Below are positions 1 to 64,000 of a stretch of DNA of 64,000 nucleotides, in pieces. The translations under genes were made by a program, and so were the position numbers. This DNA is from Arcobacter caeni (lineage in GTDB: Bacteria; Campylobacterota; Campylobacteria; Campylobacterales; Arcobacteraceae): contig NZ_MUXE01000005.1 of NCBI RefSeq assembly GCF_003063245.1, positions 1-64,000 of the forward strand, read 5' to 3'. Under the pieces are notes generated by a model. The model saw only the letters and a program-made list of their open reading frames with translations, did no database searches and was not told where the DNA came from. Numbering within the stretch: position 1 is the first letter of the stretch; every line of letters starts with the position of its first letter.

Positions 1-2
1 AT

Positions 3-389
3 TTGAAATCTGTTTACTCAGCTTTAAATGAAGAAGATGCACAATTAGCACTCACAGAATTTAATGATATTTGGGGTAAAAAGTATCCAAATATTACTAT
101 GTCTTGGACTAACCATTGGTTAGAATTATCAACTTTTTTTAAATATCCAGATACAGTTAGAAAATTAATTTATACAACAAATCCTATAGAATCTTTAAAT
201 GCTACAATAAAAAGAAAGACAAAATCAAAAGGATCTTTCCCAACGATAGAATCAGCATTTAAAGTATTATATTTAGCAATCCAGGAACAACAAGAAAAGT
301 GGAATATGTCTAGTGTTAGAAATTGGTTTGAAATTTACCCTCAACTTAGTATATTTTTCAGTGAAATTGTGTCAAAATATACTAAGTAA
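3..389 (+). CDS. IS256-family transposase, C-terminal part (cut by window edge)
   Basis: This is the C-terminal 128 residues of a DDE transposase of the IS256 (mutator-like) family, which moves its own insertion sequence by cut or copy and paste. The segment TTNPIESLNATIKRKTK carries the conserved N-x-I-E-x-x-N block with the last catalytic acidic residue of the DDE triad, followed by the usual K/R-rich stretch and G-S-F-P. The frame is open to the left edge, so the TTG at position 3 is only the first start-like codon in the window and the true start lies upstream. The end of the gene lies about 45 bp before what looks like the element's right terminal repeat. The fragment seen is intact; whether the whole element is functional cannot be judged. 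Confidence 0.85.
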   Translation: MKSVYSALNEEDAQLALTEFNDIWGKKYPNITMSWTNHWLELSTFFKYPDTVRKLIYTTNPIESLNATIKRKTKSKGSFPTIESAFKVLYLAIQEQQEKWNMSSVRNWFEIYPQLSIFFSEIVSKYTK

Positions 390-403
390 TTAAAGGGTAA
401 CTG

Positions 404-436
404 GTGGGTTTACACAGTTTATTTTACAGTCTCCGA
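404..436 (+). repeat. Probable right terminal inverted repeat of the IS256-type element
   Basis: The segment just after the transposase stop reads gtgggtttacacagtttatt and continues to acagtctccg. IS256-family ends commonly carry a TTACACA...GACAGT-like sequence at this position. The left end is outside the window, so the inverted match and the target-site duplication cannot be confirmed. The exact outer boundary is uncertain by a few bases. Confidence 0.4.
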
Positions 437-464
437 AATTAAGAGTTTTTTACTAATCTATCTT

Positions 465-2153
465 CTAAAAAGTCATCCCAGCTTGAAATAATATTTTACT
501 ATTTCTATCAGGTTCACTTGTAACTTCTTTACTATTTACATTCCACGCAACTTGTGCTTGTCCGAAATATTTATCATACGAAGCATAATATCCTACTCCT
601 GCATCTTGAAGTGCTTTTGTTTCAAAGCCTACATTATTATTTGCCATCCAAACTCTTCCTCTATCATAAAATATTCCTACACTATTATTTATATTTTGGA
701 AAGTTGGAAGTTTATATTTAGCTTCTATATTAAATACATATCCATTTTCAGCACTTGATTCACTATCTGGATATAATTTAACTCCTGAGCTTCCACCAAT
801 AGAAATATCTTCACTTCCATCTAGGTTTTTATTTCCTAGAGCATATTGCATTTTTAAGGCTGTATCTAAAGATATTTGGTTTGTAAAAGCTATCGTATTT
901 GACAAATCTAAATTTACTTTTGAGTAATTACCATTAGTATCTGCGCCATTTTCATCTGTTGTTTTATCAGCTACATCATCAAAGTTTAATTTTCCATATT
1001 TTACATTAAAGCTTATTTTTGACAGAAAATCAAAATTATTTACAACATAAGATTTATCATAATCAGTCCCTATTGTTAAAGATTGAGTATCTTTTTTTGT
1101 AACATCATTTGTTGAATTAACTTTATCTTCTAAATCTTTATTTGCAACATTTAAATTAACATATAGATTTTCACTTCTTGTTCTAATAACTGGGTATTTT
1201 AAAGTTGCATCTATAGTTTTTGCAGTTCCTTGTGCATCTAAATCTTTATATTCTTTAGTTAAATCATAATTTGTTTGAGAGTAAGAAATTTCTCCCAAAA
1301 GTCCATTTGAAGCCAATGGTGCGCTATAAGCTACTCTTCCATTTAGTAAATTAGTTTCATTTGATACTAATCCACTTAATGCAATTTTATCACCTATATC
1401 AAATGGCGAGTTAATATTTAATCCAGCCATTAATCTATTTTTACCTGTATATCTACTTCCTACATTATCTGTTAAAACATATCCATTTACTCTATTTATT
1501 TTTTCAGTTGTAATAATAAAATCTGAGCTTCCAACTTCACTTCCTGGTTTTACATCAGCTTGAGTTACTACTACACCTGGAGTATCATTGATAATAAGCA
1601 TACTTCTTTCAAGAGTATTTGTTGAAACAACATTATCTCTAGCTTTTGCATCATCAAGCATACCTTGAACAACAGAGTCTTTTACTAATGATTTATTATT
1701 TAATTTAAATTCTCCATAATTTCCCTCAATAATGTCAATCATAAAAATACCATTATTTTTATTTATATCTTGAACTGGAATATAAGCTCTTGCTACAAAG
1801 TATCCTTGATTTCTATACTTTTTTGTAATAACAGATGTTACTTCTTCTAATTGTGTAAAAGTTAAATCTTTTCCATTATAAGAAGAAATTAAAGATTGAA
1901 GTTTAGATTCTTCTATATGAATAGCACCGTTTATTTTAAAGTTTTTTACAAAAATTGTTTTCCCACTTTTATCATCTTTCATAGTAGGAGCATATTTTTT
2001 TACTCCATTAATTTCTATTAATGGAGTTTGTTTTTGTTGTACTTCTTTTGGAGGTTGTACTTGTCTTTCTATATCTCCTATATTTGGAGTTGCGCCTAGA
2101 AGTACACTTGATGTTAAAAGTGATAGTGTGATAATTTTATTTATATGTTTCAT
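465..2153 (-). CDS. TpsB-type outer-membrane transporter (ShlB/FhaC/HecB family) of a two-partner secretion system
   Basis: This 562-aa protein should be the outer-membrane beta-barrel that exports the TpsA protein encoded just upstream. It has a signal peptide (hydrophobic residues 9-20, cleavage near Gly20-Ala21), a Q/P-rich linker, POTRA-like repeats (about residues 65-220) and a 16-strand-type barrel ending in the phenylalanine typical of outer-membrane proteins (GMTF). The conserved loop-6 motif, usually VRGY/VRAYP, reads GVKLYP here, with Lys in place of Arg. The start is 15 nt downstream of the tpsA stop, so the two are surely co-transcribed. Only the TpsA next to it is an obvious client. 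Confidence 0.9.
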   Translation of the reverse strand: MKHINKIITLSLLTSSVLLGATPNIGDIERQVQPPKEVQQKQTPLIEINGVKKYAPTMKDDKSGKTIFVKNFKINGAIHIEESKLQSLISSYNGKDLTFTQLEEVTSVITKKYRNQGYFVARAYIPVQDINKNNGIFMIDIIEGNYGEFKLNNKSLVKDSVVQGMLDDAKARDNVVSTNTLERSMLIINDTPGVVVTQADVKPGSEVGSSDFIITTEKINRVNGYVLTDNVGSRYTGKNRLMAGLNINSPFDIGDKIALSGLVSNETNLLNGRVAYSAPLASNGLLGEISYSQTNYDLTKEYKDLDAQGTAKTIDATLKYPVIRTRSENLYVNLNVANKDLEDKVNSTNDVTKKDTQSLTIGTDYDKSYVVNNFDFLSKISFNVKYGKLNFDDVADKTTDENGADTNGNYSKVNLDLSNTIAFTNQISLDTALKMQYALGNKNLDGSEDISIGGSSGVKLYPDSESSAENGYVFNIEAKYKLPTFQNINNSVGIFYDRGRVWMANNNVGFETKALQDAGVGYYASYDKYFGQAQVAWNVNSKEVTSEPDRNSKILFQAGMTF

Positions 2154-2168
2154 ATTTCTTCCTACTTC

Positions 2169-4781
2169 TTAATTTCTTTTATCTTCTACAACATAGAACT
2201 CTTGTTCTACACCATCTGGTAGGTTAACTCCACCATTTACTAAATCTATTACTGAATTATCAGAAAGTGATACTCTTGTATCTTGAACAATAGGATTTCC
2301 ACTTTGATCTTTCTTTTCTGGTTGCATAGCTTTTATTTCAGTCAATGTTATTGCTTTTGTGGGTTCTCCATCAAATGGTTTTGAAACAAGATTTACATTA
2401 GCGCCCTCCCCAAATCCTAGATTAATATTAGATGCAATTACGGGTCTTGCTTGTGGTTGAAATACTGGTGGTGTTATTTTTGGAATATCTATTTTTACAG
2501 CAGCTGTATTTGCGATAGCTGAAATAACTTTATTTACACCTTCAGTATTTATTGCTGCTGGCGTTGCTGCTGGTGTTGGCGTTGAAGCTGCATTAAGTTC
2601 TGATAAAATAGTTGACATATCTCGGTTATCAAGTGATGTCAAATAGTTAAGGGTTTTCGAATCTCCAGCAGCAATACTGCCTAAATTAAATGCTATTGCG
2701 ATACCTACATCACTTGTAGAAGTATCACCTTTATTTTGTGATGTTGTTCCAGCCAACATTCCATATGCATTATTTCTACCCACATTAAATCCGACTGAAG
2801 CACTTGAATTTGTAGTGTAATATATGATTTTTGACTGACTACCACCTGTTGCCGTAGAGTAAGCATCACCAGATATACTTGTAGCACTGATAACTGTTGC
2901 ACTATCACCAGCAGATTTAAGCTGATCTATTGTATTTATAGTCGTGAAGTCACCACCAATATCCTTAGTATTATCTGGATCAAATCCTCTTACAAATACT
3001 ACATTATCAAGTCCTGATGCACCAATATTATGTAAACTCACAGAATTATTAAAATATTTGTCATTAAGACTTAAACTAATTTGTTGAGAAACTTCAAGAT
3101 TACCACCCAATGTTGATAGTACATTCGCTATTAATTTGTTATTTGAATCCAATCCAACTAATGTAATACCTGCTCCTGTTGCAAAATTGCTACCTTGAGT
3201 TTGTGTACCTGACAATGTATATCCAGCAGCAAATTCTTCATAAGGAGAACCTGGAAGAAAATAATCAATTCTTAAATCAACACCTATTCCAAAACCATCA
3301 GCATCACCAGTCATTCCAATACCAGATAGTCCACCTTGACGACCAAAAAATAAACTTGGTTTATTTGTAGTACCAAATTTACCTCCAGCATCATCATTAA
3401 TTCCTATCTCAATATATTTACCACCTATAAATACACTTCCATCTACAATCGCATAACGTGTACTTGCCAAATCACTCCCTTTACGCCATTGTATAGATGG
3501 AGATGTTACTGTTTTACTATTCGCAAGTGTATATGTACTCATTCCACCATTTGCAGACCCTTGACCATAGAGAAAAATCACTCCACCTGTTGATGTACCT
3601 GTATGAGTTATATTTTCATTAATATTGATATCGTTATATGCCGATAAAGTCAATGTATTATCAGAAGACCATGAAATTGCTGAATTAACATTAATATTAC
3701 CATCTGCACCACTTTCTCCAGAGCTTGTATCAGGAGTGTTTCCACTATCTGTTGAAATAATTACATTCCCACTACCTAAAGCTGTTTGAATTGCACCAGC
3801 TAAAGTTGTATCAATGATAATATTTACAGGATCAATAAGCCATTTTCCAGCTTTTATATCTGCTCCTAAAAAGTTAAAATTCTTTCCTGAGGTTTCAACA
3901 AATCCATTTTCGGCTTTTATTATTCCTCCAATTTCAGCAGTTCCACCATGAGCAAACACTTCAATTTTACCTGTTACTCCATCTAAACTACTTGCTTCAA
4001 GAATACCTATGTTATTTACTACACCTTTTAAAAGTTCATTTACAGCATTTGTTGTTAAATAAATTTCTCCACCATTTGCAGTAATTGTTCCTTTATTTTC
4101 AACCATTGCATCAAGAACACCTTTATCTACTATTAGGTTTACTATTGAGTTTCCATTTAGGTTTATTGTATATTCACTAGCACCTGTTAAATGTACTTTT
4201 CCCTTAACTGCTTCGATAGTTCCTTCATTTCTTACTTCATTTGAGGCTAATACTACATATCCATTATTTGATACTTCTATTGTTCCTAGATTTACTACTG
4301 AATTTGAAGTTGCATTTTTGAATTTATAATTTCCTGCATTAAAATCAGCATCACTTAGTTGTGCAGTAGTTGCAAGAATACCTGATGTATTTATACTTGC
4401 ATTTTTCCCAAATAAAACACCATTAGAGTTTAATAACCAAACTTGTCCATTTGCGTTTAAAGCACCATTTATGATTGATTTTTCATTACCTACTACTCTA
4501 TTTAAAGTAATTGAGTTTACATTTGGTTGATTGAAATTTACAGTTTCATTTTGAGCTATTGAAAAGTTATTCCAATTAATACTTGCTTTTTGTGTGGATT
4601 GATTTATATTGGTTGTTGTGCCATTTTGTGAAATATTCGCTGTTCCACTTGTTACAACTCCACCTGTTGGTGCTGCACTTGCTATTATTGCACTTCCTAG
4701 AAGTGCAGAAACTACAAGGCTAACTTTCCCACCTTTTAAGATTCTAAATCTTGAGCTAAAGTCATGATTAAATCGTGTCAT
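2169..4781 (-). CDS. TpsA exoprotein with filamentous-haemagglutinin N-terminal (TPS) domain
   Basis: Secreted beta-helical protein of about 870 aa, the partner of the adjacent TpsB. The start is placed at 4781 because AAAGGAC sits about 8 nt upstream; an in-frame ATG at 4838 has no ribosome site. The N-terminus has a long, basic signal peptide with a hydrophobic core ending ASAAPTGG. The TPS secretion domain follows, with the characteristic repeats FNQPNVNSITLNRVVG and LLNSNGVLFG. The middle is a beta-helix. The C-terminal third has a different module, with VRGFDPDNTKDIGGDF and FNLGSIAAGDSKTLNYLTSL, resembling beta-sandwich modules of large surface proteins. A Pro/Thr/Ala linker precedes the tail. 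It is short for this family and has no cysteine cluster or toxin domain that I recognise. An adhesin or a HxuA-like carrier are both possible. Confidence 0.87.
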   Translation of the reverse strand: MTRFNHDFSSRFRILKGGKVSLVVSALLGSAIIASAAPTGGVVTSGTANISQNGTTTNINQSTQKASINWNNFSIAQNETVNFNQPNVNSITLNRVVGNEKSIINGALNANGQVWLLNSNGVLFGKNASINTSGILATTAQLSDADFNAGNYKFKNATSNSVVNLGTIEVSNNGYVVLASNEVRNEGTIEAVKGKVHLTGASEYTINLNGNSIVNLIVDKGVLDAMVENKGTITANGGEIYLTTNAVNELLKGVVNNIGILEASSLDGVTGKIEVFAHGGTAEIGGIIKAENGFVETSGKNFNFLGADIKAGKWLIDPVNIIIDTTLAGAIQTALGSGNVIISTDSGNTPDTSSGESGADGNINVNSAISWSSDNTLTLSAYNDININENITHTGTSTGGVIFLYGQGSANGGMSTYTLANSKTVTSPSIQWRKGSDLASTRYAIVDGSVFIGGKYIEIGINDDAGGKFGTTNKPSLFFGRQGGLSGIGMTGDADGFGIGVDLRIDYFLPGSPYEEFAAGYTLSGTQTQGSNFATGAGITLVGLDSNNKLIANVLSTLGGNLEVSQQISLSLNDKYFNNSVSLHNIGASGLDNVVFVRGFDPDNTKDIGGDFTTINTIDQLKSAGDSATVISATSISGDAYSTATGGSQSKIIYYTTNSSASVGFNVGRNNAYGMLAGTTSQNKGDTSTSDVGIAIAFNLGSIAAGDSKTLNYLTSLDNRDMSTILSELNAASTPTPAATPAAINTEGVNKVISAIANTAAVKIDIPKITPPVFQPQARPVIASNINLGFGEGANVNLVSKPFDGEPTKAITLTEIKAMQPEKKDQSGNPIVQDTRVSLSDNSVIDLVNGGVNLPDGVEQEFYVVEDKRN

Positions 4782-4911
4782 TGGTTCCAGTCCTTTATTT
4801 TTATATTTTATATACAAATTATAAACAACCAATATCATTTCAATATCACATTTACTAATAATTTAAATTATTTATGTAAAATGTCTTATAAAATTTATTA
4901 TTTGAGTTAAA

Positions 4912-6504
4912 ATGAAAAAAAATTTCTTATTATTATTATTTCTTTTTTTGTTTGTTTTTTTATCTTCACTTTTTGCAGATAATATAGAACTAAATGAAGA
5001 AGAGTTATCTTATTTAAAAGTAAAAAAAATTATTACTATGTGTGTAGATCCAGACTGGGAACCATTTGAAAAAATAAATGAAAATGGTTTACATGAAGGA
5101 ATTTCTGCTGATTTAATCAAACTTATTTCAGACAAACTTAATCTTAAAATAAAACTAATTCCTACAAAAAACTGGGATGAAAGTATAGATTTTTCAAAAG
5201 GAAAAAAATGTGATATTTTGAGTTTTTTAAATGAAACTGCTAAAAGAAAAGAGTGGCTAACTTTTACAAAACCTATTTTTAAAGACCCAAATGTTCTAAT
5301 AGGAAGAAGTGAAAAAAGTTATATAGATGATATTTCAAAGGAAAATCTATCAATCGCACTTCCACGACAAACAGCAATGGGTGAAAGATTTGCAAAGGAT
5401 TTTCCAAATCTTACGATAATTCCCACATCAAGTGAAGATGAAGCATTTAAGCTTGTGGAAGAACGAAAAGCTGATATAACTTTGAGGTCAATGATTATAA
5501 CAGCATATACAATCAAAAAAAATGGTCTATTTAATCTAAAAATCATAGGTCAACCAAAAGGTTATGAAAATTATCTTCGAATAGGTGTAAGAAATGATGA
5601 ACCTATTTTAAGAGATATTTTAAATAAAGCCATTACTACTATTACACAAAAAGATACCGATGATATTGTAAATGAATATGTAACAATTATTATAGAAGAA
5701 ACTAGTAAATTTATTACTGATTTATGGGTTTTATGGGTTTTGTTAATAGCTTTTTTTATGATTTTATTGTGGAATTATATGCTTAATCAAAAAGTAAAAA
5801 AAGAAATCAAAAAAAAACAACAACAACAACTTATTTTAATAGAACAAAAAAGAAAAGCAGAAATAGGAGAACTTTTAGGAAATATTTCACACCAATGGAA
5901 AAATGGTTTATCACAAATATCATCATTAAATTTAGAAATGATATTTATGTACGAATTAAAAGAAAAACTAAGTGATAATAAAGAGTTTTATCAAAGACTA
6001 AAAGATACAGAAAATTCTATAAAATTTATGGTTGAAACTATGAATACTTTTTTAGGATATTATAAAATTGATGATGATTTTTCAAACTTTAAAATAAAAG
6101 AAAATATAAAACAAGTTTTAAAACTCATTGATGTGGAAATAAAAAACTCTAAATTAGAAGTAAAAATAGTAGAAAACTTTTCTTTAAATATGACAGCCAA
6201 TAAAAATGAGTGGATGCATATTTGGTTGAATCTTATTACAAATTCTATAAAATCAGCAAAAATAGAAAATATAATAAAACCACAAATAAACATAACTATA
6301 AATGAAAATAGTGTTATTTTTACAGATAATTGCAAAGGTTTTGAAAACAAAGTTTTAGAAAATATTTTAAATAATGAACAAAGAGGTTTAGGTTTAAAAA
6401 TGTCTTTTGAAATATTAAGAAAAAATAACTGGATAATGACAATCCAAAACTCTGAAAATGGAGCAAAATTTATTTTATATGATAAAAACAAAAATGTGAT
6501 ATAG
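4912..6504 (+). CDS. Hybrid sensor: periplasmic solute-binding domain plus histidine kinase
   Basis: Membrane sensor kinase of 530 aa. It has a signal peptide (about 1-23), then a family-3 solute-binding domain (about 30-250; VDPDWEPFEKIN is the typical opening), one transmembrane helix (about 269-290), a short coiled coil rich in Lys/Gln and a kinase core. The H-box is NISHQWKNGLSQ, with the phospho-acceptor His327. The N-box is WLNLITNSIKSA and the G2-like box is RGLGLKMS. The G1 box is weak (DNCKGF, lacking the second Gly). The domain layout implies direct sensing of a small periplasmic solute, possibly an amino acid. The response regulator follows after 49 nt. The gene is divergent from the tpsA-tpsB operon across 130 bp, so control of that operon is a reasonable but unproven idea. 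Confidence 0.87.
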   Translation: MKKNFLLLLFLFLFVFLSSLFADNIELNEEELSYLKVKKIITMCVDPDWEPFEKINENGLHEGISADLIKLISDKLNLKIKLIPTKNWDESIDFSKGKKCDILSFLNETAKRKEWLTFTKPIFKDPNVLIGRSEKSYIDDISKENLSIALPRQTAMGERFAKDFPNLTIIPTSSEDEAFKLVEERKADITLRSMIITAYTIKKNGLFNLKIIGQPKGYENYLRIGVRNDEPILRDILNKAITTITQKDTDDIVNEYVTIIIEETSKFITDLWVLWVLLIAFFMILLWNYMLNQKVKKEIKKKQQQQLILIEQKRKAEIGELLGNISHQWKNGLSQISSLNLEMIFMYELKEKLSDNKEFYQRLKDTENSIKFMVETMNTFLGYYKIDDDFSNFKIKENIKQVLKLIDVEIKNSKLEVKIVENFSLNMTANKNEWMHIWLNLITNSIKSAKIENIIKPQINITINENSVIFTDNCKGFENKVLENILNNEQRGLGLKMSFEILRKNNWIMTIQNSENGAKFILYDKNKNVI

Positions 6505-6553
6505 AAATGATATTAGAAATATATAATTGCTAACTTATTTTAAAGGCTAAAAA

Positions 6554-7237
6554 TTGATAAAAAATATAGATATTTTAAAATCATTAACGATTCTTTACGC
6601 AGAAGATGATTTAGTAATACAAGAAAGTACTTCAAGAATTTTAAAAATGTTTTTTAAAGAAGTATTTATCGCAAATAATGGAAATGAAGCTATAGAAACC
6701 TATCAAAGATATAAACCAAATATTCTAATGTTAGATTATGTAATGCCTAATTTAGACGGTTATCAAACTGCAAAACTAATCAGAGAAATAAATAAAAAAA
6801 TCCCAATAATACTTGTAAGTACATATACAGATAAAGATAAACTTTTAAATGCAATTGAGTTAAATCTTATAAGATATATTGAAAAACCTATTTTATATGA
6901 TGATTTAATGAATGTTTTTAATAGTGTTATTTCATCTTTAGAAGAGAATAATTTACTTCAAATAAAATTGGATGAAGATGTTTTTTATTCATTTATTACA
7001 AAAAAAATCATAAAAATGAATGAAGAAATATTTTTAACAAAAAATGAAATACTATTTTTAGAATTACTTTTAAGTAAAGCAAATCTTTTGGTTTCAAAAG
7101 AACTTATTGAAACCAATGTTTTTGAAGAGCCAGTGGATGAAAATACTATTAGAAATATGGTTTATAGGCTAAGAAAGAAGCTTGATTCTAAAATAATAGT
7201 AACAGTGAAAGATTTAGGATATTTAATAAAATCTTAA
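6554..7237 (+). CDS. OmpR-type response regulator, partner of the upstream hybrid kinase
   Basis: DNA-binding response regulator of 227 aa. The receiver domain (about 8-125) keeps the acidic pocket YAEDD, phospho-acceptor Asp61 (MLDYVMPNLDG) and the conserved Lys in IEKPI. The C-terminus is a winged helix (about 135-227) with TIRNMVYRLRKKLD as recognition helix. The start codon is TTG, 8 nt after AAAGG. It follows the kinase gene and should be phosphorylated by it. A 16-bp palindrome, ATCAATTTAAATTGAT, begins at the stop codon (7237-7252) but lacks a T-run, so it is not called a terminator. Confidence 0.9.
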   Translation: MIKNIDILKSLTILYAEDDLVIQESTSRILKMFFKEVFIANNGNEAIETYQRYKPNILMLDYVMPNLDGYQTAKLIREINKKIPIILVSTYTDKDKLLNAIELNLIRYIEKPILYDDLMNVFNSVISSLEENNLLQIKLDEDVFYSFITKKIIKMNEEIFLTKNEILFLELLLSKANLLVSKELIETNVFEEPVDENTIRNMVYRLRKKLDSKIIVTVKDLGYLIKS

Positions 7238-7320
7238 TCAATTTAAATTGATGTGTTTAAGTAATATTTTTAAACTTATTAGTTAAAATCGTATCCTTTA
7301 ATTATATAATGGAGTTCTAA

Positions 7321-7731
7321 ATGTTTGGAATGGGTTTTACAGAAATTTTACTAATTGCAATGGTTGCAATTATTGCGTTGGGGCCTGAAAAACTTCCTAC
7401 AACTATGATACAAATCGCAAAGTTTATCAATAAGATAAAAAATGGTCTTGCAGATGCCAAAACGACTTTAGATAATGAACTTAATATTTCAGAACTAAAA
7501 GCAGAAGCCACTAAATTCAAAACACAAATTGAAGAAACAAAAACTTCATTAAAAGTTGATTCAAAAATAGATTTAGGTTTAAATGATATTATGAAAGATA
7601 ATTTAAAAGAAACTACAAAAGTTGAAGAAGAAGCAAAAGAGCCAAAAGAACCAAAACAAGAAAAAGTTTCTTTTAAAAATGATGATAAATTCAAAGTTAA
7701 ATTAGATGAAAAAAAAGAGGATAATGCTTAA
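7321..7731 (+). CDS. tatB: Twin-arginine translocase subunit TatB
   Basis: Inner-membrane subunit of the Tat system, which with TatC binds twin-arginine signal peptides of folded proteins. The N-terminal helix MFGMGFTEILLIAMVAIIAL is followed by GPEKLP and an amphipathic helix (about 23-45), then a long acidic/basic variable tail to 136 aa. The Glu8 near the N-terminus and the long tail favour TatB over TatA; no tatA is in the window. A GGAG ribosome site lies 6 nt upstream. The stop overlaps the tatC start by one base (TAATG), implying translational coupling. A likely client in this window is the molybdenum enzyme at 26942-29083. Confidence 0.93.
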   Translation: MFGMGFTEILLIAMVAIIALGPEKLPTTMIQIAKFINKIKNGLADAKTTLDNELNISELKAEATKFKTQIEETKTSLKVDSKIDLGLNDIMKDNLKETTKVEEEAKEPKEPKQEKVSFKNDDKFKVKLDEKKEDNA

Positions 7732-8468
7732 TGTTTGAAGACTTAAAACCGCATATTGCGGACTTGAGAAAAAGATTAGTTATATCAGTAGTTACTGTTG
7801 TAGTTATGTTTTTTGTATGTTTTTCTTTTTACGAACCTATTTTAAATTGGATGATGGTTCCTGTTGAAGCGGTACTTCCTAAAAATTCACAAATGGTTGC
7901 AGTTGAAATTCAAGAAACATTTTTCACGGCATTAAAAGTTGCTTTTTTTGCTGGTTTTATTATTTCTTTACCTGTAATATTTTGGCAATTATGGTTATTT
8001 TTAGCTCCTGGGCTTTATGACCATGAAAAAAAACTAGTTATTCCTTTTGTATTCTTTGGAACAGTTATGTTTTTAGTTGGAGCTTCATTTGCTTATTATG
8101 TAGTTGTGCCAATTGGTTTTGATTTTTTAATTGCATTTGGTTCAACTGTTGTTACTGTATTACCAAGTATTGGAAGATATGTTGACTTTTTTACTAAATT
8201 ATTATTTGGATTTGGTATTGCTTTTGAATTACCTGTTATTACCTTTTTTCTTGCAAAAATTGGTCTTGTTGATGATAGAATGCTAAAAGATTTCTTTAGA
8301 TATGCAATTGTTATTATCTTTATAGTTGCTGCAATATTAACTCCTCCTGATGTTTTAAGTCAACTTTTAATGGCAGCTCCTTTACTTTTACTTTATGGAG
8401 TATCTATTTATATAGCAAAAGTATTTAATCCAGCACCAAAAGAAGACGAAGAAGATGAGGAAGAGTAA
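7731..8468 (+). CDS. tatC: Twin-arginine translocase subunit TatC
   Basis: Polytopic inner-membrane protein of 245 aa, the signal-peptide receptor of the Tat translocase. The cytoplasmic N-terminus MFEDLKPHIADLRKRL is the typical TatC opening, and six hydrophobic segments follow, with FWQLWLFLAPGLYDHEKK in the first cytoplasmic loop and TPPDVLSQLL before the last helices. The tail is very acidic (EDEEDEEE). The gene overlaps tatB by one base and is followed after 2 nt by queA, an arrangement of co-transcribed housekeeping genes. Confidence 0.96.
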   Translation: MFEDLKPHIADLRKRLVISVVTVVVMFFVCFSFYEPILNWMMVPVEAVLPKNSQMVAVEIQETFFTALKVAFFAGFIISLPVIFWQLWLFLAPGLYDHEKKLVIPFVFFGTVMFLVGASFAYYVVVPIGFDFLIAFGSTVVTVLPSIGRYVDFFTKLLFGFGIAFELPVITFFLAKIGLVDDRMLKDFFRYAIVIIFIVAAILTPPDVLSQLLMAAPLLLLYGVSIYIAKVFNPAPKEDEEDEEE

Positions 8469-8470
8469 AA

Positions 8471-9493
8471 TTGCTTGACCCACTAAAGACTTCAAGTTAT
8501 GATTATGATTTACCAAAAGAATTCATAGCAACTCATCCAGTAAGCCCAGCTGATAACGCTAGGCTTTTGGTTTATAATCGAACTACAAACTCAATAACTC
8601 ATACAACTTTTAAGAATCTTCTTGATTTTTTACCACAAAATTTATCAATTTTTTTAAATGATACAAAAGTTATAAAAGCTAGAATTTTTGGAACAAAAGA
8701 AACAGGTGGAAAAATAGAGTTATTATTGAATAAACCTCTATTTATGGATAGATATTTAGTAATGATAGGTGGAAAAGTAAGAATTGGAACAAAACTATTT
8801 TTTGATGAAAATCTAAACGCTGAAGTTTTAGAAGTAAATGAAGATGGAAGTCGTGTTGTACAGTTTTTTCAAAATGATAAGAAATTAGATTTTTTAACTC
8901 TTGTAGATATTTTAAATAAAATCGGACATTTACCTCTTCCTCCTTATATGAATAGAGATGATGAAGAAAAAGATGAAAAAGATTATCAAACTTTGTTTGC
9001 AAAAAACTATGGAGCAGTTGCAGCTCCTACAGCATCACTTCATTTTACACCAGAACTTTTAGAAAAAATAAATGCAAAATATAGTGTAAATTATCTAACA
9101 CTTCATGTTGGAGCTGGAACTTTTAAACCAGTTGATGTGGATGATATTTTAAATCATCCAATGCACAGCGAATATTTTGAAATAGGAATTGATGCTAAAA
9201 AAGCTTTGGATAAAGCTTCAAAAGTTCTAGCAGTTGGAACTACGGTTACACGAACTGTTGAGTATTATCAAAGAACAAATAAAATCCAAGGTGAATGTGA
9301 TTTGTTTTTAAATCCAGCAAATAAACCAATAAAAGTTGATTATTTACTTACAAACTTTCACCTACCAAAATCTACATTAATCATGCTTGTTGCATCATTT
9401 GTAGGATTAGAAAAAACACTTGAAATTTACCATGAAGCCATAAAAGAGAATTACAGATTTTACTCTTATGGTGATGGTATGTTAATAATTTAA
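8471..9493 (+). CDS. queA: S-adenosylmethionine:tRNA ribosyltransferase-isomerase QueA
   Basis: Makes epoxyqueuosine in the anticodon wobble position of tRNAs for Asp, Asn, His and Tyr by transferring the ribosyl group of S-adenosylmethionine to the queuine precursor. The protein has the expected length (340 aa) and family signatures: YDYDLPKEFIATHPV at the start, GHLPLPPYMNR, YGAVAAPTASLHFT, LHVGAGTFKPV and TNFHLPKSTLIMLVASF near the end. The start codon is TTG, 2 nt after the tatC stop; no better in-frame ATG fits the conserved N-terminus. Confidence 0.96.
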   Translation: MLDPLKTSSYDYDLPKEFIATHPVSPADNARLLVYNRTTNSITHTTFKNLLDFLPQNLSIFLNDTKVIKARIFGTKETGGKIELLLNKPLFMDRYLVMIGGKVRIGTKLFFDENLNAEVLEVNEDGSRVVQFFQNDKKLDFLTLVDILNKIGHLPLPPYMNRDDEEKDEKDYQTLFAKNYGAVAAPTASLHFTPELLEKINAKYSVNYLTLHVGAGTFKPVDVDDILNHPMHSEYFEIGIDAKKALDKASKVLAVGTTVTRTVEYYQRTNKIQGECDLFLNPANKPIKVDYLLTNFHLPKSTLIMLVASFVGLEKTLEIYHEAIKENYRFYSYGDGMLII

Positions 9494-9507
9494 AAAGGCA
9501 ATAAAAA

Positions 9508-10248
9508 ATGGCATATTATGTTTTATTTGATACAGAAACAACAGGAAATCAAGAAGATGATAAAGTTATCCAATTTGGAGCAATGATTGTTGACAAATCA
9601 GGAAAAGTTGAAGCTTTTGATGAATTATGTTCAAGTAGTGTAGCTATAAAACTAGAAGCTATGGAAGTTCATAATATCACTCCTGATTTATTAATAGGAA
9701 AACCAAAAGCAGTTGAAACAAACTTTTACAAAAAACTAGAAGAGTTAAATTCAAATGAAAATTATCTAATAGCTCATAATATTTCTTTTGATATGGGAAT
9801 GATAAAAAAAGAGGGATTTGTAAATAACTATCAATTAATTGATACTTTAAGATGCGCAAAACATCTATTTCCAGAGCTTCCATACCATAGACTTCAATAT
9901 ATAAGATATGCACTTGAACTTTACAAAATTGAAGAAATAGAAGCAGCCAAACACAATATCACTATAAAAGCTCACGATGCAATAGGTGATGTTTTAGTAA
10001 TGAAACTATTTTTAACAAAACTTGTAGGAAAATGTAGAGAACTTTATCCTGATTACAATCCAATAGAAAAATTAGTAGATTTAACAAAAACTCCTGTGTT
10101 TATTCAAACTTTTAAATTTGGAAAATACAAAGGTAAAGATGTCGAAACTGTGGCAAAAGAAGATGCAAGTTATTTAAACTGGATGAGAAGTAATATGGAA
10201 CTTGATGAAGATTTAAAATATACTTTGGATAAGGTTTTAAAAGCTTAA
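9508..10248 (+). CDS. DnaQ-like 3'-5' exonuclease with a C-terminal DUF3820-like domain
   Basis: DEDDh exonuclease of 246 aa. Exo I is FDTETT (Asp8, Glu10), Exo II is IAHNISFDMGM and Exo III is HDAIGDVLV, so all catalytic acidic residues and the His are present. Residues about 200-240 (FKFGKYKGKDVETVAKED, then YLNWM) match a small C-terminal domain often attached to such nucleases. It is smaller than a DNA polymerase III epsilon subunit, and the extra domain suggests a repair or processing role rather than replicative proofreading. The gene follows queA by 14 nt. Its last 4 nt overlap the end of the convergent comEC. Confidence 0.85.
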   Translation: MAYYVLFDTETTGNQEDDKVIQFGAMIVDKSGKVEAFDELCSSSVAIKLEAMEVHNITPDLLIGKPKAVETNFYKKLEELNSNENYLIAHNISFDMGMIKKEGFVNNYQLIDTLRCAKHLFPELPYHRLQYIRYALELYKIEEIEAAKHNITIKAHDAIGDVLVMKLFLTKLVGKCRELYPDYNPIEKLVDLTKTPVFIQTFKFGKYKGKDVETVAKEDASYLNWMRSNMELDEDLKYTLDKVLKA

Positions 10249-11486
10249 TTAATTTGTATATATAAATACAAATTAAAACCTAACATCAAAATATTCAAAA
10301 TCCAAAAAGCCTTTTTATAAAATATCGAAAGAAATGAAAATATCAAAAAAATTGCAAAAAAATAAAAAGGCGTAAAAACTTCATAAACATACATTTTATA
10401 CTCCAAAAAAATCTTTATAAAACTATCAAAATAAATCGCAAAATCAAAAATATGAGCGAATATTTCAAATGGATAAAAGAAAGTAAAAAATATTGTAATT
10501 ATTATTGACAAAAACTGTTCATAAGAGGTTTGAGGAAAATAAAAATGAACTATCGGATTAAAAATCAAAAACATCCAAATATTAAAAACAACTATTTGAA
10601 GATATTTATTTAGGTTTGAAAAATATTTTATAAATAAAAAGATATAAAATACAGCCATTATAGAAAACCAAAATCCTAAAGAAAATAAAAATTTTGGAAA
10701 TAATGAAATCACTATTAAAAAAGTAAAAAGAAGATTCATAAATGAAACAATTTTTATATTTGAACGAAGTAAAAATATTGTTAAAACGAACATTACAAAA
10801 GCTCGTAAAAGCGATGCTACAATTCCTGTTAAAATCAAATAACAAAAAAGTAAAAATATTGAAACTAAAAGTAAATCGTATTTTTTATTTCTAAAAGAAA
10901 AATACTTTTGATGGTAAAATGAATAAGGAAAATACAAAAACCAATAAATCACAAAAGATAAAACAACCAAATGAAACCCAGAAAGTGCAATCAAATGACT
11001 AATACTATAATTTGTACAAATATTTCTTAAATCTTTTGAAATTGGAGTTGCTAAAAATAGAGCTTGAAAAAGCTCTTTTATCATTTCATCTTGATGATTT
11101 AAATCTATTTTTTTTGCTATTTTATCACTAAATTTTGGAGTTTTTTCTAAATAATCAAAATAAATAGCTTTGGTATAAAAACCTTTTAAATAATCTAAAA
11201 AAGTAATATTTTGAGAAATTATTGTCATATTTAATAAGTCAGATTTTTTAATATTTTCATTTTTATCTGCATCAGTGAAAAAATCAAAATTAGCTGATTT
11301 TAGTCTCAAAATATTTTTTGTTGGTTTTTCATAAATATTTAAAACTTCAACTTTTACTTCGTATATCTCTTCATCAATTAAATCTAAATATTTATTATAT
11401 TCAATGGAAACATTTATTATAAAAATAAAAAGTAAAGAAATAATTGCGAAGTATTGTTTATTTAAGTTTTTTATTTTAATAATCAT
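10245..11486 (-). CDS. comEC: ComEC/Rec2-family DNA-uptake channel, short form
   Basis: Polytopic membrane protein of 413 aa, predicted to pass single-stranded DNA through the inner membrane during natural transformation. The competence-domain signature ISHLIALSGFHLVVLSF is followed by about eight hydrophobic helices. The N-terminal 130 residues hold two hydrophobic segments and a small beta-rich region. The C-terminal metallo-beta-lactamase domain of many ComEC proteins is absent; the short form is usual in Campylobacterota. No other competence gene is nearby. Confidence 0.85.
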   Translation of the reverse strand: MIIKIKNLNKQYFAIISLLFIFIINVSIEYNKYLDLIDEEIYEVKVEVLNIYEKPTKNILRLKSANFDFFTDADKNENIKKSDLLNMTIISQNITFLDYLKGFYTKAIYFDYLEKTPKFSDKIAKKIDLNHQDEMIKELFQALFLATPISKDLRNICTNYSISHLIALSGFHLVVLSFVIYWFLYFPYSFYHQKYFSFRNKKYDLLLVSIFLLFCYLILTGIVASLLRAFVMFVLTIFLLRSNIKIVSFMNLLFTFLIVISLFPKFLFSLGFWFSIMAVFYIFLFIKYFSNLNKYLQIVVFNIWMFLIFNPIVHFYFPQTSYEQFLSIIITIFFTFFYPFEIFAHIFDFAIYFDSFIKIFLEYKMYVYEVFTPFYFFAIFLIFSFLSIFYKKAFWILNILMLGFNLYLYIQIN

Positions 11487-11544
11487 AGTAGTTATTATAC
11501 AAAAAATTGTTACAATGTTAAGTCATTTTCAAAAAGGATAAATT

Positions 11545-12105
11545 ATGCAAATATCAACAACTACACAAACATCATTATTTAATACTTCAAGTGAAAATCT
11601 TTTATCGAAAGAAACAAATGAAGCAGAGAAAACTTCTTTTGATTCTTTAATGGAAAAAAAAGAAGATTCATCAGTAGTAATTCATAAAGAAACAACAGAA
11701 AATCTAGTAAAAGACCTAATGTCATTATTAAAAACTGGATTTACGGAGCAAGAATTAAAAGATATTGAAGAGACTTTAAGAAAATTAGAAGCCTTAAATA
11801 AGGATAAATCGTCAGCAAATTCTAATTCATTAATAGATATTGAAAATAAGATTAAACAACTTCAAGCACATTTAAAAGAAGCTCAAGAAAAAGCAACTGG
11901 AAGATCTGCTCAAAATTTAGATACGAATAGTAATTTAAATAATACATTATCAATAAATCAAGAACCCCAAATAAAAATTTCTAATTCTAAAGAAACTCTA
12001 AATAATATAAAAGATGGTTCAGTGTTAAAAGAGAATCAATTATTAGTTGCAAGTGCTGGTGAACAATTAAAATTGTTATCACAATTGAAACAAACTAAAA
12101 AATAG
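11545..12105 (+). CDS. Hypothetical protein, hydrophilic and partly coiled coil
   Basis: Function not recognised. The protein has 186 aa, no signal peptide and no membrane segment. The first 45 residues are rich in Ser/Thr/Asn (MQISTTTQTSLFNTSSEN), like flexible N-termini of flagellar or secreted substrates of this group. Residues about 65-120 form an amphipathic coiled-coil-like helix rich in Lys, Glu and Leu, and the rest is Asn/Ser-rich. A good ribosome site (AAAAGGA) precedes the ATG. It is a single gene between divergent comEC and a bidirectional terminator. A link to flagella is only a guess from style. Confidence 0.65.
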   Translation: MQISTTTQTSLFNTSSENLLSKETNEAEKTSFDSLMEKKEDSSVVIHKETTENLVKDLMSLLKTGFTEQELKDIEETLRKLEALNKDKSSANSNSLIDIENKIKQLQAHLKEAQEKATGRSAQNLDTNSNLNNTLSINQEPQIKISNSKETLNNIKDGSVLKENQLLVASAGEQLKLLSQLKQTKK

Positions 12106-12125
12106 AGTTTAAAACTCTATTTTTT
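12097..12125. terminator. Bidirectional rho-independent terminator between the hypothetical gene and ovoA
   Basis: AAAAAATAGAG and its complement CTCTATTTTTT flank a TTTAAAA loop. The A-run and T-run give a U-tract in both directions. The hairpin contains the stop codons of both convergent genes. Confidence 0.8.
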
Positions 12126-14210
12126 CTTCCAAATACTCATTTGAGAAATTGTATGTTGATATTTTCGCGATGTTTCTTTTATCACAAAGGGAACATCAAT
12201 AGTTTCTAAAAGCTCAAAATTACCTATCAAATTCAGTTTTAAAGTATCTAAAGTTTTTACTTCTTTATTATCCTTAATAAATCCACCAAGCCAGTTTTCT
12301 TTTGGTGTGTAATCTTCTAGCCATGTATATGGACTTAAAAGAACTAATAATCCATCTTTATTTATTCGATATTGAATATCATCTAAGAATTTTTGAGGAT
12401 AATATAATCTATCTATTAAATTTGAACAAAATACTAAATCAAAACCTGTATAAATATCTTTCAAATTACAAGCATCACCTTGCATAAATGTCACTTTATC
12501 TTTGATTTTTTCTAGTCCTAATTCTTTTAAAGAAACAGTTTTTTCTTCAAAAATTTCACCTTCTTTTTTGACTTTATAAATTAAAGAATCATAAATTTTG
12601 AGTTTAATCCCAACATTTATAAAATTTGTAGAAAAATCAATTCCCATAACTTCATCAAATATTTTAGCTATTTCAAAAGTAGATCTTCCAACTGAACAAC
12701 CTAAATCCAAAGCTTTTTTCTTATTTAAATCTTTTAAATAAGGTTTTAAAAGTTCAACTGAATTTAAACAGAAATTCTTAACTCCAAAATTTTCACTTCC
12801 ATAATGAAAATCGCAATATTGAGCAATTAATTCATCTGTTTCATAAACATTGTCATTTAATTTTGTTCTATATTCATTTGAAGATTTTACATATCTAAAT
12901 CCAGCATGTTGGAAAAAGTGTTTTCTAAAGGCATATCGAGCCTCTTTTAAAGTTTCATTTCCTAAAGAGATAAATGAGCCACCTTTCATTAAAGCGTGTC
13001 TATCATCAAATGTAGGAGTTGTAAAATCATCATAAATAGGATGTGTAATAAAATCATCAAAAGGATAAATAGGAGTTATACTCCATTGCCAAACATTTCC
13101 TATTACATCATAAAAATCATCAAATTTATACTTATCTACACTACTTTGATTAAATTGAATAAGTCCAATATTTGCCTCTTTTTCTTGGGCATTTGTGTGA
13201 TTATATAAAGCATAATATTCATCTTCACTTGGAAGTCTTACTTCAAAACCTAATTTTGAAGATTTATATTTACAAAATGCTTCTGCTTCATAAATATTTA
13301 TATCAACTGGATAATTTAAAGCAAGAGGAATAATTCTATTTATTTCTCTTAAAAAATAACTGTCATCTTTTTTTATCCAAAAAGTTGGATATTTAGCTTG
13401 AGTAAAATCCAACCACTCTTTTCCTTCAAGTGAAAAAAATTCAGGTTTATTATAACCACCCTCTTTTACAAACTCTAAGTATTCACCATTTGAAACAAGA
13501 TATTTTGATGCTTGAAAATCTTTTATGATAGCTTTGTGAAAAGAAAATTCATTATCCCATCCATAAAAAATAGGATTTTCTCTATTCTTTTGTAAAGTTA
13601 CGGTTGAACCTTTTACTTCTAATAATTCATTTTTGGGATAAGTGTTTGAAGCTTCATTTTTATAAGAAAAAATTTCTTCTGTTTTTAGAAATTTAATATC
13701 TAACTCTCTTAGTAAAACCGAAGTTGTTTCAATATGTATATTTTCATGTTCAATTCCCATTAAAATAATCCACATAGAACTATCCCAATTTATTGGCATT
13801 GTAAAAGCCAAAGTATCAATCAAATCTAAAACTATTTGTTTTACTTCATTTCTATAAGCTTTTGTTTCTTCATAAGTTGGCCAAGTATAATGTCGTGAAT
13901 TTAAATCATCCCAAGACATTTCATCAACACCTATTGCAAATATCGATTCAAATCTAGGATTAACTCTTTTTTTTATTACATTTGCAAGAGCTAATTTATT
14001 TATAAAAAATGTTGCTGTATGCCCAAAATAAAAAATCAAAGGATGTCTTAATCTATTTGGTTGTTGGAACAAAAATTCTTTATCTTCTAATAAATCAAAA
14101 AGCTTTTCATCCAATTCATAAGTTTGTAAAAACTGCTTTTTAATCTCTTCTCTTTTTTCTTCAATCGTACCTATTGTTAGGTTTACGCTATTTTTTATAT
14201 AATTCATCAA
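12117..14210 (-). CDS. ovoA: 5-histidylcysteine sulfoxide synthase / 4-mercaptohistidine N1-methyltransferase OvoA
   Basis: Bifunctional enzyme that starts ovothiol biosynthesis: a non-haem iron sulfoxide synthase joins cysteine and histidine with oxygen, and a fused methyltransferase later methylates the imidazole. The layout at 697 aa fits OvoA. A DinB-like N-terminus carries the iron-binding HX3HXE motif (His155, His159, Glu161). A formylglycine-synthase-like domain spans about 200-440 (GNVWQWS near 371, KGGSF near 409). A SAM-methyltransferase domain begins near 497 (ALDLGCSVGRSTFE). The stretch RVNPRFESIFAIGVDEMSWD is close to the family consensus. The start overlaps the upstream TPR gene by 23 nt. 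The sulfoxide lyase OvoB is not adjacent; a PLP-dependent C-S lyase lies 20 kb away at 32336, but that link is speculative. Confidence 0.93.
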   Translation of the reverse strand: MMNYIKNSVNLTIGTIEEKREEIKKQFLQTYELDEKLFDLLEDKEFLFQQPNRLRHPLIFYFGHTATFFINKLALANVIKKRVNPRFESIFAIGVDEMSWDDLNSRHYTWPTYEETKAYRNEVKQIVLDLIDTLAFTMPINWDSSMWIILMGIEHENIHIETTSVLLRELDIKFLKTEEIFSYKNEASNTYPKNELLEVKGSTVTLQKNRENPIFYGWDNEFSFHKAIIKDFQASKYLVSNGEYLEFVKEGGYNKPEFFSLEGKEWLDFTQAKYPTFWIKKDDSYFLREINRIIPLALNYPVDINIYEAEAFCKYKSSKLGFEVRLPSEDEYYALYNHTNAQEKEANIGLIQFNQSSVDKYKFDDFYDVIGNVWQWSITPIYPFDDFITHPIYDDFTTPTFDDRHALMKGGSFISLGNETLKEARYAFRKHFFQHAGFRYVKSSNEYRTKLNDNVYETDELIAQYCDFHYGSENFGVKNFCLNSVELLKPYLKDLNKKKALDLGCSVGRSTFEIAKIFDEVMGIDFSTNFINVGIKLKIYDSLIYKVKKEGEIFEEKTVSLKELGLEKIKDKVTFMQGDACNLKDIYTGFDLVFCSNLIDRLYYPQKFLDDIQYRINKDGLLVLLSPYTWLEDYTPKENWLGGFIKDNKEVKTLDTLKLNLIGNFELLETIDVPFVIKETSRKYQHTISQMSIWKKK

Positions 14211-16428
14211 ATTCCTTATCTAAAAATTCTAATTTTTTTATTTTATTGGTTTTTTCAAACTCTTTGTATACATTTAATAGCTGTTTTAACTCACTTTGCC
14301 CTAAATTTATTAAATGATTTTCAAGTCTTAAAACTATATCTTTTGTATCAATTTTCAATAAACTTTTTACAATATAATTTTCAATTAAAACCATTCCTAA
14401 TCTTTTTATTGATTTTGTTTTGTCAAGTATAATTAAAGCTTCATTTGTAGTTTCTAAAGCTTCATTACATAAAGATAAATCCATAATATTTGAAATTTTA
14501 TATAAAATATTTAATGCAAAATTATGTAAAACAACTGGCATTTCATCCCTATCTCCAACTGATTGTTTTAAAATCATTCCAAGTCGCCCAAATTTTATTG
14601 ATTTATCAATAGTTTTTTCATCTTTTGAAGTTTGTAAAATATATTTATATCTATAAGAAATAGCCATATTTACAAAAGTTCCACCATATTCAAAAGCTCC
14701 TAAAGTTGGTATTGATAAACATTTTTTATAAAAACTTATTGCTTCATCATAATTTTCATTCCACTCTTGTAAATTTGCTTTTATATTATAAAAATGCCAT
14801 AACCATAAAGGATTATTATCTTCACTATGAGAAAACAGTAAACTTTCTAACTTATTTAAAGATTCTATTCCTTCTTGTTTTAAACTCTCATTTCTTTGTG
14901 AAATGATAATCCAAACAGCTTTTCTTTGATAATATCTAACTTCTATATCATTTGGTTTAAAATCTTTTCCTAAATTAAGCTCTTTTGGTAAACTATTATA
15001 AGCTTGTTCAAACAAACCCATTCTTTCATATAATGAACAAATATTTAAAGCATATTTATTTGGATTTATCTCATATAAATATTGATTTAACAATATCGCT
15101 TGTTCAAAATGACCATTTCTTTCAAATAAAAATGCTAAATCATTTAAAGCTTCTATTGAAATTTTTCTATAATAAGAGTTATTTGAACTTTCAAAAGTAT
15201 TCACATCATTAAAATCAAACATAAATCCAGCTATTTCAAACCAATAAAAATTAATTAATTCATATTGTTGTTTATTTTTAATCGAACTAATTAGTTTTTC
15301 CAAAATCTTTATAGTTCGTCTTTGATCTAATACAATATCTTTTACATAATAATATAAAATCAAAAAAGATATTGGATTTTCAAAAGTTGCAACACACTCT
15401 TCAATATGATTTCGTAGGTAATAAGCTAATCTTTTTTCTTCATCACTTAAATCTTTGAAAGTAACATTTGAAGTAAAAAAAACTTGTAATGATTTTTCTT
15501 GAGCTAAAAATTTAAAGTCATCAAAACTTCTATTTATAAAGTTTTGAAATCCAAAAATAAGTTGATTTTTGGAATCTTGTTCCTCTTTTATAAAATTTTT
15601 ACCACAATACTCAAAAAGCTCCAAAGATATAAAAGTTTTTTTATCTCTTTGTTTTAAAATAACAGTTGAGCAAAGTTGCATTAAAGAGTATAGTTTTTGC
15701 TCTTTTGAGGATAATAAAATTTCGATATCACACTTTTTAGAACTACTTTCATTTCTGATTATCTCAATATCTAAAACTCCGAGTTTTTTTAATCTTTTAG
15801 TTATATTTTGTAATTTGTCATTTCTAACATAAAAATTTACACTTAAAAATCTATTTAAAATCGTACTTGTAAAAATCTTCCAAAGCCAATGATTTGCATC
15901 TTCTAAATCAAAATTATAAAGATGAATATTTATCTTTTCATCAAAATTAAAAAGCGTTAATTTTAATTTCTTTAATTTTCTAATATCTTTATTAAACCAA
16001 GAAGAAATTAGATTTTTAAATTCATTTCCCTCTGCTTCTAAAATTGATGGCATCATCAATAAACCAAGAAAGAAAATAATAACAAAAGCAAAAGCTATAT
16101 AATCATTAAATTCCCAAGAAAAAGGTATTTCAAAAACAATTTTTTTTAAAAAATCTTCATATATAGAAACTGATAAAAATCCTATAAGAATAACAAAAAC
16201 AGAAAATACAGAAATAAAAGTTGATGAAAACTTCTTTTTTAAGAAATAAAAAAAAGATGAACTTCCAGCTAATAAATTCATATCATATTCAAATTTATCC
16301 AAAGTATCATTTTCACAATAAGTTATGTATAAATCGTTATTTTTCTTTATAACACAACTTTCATCTACAGTTTTTCTTTTTGAATTACAAAGTTTTGAAA
16401 TATGGATAAAACAATTAGTTTGATTCAT
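14188..16428 (-). CDS. Large membrane-anchored TPR-like protein of unknown function
   Basis: Function not recognised. The protein has 746 aa. A cytoplasmic-looking N-terminus of about 65 residues is followed by two transmembrane helices (about 68-89 and 110-128). The rest is a long, mostly helical soluble region. From about 420 onward there are TPR-like repeats with the usual pattern of aromatic and small residues (for example FERNGHFEQAILLNQYLYEI and YDEAISFYKKCLSIP). It starts 1 nt after the GGCT-like gene and overlaps ovoA by 23 nt, so translation is probably coupled. Context suggests a scaffold or stress-related role with the thiol genes, but nothing in the sequence gives a reaction. Confidence 0.75.
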   Translation of the reverse strand: MNQTNCFIHISKLCNSKRKTVDESCVIKKNNDLYITYCENDTLDKFEYDMNLLAGSSSFFYFLKKKFSSTFISVFSVFVILIGFLSVSIYEDFLKKIVFEIPFSWEFNDYIAFAFVIIFFLGLLMMPSILEAEGNEFKNLISSWFNKDIRKLKKLKLTLFNFDEKINIHLYNFDLEDANHWLWKIFTSTILNRFLSVNFYVRNDKLQNITKRLKKLGVLDIEIIRNESSSKKCDIEILLSSKEQKLYSLMQLCSTVILKQRDKKTFISLELFEYCGKNFIKEEQDSKNQLIFGFQNFINRSFDDFKFLAQEKSLQVFFTSNVTFKDLSDEEKRLAYYLRNHIEECVATFENPISFLILYYYVKDIVLDQRRTIKILEKLISSIKNKQQYELINFYWFEIAGFMFDFNDVNTFESSNNSYYRKISIEALNDLAFLFERNGHFEQAILLNQYLYEINPNKYALNICSLYERMGLFEQAYNSLPKELNLGKDFKPNDIEVRYYQRKAVWIIISQRNESLKQEGIESLNKLESLLFSHSEDNNPLWLWHFYNIKANLQEWNENYDEAISFYKKCLSIPTLGAFEYGGTFVNMAISYRYKYILQTSKDEKTIDKSIKFGRLGMILKQSVGDRDEMPVVLHNFALNILYKISNIMDLSLCNEALETTNEALIILDKTKSIKRLGMVLIENYIVKSLLKIDTKDIVLRLENHLINLGQSELKQLLNVYKEFEKTNKIKKLEFLDKEFDELYKK

Positions 16429-16429
16429 T

Positions 16430-16990
16430 TTAGTTTTTTATTCCCTCTCGCGCTATTTTATTTTGAAGTGGATCTGTAAATACATAAGAACCATTTTTTA
16501 AAGGAAAATCATAATTTTCAAAAGTTTTTTGAAAACCTTTAATAAAATTATCATCATAATTTTTCAAAGCTTCTTTTACAGTTTCTATATATTTAACTGG
16601 AATAAATGTATTTTCTTGCCCAATAAATGCAATTTTTTCTTTTTTTGTTGTCATAAAAGCTATTAAATCGCTTTTTATTGTTTCATCTAAAACATCAGTT
16701 GATTTTATAACTATACAACTATAATTTTTTTCTCTTAATTTTAAAACTTCTAATTCTTCTTGCGAAATTTCTATTACAACTCCATCTAAAATAGAATTTT
16801 TATTTTTTTGAATATTTAAAAAAACTCCATTTACACTCTTATCTTCAAAAGCAATAGATTCTATTGCATTCCAAACTCGTTCATAACCTTTTATTTTTAC
16901 AGGTTTTAAATCATTTTGACTTAAAACTCTTTTAAAAGATTTTTGTGCAGATGATAAATTTATTAAAGAACCAAAACCAAATAAATACAT
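16430..16990 (-). CDS. Gamma-glutamylcyclotransferase-like protein (GGCT/AIG2 fold)
   Basis: Probable enzyme of the gamma-glutamylcyclotransferase fold, which releases 5-oxoproline from gamma-glutamyl compounds. The N-terminus MYLFGFGSLIN is the substrate-binding loop of the family, and Glu87 in LKLREKNY sits where the catalytic glutamate is expected. At 186 aa it is of normal size. It is 1 nt from both neighbours in the rraA-like to ovoA operon. In that setting a substrate related to thiol metabolism is plausible, but the substrate is unknown. Confidence 0.75.
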   Translation of the reverse strand: MYLFGFGSLINLSSAQKSFKRVLSQNDLKPVKIKGYERVWNAIESIAFEDKSVNGVFLNIQKNKNSILDGVVIEISQEELEVLKLREKNYSCIVIKSTDVLDETIKSDLIAFMTTKKEKIAFIGQENTFIPVKYIETVKEALKNYDDNFIKGFQKTFENYDFPLKNGSYVFTDPLQNKIAREGIKN

Positions 16991-16991
16991 T

Positions 16992-17471
16992 TTAAACCAA
17001 TCTTTCTTTGCAAATTACTATTCCATCAGAATCAACATAAACAAAATCACCTGAATTAATCTCAACATCATCAATTACAAGAGGAACTCTTATTTGTCCA
17101 TCTTGAGCAGGAATATATTTTCTAGGACAAGTTCCTTTGGCAATAAGCCCAATATCAAACTCTTTAGTTGTAACAGTATCTCTTACATAACCATTTACAA
17201 TTATTCCCTCAAATTTATTATCACTTGCAAATTTCATCAAATTATCGCCAACAACAGCAAAATATCTCATATTTACATCAACAATAACAACTTTTCCAGT
17301 TCCATCATTATTCTTTAAGAATGTAGCTAAATCTTTATTGTTTTTATCAAGTTTTACAGTTATTACTTCACCTTTAAATTTTTTACTTCCACCAAAAGAT
17401 TTAAAATCAGCTCCTAAAACTTCTGTTTTATCACTAAAGTTATCACACAAATCTGCTGTAAAAAAGCCCAT
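16992..17471 (-). CDS. RraA-family protein (ribonuclease E regulator / HMG-oxaloacetate aldolase fold)
   Basis: Protein of 159 aa of the RraA family. Members either inhibit RNase E or act as 4-hydroxy-4-methyl-2-oxoglutarate aldolases. Family signatures are FFTADLCDNF at the start, GKVVIVDVNMRYFAVVGDNL and VNGYVRDT, where Arg and Asp belong to the active-site loop. The start at 17471 has AAGGA about 9 nt upstream; an ATG at 17498 has no ribosome site and was not used. It heads the operon with the GGCT-like protein, the TPR protein and ovoA. RNase E is not typical of this phylum, so a metabolic role may be likelier. Confidence 0.85.
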   Translation of the reverse strand: MGFFTADLCDNFSDKTEVLGADFKSFGGSKKFKGEVITVKLDKNNKDLATFLKNNDGTGKVVIVDVNMRYFAVVGDNLMKFASDNKFEGIIVNGYVRDTVTTKEFDIGLIAKGTCPRKYIPAQDGQIRVPLVIDDVEINSGDFVYVDSDGIVICKERLV

Positions 17472-17585
17472 AATATAATTCCTTTTATTTAAATTCATTA
17501 GAATCTATTATTATCTCATTTTAGTATTAAATTCTTCTTATTATTGAGACAAATTAGCTACAATACAATTTTTTAAAGGAATTAA

Positions 17586-18569
17586 ATGAAACTTATTTTT
17601 AATACATTCTTAGTACTTATTATTTTATTTATTAGTGGTTGTAGCTCAAAAAAATTAACAATAAAAGCTCTTCAACCCTCAAAAATTGAAAATGAAAAAA
17701 TTCATACAATAAGAATTGATAGATTTTATAGAGACGATGTAAATCAAACTGAAAGCATAGCAAACAAAATAGCAAATAAAATAGTTGATAATCAAAGAGT
17801 ATTCGAAGTCAAATATAATGACTTTGGAGCAGATGCTGTATTAACAGGGGAAGTTTTAAATTCATCATTAAATAGTTATGTTTATTATAGAAGTGAAATA
17901 GATTATTCAAGATGTAGATTTTATAGATATGATGAAAAAAACAGAACCAGAGAATGTATAGAATACCAAATAAGAAGTATTCCTTGTGAAAAAAGAGAAT
18001 ACAATGTTACAACAAGTATAAAACTAATCAAACCAATAACAAATGCCTTAATATTCTCTAAAACATATGATAAATCAAGTTTTGATGATATGTGTTATGA
18101 TAGACATCCTTATTATCCTTTCTATCCTGATTCAAGGGATAAATTTAGAGTAAACACTCAAATAGCAAATGATATTTCAAGTGATATTTTAGATGATATT
18201 TCACCACATTATGTATATTATGATATTGAAATAATTGATGAATTAGATAAAGATACTTTAGTTTTTTCAAAAGAACAAGAAAAAAGATTTGAAAAAGTTG
18301 TTGAATTAATTTTAACAAAAAATCTTGATTTAGCAAAAACACAACTTGAAAATTTAGATAAAGAATTTAACCAAAAAAGTTTTGAAGTTATCTATAATTT
18401 AGCACTAATAAATGAAGCATATAATCAACTAAAAATTGCAAATGAGCTTTATAATGAAGCAAAAATGTTAACTTTAAATACAAAATATTTAGATTTAGCT
18501 AATTATGGAATAAGTAGAACAAATAGAAATTTAGAGCAAAAAATAAAAGCCAAATCACAATTACCATAG
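17586..18569 (+). CDS. Putative outer-membrane lipoprotein with helical repeat C-terminus
   Basis: Lipoprotein of 327 aa with a clear signal peptide and lipobox ISGC (modified Cys19), so it depends on the Lgt encoded 2.4 kb downstream. The first 200 residues look like a beta-rich domain with several Cys, Tyr and Arg (YYRSEIDYSRCRFYRYDEKN), where four cysteines could form disulfides in the periplasm. Residues 230-320 form TPR-like helices (LALINEAYNQLKIANELYNE). The specific function is not recognised; it may be an assembly factor. It stands alone, divergent from the RraA operon. Confidence 0.7.
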   Translation: MKLIFNTFLVLIILFISGCSSKKLTIKALQPSKIENEKIHTIRIDRFYRDDVNQTESIANKIANKIVDNQRVFEVKYNDFGADAVLTGEVLNSSLNSYVYYRSEIDYSRCRFYRYDEKNRTRECIEYQIRSIPCEKREYNVTTSIKLIKPITNALIFSKTYDKSSFDDMCYDRHPYYPFYPDSRDKFRVNTQIANDISSDILDDISPHYVYYDIEIIDELDKDTLVFSKEQEKRFEKVVELILTKNLDLAKTQLENLDKEFNQKSFEVIYNLALINEAYNQLKIANELYNEAKMLTLNTKYLDLANYGISRTNRNLEQKIKAKSQLP

Positions 18570-18668
18570 CTTATAAAATAGCCATTTACCAACTTTTAAC
18601 CATTATTTTTGTATATTAAATTTTTATTGTAAATATTAAAATTTTTAAACAAAAAAAGGTTAGATAAG

Positions 18669-19964
18669 GTGTCAATGAATAAATTTAATTACACAGCAAT
18701 CTCAGATGACTGTGTAAAATGTGGAAAATGTAAACCTGTTTGTACAATCTTTAATATAAATCAAGATGAGGCTACAAGTCCTAGAGGATTTATTGATTTA
18801 TTAGGAGCTTATGAAAGAAATGAATTAGAGCTTGACCAAACAGCAAAAGATATATTTGAATCATGTTTTTTATGTACAAACTGCGTAGAAGTTTGTCCAA
18901 ATGATTTACCAACGGATATGATAATTGAGCAAGTAAGAAGCGATATTGCAAAAAAATTCGGTATTGCTTGGTATAAAAGATTATTTTTCTTTTTATTAAG
19001 ACATAGAAAAACTATGGATTTATTATCAAAATTAGGTTGGGTATTTCAAACATGTGCTTTAAAAATAGATGAAAAAAAACAATCTGCACTTCCTCGCTTT
19101 TCTTTACCAATTGTAAAAAAAGGAAGAGTTTTACCCTTTGCTGATTCAAGAAGTTTTCTAAACAAATATCCAGCAAATATTCCAGCTACTAATAAAAAAA
19201 TAGAAGAAACTAAAAAAAATAAAGTTGCTATTTTTATAGGTTGTATGAGTAATTATACTTACACAAACACAGGAGATTCATTAGTTAAGATTCTAAAAAA
19301 ACTTGAACTTGATATTATGATTCCAAAAAAACAACTTTGCTGTGGAGCTCCTGCATATTTTACAGGAGATTTTGATACAGTTGATTTTCTTGCTAAAAAA
19401 AATATCGAATATTTTGAAACTTGGATTGATGAAGTTGATGCTGTTATTATTCCAGAAGCTACATGTAGCGCAATGATTAATCAAGATTGGGCGCACTATT
19501 TCCACAATCAACCAGAATGGAAAAAAAGAGCTGAAAAATTATCAGCAAAAATATTTATGGCCACAAAATGGCTAGAAAATAGTACAGATTTAAAAAATAT
19601 GTTAGCAAACAGTGGCAAAAAATTTGACCAACTTGTAACTTATCATGATCCATGTCATGCTAAAAAAATGCAAGGTATTTGGAAAGAACCACGAGAATTA
19701 CTAAAACAAAATTATGTGTTAAAAGAGATGAGTGATCCCAATAGATGTTGTGGATTTGGTGGAGTTACTATGCAAACAGAAAAATATAGTTTCGCAAAAG
19801 CAGCAGGTGCTCCAAAAGCTGCCATGATAAAAGAGACAAAAGCACAAATTGTAAGTGCTGAATGTAGTGCATGTAGAATGCAAATTACAAACTCTTTATT
19901 TTTAGCAGATGTAGATGTTCAATTTAAAAATCCGATTGAACTAATCGCTGAAGCATTGGAGTAA
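18669..19964 (+). CDS. Iron-sulfur oxidoreductase subunit (GlcF / heterodisulfide-reductase type, CCG domains)
   Basis: Protein of 431 aa that probably passes electrons from a flavin dehydrogenase, such as a lactate or glycolate oxidase, to the respiratory chain. Two 4Fe-4S motifs lie near the N-terminus: CVKCGKCKPVC and CFLCTNCVEVCPND. Two CCG (DUF3523-type cysteine) domains follow, with QLCCGAPAYFTGDF and HDPCHAKKM, then NRCCGFGG and SAECSACRMQI. The start is GTG at 18669; an ATG at 18675 preceded by AAGG is an equally good choice. The dehydrogenase partner is not next door. lgt follows after 2 nt. Confidence 0.85.
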   Translation: MSMNKFNYTAISDDCVKCGKCKPVCTIFNINQDEATSPRGFIDLLGAYERNELELDQTAKDIFESCFLCTNCVEVCPNDLPTDMIIEQVRSDIAKKFGIAWYKRLFFFLLRHRKTMDLLSKLGWVFQTCALKIDEKKQSALPRFSLPIVKKGRVLPFADSRSFLNKYPANIPATNKKIEETKKNKVAIFIGCMSNYTYTNTGDSLVKILKKLELDIMIPKKQLCCGAPAYFTGDFDTVDFLAKKNIEYFETWIDEVDAVIIPEATCSAMINQDWAHYFHNQPEWKKRAEKLSAKIFMATKWLENSTDLKNMLANSGKKFDQLVTYHDPCHAKKMQGIWKEPRELLKQNYVLKEMSDPNRCCGFGGVTMQTEKYSFAKAAGAPKAAMIKETKAQIVSAECSACRMQITNSLFLADVDVQFKNPIELIAEALE

Positions 19965-19966
19965 AA

Positions 19967-20779
19967 ATGGAATTTTGGCAAAATATATATTCACACTTTA
20001 ACCCTGTTGCTTTTAATTTAGGACCTATTGCTGTTCATTGGTATGGAATTATGTATGCACTTGCATTAATTAGTGCAATATATGTAGCAAAATGGTTTAT
20101 AAAACGAGATAAATTACCAATTACAAATGAACTATTTGACTCTTATGTTTGGTGGGCTGAAATTGGTGTAATTTTAGGTGCAAGAATTGGATATATTTTA
20201 TTTTATGATACACATACAATGTATTATCTTACTCATCCATGGCAAATATTTAATCCTTATATAGATGGTGTTTATGCTGGAATTTCAGGGATGAGTTATC
20301 ATGGAGCTTTTTTTGGTTTTATTTTGGCTTCATACTTATTTTGTAGAAAAAATAAAATATCATTTTGGTTTATAACAGATATTGCAGTAATTGGAATTAG
20401 TGCAGCATATGTATTTGGACGAATTGGAAACTTCTTCAATCAAGAGTTAGTAGGTCGTGCTACTGATGTTCCTTGGGGAATTTATGTAGGACAAGTATTG
20501 AGACATCCCTCACAGATTTATGAAGCAATTCTTGAGGGACTAGTAGTTTTTGCAATTTTAGTTTATCTTAGAAAAAGAAAAACTTTTGATGGGCAATTAG
20601 CTTTAATGTACGGAATTTCATATTCAATAGCAAGAATAATTGCTGAATTCTTTAGACAACCAGACACACAATTAGGATTTATTTATAGTAATTGGCTTAC
20701 AATGGGAATTTTACAATCTCTTGTAGTTTTAGGAATTTGTGTGATTTTATATGTAAAAACAAGAAAAATAAATAGTTAA
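19967..20779 (+). CDS. lgt: Prolipoprotein diacylglyceryl transferase
   Basis: Inner-membrane enzyme that attaches diacylglycerol from phosphatidylglycerol to the lipobox cysteine of prolipoproteins. The protein has 270 aa, with seven hydrophobic segments and the Lgt signatures HWYGIMYALA, YHGAFFGFI, GRIGNFFNQELVGRATDVPW (catalytic region) and RHPSQIYEAILEG. The stop codon lies in a bidirectional terminator. Confidence 0.96.
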   Translation: MEFWQNIYSHFNPVAFNLGPIAVHWYGIMYALALISAIYVAKWFIKRDKLPITNELFDSYVWWAEIGVILGARIGYILFYDTHTMYYLTHPWQIFNPYIDGVYAGISGMSYHGAFFGFILASYLFCRKNKISFWFITDIAVIGISAAYVFGRIGNFFNQELVGRATDVPWGIYVGQVLRHPSQIYEAILEGLVVFAILVYLRKRKTFDGQLALMYGISYSIARIIAEFFRQPDTQLGFIYSNWLTMGILQSLVVLGICVILYVKTRKINS

Positions 20780-20796
20780 TTTTAACTATTTATTTT
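20765..20796. terminator. Bidirectional terminator between lgt and the zinc-ribbon gene
   Basis: Inverted repeat AAAATAAATAGTTAA / TTAACTATTTATTTT with almost no spacer, so the real hairpin is shorter. It contains both stop codons of the convergent genes and ends in T-rich sequence on each strand. Confidence 0.65.
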
Positions 20797-21054
20797 AATC
20801 TCTTTGGTATATCCAGCTTGAATAGCCAATTCAGCTATTTTATTTTTTAGTAAATCTAATCTCCAGCCATGCCTACTTGCAAAATTATCTATTTCGGCAT
20901 CTCTTTCTTCAGGAGTGCAAAATACAAAAATTCTCTTTAAAAAAGGTTTTGGTACTTGAATAGCTATTAATTGAAAATAATTTTCTTTACAGCTTCTTGA
21001 GCAAAAAGCCTTACTCATAGCAATCTTTTTTTTGCAGAATGGGCAATGCGACAT
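20782..21054 (-). CDS. Small zinc-ribbon-like hypothetical protein
   Basis: A 90-aa protein with an N-terminal C-x2-C-x10-C-x3-C cluster (Cys4, Cys7, Cys18, Cys22), likely binding one zinc ion, followed by a basic, mainly helical domain. I do not recognise the family. A nucleic-acid or protein-binding role is possible. The start overlaps the stop of the upstream 64-aa gene by one base, so the two form a translationally coupled pair. Confidence 0.7.
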   Translation of the reverse strand: MSHCPFCKKKIAMSKAFCSRSCKENYFQLIAIQVPKPFLKRIFVFCTPEERDAEIDNFASRHGWRLDLLKNKIAELAIQAGYTKEIKINS

Positions 21055-21248
21055 TATTTATTACCTTTGATTATTAGTTTATAGAACTTTGCATTAGTAA
21101 CATCTTGAAGAAATTTCGGTTCTATATCATGTAAAGCTATTATATCAATAACTTTACCCTCTTTTAACCAACCTCGTCCTGTATCTTCTATGATTTGGTT
21201 TTCAAACAATTGGATTAATTCTTCTTTAGAAACAACCTGTTCTTTCAT
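21054..21248 (-). CDS. Small hypothetical protein
   Basis: A 64-aa acidic, soluble protein without Cys or membrane segments (MKEQVVSKEELIQLFENQII at the start). Its function is not recognised. The case for a real gene is the one-base overlap with the following zinc-ribbon gene on the same strand and the compact arrangement with the response regulator transcribed toward it 39 nt upstream. Confidence 0.6.
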   Translation of the reverse strand: MKEQVVSKEELIQLFENQIIEDTGRGWLKEGKVIDIIALHDIEPKFLQDVTNAKFYKLIIKGNK

Positions 21249-21287
21249 ATTATAACTTTTTTATTAAGATTTTGCAAATAGCCATTC

Positions 21288-21992
21288 TTAATTTGACTTA
21301 AGAATATCTATTGTATAGCCCTTGTTTGAGTGGTTTTTGATAATTTCATAATAAGTTTTTTGTCTGATTTTATTTACTATATTTCGCATAGTATAAATAG
21401 ACATATCTTTACCTTTCCAAACAATATCTTTTATTGTATCATAATCTGTTATGTCATTTCGTCTTGTGATTAATAATTTTAAAAAAGATTTTTCTAATCT
21501 TGTGAAATCAATTAATATTCCACCTGGTTTAAAAAATTGATCTCTATATTCATCAAAATACACACCATTTTCAAATTCTATTTTATCGCCTCTTTTTGTT
21601 TGGTTCAAACACATAATAACTGCTAGTTTTAAATCTTTTGCTCTTAAAGGTTTTGATAAAAATGTATATGCACCTGAATTAACTGCTGTAACGATATTTT
21701 CATTATCATCTGTTTCTGAGATAATAATTTTTGGTAAAGTTGGAGCTAAACTTGATAATTCAGAACATAATTCAGAAAAAGAAACACCTTTAATATCTGT
21801 ATCTATAATAACCATATCATAAGTGTTTGAACATGCCAATGCTAAGGCATCTTTCAGAGTTGAAGCTACTTTTAGTTCTTTAAAATAGTCGTCAAATTCT
21901 TTTCCAATTTCTTCATTTATTTTCTCATCACTACTTAAAAAAAGTAGTTTTGCATTATATAACTTTCTAATATTTTTCACTGTTTTTAACAT
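21288..21992 (-). CDS. Orphan OmpR-type response regulator
   Basis: A 234-aa transcription regulator with an N-terminal receiver-like domain (about 14-130) and a C-terminal winged helix (about 145-234, recognition region YTMRNIVNKIRQKTYYEI). Asp64 in MVIIDTDIKG is the likely phospho-acceptor, and Lys in FLSKPL and Ser in IIISETDD are kept. The usual acidic pair is SDEK rather than DD, so phosphorylation chemistry may be weaker. No kinase gene is adjacent, in contrast to the other two regulators in this window. Confidence 0.85.
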   Translation of the reverse strand: MLKTVKNIRKLYNAKLLFLSSDEKINEEIGKEFDDYFKELKVASTLKDALALACSNTYDMVIIDTDIKGVSFSELCSELSSLAPTLPKIIISETDDNENIVTAVNSGAYTFLSKPLRAKDLKLAVIMCLNQTKRGDKIEFENGVYFDEYRDQFFKPGGILIDFTRLEKSFLKLLITRRNDITDYDTIKDIVWKGKDMSIYTMRNIVNKIRQKTYYEIIKNHSNKGYTIDILKSN

Positions 21993-22093
21993 AATAATTC
22001 TCTTTATATATTGGTTTATTTCTAATAATAACTAAATTTTAATAATTTGTCAAAATATTATTAATAAATATTAAATATTTTATTAAATTAAAG

Positions 22094-24781
22094 TTACTTT
22101 AATTCTTGCCAAGAATTACCTATTGATACAGACACTTTTAAAGGTATATTTAATTTATACACATTTTCCATTATTTCTTTTAAATCACTCGTTATTTCTT
22201 CAACAAATTCTTCTTTAACCTCAAAGATAAGTTCGTCATGGATTTGTAATAACATCCTCATATTATTATTATTTTTATATTTCTCATAAATTTTTATCAT
22301 TGATAATTTTATTAAATCGGCTGCACTTCCTTGAAATAAAGTATTAACAGCTTCTCTTAAATATGCAGCTTTAATCATGGCATTTGCTGAGTCAAAATCA
22401 AATAATCTTTTTCTATTTAATAATGTTTTAATGTAACCATTTATATGTGCAAAATCTTCAATTGATTTTAAATAATCTTTTACACTTTTAAATGCTTCAA
22501 AATATGAATCAATATAAAATTTTGCTTCTTTTGATGGAATTCCTAAAGTATCACCTAGTTTTTTGCTTCCCATTCCATATAATAATCCAAAATTTATAGA
22601 TTTTGCAATTGATCTTTTTTCTTTTGCAAGTTCCTCTCCAAAAATTTTAACAGCAGTTTGGTAGTGAATATCTAAATCATTTCTAAAAGCTTCAACCAAA
22701 GCAACATCGCCACTATAATGAGCCAATAATCTTAATTCTATTTGAGAATAATCGATTCCTACTAGTTTATAACCCTCTTTTGGAATAAATGCTTCTCTTA
22801 TTTTAGAACCACTTCCAGCACGAACTGGAATATTTTGTAAATTTGGATTTTTCGAACTTAATCTTCCTGTGGCTGTTCCTGTATGTAAAAAAGAGGTGTG
22901 AATTCTATTATCACTATTTTTTAGTCCAAGCTCTAAAAGTGGCTCAATATAAGTTGATTGAAGTTTATAAGCCTCTCTATATTTTAATAACCAAGAAATA
23001 ACTTCATGGTCATTTATTAAACCACTTAAAACAGCTTCATCGGTGCTATAACCTGTTTTTGTTTTTTTAGATGTGGCAAGGCCTAAAGTTTCAAATAAAA
23101 CAACACCTAATTGTTTTGGAGAATTAATATTAAACTCAACACCCGAAATTTTATAGATTTGAGCTGTTAGTTCTTGAATATATTTATTATTTGTTTCTTT
23201 TAGTTCTTTTAATAAATTTACATCAACTTTTATTCCATTATTTTCCATATTTGCTAATACATAAATAAAATCAAATTCCATCTCAAAAGCCAATTTTAAA
23301 AGTTCTTCTTCATTTTTTTCTTTGAAAACTTCAAGTTGTTTGTTAAAAAGTTTCAAAGTCATCAAAGCATCTTCAGCAGCATAATCACACGCACTTGAAA
23401 TATCTACATTTGAGAAATTTTCACCTTTTTTTACAACATCTTTAAAAGCGATCATTTTATGAGAAAAATATTTATCAACTTGATAATCAAGCCCTACTTT
23501 TTCATTTGTATCTAAAAGCCACGATAAAATCATAGTATCAGCATAAAGTTTTAACTCTATATCAAAATTATTTTTGATAATCTCATAATCATATTTGAAA
23601 TTTTGTAAAACTAATTTATGTCTATTTAGTTGAATTATTGCTTGACGCGCTGCATCTTTTGAGATTTGAACAGGAGCACCTAAATAAAAATGAGAAATAG
23701 GAACATAATAAGCAATATTTTCTTCATAAGCAAAAGAAAATCCTACAATTTGCGCTTTTTGTGTATCTATATCTGTAGTTTCTGTATCAAAGGCAACTAT
23801 TGCATCTCTTGGAATTGTATTAATTACAAAAGATAATTTACTTTCATCATTTAATAAAACATATTTTATTTCTTCATTCTTTTCTTTTTCTACTGGAATT
23901 TCAGTTTTAAAACTCATTCCATTTTTATTTACTCTATCAAGAACTTTTGCCATATCATATTGGTGTAAAATATCGCTAATTTTTAAAATTGGATTTTCAA
24001 CTGGTAATAAAAAAGTATTCAAATCATCAATTAGATGACAATCTTTTGATAAAGTAACAAGTTTTTTAGAAATAAAAGCCATTTCACGGCTATCTTCAAG
24101 TAAAGTTTTCCATCTTTTTTTCTCAATATTTTCTAAGTTTGCATAAATATTTTCCAAAGTTCCAAATTGTTGAATCAATGCTTCTGCTGTTTTTGCTCCT
24201 ATTCCTTTTACTCCTGGAATATTATCAGCACTATCACCTAAAAGTGATTGATAATCTGTAAATTGTGAAGCTTTAACTCCATATTTTTCAAGACATTTTG
24301 CTTCATTTATAATAACTTTTTTTGTTGGATCAAATAAATAAATATCATTTTCATCTTCAATTAATTGATATAAATCTTTATCATGAGACACAATTCTTAC
24401 TTCTAAACCTTTTAGTTTTGCATCGTGGGCGATTGATGCCACAATATCATCAGCTTCAAAACCTGTTCTAATTGCTGTTTTAAATCCCATTTGTTCAATC
24501 CAAGAAATTGCAATTGGAAGTTGTTTTAATAAATCCTCAGGAACATCAGGTCGTTGACCTTTATAACCATCATAAAGTTCATTCCTAAAAGTATCACCTT
24601 TTGCATCAAGTGCAAAAACTATATAATCAGTTTGAAAATCTTTTCCAATATTTGCTATAAAATTAATAAAACCTGTTAATAAACCTGTTGGAAAACCATC
24701 TTTTGATCTAAGTGGTGGAAGGGCAAAATAACTTCTAAATAAAAATCCAAATGTATCAATAACTGTGATTGTTTTTTTCAT
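22094..24781 (-). CDS. polA: DNA polymerase I with all three domains
   Basis: Repair and Okazaki-fragment polymerase of 895 aa. The 5'-3' exonuclease domain (about 1-290) has the conserved acidic blocks, for example RTGFEADDIVASIA and LLGDSADNIPGVKGIG. The 3'-5' domain keeps all catalytic residues: Exo I FDTETT, Exo II NFKYD and Exo III YAAED. It should therefore proofread, unlike many Pol I proteins that have lost these residues. The polymerase domain has motif A DYSQIELR, motif B around KSINFGLLYG and motif C IHDELIFEV. The start at 24781 is preferred because AAGAGA precedes it; an ATG at 24796 has no ribosome site. Confidence 0.96.
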   Translation of the reverse strand: MKKTITVIDTFGFLFRSYFALPPLRSKDGFPTGLLTGFINFIANIGKDFQTDYIVFALDAKGDTFRNELYDGYKGQRPDVPEDLLKQLPIAISWIEQMGFKTAIRTGFEADDIVASIAHDAKLKGLEVRIVSHDKDLYQLIEDENDIYLFDPTKKVIINEAKCLEKYGVKASQFTDYQSLLGDSADNIPGVKGIGAKTAEALIQQFGTLENIYANLENIEKKRWKTLLEDSREMAFISKKLVTLSKDCHLIDDLNTFLLPVENPILKISDILHQYDMAKVLDRVNKNGMSFKTEIPVEKEKNEEIKYVLLNDESKLSFVINTIPRDAIVAFDTETTDIDTQKAQIVGFSFAYEENIAYYVPISHFYLGAPVQISKDAARQAIIQLNRHKLVLQNFKYDYEIIKNNFDIELKLYADTMILSWLLDTNEKVGLDYQVDKYFSHKMIAFKDVVKKGENFSNVDISSACDYAAEDALMTLKLFNKQLEVFKEKNEEELLKLAFEMEFDFIYVLANMENNGIKVDVNLLKELKETNNKYIQELTAQIYKISGVEFNINSPKQLGVVLFETLGLATSKKTKTGYSTDEAVLSGLINDHEVISWLLKYREAYKLQSTYIEPLLELGLKNSDNRIHTSFLHTGTATGRLSSKNPNLQNIPVRAGSGSKIREAFIPKEGYKLVGIDYSQIELRLLAHYSGDVALVEAFRNDLDIHYQTAVKIFGEELAKEKRSIAKSINFGLLYGMGSKKLGDTLGIPSKEAKFYIDSYFEAFKSVKDYLKSIEDFAHINGYIKTLLNRKRLFDFDSANAMIKAAYLREAVNTLFQGSAADLIKLSMIKIYEKYKNNNNMRMLLQIHDELIFEVKEEFVEEITSDLKEIMENVYKLNIPLKVSVSIGNSWQELK

Positions 24782-24877
24782 AAAATCTCTTTTCATATGC
24801 TTGTTTAAAGATTTTATATTATAATAATGTCACTAAAAATAAGGTTTTGAAATTATAAAGTGCCAAAAGGAAGATAA

Positions 24878-25600
24878 ATGATAATTATACCTGCAAGATT
24901 AAATTCTAGTAGATTTGCAAATAAAATTTTAGTTGATATTTTAGGATTACCAATGGTAATTAGAACTGCAAAGCAAGTAAGCAGTTTGGATAAAGTAGTA
25001 ATTGCAACAGATTCTCAAAAAGTTATAGATTTAGCTTCAAAATACGGCTTTGATGCAGTTATGACATCAAGTTCTCACAATAGTGGAACAGATAGAATAA
25101 ATGAAGCTGTAAATATTTTAAATTTAAGTGAAGATGAAATAATTATAAATGTTCAAGGTGATGAACCTTTTATTGAAATTGAAGTGGTTCAAGCAGTTAT
25201 TAATAGAGTAAAACAAATAAAAGAAAACGATGAAAATATTATGATAACTTCTTGTTATAAAGAAATAAGCTCTGAATTAGCAGATGATCCAAATCATGTA
25301 AAAGTAGTTTTAGACGAACACTCAAATGCAATATATTTTTCACGAGCAAAAGTTCCATATCATAGAGATCATCATGAAAATACAAATTATAGTGGACATC
25401 TAGGAATTTATGGATTTACAAAAAAATCACTAAATGCTTTTTGTGAGTTAAAATCATCAGAATTAGAAAATATTGAAAAATTAGAACAATTAAGAGCCAT
25501 TGATAATGGACAAAAAATCGCTATGGTAAAAGTCATTTCTAAATCTTTTGGAATTGATACACAAGCTGATTTAGATAACGCTATTAGAATCTTTTCTTAA
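24878..25600 (+). CDS. kdsB: 3-deoxy-manno-octulosonate cytidylyltransferase
   Basis: Activates Kdo to CMP-Kdo for lipopolysaccharide core synthesis. The 240-aa protein has the family motifs IIIPARLNSSRFANKIL (CTP-binding loop), VVIATDSQKV, SGTDRINEA and NVQGDEPFIE, the Mg-binding site. An AGGAAG ribosome site lies close upstream. The last 30 nt overlap the end of the convergent MocA-like gene, so there is no spacer and no separate terminator. Confidence 0.95.
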   Translation: MIIIPARLNSSRFANKILVDILGLPMVIRTAKQVSSLDKVVIATDSQKVIDLASKYGFDAVMTSSSHNSGTDRINEAVNILNLSEDEIIINVQGDEPFIEIEVVQAVINRVKQIKENDENIMITSCYKEISSELADDPNHVKVVLDEHSNAIYFSRAKVPYHRDHHENTNYSGHLGIYGFTKKSLNAFCELKSSELENIEKLEQLRAIDNGQKIAMVKVISKSFGIDTQADLDNAIRIFS

Positions 25601-26167
25601 ATATAAATCCACATCTTCTGAAGTATCAATATCAATTGCCATTTCAGAAGATAATTCTAAAGTTATATGGGAATGTTTATTCAATAAAGATTTAGCTCCT
25701 TTATCTTCATTGAGTTTTAAAAGTTCTTCATAATATTTCTTAGGGAAGATTGCTGGAACCAAGGAATTATTATTATATTTTGAGGCAATTATTACTTCTG
25801 AAATTAAAGAACTTTTAAGTTCTTCATAATGAGAAGTTGGGATAAAAGGCTGATCACAAAGCATAATCATACTATTTTCAAAATCTTGGGTATATTTTAT
25901 TGCTTTTGAAATAGAAGTTCCCATTCCTTGGTGATAATTTTCATTAATTACGATATTAATATTAAAATCTTTTAACTCTTTCATACATTGTTCTTTTTCA
26001 TGCCCAAGTACAACAAAAACATCAGAAGAAATTTTTAATGCTTTTTTTACAGCAATTTTTATTAAACTTTCATCTTGATATTTCAAAAGTTGTTTCGTTT
26101 TTCCCTCAAGCCTTGATGACTTTCCTGCAGCTAAAATAATTACTGCTAAGTTTTTAGATTTTTCCAT
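25571..26167 (-). CDS. MocA-like nucleotidyltransferase (molybdenum cofactor cytidylyl/guanylyl transfer)
   Basis: A 198-aa nucleotidyltransferase that probably converts molybdopterin into its dinucleotide form for the hydroxylase encoded upstream in the same operon. Motifs are ILAAGKSSRLEGKTKQLL (nucleotide-binding loop) and MLCDQPFIPTSHYEEL. The start at 26167 is chosen because the protein then begins just before the conserved Rossmann-like strand and GAGG lies about 10 nt upstream; a longer frame from 26230 would lie within xdhC and adds no conserved sequence. It overlaps xdhC by 14 nt. For enzymes of this class MCD (cytidine) is the usual cofactor. Confidence 0.85.
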   Translation of the reverse strand: MEKSKNLAVIILAAGKSSRLEGKTKQLLKYQDESLIKIAVKKALKISSDVFVVLGHEKEQCMKELKDFNINIVINENYHQGMGTSISKAIKYTQDFENSMIMLCDQPFIPTSHYEELKSSLISEVIIASKYNNNSLVPAIFPKKYYEELLKLNEDKGAKSLLNKHSHITLELSSEMAIDIDTSEDVDLYLRKDSNSVI

Positions 26168-26936
26168 TTTTTTTTGCCTCGATTTGTGCACAAATTGAAA
26201 GAGCGATAGCTTGGTGAGTATTTCCACCAATATCTAATCCAATTGGAGCATAAAATCTTTTGTCATTGTTTAAATTAAATTCTTCTGTAATTCTTTTCAT
26301 ATTCTTTTTATTTCCCATCATTCCAATATATTCTATATTTGAATTTATAAGTGCTTTTAAGTAAGTATTATCAGTTTTTGGATTATGACTTAAGATAATC
26401 GCTGCATTATATAAATTTAAATCCATAGACAAAATATCTTCAATATTTTGTATTTCAATGAAATTATCAGCTTCATTAACATAATTTTTATTGATTTTAA
26501 TATCAATAATAGTTGTTTCCCAAGCCATCAAATTTGCCATAGAAATAAGCGAAGTAACATGAGCGCCTGAACCAAAAATCAAAATTGAATAAGGTCTTTT
26601 AATATATTCTGAAATATTATTATAATTATTTTCATAAAAAAAAGGCTCTATTTTGAACTTTGAATTTCCATGTCCTGATGATTCATCAGCAGGAATTGAT
26701 TCAAAATAAAGAGTTTTTTTACTAATCATTGCTTCTTTTGAAGATTCTAGTATTTTATTTTGTAAATATTTACTTCCTAAAACACCTGTAAATTCATTTT
26801 GTGAATTTACAAGCATCATATTTCCAACTTTGGCATAAGTTGAACCTTTCGTTTCAACTACACTTGTTATTACAATATCAAGTTTTTTATCTTTAGATTC
26901 TTCAATAAATTTTAAATAATCTTTATTTGTAAACAT
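26154..26936 (-). CDS. XdhC/CoxI-family maturation factor
   Basis: Chaperone of 260 aa that binds the sulfurated molybdenum cofactor and inserts it into hydroxylases of the xanthine dehydrogenase family. The N-terminal XdhC-CoxI domain has TSVVETKGSTYAKVGNMML, and the Rossmann-like C-terminus has ILIFGSGAHVTSL and APIGLDIGGNTHQAIALSIC, close to the family consensus. It lies 5 nt after the Mo-subunit gene and overlaps the MocA-like gene, as in other maturation operons. Confidence 0.9.
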   Translation of the reverse strand: MFTNKDYLKFIEESKDKKLDIVITSVVETKGSTYAKVGNMMLVNSQNEFTGVLGSKYLQNKILESSKEAMISKKTLYFESIPADESSGHGNSKFKIEPFFYENNYNNISEYIKRPYSILIFGSGAHVTSLISMANLMAWETTIIDIKINKNYVNEADNFIEIQNIEDILSMDLNLYNAAIILSHNPKTDNTYLKALINSNIEYIGMMGNKKNMKRITEEFNLNNDKRFYAPIGLDIGGNTHQAIALSICAQIEAKKNGKI

Positions 26937-26941
26937 AAAGT

Positions 26942-29083
26942 TTATCCCAATTTAATTGGAAAACTTGTATATCTTTTTCCTGTGGCATCTGCAAGTGCAT
27001 TAATAACTGCTGCAAACATTGGAGGAACTCCAACTTCACCTATTCCACCTATTTTTGCACCTGAATTTATGATTTCAACACTGATACTTTCTGGTGCATC
27101 TGCCATTCTATTTACTTCAAAATCATAAAAGTTATTTTGGTCAACTGCTCCATTTGTTAAAGTAATTTGAGCATATTTACAATAACCAATTGTAAAGTTA
27201 ACAGCACTTTCTATTTGATTTTCAACTCCAAGTGGATTAATAGCAAATCCACTATCAACGCTACTCCATACATGTTGTATTTTAAAGTCTTTATTTTCAA
27301 CTCTTACTTTAACAACCATTGCCACAATACTTCCAAATGATTCAACAATAGCCACACCATAACCGCTATTTTTTTCTCTATTTTTCCAGTTTGATTGAGT
27401 TGCTACATTTTCTAAAAGTTTCACAAATCTTGGATTTTCTAGGTTTTTGATTCTAAAATCAATTGGGTCCATATTTAAAGCAACCGCAGCTTGGTCAATA
27501 ATATTTTCAACTAATGGAGCGGATGTTGTATGCCCAACTGATCGTAACCATAAAACAGGAATAGGAGATTGTGGACAAAATGATTTTAATTCATGACTAG
27601 CAACTTTATACGGATGATTTGCAAAACCCTCTTTTTGAGTATCATCAATTCCATTTTTAAACATAAATCCCTCAAGAAACGTCCCTCTTGTGATTGATTG
27701 ATTTATAACCGCACCTTTAAATCCAGTAATATTTCCATCAACATCAACACTTAAAGAAGCACTACTTACAGTCATTGGTCTGTAATTTCCAGTTTTAATA
27801 TCATCTTCTCTTGTCCATAAAGTTTGAACAGCCCAAGGCTCATCTTTTGCTACATAAGCAGCATCAATTACAAAATCAAGATTTGCAGGTGCTCGTCTTC
27901 CAAAACTACTTCCTAAATAGTTTGTGTAATACTCAACATTTTCAGGATTTACGCCTAAAATTTTGGCGCAAGTATCTCTAAATAAACCTTGCATTTGACT
28001 ACCAACTGACATAAATGCTTTATCACCTTTATGATGAACTGTACAGTTTAAAGGTTCCATTGGAGCATGGGCTAAAAATGGAAAAGAATATTGGGCTTCT
28101 ACTATTTTATAAGCATTCTTAAATGCTTCATCTATATCTGAATCTTTTCTCATAATATTTATATCTTTTTTAAGATAATCTTTATACTCTTTTTCTAAAT
28201 CAGAGGTACTTACTTTTTCAAATTCTCCATTATCCCAAACAACTGTGATTTGTTCCATTGCATTTTTTGCTTGCCACCAATGAGATGCAATTACTGCAAT
28301 TTTTTCATTTGGAAGTTGTTTAATTTTTAAAACACCTGGCATATTTTTAGCTTTTGAGTCATCAAAACTTTTGATTTTTGCTCCAAATACTTTTGGTTGA
28401 ACAAGTGCTGCAAATTTCATATCTTTAACTCTTACATCAATACCAAAAATACCTTTTCCTGTGATTTTCTCTTCAACTTCAATTGGATGTCTTTTTAGTG
28501 CTTTTCCCATAAGTCTAAATTCACTTGGATTTTTTAAATCCACATCACTTGGAACTTGCATTTTTTTAATATCATTTACTAAACTTCCATAAGAGAGTTT
28601 TTCTTTTGTTCTTTTATTTATTACATATGAATCTTTTGTTTCAACATCGTATAATCTTACTTGCCATTTTTTAGCAGCTGCTTGTTTTAACATCAATCTT
28701 ACAGCAGCTCCCACTTTTCGAACACTTTCATTATGAAATTGAATAGAACCTGAACCACCTGTAATCATAAGTGGCATTCCTGGTCTATTATAAACTGGAT
28801 TTACTTTTGCTGGTTCAAAAATTATTTTATCCCAAGCTGCATCTAATTCATCTGCAATACATTGAGCCATTCCTGTATATATTCCTTGTCCCATTTCAAC
28901 TTGACCTAAAATAAAAGTAATTTTATTATCTACATCAATTTTGATAAAAGCATTTGGTTCTAAAATATTACTTTTTTGTGTAATAGTTGCTGCTTTACCT
29001 TTTGTAGGCAAATTAAATCCAATGACAAATGCTGATGTTAAAAGTGTGCTATTTTTTATAAATTCTCTTCTTTCTACTTTCAT
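26942..29083 (-). CDS. Molybdenum-binding subunit of an IorB-type aldehyde/N-heterocycle dehydrogenase, Tat-exported
   Basis: Large catalytic subunit (713 aa) of the xanthine oxidase family. The N-terminus has a twin-arginine signal: basic RREFIKNS, then a hydrophobic stretch ending near GKA, so the folded, cofactor-loaded enzyme should be exported by Tat. Family features include ILGQVEMGQGIYTGMAQC, GSSFGRRAP and IGGIGEVGVPPMF near the C-terminus with the catalytic Glu. The order with a small 2Fe-2S subunit and no FAD subunit fits the isoquinoline 1-oxidoreductase or membrane-linked aldehyde dehydrogenase group, which hands electrons to a cytochrome or quinone. The substrate cannot be told from the sequence. 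Confidence 0.9.
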   Translation of the reverse strand: MKVERREFIKNSTLLTSAFVIGFNLPTKGKAATITQKSNILEPNAFIKIDVDNKITFILGQVEMGQGIYTGMAQCIADELDAAWDKIIFEPAKVNPVYNRPGMPLMITGGSGSIQFHNESVRKVGAAVRLMLKQAAAKKWQVRLYDVETKDSYVINKRTKEKLSYGSLVNDIKKMQVPSDVDLKNPSEFRLMGKALKRHPIEVEEKITGKGIFGIDVRVKDMKFAALVQPKVFGAKIKSFDDSKAKNMPGVLKIKQLPNEKIAVIASHWWQAKNAMEQITVVWDNGEFEKVSTSDLEKEYKDYLKKDINIMRKDSDIDEAFKNAYKIVEAQYSFPFLAHAPMEPLNCTVHHKGDKAFMSVGSQMQGLFRDTCAKILGVNPENVEYYTNYLGSSFGRRAPANLDFVIDAAYVAKDEPWAVQTLWTREDDIKTGNYRPMTVSSASLSVDVDGNITGFKGAVINQSITRGTFLEGFMFKNGIDDTQKEGFANHPYKVASHELKSFCPQSPIPVLWLRSVGHTTSAPLVENIIDQAAVALNMDPIDFRIKNLENPRFVKLLENVATQSNWKNREKNSGYGVAIVESFGSIVAMVVKVRVENKDFKIQHVWSSVDSGFAINPLGVENQIESAVNFTIGYCKYAQITLTNGAVDQNNFYDFEVNRMADAPESISVEIINSGAKIGGIGEVGVPPMFAAVINALADATGKRYTSFPIKLG

Positions 29084-29086
29084 CTT

Positions 29087-29539
29087 TTATCCTTTTGCCA
29101 CAGCAGAAACTGCTTTTAATATTTTATTATAAGTACCACATCTGCAAATGTTTCCTTGCATTGCTTCTTTAATTTGTTCAGTTGATGGATTTTTATTCGA
29201 TTTTAAAAGAGCACTTGCATTCATAATCTGACCTGGCTGGCAATATCCACATTGTGCCACATCATGGTCTCTCCATTGAATTCTTAGAGATTTTATCTCT
29301 TTATCATCTTTATTTTCAATTGTTGTAATATTTTTATTAAAAGCTTCACTAATAGAAGTTGAACAACTTCTAATTGCTTTATCATCTAAAAGTACTGTAC
29401 AGGCACCACATTGCCCTACTCCACAACCAAATTTTGTTCCTGTCATATTTAAATAATCTCTTAATACCCAAAGTATCGGTGTATCTTCTGGCACATCTTT
29501 TAATTCATATTTTTTATTATTTATAATTACATTATTCAT
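29087..29539 (-). CDS. 2Fe-2S subunit of the molybdenum hydroxylase (IorA-like)
   Basis: Small electron-transfer subunit of 150 aa with two 2Fe-2S clusters. The plant-ferredoxin-type cluster is ligated by GCGVGQCGACTVLL and a later Cys in IRSCSTS. The second, helical cluster uses AQCGYCQPGQIM and GNICRCGTYNK. It has no signal peptide, so it probably crosses the membrane bound to the Tat-targeted large subunit, 3 nt downstream. It is the first gene of the four-gene Mo operon, divergent from the AraC regulator across a spacer with operator-like repeats. Confidence 0.93.
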   Translation of the reverse strand: MNNVIINNKKYELKDVPEDTPILWVLRDYLNMTGTKFGCGVGQCGACTVLLDDKAIRSCSTSISEAFNKNITTIENKDDKEIKSLRIQWRDHDVAQCGYCQPGQIMNASALLKSNKNPSTEQIKEAMQGNICRCGTYNKILKAVSAVAKG

Positions 29540-29601
29540 ATTTTCTCCTATACTATAAAAATTTTATCTATTTTAATTATAGATTAATAAAAAAATTTCT
29601 A

Positions 29602-29640
29602 ATAGAACAATATTACAAATAACTTGCCTAATTCTCTAAA
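29602..29640. promoter_or_regulatory. Operator-like block 1 in the Mo-hydroxylase / araC spacer
   Basis: Two elements abut here. The first, 29602-29632, begins ATAGAACAATATTA and matches 24 of 31 bases with 34503-34533. The second, 29624-29640, is an inverted copy (on the - strand TTAGAGAATTAGGCAA) of the motif found at 29657, 30670 and 34549. The position is suited to a regulator acting on the divergent promoters. Confidence 0.55.
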
Positions 29641-29656
29641 TATATTTATTTTATTA

Positions 29657-29675
29657 AAATTGGAGGATTAGGCAA
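29657..29675 (+). promoter_or_regulatory. AGRATTAGRC operator-like motif upstream of the AraC gene
   Basis: AAATTGGAGGATTAGGCAA ends 83 bp before the AraC start. It matches AATTTGTAGAATTAGGC (34549) at 14 of 17 bases. With the inverted copy at 29624-29640 it forms TTGCCTAAT / ATTAGGCAA, a possible loop or dimer site. A second inverted piece, ATTCTCTAA / TTAGAGAAT, is at 29631-29639 and 29681-29689. Confidence 0.55.
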
Positions 29676-29758
29676 ATAAATTAGAGAATCTTTATATCAA
29701 TTTTCTTAGTTATTTTATATAATATAATAAACTTAGCTATACAATGTAAGGAAAATTT

Positions 29759-30670
29759 ATGAATACCAATTTAGATGAATATCGATTTGATTTGATTAAT
29801 TTTCTAAAAGACAAATATGATTTAAGTGGAGCTATTCAATCAAAAATACCTTGTTTAGATTTTTATTTTTCAAATATTCAATCAGAATTTAATAGTATTA
29901 TGTATGAGCCTTCTTTATGTATTATTTTACAAGGAAGTAAAGCAGTGGGATTTGGAAATAAAATGTATGCTTACAATAACAAGGAATATTTGCTTTCTTC
30001 AACCCATCTTCCTGCAAATGTAAAAATAACCCAAGCATCACAAAATGAACCTTATATGTCATTTAGAATTAGATTTAATATTGAAGATATTTATCAAGTT
30101 TTAAAAAATACAAACCCAGATAAACTTTTATTTCAAAAGAAATCTGAAAAAGGTCTCTTTTTTGATGATTTAAACCTGAGATTATATGAGCCAATTTCAA
30201 GACTTATAAAACTTTTGGATAAACCAGATGAAGATATAAATTATTTATCCCCATTTATTATTAAAGAAATTTTATATGTTTTGGTTAATGATAAAAGTGG
30301 CTTTTTCTTGAATAAATTTGCAATGGAGGGAACAACATCAAATAAAATTGTTAAAGCCATAAGTGAAATAAAAAACAATTTTAGTGAAAAACTCAATATT
30401 AAAGAATTAGCTGATTCCATTGAAATGAGTGAATCTTCTTTATATCAAAATTTTAAAACTATAACATCAATGTCACCAATTCAATTTCAAAAAAAACTTA
30501 GACTAGATGAAGCAAAGCAGCTTTTACTTGTTCGAAATATAGAAGTTTCTCAAGTAGCTTTTATGGTTGGGTATGAAAGTCCTTCACAATTTAGTAGAGA
30601 ATTTTCAAGAATGTTTGGGATGTCTCCAAAAGCTCATACAGAATCACTAAAAATACAAACAAATATTTAA
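29759..30670 (+). CDS. AraC-family transcription regulator with AraC_N domain (YqhC-like)
   Basis: Regulator of 303 aa. The N-terminal cupin-like AraC_N domain (about 15-170; PSLCIILQGSKAVGFGNK is the typical opening) is followed by two helix-turn-helix motifs (about 200-295; IKELADSIEMSESSLYQNFK and VAFMVGYESPSQFSREFSR). This subfamily includes E. coli YqhC, which activates an alcohol dehydrogenase and an aldo-keto reductase in response to reactive aldehydes. Here the same kinds of genes follow at 30766 and 35855. The same motif lies upstream of this gene, of the dehydrogenase and of the MFS gene, suggesting autoregulation and control of the whole cluster. The inducer is not known. Confidence 0.9.
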   Translation: MNTNLDEYRFDLINFLKDKYDLSGAIQSKIPCLDFYFSNIQSEFNSIMYEPSLCIILQGSKAVGFGNKMYAYNNKEYLLSSTHLPANVKITQASQNEPYMSFRIRFNIEDIYQVLKNTNPDKLLFQKKSEKGLFFDDLNLRLYEPISRLIKLLDKPDEDINYLSPFIIKEILYVLVNDKSGFFLNKFAMEGTTSNKIVKAISEIKNNFSEKLNIKELADSIEMSESSLYQNFKTITSMSPIQFQKKLRLDEAKQLLLVRNIEVSQVAFMVGYESPSQFSREFSRMFGMSPKAHTESLKIQTNI

Positions 30671-30689
30671 ATTTGTAGAATTAGACAAT
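30670..30689 (+). promoter_or_regulatory. AGRATTAGRC operator-like motif upstream of the alcohol dehydrogenase
   Basis: AATTTGTAGAATTAGACAAT starts at the last base of the AraC stop codon and ends 76 bp before the dehydrogenase start. It differs from the copy at 34549-34568 at only two of 20 positions, too close for chance in unrelated spacers even in AT-rich DNA. Confidence 0.6.
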
Positions 30690-30765
30690 TAAAATAGAGT
30701 ATTTATCTAACAATGATCTTAACAAATCAATTATAATTAAAATATCAAATATTTTAGGAATAAAA

Positions 30766-31806
30766 ATGAATAATTATGTAAAAACAAGAGCTTATGCTGC
30801 TTTTGATGAATCAGGAATATTAAAACCTTGGACTTTTGAAAGAAGAACTGTTGGAGATAATGATATTTTAATTGAAATCAAATTTGCAAGTATTTGTCAT
30901 TCTGATATTCATCAAGAAAAAGGTCATTGGGGAAAACAACAATATCCTCAAGTTCCAGGACATGAAATCGTAGGAGTTGTAACTGCTATTGGTAAAAATG
31001 TTACAAAATTCAAAGTGAGTGATAGAGCAGGAGTTGGTTGTATGGTTGATGGTTGCACTACTTGTGAGGAAGAACAATATGAAGATGGTACAAAATTTAC
31101 TTATGGATATTCTGATGAAAGAGAACCTACAAAAATTACTCAAGGAGGATATTCAACTCATATTGTTGTAAATAATCATTTTGCAGTACATATTCCAGAT
31201 AATTTAAGTTTTGAAAAAGCAGCTCCACTTTTATGTGCAGGAATTACAACTTATTCACCAATTATGAAAGCCAAAATTAAAAAAGGTGATAAAGTTGCTG
31301 TTGCTGGAATTGGAGGATTAGGACATATGGCTGTAAAACTAGCTGTTTCAAAAGGAGCAGAAGTTTATGCCTTTACTACAAGTGCTGATAAAGTAGAAGA
31401 TATTAAAGCTTTTGGGGCTAAAGAAGTAATTGTTGTAGATAATAAAGAAAAATTCTTAGCATACCAAGGACAAATGGATTATATGATTTCTACAATTCCT
31501 TATCAATTTGATGTGGCTTCATATGCTAGTGTTGTAAAACCTTATGGTTTTTTTACACAAGTTGGAATGCCTGAGAATTTTCAAATTACTCTAAATAATC
31601 TTGGACTATCTGTAAGTAGAGTTAATTTTAATGCTTCATTAATTGGTGGAATGAAAGAAACTCAAGAGATGATTGATTATTGTGCAAAAAACAATGTATT
31701 ACCTGAAATCCAAATTATAAAAGCAGATGAGATAAATCAAGCTTGGAAAAATGTAGAAAATAAAAAAGCTCGATACAGATATGTTATTGATGTAGCAACA
31801 ATTTAA
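30766..31806 (+). CDS. Zinc-type NAD(P)-dependent alcohol dehydrogenase (YahK/CAD-like)
   Basis: Medium-chain dehydrogenase of 346 aa, probably reducing aldehydes to alcohols with NADPH. Catalytic zinc ligands are visible: Cys44 (SICHSDIHQ) and His66-Glu67 (PGHEIVG). The Rossmann loop is GIGGLGHMA. The structural-zinc loop is unusual. Family members normally have C-x2-C-x2-C-x7-C; here Cys97 and Cys100 are present, but the third Cys is missing in a shortened loop and the fourth position appears to be Glu (CTTCEEEQYEDGTKF). The protein may lack the structural zinc. It is followed after 18 nt by the cyclophilin-like gene and sits under an operator-like motif shared with the AraC gene. Confidence 0.9.
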   Translation: MNNYVKTRAYAAFDESGILKPWTFERRTVGDNDILIEIKFASICHSDIHQEKGHWGKQQYPQVPGHEIVGVVTAIGKNVTKFKVSDRAGVGCMVDGCTTCEEEQYEDGTKFTYGYSDEREPTKITQGGYSTHIVVNNHFAVHIPDNLSFEKAAPLLCAGITTYSPIMKAKIKKGDKVAVAGIGGLGHMAVKLAVSKGAEVYAFTTSADKVEDIKAFGAKEVIVVDNKEKFLAYQGQMDYMISTIPYQFDVASYASVVKPYGFFTQVGMPENFQITLNNLGLSVSRVNFNASLIGGMKETQEMIDYCAKNNVLPEIQIIKADEINQAWKNVENKKARYRYVIDVATI

Positions 31807-31824
31807 TGGATTTTTGAATAAAAC

Positions 31825-32241
31825 ATGAAAATTAAATATTCAATTATTTTGTGCTTGTTTCTATTTATACAAAGTTTTACGATTGGAATGGCAAATGAAA
31901 TAAAAGTAATCATAGGAACAAATGTATTTGTTGCAACTTTGTTTGAAAATGAAACAGCCAAAGAGTTTAAAAAAATGTTACCCATAACACTTAATATGAA
32001 TGATTTGAATAAAAATGAAAAATATTTTCATTTTTCTAAAAGTTTTCCCAAAGATAAGTTCAGTCCGGAAATGATTAATTCTGGTGATTTAATGTTATGG
32101 AATGATGATAGTTTAGTTCTTTTTTATAAAACTTTTTCAACTAACTATCAATATACAAAAGTTGGAAAAATTGATAATCCCAATATGTTAGCTCAAACTC
32201 TTGGAAGTGATGATATAAAAATTACTTTTGATTTAGAATAA
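31825..32241 (+). CDS. Secreted cyclophilin-like fold protein
   Basis: A 138-aa protein with a signal peptide (about 1-23, ending GMANE) and a single small beta-barrel domain of the cyclophilin-like type: IKVIIGTNVFVATLFENETA near the start and SGDLMLWNDDSLVLFYKTF in the middle are typical. It is not a standard peptidyl-prolyl isomerase, as the catalytic Arg and FHR motif are absent. Such proteins often travel with AraC-controlled oxidoreductases and C-S lyases in bacterial clusters, as here. Its function is unknown; a periplasmic binding or folding role is possible. Confidence 0.8.
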   Translation: MKIKYSIILCLFLFIQSFTIGMANEIKVIIGTNVFVATLFENETAKEFKKMLPITLNMNDLNKNEKYFHFSKSFPKDKFSPEMINSGDLMLWNDDSLVLFYKTFSTNYQYTKVGKIDNPNMLAQTLGSDDIKITFDLE

Positions 32242-32246
32242 TTTCT

Positions 32247-32281
32247 AACCATACAAGAATAAAAACTCTTCTTGTATGGTT
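32247..32281. terminator. Strong hairpin terminator after the cyclophilin-like gene
   Basis: Perfect 13-bp stem AACCATACAAGAA / TTCTTGTATGGTT with a 9-base loop. There is no long T-run, but stem strength and position, 6 nt after a stop and before the convergent C-S lyase gene, support termination. Confidence 0.6.
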
Positions 32282-32335
32282 AATCTTACATAAATAATTT
32301 ATAAATTTTCAAAGGTTTATAAGGTTTATATTGTC

Positions 32336-33514
32336 TTACAATTCTTTTTTACATTTGATAGTATCAATAGAGTTGTAAAGTCTATTTAGTCCATCTTTAA
32401 GTGTATCCATTGGACAAGCAATATTAATACGGATAAACTCTTTAGCATTTTCTCCATAGGTTGTTCCAGATGCAATACGAAGTTTTCCAATTTGTCTGAT
32501 TTGTTCAACTAAAGCTTCAGATTCTATTTTTAGTGCAGAACAATCAATCCACATAAGATAAGTTGCTTCTGATTTAATGACTTTTAATTCAGGTATGTTT
32601 TGTCCAATATATTCCATAAGATAATCTCTGTTATTTTCCAGATAAATTAAAAGTTCATCCAACCAATCTTCACTTCGCATATAGGCACTGATTAAAGCTT
32701 CAATACCAAATACATTAGGTTCAATGGATTCATTAATATTAAGTGAACGGTTAATTTTGCCTTTATACTCTTGATTTGCAACAATAATATTTGAAGTCTT
32801 TAAACCTGCAAGATTGAAAGTTTTACTTGGTGATGTACAAGTAATAGTATTTTGTAAGAATCTATCATTAATAGAAGCCATGGGGGTATATTTTGAATCA
32901 CTAAAGACTAAGTCTCTATGAATTTCATCACTTATTACAATGACATTATATTTTAAACATAACTCTCCCATTTCTGTCAATTCCTCTTTACTCCAAACCC
33001 GTCCCACTGGATTGTGAGGATTACATAAAATAAAAAGTTTTACTTTTTCATCTTTAACTTTTTCTTCAAAATCAACAAAGTCAATGTGATATTTTTCTTT
33101 TTCATAAATTAAATTATTGCTTATTAGTTCACATTTGTTGTTAGTAATAGAGCTGTTAAAGTAGTTGTAAACAGGTGATTGTATGAGTACTTTGTCTCCT
33201 TTATTACAAAAAGCTTGTACACTTGCACTTAGTGATGGAATAACACCTACAGTGGGTTCAATCCACTCTTTTTTTATTTTGATATTATGTCTTTTCTTCC
33301 ACCAGTATATTTCAGCATCATAATATTCTTTTGGAATCATGGTGTAGCCAAATACACCATGAAGTGCTCTAAATAATATGGAATCAATAATTGGAGTTGC
33401 TGCTTTAAAATCCATATCAGCAACCCACATAGGAAGTACACCATTTTCTGTTGTATCCCATTTTGAACTATTGGTATGGAGTCTATTTATAATTTTATTA
33501 AAGTTATAGTTCAT
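32336..33514 (-). CDS. PLP-dependent C-S lyase / aminotransferase (MalY/PatB family)
   Basis: A 392-aa class I/II aminotransferase-fold enzyme, likely a cystathionine beta-lyase type C-S lyase releasing pyruvate, ammonia and a thiol. Signatures are LPMWVADMDF at the start, FILCNPHNPVGRVW, VISDEIHRDLVF with Asp196, and SPSKTFNLAGLKTSN with the PLP Lys231. It is 10 nt downstream of the DUF3737 gene and within the AraC-flanked cluster. Cleavage of thiol conjugates after electrophile stress is a possible role; a part in ovothiol synthesis (OvoB-like) cannot be excluded but is not supported by position. Confidence 0.9.
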   Translation of the reverse strand: MNYNFNKIINRLHTNSSKWDTTENGVLPMWVADMDFKAATPIIDSILFRALHGVFGYTMIPKEYYDAEIYWWKKRHNIKIKKEWIEPTVGVIPSLSASVQAFCNKGDKVLIQSPVYNYFNSSITNNKCELISNNLIYEKEKYHIDFVDFEEKVKDEKVKLFILCNPHNPVGRVWSKEELTEMGELCLKYNVIVISDEIHRDLVFSDSKYTPMASINDRFLQNTITCTSPSKTFNLAGLKTSNIIVANQEYKGKINRSLNINESIEPNVFGIEALISAYMRSEDWLDELLIYLENNRDYLMEYIGQNIPELKVIKSEATYLMWIDCSALKIESEALVEQIRQIGKLRIASGTTYGENAKEFIRINIACPMDTLKDGLNRLYNSIDTIKCKKEL

Positions 33515-33524
33515 CTAAAAAACC

Positions 33525-34388
33525 TTAGTCTATTTTATTTTCAATTTCAATTTGTAAAAGGTCATTTTGTTCATCTAAAATAAGTTCTTTTATCTCTTTT
33601 GCTTTTAAATAACCACTCAATGGATTTTTAACACTCATAATAGAAGAAGTAATCGTTGCATTAATAGTAGAATCTTCGAAAGCTAAGTCTGTATCAATCA
33701 TTTCACAATTTTCTAATACAAGATTTTTTGCATAACATAAAGGTTGCGTACCAATAATTGTACAATTTACAAATTTAAGATTTTTAGAATACCATCCAAG
33801 ATATTCGCCTTCAATAATAGAATCATATATGGTTACATTCTCACTGTTCCAAAAAGCATCTTTCGATTTAATCTTAATATTCTTTGCAACAATATTTTGT
33901 GTGTGTTGGAAAGAGTAGTTGCCCTCCAAATGAAAATCATTCATCTCAATATTATTACTGTGAAATAATAAATAATCTCCTTGAAAATCAACCTTATCAA
34001 TAATAATATTATTACAATCCCATAAAGTTTCATTTGTATTAAGAGTGCTGTTTTTTATGGTAATATTTTTAGCATCTCTGAATATTTTTGCAGAATTAAC
34101 TTCACAGTTTTCTAATAAAATGCTATCAGAATACCAAATACTAGCTCTTGCTCCATCATTGAAAATACTTTTAAATATATGAACACGTGTATCGTGCCAA
34201 AAAAGATATTTACTTGAAAATTCACATTGTATTGCATTAATATAATTGACAAATTTCAAACCAGATTCACCTTGAACAAATTGACAGTTTTTTAAATCGA
34301 TATGGTGTGATTTAAATAAAGGTCTTTCACCTTCAAAAATTTTATTTTCCAATAAGTGTATGTTTTTATTAATAGTACAATTCTTCAT
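33525..34388 (-). CDS. DUF3737 right-handed beta-helix protein
   Basis: A 287-aa protein made of short repeats in which N/D/S, aromatic and I/V residues recur about every 20 residues (NSENVTIYDSIIEGEYLGWY, and YSKNLKFVNCTII), predicting a right-handed parallel beta-helix. It matches my knowledge of the DUF3737 family, whose function is unknown. It has no signal peptide. It is the first gene of a two-gene unit with the C-S lyase and is divergent from the MFS exporter across a spacer with operator-like motifs. Confidence 0.85.
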   Translation of the reverse strand: MKNCTINKNIHLLENKIFEGERPLFKSHHIDLKNCQFVQGESGLKFVNYINAIQCEFSSKYLFWHDTRVHIFKSIFNDGARASIWYSDSILLENCEVNSAKIFRDAKNITIKNSTLNTNETLWDCNNIIIDKVDFQGDYLLFHSNNIEMNDFHLEGNYSFQHTQNIVAKNIKIKSKDAFWNSENVTIYDSIIEGEYLGWYSKNLKFVNCTIIGTQPLCYAKNLVLENCEMIDTDLAFEDSTINATITSSIMSVKNPLSGYLKAKEIKELILDEQNDLLQIEIENKID

Positions 34389-34502
34389 TTTGTGTTTATG
34401 TACCTTTCTTTATATAATATTAGTTTCTTTGTCGAAATGATTATAAAGGCTTTAATATAGTCTTAAATCTTATGTCAGTATATAATAAATGCTAAATTGC
34501 TT

Positions 34503-34568
34503 ATAGAACAATATTATAAAATGATTGCACAATAATATAAATAAATTAAATTTGTAGAATTAGGCTAT
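34503..34568. promoter_or_regulatory. Operator-like block 2 in the DUF3737 / MFS spacer
   Basis: The spacer of 274 bp holds two elements also seen upstream of the AraC gene. At 34503-34533 a segment starting ATAGAACAATATTA matches 29602-29632 at 24 of 31 bases. At 34549-34568 AATTTGTAGAATTAGGCTAT differs from 30670-30689 at two positions. The distance between the two elements is 45 bp here and 55 bp in the first block, about one helical turn different. Both sit 95-160 bp upstream of the MFS start. Confidence 0.6.
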
Positions 34569-34662
34569 AAATATCTATAATTATTCTATCTATAATAATT
34601 ACCAACTGATATAATTTATTTGTAAAAAAATTATATGAAGAGATTATTAAAAAAGGTATTTA

Positions 34663-35844
34663 ATGAAAGAAAATGAAAAAACCACTCCCTTATGGAGTGC
34701 AGTTTGGGCAATGTCTTTATGTGCTATGGTTTTGGTAGCATCTGAGTTCATGCCTGTTAGTTTACTAACACCACTTGCCACAGATTTAACTATAACAGAG
34801 GGATATGCTGGGCAATCTATATCAATTTCAGGTCTGTTTGCATTAGTAACTAGTCTTTTTTTAACTTCAATAATTGGACATACAAATAGACGAACGGTAT
34901 TGCTGTTTTTTACTGTTTTAATGGGAATATCAGGTGTTATTGTGGCATTTGCTCCAAATGCGATGATTTTAATGATAGGACGAGCTATTTTAGGAATATG
35001 TATTGGCGGTTTTTGGTCAATGTCCGCAGCAACTATTATGCGTCTTGTTCCCTCAAATTTAGTTCCTAAAGCATTGGCAATTTTAAATGGTGGCAATGCT
35101 TTATCAACGATGATAGCAGCACCTCTTGGAAGTTTTTTGGGAGGAATTATTGGTTGGAGAGGAGCATTTTTTTGCATTGTTCCCTTTGCGATTATTGCTT
35201 TTATTTGGTTATATAAAACTATGCCATCACTACCATCAAGACACACTTATGGTCACAGACCAAAATTAAGTAGTGTATTTAAACTGTTAAAACAATGGAA
35301 AGTCACTTTAGGAATGTTTTCAACTATGCTATTTTTTATGGGGCAATTTGCTCTTTTTACTTATCTTCGCCCTTTTTTAGAAACTCAAACAAAAGTTGAT
35401 TTTGAAATATTATCTTTAATTTTATTAGTTATGGGAATTGGTGGACTTATTGGAACTTTTATTATTGGAAATATTTTAAAAACTAGACTTTATAGTTTAT
35501 TGATTATTACACCATTTTTAATGATGTTGATTGTTATTGGGCTTATTTATTTTGCACATTCTTTAATAGCAATATTTATTTTGATGGCTCTTTGGGGATT
35601 TTTAGGAACTTCTGCTCCTGTTGCTTGGTGGACTTGGCTTAGTAAAACTTTACCCCATGAAGCAGAAGCTGGTGGTGGATTGATGGTTGCAATTATTCAA
35701 TTAGCGATTACTTTAGGAGCATCATTTGGGGGAATATTTTTTGATATTTATGGATACGAAATCACATTTGTATTTAGTGCAATAATATTAGCTATGGCAA
35801 CTTTAATGGCAAGTATTACGGCTTTTTACACTTATAAAAAGTAA
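34663..35844 (+). CDS. MFS exporter (DHA1 drug/nucleoside efflux type)
   Basis: A 393-aa transporter with 12 hydrophobic helices and a drug:H+ antiporter style: VASEFMPVSLLTPLATDL in helix 1, GHTNRRTVLL after helix 2 and GRAILGICIGGFWSM in helix 4 (motif C region). It resembles NepI/AraJ-like exporters. The substrate is unknown; export of a toxic metabolite would fit the aldo-keto reductase that follows after 10 nt. Operator-like motifs upstream tie it to the AraC regulator. Confidence 0.88.
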   Translation: MKENEKTTPLWSAVWAMSLCAMVLVASEFMPVSLLTPLATDLTITEGYAGQSISISGLFALVTSLFLTSIIGHTNRRTVLLFFTVLMGISGVIVAFAPNAMILMIGRAILGICIGGFWSMSAATIMRLVPSNLVPKALAILNGGNALSTMIAAPLGSFLGGIIGWRGAFFCIVPFAIIAFIWLYKTMPSLPSRHTYGHRPKLSSVFKLLKQWKVTLGMFSTMLFFMGQFALFTYLRPFLETQTKVDFEILSLILLVMGIGGLIGTFIIGNILKTRLYSLLIITPFLMMLIVIGLIYFAHSLIAIFILMALWGFLGTSAPVAWWTWLSKTLPHEAEAGGGLMVAIIQLAITLGASFGGIFFDIYGYEITFVFSAIILAMATLMASITAFYTYKK

Positions 35845-35854
35845 AGGATAAAAA

Positions 35855-36859
35855 ATGAAATACACAAAATTTGCAAATACAAATATAGAGTTATCAAAAA
35901 TTGGTTTAGGTTGTATGGGAATGAGTGCAGCTTATGGAGAGGATAAAGATGACAAAGAAAGTATCGCAACACTAGAGCGTTCAATTGAACTGGGAATTAA
36001 TTTTTGGGATACAGCAGATATTTATGGAAAGGGTGTAAATGAAGAGTTGATTTCACAAGTTCTTAAAAATAATAGAGACAAAATATTTATTGCCACAAAA
36101 TTTGGATTTAGAATGCCAAATGACACAGGTAATTCTTTTAGTGGAGATATTTATATAGATTGTTCACCAAAACATATCAAAGAAGCTGTTGAAAAAAGTC
36201 TAAAAAGATTAAAAGTTGATGTTATTGATTTATATTATGCCCACAGAATTGACCCAAATATTCCACTTGAAGATACAATAGGAGCAATGTCAGAACTTGT
36301 AAAAGAGGGAAAAATAAAATATTTGGGTCTTAGTGAATGTACGGCTGATGAATTAAAAAAAGCCCATGATATACACCCTATTTCAGCACTTCAAAGTGAA
36401 TATTCCCTTTTATATAGAGAAGTTGAAAAAGAGATTTTACCTTTGACGAAAAAGCTGGAAATTACTTTTGTTCCTTTTGCACCACTTGGGCGAGGTTTAA
36501 TGTCAAATAAGCTGGATATTAGTTCTCTTTCAAACAATGATTTTAGAAAAAATCTTCCAAGATATAAGGGTGAATATTTAGAAAATAATATGAAGTTATC
36601 ACAAGCTTTAGAAGAATTGGCAATTAATAAAAATGCAACAACAGCACAACTTGCAATTGCTTGGGTAATTGCTCAAAGTGACAACATTATTCCAATTCCT
36701 GGAACTAAAAAAAGAAAATATTTAGAATCAAATGTAGGTTCTGTTAATTTAAATTTAGATTCATCTGATTTAGAAAAAATCGAAGATATATTAAAGATGT
36801 ATCCAAATGTCGGACCTAGATATTCAGCAAGAGAAAATAAGTTTGTTAAAAAATCATAA
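35855..36859 (+). CDS. Aldo-keto reductase
   Basis: A 334-aa NADPH-dependent (beta/alpha)8-barrel reductase for aldehydes or ketones. The catalytic tetrad is visible: Asp and Tyr in FWDTADIYGKG, Lys in FIATKFGF and His in YYAHRIDPN. The C-terminal nucleotide-binding part has IPIPGTKKRKYLESNVG. It resembles the AKR13-like/YakC group. It is co-transcribed with the MFS gene and, with the alcohol dehydrogenase at 30766, gives the cluster two carbonyl-reducing enzymes. Confidence 0.92.
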   Translation: MKYTKFANTNIELSKIGLGCMGMSAAYGEDKDDKESIATLERSIELGINFWDTADIYGKGVNEELISQVLKNNRDKIFIATKFGFRMPNDTGNSFSGDIYIDCSPKHIKEAVEKSLKRLKVDVIDLYYAHRIDPNIPLEDTIGAMSELVKEGKIKYLGLSECTADELKKAHDIHPISALQSEYSLLYREVEKEILPLTKKLEITFVPFAPLGRGLMSNKLDISSLSNNDFRKNLPRYKGEYLENNMKLSQALEELAINKNATTAQLAIAWVIAQSDNIIPIPGTKKRKYLESNVGSVNLNLDSSDLEKIEDILKMYPNVGPRYSARENKFVKKS

Positions 36860-36981
36860 AAGACAAATTTAGAAATAAATAATTTTTTTAGTATCTTTAT
36901 TATCATTAAGTATCCGATAAAGTAATGTTGAAGTAATTTTATGTAAAACTTAAAATATTAAAATATACACTAAGGTAGTTA

Positions 36982-38973
36982 ATGCGTTATGATGTACTAA
37001 TCGTAAGTGATGAGCAAAAACAATTTAAAGATTTCAAAAGATATGCTTCTAAAATAATGAAGAATATAAACATAACTCTCTCTTTTGAGTGTGATGATGT
37101 TTATGAAGCTATTGAGTACACTGATATACTAATAATTGATATAAATGTACATAACTATTTTAACCCTTTAGAAGATTATCTTGAAAAGAAAATTCACACA
37201 ATATTTTTGGTTGAAGAGAATTTACATTTAGAAAAATACTCTATTATCAACAAAGATGATATTTTATATTATCCTTTGGATTTAGATAAATTAATCTTAA
37301 AAATAAAACATTATACAAATTTAGTTCATTCAAATATTGTTCTAAAAAAAGAAGAAGAATTTTCAAATTCGATAATAAATAATATTGACTATCCTATTTT
37401 TTCTATTGATAGTGAAAAAGTGATTTTTTCAAATGATCACTTTTTCAAACTTCTAAGTTGTGCATCTTTGGAAGAAATAAATAAAAAATATAAAAATATT
37501 GCTGACATTTTTGAAAAAGAGATTGGCTGTATTACAAACTTTGATAATAGAATATTTGAAAAATGTGAAAATAAAAATATTAAAGTTTGTATTAATAGCA
37601 ATAATATCAAAAAATATTTTTCATTACAAAAAATTGCATTAACTCATAATAACACTTCAATTATAATATTACATGATATTAGCCATGAAATCGAACATAA
37701 ACACGAATTATACAAACTTTTATATACTGATAATCTAACTGCATTTCCAAATAGAGCAAAATTAATCGAAGAGTTACAAAATAATAATTTAGTTTTAGAA
37801 GCAGTTTGTCTTTTAAATATCAACTCTTTTAAAGAAGTAAATGATTTTTTTGGTCATAAAGTTGGTGATGCTATATTAATTGATGTAGCAAAATTAATTC
37901 AAGAAAAAATCAAAAATGAAGGTGAACATTTTAAATTATATAAATTTCCTTCTGATAATTATTGCATTACAAATACAAAAGATTGTCAAGAAAGTTTTGT
38001 AAGTTTAATAAAAAATATTGTTGAATCAGTTTATAAAAAAGTATTTATTTATGAATTATATGAAATTGATATTAGAATAACAGCTGGAATATCTTTTTCA
38101 AATAAAAATAATAAATTAATTACAGCGGATATTGCCTTGCAATCTGCAAAAAAAGACCATAAAGATTATATTGTTTTTTATGATGAATTGGATAAATTTA
38201 GAGAATATGAAAATAATATGTTATGGACAAAAAAATTAAAATCTGCATTTATAAATGACAATATTGAAGTGTATTTTCAACCACTTGTAAATAATAGAAC
38301 TTTAAAAGTTGATAAATATGAATGTTTAGTAAGATTAATAGAAGAAGATGGAAAAGTTGTGGCACCCTACTTTTTCTTGGATATTTCAAAAAAATCTAAT
38401 CAATATACAAAACTTACAAAAATAGTTTTAGAAAAATCTTTTCAAAAATTTGAACATTTACCTTTTGAATTTTCAGTAAATATTTCTTATGAAGATATAG
38501 AAAGTCCTGATTTCTTGGATTTTATAAAAGGTTTATTAAAAAAATATGATATTGCACCTAAAGTTGTATTTGAGATTTTAGAGGATGAAAGTATAAAAAA
38601 TTACAATCTATTAATCTCATTTGTAGATGAAGTAAAAGCTTTGGGATGTAAAGTTGCAATTGATGATTTTGGAAGTGGATATTCAAACTTTGAACATCTT
38701 TTAAAAATGAATATTGATTATCTAAAAATTGATGCTTCACTTATTAAAAATATTGCAACAAATGAAAACTCTTATAAAATCACTAAAACTATAATTGAAT
38801 TTGCAAAAAATCTAAATCTAAAAACAATTGCAGAATTTGTTGAAAATGAAGAAATATTTAATATTGTTAGAAACTTAGGTGCAGATTATTCACAAGGTTA
38901 CTTTTTTTCAGCTCCAATATCAGCTCCAAATATAAAAGAATACAATGAAAATGGAGATAAAAGTCATGAATAA
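36982..38973 (+). CDS. EAL-domain c-di-GMP phosphodiesterase with degenerate receiver and GGDEF domains
   Basis: A 663-aa regulatory protein. The N-terminus (about 1-115) resembles a receiver domain (DILIIDINVHN), then a PAS-like region (about 125-235), a GGDEF domain and an EAL domain. The GGDEF motif reads SDNY near residue 322, so cyclase activity is not expected; it may bind GTP. The EAL domain looks active: ECLVRL near 447, NISYED, EILED, DDFGSGYSNF, YLKIDASLIKN and QGYFFSAP are all in place. It should degrade c-di-GMP. The last 8 nt overlap the next gene, a diguanylate cyclase, so opposing enzymes are made from one transcript. Confidence 0.88.
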   Translation: MRYDVLIVSDEQKQFKDFKRYASKIMKNINITLSFECDDVYEAIEYTDILIIDINVHNYFNPLEDYLEKKIHTIFLVEENLHLEKYSIINKDDILYYPLDLDKLILKIKHYTNLVHSNIVLKKEEEFSNSIINNIDYPIFSIDSEKVIFSNDHFFKLLSCASLEEINKKYKNIADIFEKEIGCITNFDNRIFEKCENKNIKVCINSNNIKKYFSLQKIALTHNNTSIIILHDISHEIEHKHELYKLLYTDNLTAFPNRAKLIEELQNNNLVLEAVCLLNINSFKEVNDFFGHKVGDAILIDVAKLIQEKIKNEGEHFKLYKFPSDNYCITNTKDCQESFVSLIKNIVESVYKKVFIYELYEIDIRITAGISFSNKNNKLITADIALQSAKKDHKDYIVFYDELDKFREYENNMLWTKKLKSAFINDNIEVYFQPLVNNRTLKVDKYECLVRLIEEDGKVVAPYFFLDISKKSNQYTKLTKIVLEKSFQKFEHLPFEFSVNISYEDIESPDFLDFIKGLLKKYDIAPKVVFEILEDESIKNYNLLISFVDEVKALGCKVAIDDFGSGYSNFEHLLKMNIDYLKIDASLIKNIATNENSYKITKTIIEFAKNLNLKTIAEFVENEEIFNIVRNLGADYSQGYFFSAPISAPNIKEYNENGDKSHE

Positions 38974-40282
38974 AGAAATTCTAAAAGACATCTGCGTTTT
39001 GTATGTGGAAGATGAAAATGATGTTAGAGAATTTACAGCAAAATTACTTGATTCATTACTAAAAAAGGTTTATGTTGCACAAGATGGACTTGAGGGTTTA
39101 AAAATATTTGAAGAAAATAAAAATAATATTGATTTAATAATTTCTGATATTAATATGCCTAAAATGGATGGTTTATCTATGTGTGAAGCTATCAGAAAAA
39201 TAAATAATGAAATCCCTCTTGTAATTACAAGCGCTCATAGTGACACAAATTTTTTAAGAAGATCTATTGAAATTGGAGTTACTACTTATGCTATGAAACC
39301 AATTGATTTATATCAGCTAATGGAAAGTATCATAAAAGCGATGGAACCAATAATATTAAAGAAAAAATTAGTAGAATTAAATCTATCTCTTGAAAGTAAA
39401 ATAGAACAAGAAATATCTAAAATAAAATCTATTTTAGATGCACAAGATAATATTATAATTGTTACAAACAAAGAAGAAATAACTAATGTAAATAAAAAAT
39501 TCTTAGATTTTTTTGGAATAAATAATTTTAATGACTTTATAAAAAGTAAAAGAAATATTTTTGATTTTTTTAAAGAAGATTTTGGTTTTATATCAAAAGA
39601 ACAAATAAGTAAACAAGAATCTTGGATTAAATATATAAAAGAATTACATGAAATAGATAGAATTGTTAAAATAAAAGATGCTTTTGATGAAGAAAAAATA
39701 TTTGCAATAAATGTAGATTATTATGAAAATAAAGAAGACTATTATGTCTTTTCATTAACAGATATTACAAAATTAAAAGAGAAATCTAATCTTTTTGAAT
39801 ATCAAGCAAGTCACGATAAATTAACAGGATTATTTAATAGAAATAAATTTGATGAAGTTTATACAAAAGAGATAAAACGCTCAAAAAGATACAATAACGA
39901 ATTATCAATGATTATTTTTGATATAGATGATTTTAAATTAGTAAATGATAATTATGGTCATCAAATTGGAGATGAAGTTTTAAAAGAGATTGCAAAAATT
40001 ATTTTAAACAAAGTTAGAGAGCAAGATATAAATGTAAGATGGGGAGGAGAAGAGTTTTTAATCCTTTTACCAGAAACAAATCTAACAGGTGCAGCCACAG
40101 TTGCCTCAAAAATAAGAATGGCTATAAAAGAACACCTTTTTAGTAATAAAGATTTGAAAATTACTGCAAGTTTTGGTGTTAGTCAACTTTTAAGTGAAGA
40201 TAATGAAACTACATTTATCTCAAGAAGCGATACTCTTTTATATGAAGCAAAAAAAGCAGGAAAAGATAAAGTAATATCATAG
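38966..40282 (+). CDS. Response-regulator diguanylate cyclase (REC-PAS-GGDEF)
   Basis: A 438-aa protein that makes c-di-GMP. The receiver domain (1-120) has VLYVEDENDV and phospho-acceptor Asp61 in IISDINMPKMDG. A coiled-coil/PAS-like middle region leads to a GGDEF domain (about 275-438) with active-site RWGGEEFLILLP and, five residues before it, the inhibitory I-site REQD, so product feedback is expected. The start at 38966 follows GGAG; an in-frame ATG at 38945 inside the upstream gene lacks a ribosome site. No histidine kinase gene is adjacent. Confidence 0.9.
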   Translation: MNKEILKDICVLYVEDENDVREFTAKLLDSLLKKVYVAQDGLEGLKIFEENKNNIDLIISDINMPKMDGLSMCEAIRKINNEIPLVITSAHSDTNFLRRSIEIGVTTYAMKPIDLYQLMESIIKAMEPIILKKKLVELNLSLESKIEQEISKIKSILDAQDNIIIVTNKEEITNVNKKFLDFFGINNFNDFIKSKRNIFDFFKEDFGFISKEQISKQESWIKYIKELHEIDRIVKIKDAFDEEKIFAINVDYYENKEDYYVFSLTDITKLKEKSNLFEYQASHDKLTGLFNRNKFDEVYTKEIKRSKRYNNELSMIIFDIDDFKLVNDNYGHQIGDEVLKEIAKIILNKVREQDINVRWGGEEFLILLPETNLTGAATVASKIRMAIKEHLFSNKDLKITASFGVSQLLSEDNETTFISRSDTLLYEAKKAGKDKVIS

Positions 40283-40291
40283 ATATTACTT

Positions 40292-40307
40292 ATTTTTAGC
40301 TAAAAAT
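40292..40307. terminator. Weak bidirectional hairpin between the cyclase gene and lptB
   Basis: ATTTTTAGCTAAAAAT is a perfect 16-bp palindrome overlapping the lptB stop codon. It is short and AT-rich, so termination is plausible, not certain. Confidence 0.3.
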
Positions 40308-41022
40308 TAAAATTATCACCTAAATAGTGTTCTCGAACTTTATCATCATTTTTAATCTCATCACTTGTTCCACTTGCCAATAAACTTCCTGATTTCATAA
40401 CATAAGCTCTATCACAAATTTGTAAAGTTTCTCTTACATTGTGGTCTGTTATTAAAACTCCAATATTTATTTTTGTTAATTGATGAATAATTTCTTGAAT
40501 ATCTTTTACAGCAATTGGATCAACTCCTGCAAATGGTTCATCTAAAAGTAAAAATTTTGGTTTAGAAACTAATGCTCGTGCTATTTCCGTTCTTCTTCTC
40601 TCACCACCAGAAAGCGAAACACCCATTCTTTGACGAATTGGTTCAATATTAAAAAGCTCAAGTAACTCTTCTACTCTTTTATTTTGTTCATCTTTATCTT
40701 TTGTAACAATTTGAGCAGCTAACATTAGATTATCTTCAACTGATAAATCTTTAAAGATAGATGATTCTTGCGGTAAATAACCAATTCCCTTTAAAGCTCT
40801 TTTATGTAAAGGAAGTGATGTAATATCTTCATCATCAAAAAAAACTTTTCCACTTGTTGGTTTTACTAAACCACAAACAGTATAAAATGTAGTTGTTTTT
40901 CCAGCTCCATTTGGACCTAATAATCCAACAATTTCACCTGATTTTACTTCTATTGAAATACCATGAAGAATTTGCGTTTTTTTGATAGTTTTTGTTATAT
41001 CTTGTATATGTAATTTATGCAT
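40300..41022 (-). CDS. lptB: LPS export ABC transporter ATPase LptB
   Basis: ATPase of 240 aa that powers the Lpt bridge moving lipopolysaccharide to the outer membrane. Walker A is GPNGAGKTTTF, the signature is LSGGERRRTEIARAL and Walker B is FLLLDEPFAGVDP. The length, the sequence IGYLPQESSIF and the ABC signature are typical of LptB rather than amino-acid transporter ATPases. It overlaps tsaE by 8 nt at the end of a four-gene operon. Confidence 0.94.
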   Translation of the reverse strand: MHKLHIQDITKTIKKTQILHGISIEVKSGEIVGLLGPNGAGKTTTFYTVCGLVKPTSGKVFFDDEDITSLPLHKRALKGIGYLPQESSIFKDLSVEDNLMLAAQIVTKDKDEQNKRVEELLELFNIEPIRQRMGVSLSGGERRRTEIARALVSKPKFLLLDEPFAGVDPIAVKDIQEIIHQLTKINIGVLITDHNVRETLQICDRAYVMKSGSLLASGTSDEIKNDDKVREHYLGDNFNF

Positions 41023-41428
41023 TTATTTTATATAGCCTTTTATTATCTTTTTTTTCTATTTCAATTAAAATCACTTTATATCCATAATCATTTAAAATCT
41101 CTTCCAATCTTTCATCGCCCCACTCCACAAAATGAACACCATGTTTTTCAAACTCTTCAAGCATTCCTAATGAAATAAATTCACTCAAAGTTTTATTATA
41201 AACATCATAATGAAAAATATCATTTGAATAAATAGCTTGAAGTGAAAAAGTAGGAGAAGTAACCAAATCATCATAACCACAAGCTTTTACATAATTTTTC
41301 ACAAGTGTAGTTTTACCACTTGCTAAATCACCTCTTAAAATTACAATACAATCTTCATATATAATTTCTTTTAAATATTTCATTAAAATATCTAATTGAT
41401 TTAATTCTAATTCAAACTTCTTTTGCAA
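41015..41428 (-). CDS. tsaE: tRNA t6A-synthesis ATPase TsaE
   Basis: Small P-loop ATPase (137 aa) required with TsaB and TsaD for threonylcarbamoyl-adenosine at position 37 of ANN-decoding tRNAs. Walker A is GDLASGKTTLVKN; the family motif TSPTFSLQAIY and the final HYDVYN and VEWGDE segments are present. It begins 8 nt after trpD and overlaps lptB, so it is co-transcribed with unrelated housekeeping genes. Confidence 0.93.
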   Translation of the reverse strand: MQKKFELELNQLDILMKYLKEIIYEDCIVILRGDLASGKTTLVKNYVKACGYDDLVTSPTFSLQAIYSNDIFHYDVYNKTLSEFISLGMLEEFEKHGVHFVEWGDERLEEILNDYGYKVILIEIEKKDNKRLYKINA

Positions 41429-41436
41429 ACTAAACC

Positions 41437-42420
41437 CTAACTTAATCGATTAGATACTTTTATAATTTGTTCTAATTTTTCTTTTGCTGCACCACTAATG
41501 ATTGCTGCTTTTGCCATATCAATACCATCTTTAAAATCTCTAGCCTTTTCATCTATAATCAAAGCCGCTGCTGTATTTATTAGAACAATATCAAGTTTTG
41601 CACCAACTATTTTTTTAGATAAAATATCAGATGTAAGTTTGGCATTAAATTCAGGACCCTCACCCATAATATCATCTTTAGAAGCAAGAGGAATACCGTA
41701 ATGTTCAGGATTTATTTCAATATCTGTAATTTTCCCATTTATCAAAAGTGTGGCGTAAGTTATATCTGAAACTGAAATTTCATCCATTCCGTCATTTGAT
41801 GATAAAATCATGGCTCTTTTTGTATCTAACATATCTAAAGCTGCTGCAATTCTATTTATATAACTTTTATCAAATACACCAATTACTTGTTTAGTAACAC
41901 CAGCTGGATTACATAAAGGTCCTAAAATATTCATAATAGTTCTATGGGGAATTGTTTTTCTTACAGGTGTAATATATTGCATTGCTGGATGATGATTATT
42001 TGCAAACATAAAAGCAAATCCAGTTTCCTCAAGCATTTTTGCATTGTTTTCTAAACTTAAATTTAAATTTATTCCTAAAACTTCAAGCATATCAGCACTT
42101 CCTGATTTACTCGTAACACTTCTATTTCCATGTTTTGCCACATAAGATCCACAAGCTGCTAGTAAAATTGAAACTGTACTAGAAATATTAAAACTATAAC
42201 TTTTATCTCCACCCGTTCCCACTACATCAATTGCTTTTGCTCTTAAATCTTCATGAATAGGAAGTGGTATAAGATGATCTCTCATAGCACTTGCAGCCCC
42301 TGCAATTTCAGCAGCTGTTTCACCTCTTTCATAAAGTTCTAATAAATATTCTCTAATTTCTACTTGTGATAATCTATTTTCAAAAATATCATCAAATTTT
42401 AATTTAGCTGCATTAAACAT
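41437..42420 (-). CDS. trpD: Anthranilate phosphoribosyltransferase
   Basis: Second step of tryptophan synthesis: transfers phosphoribosyl from PRPP to anthranilate. The 327-aa protein has the PRPP-binding VVGTGGDKSYSFNIST, KHGNRSVTSKSGSADMLE and HPAMQYITPVRKTIPHRTIM. It stands apart from other trp genes, between an S4 RNA-binding gene (no gap) and tsaE, so its expression is probably tied to the housekeeping operon and not to tryptophan supply. Confidence 0.95.
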   Translation of the reverse strand: MFNAAKLKFDDIFENRLSQVEIREYLLELYERGETAAEIAGAASAMRDHLIPLPIHEDLRAKAIDVVGTGGDKSYSFNISSTVSILLAACGSYVAKHGNRSVTSKSGSADMLEVLGINLNLSLENNAKMLEETGFAFMFANNHHPAMQYITPVRKTIPHRTIMNILGPLCNPAGVTKQVIGVFDKSYINRIAAALDMLDTKRAMILSSNDGMDEISVSDITYATLLINGKITDIEINPEHYGIPLASKDDIMGEGPEFNAKLTSDILSKKIVGAKLDIVLINTAAALIIDEKARDFKDGIDMAKAAIISGAAKEKLEQIIKVSNRLS

Positions 42421-42669
42421 TTAGTCTATCCTTTGCACATATTCTTCGATTTTTGATTTTGGAGTTGATTTTGTATTTGGTATTTGTAGTACTTTAAATT
42501 TTTCAGTTTTTTCTAAATACCTAATCTCAATCGTGTCTCCAACTTTAACCTCTTTTGCTTTTTTCACAGCTTGGTCATTTATAAAAACAACCTTATGTTC
42601 AAGCATATCCTCAGCCACAGCTCTTCGTTTTGTAATATTAACGGCATTTAAAAATTTATCTATTCTCAT
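42421..42669 (-). CDS. S4-domain RNA-binding protein (HslR-like)
   Basis: An 82-aa protein consisting almost wholly of one S4 domain: MRIDKFLNAVNITKRRAVAE, then VFINDQAVKKAKEVKVGDTI. Related proteins bind rRNA or stalled 50S-nascent chain complexes. It is the first gene of the operon with trpD, tsaE and lptB, with the trpD start directly adjoining its stop. The specific target RNA is unknown. Confidence 0.88.
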   Translation of the reverse strand: MRIDKFLNAVNITKRRAVAEDMLEHKVVFINDQAVKKAKEVKVGDTIEIRYLEKTEKFKVLQIPNTKSTPKSKIEEYVQRID

Positions 42670-42898
42670 AAGATAGATTATAACTAATTTTAACTAAATG
42701 AGTGTTTATACTCATGTTAAAATAACATTCCATCAACTCCTCAAATTAATCATTCTCTACCATAACTACTATGACTTTGCTTTACAATTTAATTCAATTT
42801 TTTTAAATTAATCAATACTTATGTTTTACTATTTTACTTATTATTTATTTTAACAATTACTCAAAGTAATCTAACATAAATTTTTTAAACTATTTTCA

Positions 42899-43040
42899 TT
42901 AATTATCTGTTACTTCTTTTGATTTGTCTTTTACTCTATAAAGTTTTATATTTCTATTTAATGCTTGTTTGAAAGTTGATTGGAGAAGTAGGAAGTGGCG
43001 ATTCTATAACTTTACCTTTACCAGTAATTCTAAATGACAC
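42899..43040 (-). pseudogene. Probable frameshifted small gene
   Basis: A strong ribosome site, AAAAGGAG, lies 6 nt before GTG at 43040. The first frame reads MSFRITGKGKVIESPLPTSP and stops after 28 codons (42954-42956). A +1 shift around 42975-42985 continues into a second frame with natural composition, TFKQALNRNIKLYRVKDKSK, ending at 42899. Together they would give a protein of about 46 aa. I do not recognise the family. It could be a pseudogene, a sequencing error or a programmed shift. Confidence 0.35.
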
Positions 43041-43156
43041 TTGATACTCCTTTTTTTAATATTGTGAAAATTATAACACAATATGATTTTTTTAACAAAA
43101 AATATCAAAAATTACATATCAGTAACTAACGCCATCTACTATTTAATAGATTAAAT

Positions 43157-43183
43157 TTGTTTATAGTAAAAATTTGTTAAAAT
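43157..43183 (+). promoter_or_regulatory. Candidate sigma-70 promoter of argG
   Basis: TTGTTT (43157-43162) and an extended -10, TGTTAAAAT (43175-43183), 37 bp before the argG start. The spacing of 15 bp is short, but the TG extension makes up for this in this phylum. Confidence 0.3.
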
Positions 43184-43219
43184 AAGCACCTTAAAAATAA
43201 AGCAATATAGGATAAATTT

Positions 43220-44461
43220 ATGAGTAAAAAAGATATTAAAAAAGTTGTATTAGCTTATAGTGGTGGGCTTGATACTTCTATTATTTTAAAATGGCTTCAA
43301 GATGAATACAATGCTGAAGTTATTACTTTTACAGCTGATTTAGGTCAAGGTGAAGAAGTTGAACCAGCTCGTACTAAAGCAATCGCTTGTGGTATTAAAC
43401 CTGAAAATGTTTTCATTTTAGATATTAAAGAAGAGTTTGTAAAAGATTATGTTTTCCCTATGTTTAGAGCAAATGCTATTTATGAAGGTGAATATTTACT
43501 TGGAACTTCGATTGCTAGACCTTTAATTGCAAAAAAATTAATTGATATTGCAAACCAAACAGGTGCTGAGGCTGTATCTCATGGTGCAACGGGAAAAGGA
43601 AATGACCAAGTAAGATTTGAACTTGGAGCATTAGCTTTAAGACCTGATATTAAAGTTATTGCACCTTGGAGAGAATGGGAATTAAATTCAAGAGAGAGTT
43701 TACTTGAATACGCAAAAAAACATGGTATTGAAATCGCTCAAAAACATCTTGATAAAGACGGAAATCCAGCTGTTAGTCCATATTCTATGGATGCAAACTT
43801 ATTACATATTTCTTATGAGGGATTACATTTAGAAAATCCAGCAAATGAGCCAGAAGAATCTATGTGGTTATGGACAACTCCACCAGAAAAAGCTCCTGAT
43901 AAAGCTGAATACTTAACTTTAACATATAAAAATGGAGATCCAATCGCACTAAATGGTGTTGAAATGTCACCAGCAACTTTACTTACTAAATTAAATGAAT
44001 ATGGTAATAAACACGGTATTGGAAGAGTTGATATTGTTGAAAATAGATATGTTGGGATGAAAGCTCGTGGTTGTTATGAAACTCCAGGTGGAACTATCAT
44101 GTTAAAAGCACATAGAGCTATTGAGTCTATTTGTTTAGATAGAGAAGCTGCACATTTAAAAGATGAGTTAATGCCAAAATATGCTAAGTTAATTTACCAA
44201 GGATATTGGTTCTCACCTGAGAGAGAAATGCTTCAAGCTGCTATTGATGCAACTCAAAAAAATGTTGAGGGAACTGTAAAAATTAAACTTTACAAAGGTA
44301 ATGTTATGGTTGTAGGAAGAGAATCAATTAACTCTTTATATGATGATGCCTACTCTACTTTTGAAAAAGATGAAGTTTATAACCAAAAAGATGCTGAAGG
44401 ATTTATTAGATTAAATGCTTTAAGATTTATTATTGCTGGAAAAAATAAAAATAGAAAATAA
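43220..44461 (+). CDS. argG: Argininosuccinate synthase
   Basis: Joins citrulline and aspartate at the cost of ATP in arginine synthesis. The 413-aa protein has the N-type ATP-pyrophosphatase P-loop [30 protein letters not shown] and [16 protein letters not shown], all family-specific. It is a single-gene unit ending in a strong terminator; no other arg genes adjoin. Confidence 0.97.
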
Positions 44462-44485
44462 TCTTTTATTTTCTATTTTATTTCT

Positions 44486-44518
44486 AAAAAAGGTGGCTTA
44501 TTTTAAGTCACCTTTTTT
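44486..44518 (+). terminator. Rho-independent terminator of argG
   Basis: AAAAAAGGTGGCTTA pairs with TAAGTCACCTTTTTT (one G-U pair) around a TTT loop, with a seven-T run. A textbook hairpin 25 nt after the argG stop. Confidence 0.85.
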
Positions 44519-44578
44519 TATTGCATTTTTTTTAGTCAAAAGATATAATCAATTCAATAAAGCTAAGGAGAGAAAGCT

Positions 44579-45079
44579 ATGATTTTAAAATTTAAAGAGT
44601 TTTATCCAAAAATTCACCCATCAGCTTGGATTGCACCAAGTGCTGATTTAATTGGAAATATAGAAATAGGTGAAGATTCATCGGTTTGGTTTGGTTGTGT
44701 GATTCGTTCTGATGTAAATGAAGTAAGAATCGGTAAAAATACAAATATCCAAGATTTATCATGTATTCACACAGATACAAACACAAAAACAATAATCGGT
44801 GATAATGTAACAATCGGTCATAAAGTTATGCTTCATGGCTGTAAAATCGAAGACAATTGTCTAATAGGAATGAGTGCTACTATTTTAGATGATGCGGTTA
44901 TTGGTGAAGGAAGTATCGTAGGAGCAAATTCACTTGTAACCTCTGGAAAAGTATTTCCACCAAGAAGTATGATTATGGGAAGTCCTGCAAAAGTTGTTAA
45001 ACAATTAACACAAGAAGATGTGGATAAGCTTATTGCTCATGCTGCACATTATGTGGAATATAAAAATAACTATAGATAA
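44579..45079 (+). CDS. Gamma-carbonic-anhydrase-family protein
   Basis: A 166-aa left-handed beta-helix protein built on hexapeptide repeats (IGNIEIGEDSSVWFGCVIRS). The metal-binding histidines expected for a gamma-class carbonic anhydrase are present in the segments CIHTDTN and TIGHKVMLHGC. The family includes active zinc or iron enzymes and inactive relatives, so CO2 hydration is likely but not certain. A GGAG ribosome site precedes the start, and a bidirectional terminator follows. Confidence 0.87.
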   Translation: MILKFKEFYPKIHPSAWIAPSADLIGNIEIGEDSSVWFGCVIRSDVNEVRIGKNTNIQDLSCIHTDTNTKTIIGDNVTIGHKVMLHGCKIEDNCLIGMSATILDDAVIGEGSIVGANSLVTSGKVFPPRSMIMGSPAKVVKQLTQEDVDKLIAHAAHYVEYKNNYR

Positions 45080-45090
45080 ATTTTAGTAAA

Positions 45091-45120
45091 GAAATAATAG
45101 GTTTAAAATCCTATTATTTC
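45091..45120. terminator. Bidirectional terminator between the carbonic-anhydrase-like gene and ktrA
   Basis: GAAATAATAGG and CCTATTATTTC form an 11-bp stem around an 8-base loop between two convergent genes. Confidence 0.65.
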
Positions 45121-45133
45121 TTTAAATCTTATT

Positions 45134-45781
45134 TTAGATTTGTTTATAAAACTCTTTAATATATTTTGATTCGCCTAAAAAAACTAATAAATCATCTTTT
45201 TTTACTTGATAAAATGGATCAATTTGCATACTCCAAATACCACCTGTTTTATATGAAATAATTTTTAAATTCTCAAATTCTGATTCAATTTCAGAGATTT
45301 TTTTATATATAAAATTATCAGTAGCAACAAACTTTAACATTTTTATAGTATTACTAACATCTATTTCTTCAACTGTCATATTATCAATAAGTTTTTTTAC
45401 AAGCATTCTTCCTGCGATTTTTTCAGGATAAATAACTTTAAAAGCTCCTATTTTTGTCAATATTTCACCATGTGTTGAATTTATAGCTTTTGCAATAATT
45501 CTTTTGTTATTTAAATCTTTTAAAGCCATTACTGTTAAAATACTAGCTTCAATATTTTCACCAATACTTACGATTACTGTTTCTAAATTATAAACTCCTA
45601 TTTCCTCTAAGGCTACTTTACTTGTGCTATCAATTATGTAAGCATTATCCACATATTCACTTATTTCTTGTACTTTTTTTTCATCATTATCAGCTGCAAT
45701 TACTTTCACATCTAATCTTGACAAACTTTTTGCAATATAAAATCCAAATTTTCCTAAACCAATAACAGCTACTGTTTTCAT
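45134..45781 (-). CDS. KtrA/TrkA-type regulatory subunit of the potassium transporter
   Basis: Cytoplasmic RCK protein of 215 aa that gates the KtrB channel according to bound nucleotide. The Rossmann motif is VIGLGKFGFYIAKSL with Asp in VIAADND for NAD/ATP ribose binding; a TrkA-C domain occupies about 135-215. It overlaps ktrB by 4 nt (ATGA), so subunits are made in linked amounts. Confidence 0.92.
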   Translation of the reverse strand: MKTVAVIGLGKFGFYIAKSLSRLDVKVIAADNDEKKVQEISEYVDNAYIIDSTSKVALEEIGVYNLETVIVSIGENIEASILTVMALKDLNNKRIIAKAINSTHGEILTKIGAFKVIYPEKIAGRMLVKKLIDNMTVEEIDVSNTIKMLKFVATDNFIYKKISEIESEFENLKIISYKTGGIWSMQIDPFYQVKKDDLLVFLGESKYIKEFYKQI

Positions 45782-47103
45782 ATTATAATCTTTCCTACTG
45801 GGTATTTAAAATGTTTTGTTTTTGCTTTTCCAACTAAAATTAATCCAAAAGCAAATACGCCTAATCTTCCTGCTATCATTAAAATAATTATGATACTTTT
45901 CCCAAAAGTATCAAATTGTTGTGATAAACTCAAAATATCACCATTTCCAGTTGAGACTCCAACTGTTCCAAAAGCTGAAACTACTTCAAATAAAATTTTT
46001 ATAAATGGAAAATTTTGTGTTTCAACCAAAATTAAAACAGCAAAAAGTACAAAAAATGAAGAAGAAATAATAATTGCCAAAGCCTTATTTATAACTTTTT
46101 GCTCTATTCTTCTCTTAAAAATACTTGGTTCTTGATTACTTTGTTTTAATATATAAACCACGGTAATTATCAAAATAGCAACCGTAGTAATTTTCATACC
46201 ACCAGCTGTACTTCCCTGTCCAGCTCCTGTCATCATAAATAAGGTTGAGAAAAACAACGACGAGTCTTTTAATGAAGAAAGATCTATACTATTAAATCCA
46301 GCTGTTCTAAAGTTTACTGAGAGAAAAAAAGCGTTTAATATTTTGTCATAAAAACTCAATTCTCCAAAAGTTTTTGGATTATTCCACTCTATTGATAAAA
46401 ATAAAACCATACCAGCTAAGATTAAAATAATTGTTCCATAAATCATAATTCTTGTATGAATAGTAAATCTTTTTGAGAATTTTCTATTTTCATAAATTTC
46501 AATTAAAACAAAATATCCCAAACCACCTAAAATTATTAGAAAACAAATAGTAATTAAAGTAATTGTGTCACTTTTATATCCACTTAATCCATCTGTAAAA
46601 AGTGAAAATCCTGCATTATTAAAAGCACTTATACTATGAAATATTCCAAACCAAAGAGCTTTACTAAATTCATATTTATCAAGAAATTGGATTGTTAAAA
46701 TGATCGCTCCAATAAATTCTATAAATAATACAAAAAACAAAATCCTTTTTGCAAAACCTCCAACATGAAGATTTGGTAAATCCATAGATTGTTTCATTGC
46801 TCTTTTTTCATCAATATTTAATTTTTGTCTAATAAATATAAAAAAGATTATTACCAAAGACATATATCCAATCCCACCGATTTGAATAAGCCCTAAAATG
46901 ATAAATTCTCCTAAAAAAGTAAAATTTTCAGAAGTACTTGTGACAATCAATCCAGTAACACTTGTGGCACTTGCTGCTGTAAAAAGAGCATCTATGAATT
47001 TAAGTTGTCCAATATGACAAATTGGTAAACTTAAAATTATAGCTCCAATAAAGATTATTAATACATAACCTAAAAATATCGATCTTACATATTTATGTTC
47101 CAT
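45778..47103 (-). CDS. KtrB/TrkH-type potassium channel subunit
   Basis: Membrane pore of a Ktr potassium uptake system, 441 aa. Four pore-loop repeats with filter glycines are seen: ATSVTGLIVTS, FNNAGFSLFTD, FRTAGFNSIDL and FGTVGVSTGNG. The start at 47103 follows AGGA at 6 nt, giving a 7-nt gap after the regulator gene; a longer frame from 47145 would overlap the regulator and lacks a ribosome site. Its place behind a KdpD/KdpE-type pair suggests control by potassium or osmotic signals. Confidence 0.92.
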   Translation of the reverse strand: MEHKYVRSIFLGYVLIIFIGAIILSLPICHIGQLKFIDALFTAASATSVTGLIVTSTSENFTFLGEFIILGLIQIGGIGYMSLVIIFFIFIRQKLNIDEKRAMKQSMDLPNLHVGGFAKRILFFVLFIEFIGAIILTIQFLDKYEFSKALWFGIFHSISAFNNAGFSLFTDGLSGYKSDTITLITICFLIILGGLGYFVLIEIYENRKFSKRFTIHTRIMIYGTIILILAGMVLFLSIEWNNPKTFGELSFYDKILNAFFLSVNFRTAGFNSIDLSSLKDSSLFFSTLFMMTGAGQGSTAGGMKITTVAILIITVVYILKQSNQEPSIFKRRIEQKVINKALAIIISSSFFVLFAVLILVETQNFPFIKILFEVVSAFGTVGVSTGNGDILSLSQQFDTFGKSIIIILMIAGRLGVFAFGLILVGKAKTKHFKYPVGKIII

Positions 47104-47110
47104 AATTTTC

Positions 47111-47812
47111 CTATGAGTCTTGGTTATAAGAAAATCTATAACCAATACCAGATTCTGTTTTTATGTATTTTGGTCTTGTAGAATTTTCTTCAATTTTTTT
47201 TCTAAGTGTATTTACATAAGTTCGTAAATATTGCATCTCATTTTGATAACCTGTTCCCCAAACTTCTTGAAGTATTTGTTTGTGAGTTAAAGTTTTATTT
47301 GTATGCAACATAAAATATTTCAGTAATTCATACTCGATGGGAGTTAGTTTTAATTTTTCAGATCTTAAAAATATATCCCTTGAAGTAATATCAAGTTCTA
47401 ATTCATTACAAATAAATTTACTTGTCATTTCATCATTAATATTATTGATTTTTCTTCTTAAATTTGCTCTAATTCTTGCAAGTAATTCATTTACAGAAAA
47501 AGGTTTTGTAATATAATCATCAGCTCCAGCATCCAAAGCTGCAACTATTTCTTTTTCATCATGTCTTGCTGTTAAAACAATAATTGGAAGTTTTGAAATC
47601 TCTCTTATTTGTTTTATCAAATCCTTTCCATCACCATCACTTAATCCCAAGTCTACTATTAATAAATCCGGATTATGACTTAAAAACATCATTAAAGCAT
47701 TTTTTTTACTTTCACTTGAAATATAATCAAATTCATACTCTTTAAAAGTAATTTCTAATAATTTTTTAACGGATAAATCATCTTCAATTATGTGTATTAA
47801 ATATTTATTCAT
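47111..47812 (-). CDS. KdpE-like response regulator
   Basis: OmpR-type regulator of 233 aa. The receiver has IIEDDLSV, phospho-acceptor Asp54 (LLIVDLGLSDGDG), LTAR and YITKPFS; the winged helix has YLRTYVNTLRKKIEE and GIGYRF. The sequence style, notably VDLGLSDGDGKDLI, is that of KdpE. It overlaps the sensor by 4 nt and lies 7 nt before ktrB. Normally KdpE activates kdpFABC; no kdpABC genes are here. Confidence 0.9.
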   Translation of the reverse strand: MNKYLIHIIEDDLSVKKLLEITFKEYEFDYISSESKKNALMMFLSHNPDLLIVDLGLSDGDGKDLIKQIREISKLPIIVLTARHDEKEIVAALDAGADDYITKPFSVNELLARIRANLRRKINNINDEMTSKFICNELELDITSRDIFLRSEKLKLTPIEYELLKYFMLHTNKTLTHKQILQEVWGTGYQNEMQYLRTYVNTLRKKIEENSTRPKYIKTESGIGYRFSYNQDS

Positions 47813-48840
47813 AATAATTTTGCTCTTTTTACCATTGGTAATTCTATTTGAATTAAAATACCTTCATTTTGAGAAATAGCTTTTATTTCACCATTATGAA
47901 GTTTAACTATACTTTGGCAAATTGCCAAACCTATTCCACTTCCTGAAATATCATTTGTGTCTTCAAATCTATAAAACTTATCAAAGATATTTTTTAATTT
48001 CTTTTTATCAATATATTGCGTTTCATTGAATATTTTGATTCTTATGAAATTATTTAAATTTATCACTTCAAAACAAACTTTTGTATCAGTTTTAGAGTAC
48101 TTAAAAGCATTATCAAGTAAATTTACAATCAATTGTGTCAAAAGAGTATTATCGCCCCAAAACAGGCTAAGTTCATCTATTTTTAAATCTAGTTTTTCTT
48201 CACTTTGTATTTGTGAGAATTCATTTAATGCAACTCCTACAATATCTTCAAAATCGCACCATTCAAGTTTTAAATCAATTTTTCCACTTGATAATCTTGT
48301 ACTATCTAAAATATTTGTAATTAGTCTTTTCATTCTATGTGAAGCATAATTTATATCTTCATAAAGATTATGTTTACTTTTTTCATCAAGATTATCATTT
48401 GATAATATTAAATTTATACTTCCATGAATTGTAGAAAGTGGAGTTCGTAAATCGTGAGAAATAATATGTAATAAACTCTCTCGTATTTCATTTTGTTTAG
48501 TTTGAGAATTCAGATTTTTTGCTTGAATTGTAATAATCCAACCAACAATTCCAAATATAAAAAAACTCCAAACATAAAGTTCATTATGAACAGAAAAACT
48601 ATAAAGTGGTGGAATATATAAAAAATTCAAAAAAATAACACTTAATAATGTCATAAATAAAGTTGCTTTAACATTTCCATGAATTGCCACAACAATAACA
48701 GGAATAACATGGATTAGTGTAATATTTATAATAGCTAACGAACCTCTAAAAATATAACTAATTAATGTAATTATTAGTAACATTCCTAAAGCTTTTAGTA
48801 TGTAAGAATATTGTTTGTATTTAATTAAAAGATTTTTCAT
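47809..48840 (-). CDS. KdpD-like sensor kinase lacking the KdpD/Usp N-terminal domains
   Basis: Sensor kinase of 343 aa, much shorter than classical KdpD (about 900 aa). It has four transmembrane helices of the DUF4118 type (about 15-105), then the kinase core: H-box ISHDLRTPLSTIHGS, N-box VNLLDNAFKYS and G2 GSGIGLAICQSIV. The large cytoplasmic N-terminal KdpD-ATP-binding and Usp domains are absent from the gene and from the 5' flank. The G1 box is weak (KIFNETQ). The kinase probably senses through the membrane part alone and signals to the KdpE-like regulator, controlling ktrBA in the same operon. Confidence 0.87.
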   Translation of the reverse strand: MKNLLIKYKQYSYILKALGMLLIITLISYIFRGSLAIINITLIHVIPVIVVAIHGNVKATLFMTLLSVIFLNFLYIPPLYSFSVHNELYVWSFFIFGIVGWIITIQAKNLNSQTKQNEIRESLLHIISHDLRTPLSTIHGSINLILSNDNLDEKSKHNLYEDINYASHRMKRLITNILDSTRLSSGKIDLKLEWCDFEDIVGVALNEFSQIQSEEKLDLKIDELSLFWGDNTLLTQLIVNLLDNAFKYSKTDTKVCFEVINLNNFIRIKIFNETQYIDKKKLKNIFDKFYRFEDTNDISGSGIGLAICQSIVKLHNGEIKAISQNEGILIQIELPMVKRAKLL

Positions 48841-48841
48841 A

Positions 48842-48922
48842 TTAGGCTTTTATTAATTTAACTATTAAAATCAAAGTTAATATACCTAAAACACTTAACA
48901 TAATAATATTAGAAATGGACAC
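48842..48922 (-). CDS. 26-aa single-helix membrane peptide, KdpF-like in size and place
   Basis: An open frame of 26 codons starting with GTG at 48922, 6 nt after a strong AGGAG site, and ending 1 nt before the kinase start. The product is one hydrophobic helix flanked by polar ends (IIMLSVLGILTLILIVKLIK). In kdp operons the tiny KdpF peptide is the first product and stabilises KdpABC; this one heads a kdpDE-ktrBA operon. Whether it is KdpF-related or a new Ktr-associated peptide cannot be decided from such a short sequence. Confidence 0.55.
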   Translation of the reverse strand: MSISNIIMLSVLGILTLILIVKLIKA

Positions 48923-48977
48923 CCTATTCTCCTATGAGATATTATGTCCATTATATTGGAAGTTTTGTAAAGAGCGA

Positions 48978-49009
48978 ATCAAAATTTTAAAAATAATATC
49001 AAAATTTTA
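48978..49009. promoter_or_regulatory. 12-bp direct repeats upstream of the kdpD-like operon
   Basis: ATCAAAATTTTA occurs at 48978-48989 and again at 48998-49009, start to start 20 bp apart (two helical turns), 56-87 bp before the 26-codon gene. This is a plausible tandem site for the OmpR/KdpE-type regulator of the operon. The AT-rich composition lowers certainty. Confidence 0.35.
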
Positions 49010-49018
49010 TAAAGATGC

Positions 49019-49945
49019 TTATTTGTTTTTACTATATTCTTCTTTTAGTTTTCCATATAAGTCATCAAAACCTACATCTTCCATTTTTTCAAGTAAATCA
49101 ACCATTACAACATTGTCTTCATTTCCATTCCAAACTTTGATGTAATGTCCTTCTTTATATCCATTATCTTGTCTAAATTGATTTAAACAGTTTTTACCAA
49201 TATAAAGTTTTTGTAACCACATAAAAGATAATCCAGAAATTTTACAACATCTAAAAAATTGGTCAATAAATCTTTCAATTCCACTAAAAGATGGCATATT
49301 TCCTGTGTCAATTGCCAGTGAAATATAAGATAGTTTTTCAGCTTCATTTACCATAAGTTTTACATCAATATCATGAGCTACTTCATAAATACAATGTGTA
49401 TTTACCAAAGAAACTGCTTTTGGAACATTTGTTTCTTGTAAAATATAAGACATTAAAAAATGCCAAATATCCACAAGTTCCACATGAATATTATTCATAT
49501 CAGGTTCAGAATTGATATTTTTCCAATGTTTCCAAGGAGTTGATTCAATAAGTTCTGCAACTTCCATATGAATACATCTAAGCCAATTTATCTCTTTTCC
49601 AAACTTAGTTACACCTAACTCCCAATTATTACCATTTGTAGAATCATTTAGTTTTTTTTGTAGTAAAAACATTTCTTCTAATTTATGAGGGAAAGAAGAC
49701 ACTTCTTCAAGAAGTGAAGCAAGTGGTAAACACTCTTCTATTACATTATCTAAAGCAGAATTTGTTACTAATAACTCTTTTTCACCTTTTAATATATGCA
49801 AAATTAATGAAACTAAATAAGGAATTTCATTTTTTTCTTCCCAAGATAAAACATCATCTGATGTAACACCAGCATACTGCATAAAATTTTCAATACTTCC
49901 AAAACCCAACGACCTAATATTCTCTTTAAAATCTTTATATAACAA
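49019..49945 (-). CDS. dut: Dimeric all-alpha dUTPase with N-terminal HTH-like extension
   Basis: Hydrolyses dUTP to dUMP, keeping uracil out of DNA. The all-alpha NTP-pyrophosphohydrolase signatures are EVAELIESTPWKHWK (Glu128 and Glu131) and HVELVDIWHFLMS (Glu156, Asp159), which bind magnesium. The core of about 230 aa resembles the Campylobacter enzyme. The first 55 residues are extra: FKENIRSLGFGSIENFMQYA then DDVLSWEEKNEIPYLV looks like a small helix-turn-helix of a kind often seen in this phylum. The gene lies 9 nt after the PAS kinase. Confidence 0.85.
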   Translation of the reverse strand: MLYKDFKENIRSLGFGSIENFMQYAGVTSDDVLSWEEKNEIPYLVSLILHILKGEKELLVTNSALDNVIEECLPLASLLEEVSSFPHKLEEMFLLQKKLNDSTNGNNWELGVTKFGKEINWLRCIHMEVAELIESTPWKHWKNINSEPDMNNIHVELVDIWHFLMSYILQETNVPKAVSLVNTHCIYEVAHDIDVKLMVNEAEKLSYISLAIDTGNMPSFSGIERFIDQFFRCCKISGLSFMWLQKLYIGKNCLNQFRQDNGYKEGHYIKVWNGNEDNVVMVDLLEKMEDVGFDDLYGKLKEEYSKNK

Positions 49946-49954
49946 CTCTAGCTC

Positions 49955-51442
49955 CTATTTTAATGGTAATTTTATTACGAATTTTGTTCCAAAATCTGTA
50001 TTATATACATTTATTTTTCCACCACTATGTTCTTCAATAATAGTTTTGCTCATATATAATCCTAATCCTGTTCCATTTTTATTATTTTTAGTTGAAAAAT
50101 ATGGGTCAAATATTCTATCAATAACTGTTTCTTTTATTCCACCTGCATTATCTTCAAATTCGATAAATAAACTATTATTTTTTTCATAATTACGAATATT
50201 TATAAATCTATTTTCAATCTTTTTTTCCATCATTGCATCTGAAGAATTTTTTGCTAAATTTATAAAAACTTGAACTATCTCATTTAAATATATTTCCAAA
50301 CTTGAAGTTGAATTATTTTCATAGTTTATTTTAATAGAATTTAGTTTAAATGAATATGCTAGAAAATCCATAGATTTTTCAATAACATCTTTTATATAAA
50401 CTTCTTCTTTTTTCTTATTTGGTTTAAAATAATCTCTAAAATCATCTATTGTTTTTGACATATAATCAAGCTGAGAACCAACTTGACAAACTACATCTTC
50501 AAGTAATTCATCTGAAATTTCTCCATCAACCATTTTTAATAATGGTAGTTTCTGAATCAAAATAGAAACAGCTTGTAAAGGTTGTCGCCATTGATGAGCT
50601 ATCATACTTATCATCTCACCCATTGCTGCTGATTTTGATTGTTCTACCAATAAATTTTGTTGATTTTTCAGCTCAATCTGAGAACTTATATCTTCTCCAA
50701 TCGCATCATAACTTATAATATTTCCAATATGATCAAAATTTGGATGAATTGTAGTTTTCACCCAATAAACTTCACCATTTTTTTTACAATTTTGAATCTC
50801 ACCTTGCCACATATTACCAGTTTTTATAGTATCCCATAATTTTTCAAAAACTCTCTTTGACATATCAGGATTTCTTAAAACATTATGTGTTTTTCCAATC
50901 AATTCAAAAGATTCAAAACCAGAAATTCGACAAAAAGCACTTGAAACACTTATTATAATTCCATTTATATCAGTTCTTGACATAATTACATATTTATCAA
51001 CAATATCAATAGATTTATTTAAAGCACTCTCTATTTGAGCTATTGATTTTGAATAAATATCTAAAATACTAGAAAAAATCTCTTCAAAATAAAGAACTAT
51101 TTTTTGAATTAACTCTTTTGATTGAAATTTTAATTTAAAAGCAAAATCAACTAAAGCACTTTTAAAAGAAGAATATAACAAAAAAAATTCACTTGATTTA
51201 ATATTTTGTTTTTTTAAATATTTAATAAAATCCATAATAACAATAGAATTTTCAACTTTTTCTTGATTTCTTACAACTTGAATATAGTTTTCAATAACAC
51301 CAAAAGCGTATCTTTTAATAAATAAATCTTTATCAATAGAATAATCATTTATTATTTTCATAACAGCAGGTGAACTTATCCAAGTTCGAATAATTAATAT
51401 TTTATCTTTTTCTATTTTTTCAACAAAATCATTTATTTCCAT
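49955..51442 (-). CDS. PAS-domain sensor histidine kinase, soluble
   Basis: A 495-aa kinase without membrane segments. Residues 1-145 are an all-helical domain resembling globin-coupled or RsbR-type sensors; then a PAS domain (about 150-265; GIIISVSSAFCRISGFESFE, and KNGEVYWVKTTIHP); then the kinase core with H-box MIAHQWRQPLQAVS, N-box FINLAKNSSDAM, G1 EDNAGGI and G2 GTGLGLYMSK. The heme-binding His of a true sensor globin is not evident. No regulator gene adjoins; it shares an operon with recR and dut. Confidence 0.87.
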   Translation of the reverse strand: MEINDFVEKIEKDKILIIRTWISSPAVMKIINDYSIDKDLFIKRYAFGVIENYIQVVRNQEKVENSIVIMDFIKYLKKQNIKSSEFFLLYSSFKSALVDFAFKLKFQSKELIQKIVLYFEEIFSSILDIYSKSIAQIESALNKSIDIVDKYVIMSRTDINGIIISVSSAFCRISGFESFELIGKTHNVLRNPDMSKRVFEKLWDTIKTGNMWQGEIQNCKKNGEVYWVKTTIHPNFDHIGNIISYDAIGEDISSQIELKNQQNLLVEQSKSAAMGEMISMIAHQWRQPLQAVSILIQKLPLLKMVDGEISDELLEDVVCQVGSQLDYMSKTIDDFRDYFKPNKKKEEVYIKDVIEKSMDFLAYSFKLNSIKINYENNSTSSLEIYLNEIVQVFINLAKNSSDAMMEKKIENRFINIRNYEKNNSLFIEFEDNAGGIKETVIDRIFDPYFSTKNNKNGTGLGLYMSKTIIEEHSGGKINVYNTDFGTKFVIKLPLK

Positions 51443-51447
51443 ATATC

Positions 51448-51624
51448 CTACTGTTTTATGTTTTTTAACGAAAATAATTTACAATCTTCACCACTTGCTC
51501 TTTTTACAGATATTGAGGGAATAAGTTGAGACTTAAAACCATAAGCTTTACAGCCATGAGGTTTCCCTGCTTCCCATGTAACAAAATAATAAACACATTT
51601 TTGACAAGCTATTCTTTTTTCCAT
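51448..51624 (-). CDS. 58-aa cysteine-rich small protein
   Basis: A short gene between recR (15-nt gap) and the PAS kinase (5-nt gap). The product begins MEKRIACQKCVYYFVTWEAG, then HGCKAYGFKSQLIPS and SGEDCKLF. The Cys7-x2-Cys10 pair with Cys25 and Cys48 suggests one bound zinc. I recall small proteins of this pattern (C-x2-C-x-Y-Y/F-V-T-W, G-C-x-A-F/Y-G-F-K-S) across many proteobacteria, all of unknown function. Conservation of that pattern and the operon place make it a real gene. Confidence 0.8.
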   Translation of the reverse strand: MEKRIACQKCVYYFVTWEAGKPHGCKAYGFKSQLIPSISVKRASGEDCKLFSLKNIKQ

Positions 51625-51639
51625 ATTCTTATTCTAATT

Positions 51640-52212
51640 TTAAATTTCGACTTTACTTTGTATAGCTTTAGATAGTGATAAAATATCTACATTTTCTAAG
51701 CTAACGCCTGTTGGTACACCTTGAGCAATTTTTGTAAACTTTATATTATGATTTTTTAATTTATCTTCAATAAACAAAATAAACGCATCATTTGCAATAG
51801 ATGGAGTTATAGCAAATAATATATTTTCAACTTCATTATCATTTATAAATTTATGCAAAGAATCAAGCACTTCTTGATCCAACTCATCAATAACAAAATA
51901 TTTTCCATCAAATTGTCTTGAATCTTCGATTACAAAAATATCTTTAGCACTTTGAACAATACAAAGTTTTGTATTATCTCTTGATTCATCTAAACAAACT
52001 TCACAAATCTCATGTTCACTCATAGAACCACAACGAACACACTTCGTGATATTTTTAAGTGCATTTTCAATACTGTGAGCAATTTTAATTCCACAATAAT
52101 TGTCATTCATAACAATGTGATAAGCAAGTCTAAGAGCTGATTTTTTTCCAATAGTAGGTAAAGATTCAAATGCTTCAACAAGTTCGTAAAATTTTTCTAA
52201 TCCTTTATTCAT
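51640..52212 (-). CDS. recR: Recombination mediator RecR
   Basis: Helps load RecA at gaps, here probably with RecO. The 190-aa protein has a helix-hairpin-helix (ESLPTIGKKSALRLAYHIV), a four-Cys zinc finger (CVRCGSMSEHEICEVC) and a Toprim domain with IVQSAKDIFVIED. It begins a run of same-strand genes with the 58-aa protein, the PAS kinase and dut. Confidence 0.95.
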   Translation of the reverse strand: MNKGLEKFYELVEAFESLPTIGKKSALRLAYHIVMNDNYCGIKIAHSIENALKNITKCVRCGSMSEHEICEVCLDESRDNTKLCIVQSAKDIFVIEDSRQFDGKYFVIDELDQEVLDSLHKFINDNEVENILFAITPSIANDAFILFIEDKLKNHNIKFTKIAQGVPTGVSLENVDILSLSKAIQSKVEI

Positions 52213-52298
52213 AGTCGGATTATATCTAAGATTTTTTATAAGTTATATTAAATATCAATGTTACTTTTGAGGCTATATTGTTAAACTTTTAAGTACAT

Positions 52299-53399
52299 CT
52301 AAAACTTCTTAATCAAATCCTCAAACACAGCCGTTAATCCCTCAACTTCTTTAACAGTAGTTCTCTCCCCAATACTATGAATAGTATCGTTTATAACTCC
52401 AAACTCTATAGCTTCGATTCCAAATGCTCCAAAATATCTGGCATCACTTGTTCCACCTGCTGTGCTATGTTTTGTTGTTACTCCTAAAACTTCTTTGATT
52501 GAAGTTTCCATTGCACGAACCACTTTTGATTCTTTGTTTGTTACAAATGGATATGAGCCTTGTGTTGTTCTTAAAGTATAGTTTAGATGTCCAAATATTT
52601 TTTCTATGTAGGCTTCTACATCTTCTTTTTTTGTGTTTGTTGAGTTTCGTACATTAAACATCAAATCTAGTTTATTTGGTGTTACATTTGTTACTTGCAT
52701 TCCTGCTCTTATATCTGTGATTACTAGTTTACTTGGAGCAAAATATTCATCTCCATTATCCAAGTCATATCCTGCAATTTTTTCTAAAAGTGAGGCTATT
52801 TGATGAACTGGATTTATTCCTTTTTCTGGATATGCTGCGTGTCCTTGTTTTCCTTGGATTGTTAAATATCCATTTATACTTCCTCTTCGTCCTACTTTTA
52901 TGGCATCACCAAAAACCTCTTCACAAGTGGGTTCTGCAACAACTGCATAGTTTGGAATCATATTTATTTCTTTTAAATGTTCAAGCATTTTTATAGTTCC
53001 ATAAGTTCCCTCACCCTCTTCATCACTTGTCATTAAAATACTTAATGTTCCATCAAAATTTTGAGCGTGTTTACAAGCATATAAAAAAGCAGCATCTCCA
53101 CTTTTCATATCTTGGGCACCTCTTGCACTTATTACTCCATTTACAACATCAGCTGAGAAGGGGTCAATCATCCAGCCCTCACCAACAGGAACTACATCAA
53201 TATGCCCTGCAAAACAAAGATGTTGTGGATTGGCGTTGAATTTTTTATAATAAAATCTATTTTTTACATCTTCCATATCAATTTTTATGCAAGTCCATGT
53301 GTCACCTAAATATTCTTCTATAAAATCAAATGCCCCATCATCTTTTGGAGTTAATGATTTGAATCTTAATAATTTTTGAAATAATTCTATAATAGTCAT
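52299..53399 (-). CDS. dapE: Succinyl-diaminopimelate desuccinylase
   Basis: Two-metal peptidase-family enzyme of lysine and meso-diaminopimelate synthesis, 366 aa. Metal-binding segments are CFAGHIDVVPVGEGW (His, Asp), ISARGAQDMKSGDAAF (Asp) and TSDEEGEGTYGT (catalytic Glu and ligand Glu); the C-terminal His is in IHSIGERT. STAGGTSDARYF is specific to DapE. It is a single gene; an 86-bp spacer separates it from recR. Confidence 0.95.
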   Translation of the reverse strand: MTIIELFQKLLRFKSLTPKDDGAFDFIEEYLGDTWTCIKIDMEDVKNRFYYKKFNANPQHLCFAGHIDVVPVGEGWMIDPFSADVVNGVISARGAQDMKSGDAAFLYACKHAQNFDGTLSILMTSDEEGEGTYGTIKMLEHLKEINMIPNYAVVAEPTCEEVFGDAIKVGRRGSINGYLTIQGKQGHAAYPEKGINPVHQIASLLEKIAGYDLDNGDEYFAPSKLVITDIRAGMQVTNVTPNKLDLMFNVRNSTNTKKEDVEAYIEKIFGHLNYTLRTTQGSYPFVTNKESKVVRAMETSIKEVLGVTTKHSTAGGTSDARYFGAFGIEAIEFGVINDTIHSIGERTTVKEVEGLTAVFEDLIKKF

Positions 53400-53509
53400 T
53401 TATATATCCTTTTGGTTGTGGGGAATTTTAGCTAACTTAACTTTATTTTGTTATAATAAAATTTATTAAAAAAGAATTATTTATTATTATTTAATCACAA
53501 AGGTCTTTT

Positions 53510-56416
53510 ATGAAAAAATTAGAAAAATCATTTTATTGGCTCTGTTTTGTATTAGCAATATATGCAATAGTAGGATTTACACTTATTCCTGTTGTTTTAA
53601 AAAATGAATTAATCAAAAATTTAGATGAAAATCTAACTCAAAAAACAAATATTGCAAAAATTGAGTTTAATCCTTTTACCTTTAAAGTAGTAATTTATAA
53701 TTTTAGATTAGCAGATGAGAAAGATACAACCACAATATATTTTAAAGAATTTGCTGTAAAGTTTGCTTTTTTGAAATCAATAAAAAATCTAAATATTAGC
53801 TTCAAAGATATTGTGTTAAAAGATGCTTTTGTAAATATTCTTGAAGAAAAAGATGGAAGTATAAATTTAACAAAACTTATAAAACCATTACCAATGGATG
53901 AAAAAAAGGAAGAAAAACCAACTACTTCTTCAAATATTGATTTTTTAGTTTCAAAGTTTGTACTTGACAATGCCAATATAAGATATGCAAAAGAAGATGA
54001 TATTCCTTATTCATTAGACTTAAATAATATAAATTATACTTTATATGATTTGGGAACTTATAAAAATATTCTTTCATCAAATGATTTAAATTTTAAACTA
54101 AATGAACATACAAATATTTCAATAGGTGGAGCTTTTAATTTAGTACCATTTAAAGCCTATGGGAAAATTTCTATTGAAGATTTAAGAATAAAAGAGTTAT
54201 TAGCTTATAAAAAAGATTTCTTTAATTTTGATATAAATGAAGAAGCAAATTTAAATTTAATACTAAATTATAACCTTGATACTACTGAAGATTTAGCTTT
54301 ACAACTAAGAAGTGATAAATTTGAGTTTAATAAAATAAATCTTAATCAAAACAAAACTTCAATAGCAAGTCTTGATAAACTTGATATTAAAACTTTTACC
54401 TTTGACTTACAAAAACAAGATATAAATTTTGATAATATTGATTTTAATACCTTAAAAGTAAATATGATTTCAGATAAAAATGGGATAAATTTTGCAAAAC
54501 TTATTAAAGAAAAAAATACAACAAAAGTTGAAAAACAAGATGAAATGCCTACTATTAAAAGCACTAAAACAGAAGAAATATCAAAACCTTGGAATATAAA
54601 TCTATCAAATTTTAGATTAAATAATAGTGATTTTAGTTTTGCTGATAAAATAAATAATAATACAGCTCAAAGCAAAGCTTTTAATATAAACTTAGATAAC
54701 TTAAAAATAGTAAATTCAGATATAAATTTGGATAACTTACTTTTAAAAGCTCCAACACTTTCATATGATGATAATAAAAATAATTTATTTATTTCATCAA
54801 ACAATACAAATATATCTCTTAATAAATTAAAAATTGCGAATAATAAAACTTCTTTTGATGATATAAGTTTAAAAAGCTCAACTCTTAACTTTGATGATAC
54901 AAAATCAAAAATGCAAATAAATGCTTCAAATTTAAATCTTAATGTAAATACTTTTTTACTTGATAATGAAGTTATTTCAGTAAAAACTGTAAAACTTATC
55001 AAACCATCTGTAAAAATGAGTGATAAAATAAATAATATAGAATTAAATGTAAAAGATATTCAGCTCCAAGTTGATAATTTGATAAATAACAAAGATGATT
55101 TATCAATAAGTTCAATAAAACTTCTTGAATCAAATCTTGATTTTTTAAATACAAGTGATAAAACAAAAATAGAAGCAAAAAATTTGGATTTAGTTATAAA
55201 AAAACTTTCTAATTCTAAAAAAGGTTTTAAAATAGAAAATACGAATCTAAATAAACCAAATATTTCTGTAATTTTGGCTAAAAAAGATTTTGTAAAAATA
55301 GAAGAAAAAAGTGTTGAAAAACCTAAAATTACTACAGAAGTAGAAACAAATAAGAATAAACAAGAAACTAAATCACCAAAAACAAAAATTGATATTGGAC
55401 CTATGAATATTACAAATGCAATATTTACTTTTGAAGATAAAAACTTACCACTTCCTTTTAAAACAACTGTTACAAAACTAAATGGGAAAATTTCAGAGTT
55501 TAAAAACACAAGATCAGGAACTACAGATTTAGAAGTAAAAGGTGTAGTTGATGAATATGGAGTTGCGAAGATTACCGGAATTGTACATCCAGATAATATA
55601 AAAATATTAACAGATATAAATCTAATTTTTAATAACATCGCAATTAAAAATTTCACTCCTTATTCTGGTAAATTTGTAGGTAGAGAAATAAAAGATGGGA
55701 AATTAGATTTGGATTTAAAATATAATATTGAAAAATCAAATCTTGAAGCAAAAAACAATATAGTTATCACAAAATTAGAACTTGGAGATAAAGTGGAAAG
55801 TCCTGATGCAATATCTTTACCTTTGGATATTGCTATTACTTTATTAAAAGATTCACAAGGTATTATTGATATAAATCTTCCTGTTTCAGGAAATGTGGAT
55901 GACCCGCAATTTGCAATAGGTTCTATTGTTTGGAACGCATTTATAAATCTAATGACAAAAGCTGTAACAGCGCCTTTTTCTCTTCTTGGGGCATTATTTA
56001 ACTTTAGCGAAGATGAGATAAAAACTGTAAAATTTGCTCCATTAGAGCAAGAAGTTGGACCTATTCAAAAAGAGACTTTAGATAAAATTGCTCAAATTCT
56101 AAAATCAAAAAGTGAAATAGCTATTGAATTAACAGCTTCATATAAAGAAAATGATGAAACTTATGCACTTAAAAAAGCAAACTATTTAGCAAGAAAAGAT
56201 GATGATAGAAATCTAAAAAGAGAAGAAATTGAAGCATTAATTCAAAAAGAAAATATAAAAATAGCAGACTTAGAAAAAATAGCAAAATCAAGAGTAACAA
56301 ATATAAATAACTATTTAATAAAAGAAAAAGGAATAAATTCTAAACAAATTGTTATAACAAATAAAATCGAAAATAGTAGTTCATCTATTAATTTAAATAT
56401 CTCAAAAAGCAAATAA
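53510..56416 (+). CDS. DUF748 (AsmA-like) inter-membrane protein
   Basis: A 968-aa protein with one N-terminal transmembrane helix (about 8-30) and a long periplasmic beta-rich region. The start (KIEFNPFTFKVVIYNFRL) and the C-terminal part (FTPYSGKFVGREIKDGKLDL, then FSLLGALFNFSEDEIKTVKF) are typical of DUF748/AsmA-like proteins, thought to form grooves carrying lipids between membranes. The final 110 residues resemble the OmpA-like end often present in DUF748 proteins (ALKKANYLARKDD). The middle (about 330-600) repeats LDNL/NLDNL-rich strands. It is transcribed alone. Confidence 0.85.
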   Translation: MKKLEKSFYWLCFVLAIYAIVGFTLIPVVLKNELIKNLDENLTQKTNIAKIEFNPFTFKVVIYNFRLADEKDTTTIYFKEFAVKFAFLKSIKNLNISFKDIVLKDAFVNILEEKDGSINLTKLIKPLPMDEKKEEKPTTSSNIDFLVSKFVLDNANIRYAKEDDIPYSLDLNNINYTLYDLGTYKNILSSNDLNFKLNEHTNISIGGAFNLVPFKAYGKISIEDLRIKELLAYKKDFFNFDINEEANLNLILNYNLDTTEDLALQLRSDKFEFNKINLNQNKTSIASLDKLDIKTFTFDLQKQDINFDNIDFNTLKVNMISDKNGINFAKLIKEKNTTKVEKQDEMPTIKSTKTEEISKPWNINLSNFRLNNSDFSFADKINNNTAQSKAFNINLDNLKIVNSDINLDNLLLKAPTLSYDDNKNNLFISSNNTNISLNKLKIANNKTSFDDISLKSSTLNFDDTKSKMQINASNLNLNVNTFLLDNEVISVKTVKLIKPSVKMSDKINNIELNVKDIQLQVDNLINNKDDLSISSIKLLESNLDFLNTSDKTKIEAKNLDLVIKKLSNSKKGFKIENTNLNKPNISVILAKKDFVKIEEKSVEKPKITTEVETNKNKQETKSPKTKIDIGPMNITNAIFTFEDKNLPLPFKTTVTKLNGKISEFKNTRSGTTDLEVKGVVDEYGVAKITGIVHPDNIKILTDINLIFNNIAIKNFTPYSGKFVGREIKDGKLDLDLKYNIEKSNLEAKNNIVITKLELGDKVESPDAISLPLDIAITLLKDSQGIIDINLPVSGNVDDPQFAIGSIVWNAFINLMTKAVTAPFSLLGALFNFSEDEIKTVKFAPLEQEVGPIQKETLDKIAQILKSKSEIAIELTASYKENDETYALKKANYLARKDDDRNLKREEIEALIQKENIKIADLEKIAKSRVTNINNYLIKEKGINSKQIVITNKIENSSSSINLNISKSK

Positions 56417-56448
56417 TTATTATATTTATTTATGATATTTAAATAAGC

Positions 56449-56476
56449 TTGACTTATTATTCTTTATTTTGATAAT
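56449..56476 (+). promoter_or_regulatory. Candidate sigma-70 promoter
   Basis: TTGACT (56449-56454) and GATAAT (56471-56476) with a 16-bp spacer, 20 bp before the start of the next gene; AAAGGA lies in between as ribosome site. Confidence 0.45.
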
Positions 56477-56496
56477 ATCAAGACAAAGGATAATAA

Positions 56497-57057
56497 ATGA
56501 ATAGAATCGTTTCTATAATCATCATAGTTTTATTAAGTGTAATTTTTTATGCTGTATTTAAAGAAGTTAGTAAAAGTTCAAAAATAAAAAGATTAGAGTG
56601 TCAAACAAATACAACTACTTTTGAAGAAATATTTTTTAAAGAACCAATAAAAGATGCTATTAAATCTTTAAAATCAAATAATTATGAAATAAGTTCATAT
56701 GTTGAATATTCAAAATATATGAAAAGTCATTTAATTAATATTTTATCAAAAGAACAAAGTGATGAAAAACTAGAAAAAATTATTGAGAAATATCTTGATA
56801 AAGACTTAAATTTAAATCTTAATATAAACAAAAATGATAAAAAAGTCTTAATAAATTATTATGTCTATGAAAATGACAAAGAAGATAAGGGTAAAAAAAA
56901 TAAAGAAGCAAAACTTTATGCTGGATATTTAATGTTTGAATTTAAATATAATAATAAATTAGTTTATAAAATACAGACAGATTATATGAATTTAGAGGCT
57001 AGTGATTTAGAAGAAAGAATGGATTGTGTTATTAATTCATTCACATCTCTTAATTAA
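56497..57057 (+). CDS. Hypothetical membrane-anchored protein
   Basis: Function not recognised. A 186-aa protein with one N-terminal hydrophobic helix (about 4-22, IVSIIIIVLLSVIFYAVF), either an uncleaved anchor or a signal peptide, and a basic, mixed helix/strand periplasmic domain. Two Cys (35 and 178) could form a disulfide. It has its own promoter-like sequence and is convergent with mutS2. Confidence 0.65.
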   Translation: MNRIVSIIIIVLLSVIFYAVFKEVSKSSKIKRLECQTNTTTFEEIFFKEPIKDAIKSLKSNNYEISSYVEYSKYMKSHLINILSKEQSDEKLEKIIEKYLDKDLNLNLNINKNDKKVLINYYVYENDKEDKGKKNKEAKLYAGYLMFEFKYNNKLVYKIQTDYMNLEASDLEERMDCVINSFTSLN

Positions 57058-57070
57058 ATTAAGAAAATGA

Positions 57071-57105
57071 CTAAAGTAGCTAAACTTATAGTTTAACTAC
57101 TTTAG
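57071..57105. terminator. Possible hairpin at the 3' ends of mutS2 and the hypothetical gene
   Basis: CTAAAGTAGCTAAACT and AGTTTAACTACTTTAG pair with one mismatch around a TAT loop. It overlaps the last mutS2 codons and lacks a clear T-run. Confidence 0.35.
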
Positions 57106-59287
57106 CTCCAAAACCACCACTACTTGGATGGGCATCTTCAAAACCTCTAACTTTTGGATGTTGTTTTAAAGCTTCTTTTACGGCAAATGCTAGTTTCCCT
57201 GTTCCAATTCCATGATAAACTAAAACCTCTTCAAAACCAGCAAGAAGTGCATCACTTAGAAATTTATCAAGATTTTCAAGGGCTTCTTCGGCTCTTTGTC
57301 CATGTAAATCTAGTTTTATATTTCCTGTTTCTGGTTTTTCAATAGTTATAGTTGCTTTTTTTGTGGGAATCTTTGGAGGTGGATTTCCACTTCTACTTAT
57401 GTCTGCTAAAAGAACTTGAACTTTCATTCCCATATCATTTTCAATAAATGCTTTTGCACCTTTGATTGAAACAATTGTTCCTTTTGTATTTCGATATTTT
57501 ACTCTATCACCAATACTTAATTCCACAGCTTCTTGAACTTTTTCAGTTTTTATTTCAACAGCCATTTTATGAGCAACATTTAAATGTTGATGAGATTCTC
57601 CCACAAGTTTTGCTTTTATTGCTTTTTTTGCTTCATCTCTAGCATCGTTATACTCTTTATGAAGTTTTGATTTTTCAGAATAAATATGTTCATCTAGTTT
57701 TTCTTTTTGGTCTTTTAGATTTCCTGAAATTCTTTGCATATTGGCAATTTCATCATCAAGTTTTGCAATTTTTTGTTTATATTCTCGCTCTAAAGAACTA
57801 CTTCTTTCAATTAGTTCATTTAACTTATCTTTATCATCTCCATAAACTTCTCTTACTCTATTTACAACACTAATAGGAATCCCATATCTTGTGGCTGTTT
57901 CAAAGGCATATGACCGTCCAATTGTTCCTTGTAAAAACTCATAAGTTGGTTTTCGGTTCTCTTCATCATAAAGAGCTGCGATTAATTCTACATTTTCATT
58001 TGAAGCCATTAAAGCAGCCAATCTTTTGTGGTGAGTTGTGATAATTATTTTTATATCTCTTTGGATTAAATCTTCAACTATTACTTTAAATAAACTAGCG
58101 GCTTCATCTGAATCCGTTCCCAGTTCTATTTCATCAACTCCAACTATTGCATTTCTTGAAGCAAAAAGTTTTGAAAACTCTACCATTCGCCCTGCAAATG
58201 TAGAAATATCATTTTTTACACTTTGAGGATCATCTAAAACTGCATTTATTGATTTGAAGTTACTCACAACTGTATCGTGGTGAGCTTTATATGGAAGCAA
58301 ATATTTTGAAAGGAAAACGGCTGATAAAATAGATTTTAACATCATAGTTTTTCCTCCTGCATTTACTCCTGTAATCATAACAACTGATTTTGTAAAATCA
58401 ATACTTATAGGTTTTGGATTACTTAATGCTGGATGACAAAAATCCACAAGTTTATTTGTACCACTTTTTGATGGAAGAATAAAGTTTTTATCCCCTGCTT
58501 TTGCAAAAAATAGTCTTGCTTGATAATGGTCAAATTTATCAAACTCTTTATTTATAAACTTCAAAAACAGTAGATTTTTTTCAAATAAAGATGAAATTTC
58601 TTTACATATTTTATATAAAATCTCTTCTTGTTTATTTCGTAAATCACTTTGTTTTTGTTTTAATTCACTAATACTATGAGGAACAACATAAAAAAATCCA
58701 GAATTAGAACGATCAATTACTGAACCATTTAAAACATGATTAAATCCACCTCGAACCAATAAAGCTTCTTCACCATTTATATAATGAACTTGTGAATCTA
58801 CAAGATAACTTCTTACTTTTGTAGAGTTAATAATCTTGTAAAGGCTTTGTTTGATTGTTTCTTTATTTTTTGAAATTGCATATTTTATATTGTCAAAATC
58901 TTCATTTATTCCATCTTTTAGATTTGCTTTATCATCAAAATAATCTGAAATTTTTAAAATATCATTTGGAATGCTAATCTTATCAATCCATTCAAAAAGT
59001 TTTCCGTCAAAAGAAAATCTTTTTAAATATCTAAAATAATTTATTATTTTGATAAATTCAAAAATATCATCAATTTTTAAAATACCTTGTTTTTGAATAT
59101 GCATCAAAGCACTATCTAAATTCTCAATTTTATTTGGCGCTTTTATGTCAAATTTTGATAACTCATTTATAAGTTTATAGTGAAGGTTTATATCACCTTC
59201 TAAAATAATAGATTTTTCTCTAGCCATAAGCTTTGAAAAACTATCAATGTAATCAATTAAGTCTAGTTTTTTTAGTATATTTTGCAT
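57086..59287 (-). CDS. mutS2: MutS2 family protein (ATPase with Smr nuclease domain)
   Basis: A MutS paralogue of about 733 aa that limits recombination or rescues collided ribosomes, not mismatch repair. It has a lever/clamp region, Walker A ITGVNAGGKTMMLKS, Walker B VGVDEIELGTDSDEA, a long coiled coil (about 490-590), a KOW-like segment and a C-terminal Smr domain (LDLHGQRAEEAL, VYHGIGTGKL, HPSSGGFGAKVV). The start at 59287 matches the family N-terminus; an ATG at 59317 adds ten residues that do not look conserved. Neither has a clear ribosome site. Confidence 0.93.
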   Translation of the reverse strand: MQNILKKLDLIDYIDSFSKLMAREKSIILEGDINLHYKLINELSKFDIKAPNKIENLDSALMHIQKQGILKIDDIFEFIKIINYFRYLKRFSFDGKLFEWIDKISIPNDILKISDYFDDKANLKDGINEDFDNIKYAISKNKETIKQSLYKIINSTKVRSYLVDSQVHYINGEEALLVRGGFNHVLNGSVIDRSNSGFFYVVPHSISELKQKQSDLRNKQEEILYKICKEISSLFEKNLLFLKFINKEFDKFDHYQARLFFAKAGDKNFILPSKSGTNKLVDFCHPALSNPKPISIDFTKSVVMITGVNAGGKTMMLKSILSAVFLSKYLLPYKAHHDTVVSNFKSINAVLDDPQSVKNDISTFAGRMVEFSKLFASRNAIVGVDEIELGTDSDEAASLFKVIVEDLIQRDIKIIITTHHKRLAALMASNENVELIAALYDEENRKPTYEFLQGTIGRSYAFETATRYGIPISVVNRVREVYGDDKDKLNELIERSSSLEREYKQKIAKLDDEIANMQRISGNLKDQKEKLDEHIYSEKSKLHKEYNDARDEAKKAIKAKLVGESHQHLNVAHKMAVEIKTEKVQEAVELSIGDRVKYRNTKGTIVSIKGAKAFIENDMGMKVQVLLADISRSGNPPPKIPTKKATITIEKPETGNIKLDLHGQRAEEALENLDKFLSDALLAGFEEVLVYHGIGTGKLAFAVKEALKQHPKVRGFEDAHPSSGGFGAKVVKL

Positions 59288-59342
59288 TGGGCGATTATAT
59301 CTAAAAGGGTATAACATTAATATGAAAAATTTATAAGTTAAA

Positions 59343-59370
59343 AAATCCTAGCTTTAAAAGCTAAGACTTT
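59343..59370 (-). terminator. Rho-independent terminator after the helicase-nuclease gene
   Basis: On the - strand TAGCTTTTAAAGCTA is followed by GG and a six-T run. It lies about 100 bp after the helicase stop and 3 nt after a small hydrophobic frame. Confidence 0.6.
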
Positions 59371-59372
59371 TT

Positions 59373-59440
59373 CTAAATAAAATACTGCCAGTAAACTAAA
59401 GCAACAATTATTACTACAACAATTACTTTGTTTTATACAT
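59373..59440 (-). pseudogene. Possible frameshifted micro-gene for a hydrophobic peptide
   Basis: ATG at 59440 reads four more codons (TAT AAA ACA AAG) and stops. One extra A in the A-run would join it to a 17-codon frame, VIVVVIIVALVYWQYFI, ending in TAG at 59373, giving a 22-aa membrane peptide directly before the terminator. It might be a decayed or mis-sequenced small gene. There is no good ribosome site. Confidence 0.25.
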
Positions 59441-59465
59441 TAATTATAAATAAAAATAAAAAATC

Positions 59466-62400
59466 CTATTCATCACCAAGTTCCAATACATCAAATATGT
59501 CATTTAAATATTTTAATTGCTCTATATGAATAATTCTTTCATCTCTATATCTTTTTGGAATTTTTTCTCTAAATTCATCAATATTTATTGGTTTATGTTT
59601 AACAAATAATTCTATCATCATATCAGATAATATACATCTTCTATCTATTTCAAAATCTTGTGATATAACATCATCTCTTAATTTAATTAACATTTCTTTT
59701 ATCTTTTCATCAGGAAAAAATTCTTGTAAATAATTAGGTTTTGAAATAGTTTCTTCTTTATGATAAGGAACTTCTTTTTCTTTTTTGATTTCTTCAATAA
59801 TATTTTTTTCTGATGATTTAATCTCTTTTACTTCTATTTCTTGAACACAAAGAGATTGGTTCTTACCATTATATTTTGCTTGTGCTTCTTTCACTATTTT
59901 AATTAATTTAGAAATTTCATTTTCTCTATTTTTATACCAGTCAACAGACCAAATTCTGTACACATTCCAACCAAGTATTTCTAAAACATCTTGTTTTAAT
60001 CTATCTCTGTCTCTTGCTGATTTAGATGAGTGATAAGTTGCTCCATCACATTCAATGGCTAATACAAAATCAGTAGGGTTTTTAATTGCTGACACAGCTA
60101 AATCAATAAAATATCCAGCAACCCCAACTTGTGGTACACATTCAAATCCACAATCTTTTAAAATATTATAAACAGATATTTCAAATTCAGAATCGAAATC
60201 TCTATTTGTAATTTCTGGAAGTTCAGAAACAACACCTTTTTCTAAATAATTTAAAAATGCTTTTAATGCTCTAACACCTCTTGAACTGGTTTCTGAAATA
60301 ATAATATCACTACTTTTCATTGATGTGAATATTTCCATTTTCTGTTTTGAACGAGTAAATAAAACATTTAATCTTCTCCATCCAGTATCAGAGTTAATAG
60401 GTCCAAATCTTTGATAGACCCTTCCTGTATCTTTATCTTTTCCAAAAGTTGTAGAAATTAAAATTACATCTCTTTCATCCCCTTGAAGATTTTCAAGATT
60501 TTTAATAAAGAATGGTTCACTTGTTTTAGACCATTTAGCAATATAATTTGATATTATTGGAGATTCTTTTTCTCTTTCATCTACCATATCTTGAATTAAA
60601 TCTCTTTGTGTTGAGTTAAATGTTCCAATTCCAATTGACTTATCTGGATAGTTTTTCATTTGTTTTTCTAAATGTTCAACAATAATTTTTGATTCTACCT
60701 TATTTCTACTACTTTGATAAGCAGAATTTTCTATATAGTGATATTTAACTCCTAATTCTTCATTATTCTTACTTGATGGAGATGGGAAAATAATAAGGTT
60801 TCCATCATAAAATTGTTGATTAGAAAAATCAATTAAACTCTCATGTTGAGAACGATAATGCCATCTTAATTGTCTAATAGGTTTATATAAATTCAAACAA
60901 ATATCAAGAATAGATTCACTTTCTGCTGCAACAGTATTTCCATCTGGAATAATTCCGATTGAATCAAAAAATGATGTTGGAGGTAATTGTTTAGGGTCTC
61001 CAACTATTACAATTTGATTAACTCTTGCAATTGAACCTAATGCTTCTTCTGGTCTTAATTGAGATGCTTCATCTACAATTAAAACATCAAATTCAACTTG
61101 ATTAGGTGGAAGATATTGAGAAACAGATAATGGACTCATCATAAAACAAGGTTTTAATGCTTTTAAAGCACCAGATGCTCTTGAAACTAATTGTCTTATT
61201 GGAATATGTCTTCTCGTTAAAGTTAATTGATGTTCAATTAAGCTAAATTCTGTTAAATCACTTTTTCTATTTCCTTTATAACCTAAAGGAATTTCTCTTT
61301 GACTTGTCAAATAAGCAACTTTTTTTTTGTTTAACTCGATTAATTTTAAATCCAAAGTATTAAAAGATTGAATCGTTTGTTCATGAGATAGTCTACTGAA
61401 TCTATTAAATATTGGTTTATTTCTAAATATTTCTTTTAGTAAAGTGTGATAAAAATTATATTTAAAGTTCTTTACAATTTCATCTATTGGTAAAGTTTGC
61501 TCTTCAAGTTTTTCAACAATTGAATTTAAACCAAGATTTATTAAATCATGAGTTATTTGTCTGTAATTTATCCAAATAGATAAAGTTTTTTTATTTTCAT
61601 CAACATCATCAAGTTTATTTATACAGTCAGAAATTTTTATATTTTCTCCAAAAAAACTATCATTTATAGTTCCTTTTTTTTCTATTTCTAAATAAACTTT
61701 TTTTATGCTGTCTTCTATATTAGATATATCTTTAAGCGTGTTAATTATTTCAAAGTTTTCACATAAACAATTTTGTAAATTCGTATCCAATGAAGACTGA
61801 GTGATGAAATCAATTAAGTTTTTAGTGTTAAGAATTAATTCATATGTTTGTTCAGATAAATCAAAACTTTTATCTTCTAATAAAATTGATAATTTTTTAG
61901 CAAAGCCCATAAAATCTTCAAAATTAAATAATAAGTCATTTATACCAATATCATATCTTTTAACTGAATCAAAAATTTCTTCTAAATTAGAGTTATTTTT
62001 TAACAAATTAAATAATTCATCATTAAAATTATTGTTCTTATTTATATTTGTATTTTTATAAATTGATGAAATATAATTATCTATATCATTATTGATATTT
62101 TCTAATTTATCTTTTAATTCTAAAATGTCTACATCATTTTTATCATAATAGAGTTTCTTTAAAAACTTTTTATTACAATTTTTTTCAAGTTCAATTAATG
62201 ATTCGTTATATGATTCTAAATTTTCAGTTAATGAATCTTTGTATGATCTAAGTAGATTATATTTTGTATCATCTCCACTTAATAATAAAGTTAAAATTTC
62301 TGTAATATTAATGTCTTTTTTAATAACTAAAACCCAGTTATGTAATTTCTCAATATCATCTATTTTAGTTTTAGTTCCTTCAAAAAGCTTTCCAAAATAT

Positions 62401-64000
62401 TGAATATAATCATTGTTGTGTTTAAATTGATTCTTAAATAAAACATATTCTTTTATTTGATTTAGTATTTCACTCCATTTTGTTTTATCACTTGGTAAAG
62501 AATTTAGCAACATACTTTCAATTTTATTTTTTGATTGTTTATATTCTCCCGAAAAGAAATTGAAAAATGAATTTTTCTTCTCTTCGATTATTTTTTGAAT
62601 AGAATTTATTTCATCATCTATTAGATTATCTATCTCACTAATTTTAGAGACTGTTGATAATGAATCTTTTAGGGTTTCATATTGAAGTAAATCTTTTTTC
62701 ATATTATCAAAGTTTTTAGAAAAAGAGACATCTAAATAATTCTGATTTATTGCACAATATAATTCTAAATTAATATGAGTTAAATATGTAATACCTATAC
62801 TTAATTGAGAAATATATTCAATATTTTTATTGTTTGATAGATTAGCTTCATTCTTTATATGTTTTAAAATTTTATCAATTTTAACTATATTTAAAATAGT
62901 CTTTTCAAATAATTCAATGTATGTTTCTAAACCTTCTACATTTTTTGTTATATCTGATATTTTATTTTTTATGTTTAAATAGTTATGCAGATATTCATTA
63001 TATACATTTGTATTAAATAACATTTTTGACAAAATATCTTTTGAAAAATCTTTAAAATCAGCTTCATCAAATTCTTTTATAAATTCATATATTTTCTTAG
63101 TCTCTTGATATTCATTTGAAATATTTATATTTAAAGAATCATACTCTTTTTGAATAAAAATAAAATTGTTTTTTAATACTTTAAGTGTTTCTATAAAAGA
63201 ATCTATATCAACAAAATTTAGATTAAATGTATCTAATCCTTTCCAGTAAAATGTATTAAAATCATACTCTTTTAAAAATGTTTTATATTTCTTTAATTCT
63301 TCAATAGTATTTGAATATTTATAAGCAGTATATTCATTGGCATTTAGTACATCAAATTTTAAATATTTAGATGAATTATTGTATTTTTCAACTAACCAAA
63401 AAATTGTATAGGCTTTCTTTTCTATTCCTCCATATGATTCATGCAATAAATCTATATATTCTTTTAATTCTTTTTTCTTTGCTTCAATTTGTTCTATTGT
63501 TGTTTCTATATACTCAACAGTACTATATTTTGTTTCTACCCTTTTTTTTATGCTTTCTAATATTTTTGTTTTTTGTGATTTATTGCTGTGCAATTCTAAA
63601 CAGAAATCAGAAAGACCTATTGAATCGAGTCTTTTATATACAACTTCTAATGCAGCAAGTTTTTCTGAAACGAATAAAACAGATTTTCCTTCTGATAATA
63701 ATACAGCAATCAAATTAGAAATAGTTTGAGATTTTCCAGTTCCAGGAGGTCCTTCGATTACAACATTTTTCCCATTTAATACATCAACGATAGCACTATG
63801 TTGAGATGAGTCAGCATTCATTACAAGAGAAATATTATTAGCTAATTTATCTGAATCTATGTCATACTCTTCTGCAAACATAGATGCTTCAGATATTTCT
63901 TTTCCTTCAAAAATATCTATAAATATTTTTTTGTCAGATAAAGGAGTTCCATCTTGCCAATTTTCTTCCTTTAAATCTTGATACATTAAGATTTTTCCAA
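59466..64000 (-). CDS. Giant SF1 helicase-nuclease (COG1112-like, DUF3320, Vsr/MTES_1575-type nuclease), 5' end outside window
   Basis: At least 1,510 codons, open to the right edge, so the N-terminus (probably a DUF4011-type domain) is missing; the first ATG in the window is at 63986. From that ATG: Walker A EGPPGTGKSQTISNL (Lys85), a long, divergent helical insert (about 150-900), then motif II DEASQL near 972, VGDPKQLPP, QLRWHYRSQHE, and LFTRSKQKMEI. A restriction-type nuclease domain near 1305 has LAIECDGATYHSS, RDRDRLKQDVLE and GWNVYRIWSVDW. The last 70 residues fit DUF3320. COG1112 helicases fused or linked to nucleases occur in defence loci, for example Mokosh, so a role against phage or plasmids is a fair inference. 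Confidence 0.88.
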   Translation of the reverse strand, partial: GKILMYQDLKEENWQDGTPLSDKKIFIDIFEGKEISEASMFAEEYDIDSDKLANNISLVMNADSSQHSAIVDVLNGKNVVIEGPPGTGKSQTISNLIAVLLSEGKSVLFVSEKLAALEVVYKRLDSIGLSDFCLELHSNKSQKTKILESIKKRVETKYSTVEYIETTIEQIEAKKKELKEYIDLLHESYGGIEKKAYTIFWLVEKYNNSSKYLKFDVLNANEYTAYKYSNTIEELKKYKTFLKEYDFNTFYWKGLDTFNLNFVDIDSFIETLKVLKNNFIFIQKEYDSLNINISNEYQETKKIYEFIKEFDEADFKDFSKDILSKMLFNTNVYNEYLHNYLNIKNKISDITKNVEGLETYIELFEKTILNIVKIDKILKHIKNEANLSNNKNIEYISQLSIGITYLTHINLELYCAINQNYLDVSFSKNFDNMKKDLLQYETLKDSLSTVSKISEIDNLIDDEINSIQKIIEEKKNSFFNFFSGEYKQSKNKIESMLLNSLPSDKTKWSEILNQIKEYVLFKNQFKHNNDYIQYFGKLFEGTKTKIDDIEKLHNWVLVIKKDINITEILTLLLSGDDTKYNLLRSYKDSLTENLESYNESLIELEKNCNKKFLKKLYYDKNDVDILELKDKLENINNDIDNYISSIYKNTNINKNNNFNDELFNLLKNNSNLEEIFDSVKRYDIGINDLLFNFEDFMGFAKKLSILLEDKSFDLSEQTYELILNTKNLIDFITQSSLDTNLQNCLCENFEIINTLKDISNIEDSIKKVYLEIEKKGTINDSFFGENIKISDCINKLDDVDENKKTLSIWINYRQITHDLINLGLNSIVEKLEEQTLPIDEIVKNFKYNFYHTLLKEIFRNKPIFNRFSRLSHEQTIQSFNTLDLKLIELNKKKVAYLTSQREIPLGYKGNRKSDLTEFSLIEHQLTLTRRHIPIRQLVSRASGALKALKPCFMMSPLSVSQYLPPNQVEFDVLIVDEASQLRPEEALGSIARVNQIVIVGDPKQLPPTSFFDSIGIIPDGNTVAAESESILDICLNLYKPIRQLRWHYRSQHESLIDFSNQQFYDGNLIIFPSPSSKNNEELGVKYHYIENSAYQSSRNKVESKIIVEHLEKQMKNYPDKSIGIGTFNSTQRDLIQDMVDEREKESPIISNYIAKWSKTSEPFFIKNLENLQGDERDVILISTTFGKDKDTGRVYQRFGPINSDTGWRRLNVLFTRSKQKMEIFTSMKSSDIIISETSSRGVRALKAFLNYLEKGVVSELPEITNRDFDSEFEISVYNILKDCGFECVPQVGVAGYFIDLAVSAIKNPTDFVLAIECDGATYHSSKSARDRDRLKQDVLEILGWNVYRIWSVDWYKNRENEISKLIKIVKEAQAKYNGKNQSLCVQEIEVKEIKSSEKNIIEEIKKEKEVPYHKEETISKPNYLQEFFPDEKIKEMLIKLRDDVISQDFEIDRRCILSDMMIELFVKHKPINIDEFREKIPKRYRDERIIHIEQLKYLNDIFDVLELGDE

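Follow-up and report, generated by a model that had tools for sequence, protein, structure and literature searches.

What controls the genes around the AraC-family regulator gene in this 64-kb stretch of the Arcobacter caeni genome (the window, the whole sequence analyzed) is a question raised by four copies of a motif with the core AGRATTAGRC, which an earlier note had read as operators of that AraC activator in a YqhC-like aldehyde cluster. This reading was supported by co-occurrence of the sites with the regulator, by conservation, by class II placement, and by a match in Escherichia coli. In our account, which as a whole is very likely correct, five sites are operators, almost certainly of the adjacent PF06719 regulator, a YqhC-like activator of five promoters that would respond to aldehydes. 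The operator and the regulon are well supported; the regulator itself is best read as a YqhC-like class II activator of aldehyde/redox detoxification that would act locally and also activate its own gene.

All four core copies were present as exact matches (29626 to 29635 on the minus strand, 29664 to 29673, 30677 to 30686, and 34556 to 34565), with no fifth exact copy in the window. The sequence also confirmed the 18-of-20 identity reported for the last two motif copies (30670 to 30689 and 34549 to 34568) and the distances of 83, 76, and 94 bp to the starts of the araC, alcohol dehydrogenase, and MFS genes. The inverted copy, left without a gene in the earlier note, was located upstream of the divergent [2Fe-2S]/molybdenum oxidoreductase operon, ending 84 bp short of its start (29539, minus strand); thus, all four copies face some gene at a similar distance. 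Across the 2.4-Mb genome, the exact core occurred 20 times versus twice for the reversed pattern, and 16 of the 20 copies were inside open frames of 209 to 824 amino acids. The only copies outside any frame of at least 80 amino acids were the four in the window, which agrees with their earlier assignment to spacers. The genome-wide search had been set beforehand as a check for random scatter, and none was found, the intergenic copies being confined to this locus.

The motif as first read marked real sites, but it covered just the upstream segment of a longer operator built as a direct repeat, and one more site, the fifth and a weaker one, had been missed. We rejected a plain 10-bp or 20-bp site in favor of a 33-bp direct repeat, AGRATTAGGCAA-N9-A..ATT..TCTA, within which the AGRATTAGRC core sits and which consists of two tandem 12-bp half-sites 21 bp apart (Table 1). 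At all five promoters, the operator was located upstream of the -10 box, its proximal half-site extended to the -35 position, and at none of them did the operator cover the -10 box or the start. Constant orientation and distance had also been proposed; a fixed distance was indeed found, but it runs to the -10 box (44 or 45 bp past the core) and not to the start codon. In an ungapped alignment of 53 Arcobacteraceae sites, selected by the core alone and not by the -10 box, TATAAT appeared at positions 55 to 60. A -10-like hexamer was found at position 55 in 44 of 52 Arcobacteraceae sites and at position 56 in 37 of 56 sites from other phyla, and in each of the two sets, direct-repeat identity was highest when the offset was 21 bp (7.2/12 and 6.2/12, respectively, versus means near 3). 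Tandem half-sites with a 21-bp period, a proximal half-site at -35, and a fixed -10 distance, the features of a class II promoter, were thus all observed. The fifth operator is weak, the AGGC core being lost from its first half-site, and DUF3737 has a site in three relatives too.

Table 1. Genes, predicted operators, and -10 boxes of the cluster (positions in the window)
Feature	Positions	Strand	Details
MobA-like nucleotidyltransferase	25571..26230	-	Putative; end of molybdenum operon by position
XdhC-like maturation factor	26154..26936	-	By sequence and position; in molybdenum operon by position
Molybdopterin-binding large subunit	26942..29083	-	MoCoBD_1, MoCoBD_2
[2Fe-2S] subunit, aldehyde oxidoreductase-like enzyme	29087..29539	-	Fer2, Fer2_2; first gene of divergent operon
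Molybdenum oxidoreductase promoter -10	29576..29581	-	TATAAT
Molybdenum oxidoreductase operon operator	29603..29635	-	Half-sites 29624-29635 (AGAATTAGGCAA) and 29603-29614 (AATATTGTTCTA); 21-bp direct repeat
araC operator	29664..29696	+	Putative autoregulation; half-sites 29664-29675 (AGGATTAGGCAA) and 29685-29696 (AGAATCTTTATA)
araC promoter -10	29718..29723	+	TATAAT
AraC-family regulator, 303 aa	29759..30670	+	AraC_N (PF06719), HTH_18
Alcohol dehydrogenase-cyclophilin operon operator	30677..30709	+	Half-sites 30677-30688 (AGAATTAGACAA) and 30698-30709 (AGTATTTATCTA)
Alcohol dehydrogenase promoter -10	30732..30737	+	TATAAT; 1 bp more from operator, like E. coli yqhD
Zinc alcohol dehydrogenase	30766..31806	+	Best NCBIfam NADPH-dependent aldehyde reductase Ahr, below cutoff
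Cyclophilin-like protein (Cyclophil_like2)	31825..32241	+	18 bp past alcohol dehydrogenase
PatB-family C-S lyase	32336..33514	-	TIGR04350, above cutoff
DUF3737 protein	33525..34388	-	
DUF3737 promoter -10	34477..34482	-	TATACT
Fifth, weaker operator facing DUF3737-PatB	34504..34536	-	Half-sites 34525-34536 (ATTATTGTGCAA) and 34504-34515 (AATATTGTTCTA)
MFS-aldo/keto reductase operon operator	34556..34588	+	Half-sites 34556-34567 (AGAATTAGGCTA) and 34577-34588 (ATAATTATTCTA)
MFS promoter -10	34610..34615	+	TATAAT
MFS transporter	34663..35844	+	Best NCBIfam NepI, below its cutoff
Aldo/keto reductase	35855..36859	+	10 bp past MFS gene

The regulator is the sole PF06719 protein of the genome (128 bits against a cutoff of 24.2, with 76.6 bits for HTH_18). 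Its closest characterized relative is YqhC, at about 31% identity, and YqhC carried both domains in the same scan. When contigs were searched for the regulator, a single-protein scan gave no match, while an alignment-based scan did; the peptide patterns of the scan, VGY[EQ]SxSQF and EP...[CF]...QG, bias conservation counts at those residues, and the conservation seen at Cys54 and in the second helix was therefore dropped as evidence.

As the earlier note had expected, the sites were conserved in relatives, in both sequence and position, and co-occurred with the AraC orthologue. A relaxed 16-bp pattern, TTRKAGAATTAGRCAA with one mismatch, matched 93 of 104 genomes, its reversed control behaved similarly, and genomes with and without the regulator were not separated; the pattern was too loose, and a longer profile was therefore needed. 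The profile R1 matched 22 of 22 genomes with the regulator versus 4 of 82 without it, a split that is partly circular because R1 contains the window's own sites. For this reason, the profile R2 was trained solely on other genera (21 sites), with training sites still located through the core of the earlier note; the DUF3737 operator was left out of both training sets. In this genome, R2 recovered all five window sites (whole-genome E values of 1.2e-10, 1.8e-9, 1.4e-8, 3.7e-5, and 1.6e-4) and nothing else at an E value of ≤0.01. Within the genus, it matched 11 of 11 genomes with an AraC orthologue (at least 50% identity) and 2 of 20 without one (Fisher P = 9e-7).

The spacer between yqhC and yqhD of E. 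coli contains the direct repeat AGAAATAGGCAA-N9-AGAAATGAGCAT with the same promoter spacing: relative to the repeat, the published yqhD -35 box TTGAGA occupies positions 33 to 38 and the -10 box CACAAT positions 56 to 61. YqhC has been reported to activate yqhD on aldehyde exposure (PMC6115493, PMC5297802), the inducer of YqhC itself being still unresolved (PMC5297802), and it bound one single spacer in gSELEX (PMC8249747). The yqhD promoter has been described with a SoxS-like site and a 24-bp palindrome, with no direct repeat (PMC6115493). The window system thus resembles YqhC and yqhD-dkgA in its AraC_N and HTH_18 domains, its carbonyl-reductase targets, its 21-bp repeat of a near-identical half-site, and its equal -10 distance. 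It differs in that the regulator has five predicted promoters and eleven genes instead of a single spacer, in its additional targets (the molybdenum oxidoreductase, the MFS transporter, and the C-S lyase), and in the operator in front of the regulator gene itself. The cluster contains no YqhD; its dehydrogenase is zinc-type and Ahr-like and not a YqhD homologue, and its aldo/keto reductase shares only about 26% identity with DkgA. In relatives, an Fe-dependent alcohol dehydrogenase with 32% identity to YqhD is found behind a site. Our literature search, with the original reports on YqhC (Lee 2010, Turner 2011) outside its scope, returned no relevant paper on the operator sequence, and an earlier description of the direct repeat may exist.

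Related regulators in organisms as far apart as E. coli, Paenibacillus, and cyanobacteria had the same site next to them, with the same promoter spacing. At 55 of 77 PF06719 loci of other phyla, a half-site with at most one mismatch was located within 450 bp upstream, versus 0.62 in shuffles, and half-site density upstream of PF06719 genes was about 86 times that elsewhere in the same loci. Among 43 divergent neighbors at these loci were 15 aldo/keto reductases and 11 short-chain dehydrogenases/reductases (SDRs). The uncharacterized regulators linked to such genes in Bacillota, Pseudomonadota, Cyanobacteriota, and other phyla share the operator, with the -10 box at positions 56 to 61. Their operator mostly faces the divergent reductase gene and they usually have one such target, whereas the window has a locus-wide regulon and a regulator gene codirectional with the alcohol dehydrogenase gene. 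It is likely that most PF06719 regulators, in at least seven phyla, read AGRATYAGGCAA-N9-AGGATTGGGCTA or an AT-rich form of it, followed after about 21 to 22 bp by a -10 box at a fixed position.

An operator code common to a large, mostly uncharacterized branch of the AraC family is suggested, for which the yqhD promoter of E. coli, as published, serves as the anchor. If this is true, the regulons of many uncharacterized regulators would be predictable from sequence across phyla, and the YqhC operator would be a direct repeat instead of the reported palindrome, a likely correction to the layout of an operator in use in aldehyde biosensors. For Aliarcobacter, the result is a concrete candidate regulon for aldehyde/redox stress, its five operators placed to the base pair.

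The AraC protein provides a further point of comparison. At araBAD, the I1-I2 site consists of two direct-repeat half-sites 21 bp apart, the proximal one at the -35 position, and the window operators have the same layout; however, the half-site sequence and the sensor domain are different, and the element is present at several promoters. With two tandem half-sites at this spacing, a dimer of the window regulator would lie head to tail on one face of the DNA, each of its four helix-turn-helix units occupying one of four consecutive major grooves, and a proximal half-site at -35 with a fixed -10 box would give a class II arrangement. In response to a reactive aldehyde or a similar electrophile, the regulator may bind these sites directly and recruit RNA polymerase, switching on the promoters of araC (positive autoregulation), the molybdenum aldehyde oxidoreductase, the alcohol dehydrogenase-cyclophilin pair, the MFS-aldo/keto reductase pair, and DUF3737-PatB.

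Aldehydes as the signal are the part most exposed to an alternative. The Ahr-like alcohol dehydrogenase, the aldo/keto reductase, and the molybdenum aldehyde oxidoreductase-like enzyme behind the operators are carbonyl or alcohol oxidoreductases, and carbonyl reductases (aldo/keto reductases, SDRs, and alcohol dehydrogenases) predominate among the targets across phyla. The same AraC operators could instead answer to some other compound, such as a substrate of the molybdenum enzyme (aromatic or N-heterocyclic), a thiol, or an antimicrobial that the MFS transporter exports. A molybdenum hydroxylase, a C-S lyase, and an MFS transporter are among the targets, as are cupin and luciferase-like proteins in relatives, and the identity of the regulator to YqhC is only about 31%; a nonaldehyde signal is a tangible possibility, short of a probable one. 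The molybdenum enzyme and the C-S lyase suggest a signal wider than aldehydes.

Repression, or dual repression and activation as in AraC, is unlikely for the same protein. Many AraC-family proteins repress their own genes, the same site is present at the promoter of this regulator, and the divergent molybdenum-operon and araC operators are 28 bp apart (29635/29664) and so could interact. However, placement was that of a class II activator at five of five promoters, with the -10 box and start uncovered, and E. coli YqhC, with equal geometry, has been described as activating. That the motif is a generic promoter element, or belongs to another regulator or a sigma factor, would explain why a -10 box always accompanies it, but this is contradicted by co-occurrence: the motif was missing in 18 of the 20 same-genus genomes without an AraC orthologue, is confined in this genome to this locus, and recurs beside PF06719 regulators in many phyla, which makes such an element very improbable. 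Chance similarity among AT-rich spacers, to which the one-mismatch core lends some color (21 copies in the window versus 15.8 in shuffles, an excess that is not clear), has a negligible probability and is refuted by the restriction of nongenic exact copies to four promoters, by E values down to about 1e-10 for the full element under an independent model, and by its conservation in sequence and position.

Among relatives, the order of the XdhC-like and MobA-like genes was conserved, cyclophilin-like proteins had their own site in seven relatives, and the aldo/keto reductase had one in a single relative (G021).

Four copies of the core AGRATTAGRC, which the earlier note had placed in spacers, match exactly (see the table), and an exact-match search returned no others in the 64-kb window. 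The distances of 83, 76 and 94 bp from the forward copies to their genes and the 18/20 identity of the last two copies were also correct. Additionally, the inverted copy, left unpaired in that account, ends 84 bp before the start of the divergent operon at 29539 (-), and thus all four copies point at a gene. The suggested genome-wide search (2.42 Mb, 99.98% complete) gave 20 exact copies, 16 of them within open frames of 209-824 aa; no copy apart from the four in the cluster lay clear of every frame of at least 80 aa. With one mismatch allowed, the window held 21 matches versus 15.8 in shuffles; since this is no clear enrichment, the core provides weak evidence by itself, and it is the context that decides.

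Operator elements and regulator gene in the window
Feature	Position	Exact core	Half-sites	-10 box	Remark
Mo-oxidoreductase operator		29626-29635 (-)	29624-29635 / 29603-29614	29576-29581	
araC operator		29664-29673	29664-29675 / 29685-29696	29718-29723	
ADH operator		30677-30686	30677-30688 / 30698-30709	30732-30737	
MFS operator		34556-34565	34556-34567 / 34577-34588	34610-34615	
Fifth site	34541-34477				minus strand; profile match; faces DUF3737-PatB
Regulator	29759-30670				AraC_N (PF06719) and HTH_18 domains

Regulator orthologues (at least 50% identity) were found in 22 of 104 Arcobacteraceae genomes, and the expected conservation of the sites in relatives was borne out, with the core recurring near almost all of these orthologues, mostly 60-130 bp before starts. 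An ungapped alignment of 53 intergenic sites, chosen and placed on the core alone, revealed a much longer element, TTTRKAGAATTAGGCAAtnnntnTRGAntAtTnTTCTAtt, with TATAAT at positions 55-60; the position of the -10 box is fixed, at 55 in 44 of 52 sites. When each sequence was compared with itself, identities reached 6.2/12 at offset 21, which marks the element as a direct repeat of 21-bp period. The four-copy observation thus extends to a longer element and to a fifth site, which was absent from every training set. The fifth site has a degenerate first half-site, ATTATTGTGCAA, and a second one, AATATTGTTCTA, that is identical to the second half-site of the Mo-oxidoreductase site.

A profile trained on 21 sites of other genera (R2) was run on 31 same-genus genomes. 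In the genome of the window it matched exactly the five sites (E values from 1.2e-10 to 1.6e-4), with no further match there at E<=0.01. Matches occurred in 11/11 genomes with a regulator orthologue and in 2/20 without one (Fisher p = 9e-7), both weak: G020, which has a 37%-identical regulator paralogue, and G023, partial. The R2 training sites had themselves been located with the core, so that only the sequence beyond the core and the placement are independent in this test. The regulator-less same-genus genome G013 carries five TTGTAGAATTAGGGAA copies exactly 498 bp apart (G013:C1:23494-25501), i.e., tandem 498-bp units.

The genome encodes no PF06719 protein besides the regulator. Neighbouring genes specify a zinc alcohol dehydrogenase of Ahr-like type, an aldo/keto reductase, an MFS transporter, a cyclophilin-like protein and DUF3737 together with a PatB C-S lyase; the operon that diverges from them encodes a [2Fe-2S]/molybdopterin oxidoreductase. 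Across Arcobacteraceae, sites of a profile that includes the window's own (R1) precede the regulator's own gene (13 sites across 12 genomes), the [2Fe-2S]/molybdenum operon (12), small proteins (11; the single one scanned is a cupin), the cyclophilin-like protein (7), zinc ADH (4), Fe-ADH (4; 32% identity with YqhD of E. coli), GFO/IDH oxidoreductase (3) and DUF3737 (in three relatives), as well as MFS transporters, AKR, luciferase-like and metallo-beta-lactamase-fold proteins. This constancy of the element before a gene content that varies by species speaks against a conserved spacer having simply been inherited. The pairing of the DUF3737 protein (33525-34388 in the window) with PatB is kept in relatives, at least three of which have a site in front of it. 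In G025, the ADH homologue consists of two separate open frames of 180 and 144 aa (L051 8224-9399) and is therefore probably interrupted, with an intact operator in front. At loci L074-L079 of Arcobacteraceae, paralogous PF06719 regulators (36-41% identity) stand behind an approximately 250-aa gene that resembles SDRs by size only; in the promoter of that gene the core recurs, 71-78 bp ahead of a start, and orthologue-paralogue cross-talk is possible where both are present (G009 and G067). Two PF06719-like AraC genes are adjacent or nearly so in the relatives G061 and G057 (L059 6147-10411 and L060 8517-10368).

The half-site also occurs beyond the phylum. Among plasmid-borne relatives from tblastn, 9/15 had it in the upstream spacer of the regulator, where it differed from AGAAWTAGGCAA at no more than one or two positions, i.e., at no more than one from AGRAWTAGGCAA. 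In other phyla, 55 of 77 usable PF06719 loci carried it within 450 bp upstream, versus 0.62 expected from dinucleotide shuffles; its density there is about 86 times that elsewhere in the same loci. The consensus outside Campylobacterota was AGGATYAGGCAA-N9-AGGATTGGGCTA; the repeat signal was strongest at 21 bp (7.2/12), and 37 of 56 sites had a -10-like hexamer at position 56. Element-bearing loci included some from Bacillota, Pseudomonadota, Cyanobacteriota, Nitrospirota, Planctomycetota, Verrucomicrobiota and Campylobacterota, and 43 divergent neighbours included 15 aldo/keto reductases and 11 SDRs. In Paenibacillus, a second complete operator-like element lies downstream of the regulator (L204 5172 and L225 4871), which suggests further targets there.

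In E. coli K-12, the yqhC-yqhD spacer (L111) has a direct repeat of 21 bp, formed by AGAAATAGGCAA at 2236 and AGAAATGAGCAT at 2257. The yqhD promoter, as given where PMC6115493 quotes Lee 2010 (-35 TTGAGA, -10 CACAAT), occupies element positions 33-38 and 56-61, which differs from the Aliarcobacter layout by no more than 1 bp. The reported SoxS-like site and 24-bp palindrome (L111 2236-2296) can be read as this same direct repeat, and the shared element implies such a re-reading of the YqhC operator.

The co-occurrence of R2 matches with the regulator, the conservation in relatives and the E. coli repeat support the proposal that a YqhC-like regulator uses the copies as operators; the domains of the cluster's regulator match those of E. 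coli YqhC, to which it is 31% identical. The cluster is probably a YqhC-type PF06719 regulon, a kind of system already known, and what goes beyond it is the direct-repeat operator with fixed promoter spacing common to several phyla, of which we found no published description in literature outside the primary YqhC papers. A regulator dimer is predicted to bind both tandem half-sites from the same side of the helix. The proximal half-site would end at the -35 position, and the protein would aid RNA polymerase where the promoter itself offers a good -10 box and no clear -35. The araBAD promoter has a class II arrangement, the same type as proposed here. As the regulator's own promoter carries the element, positive autoregulation is likely. 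By analogy with YqhC, a reactive carbonyl compound probably serves as the signal (PMC5297802, PMC6115493); on YqhC, aldehydes may act either directly or indirectly (PMC5297802). The sensor domain of the regulator has an EPSLC motif whose cysteine, residue 54, is a possible electrophile-sensing candidate. YqhC is without this cysteine, which is present in 97/114 PF06719 regulators, retrieved with a pattern that favoured it, and in 7/8 plasmid-borne ones retrieved without that pattern.
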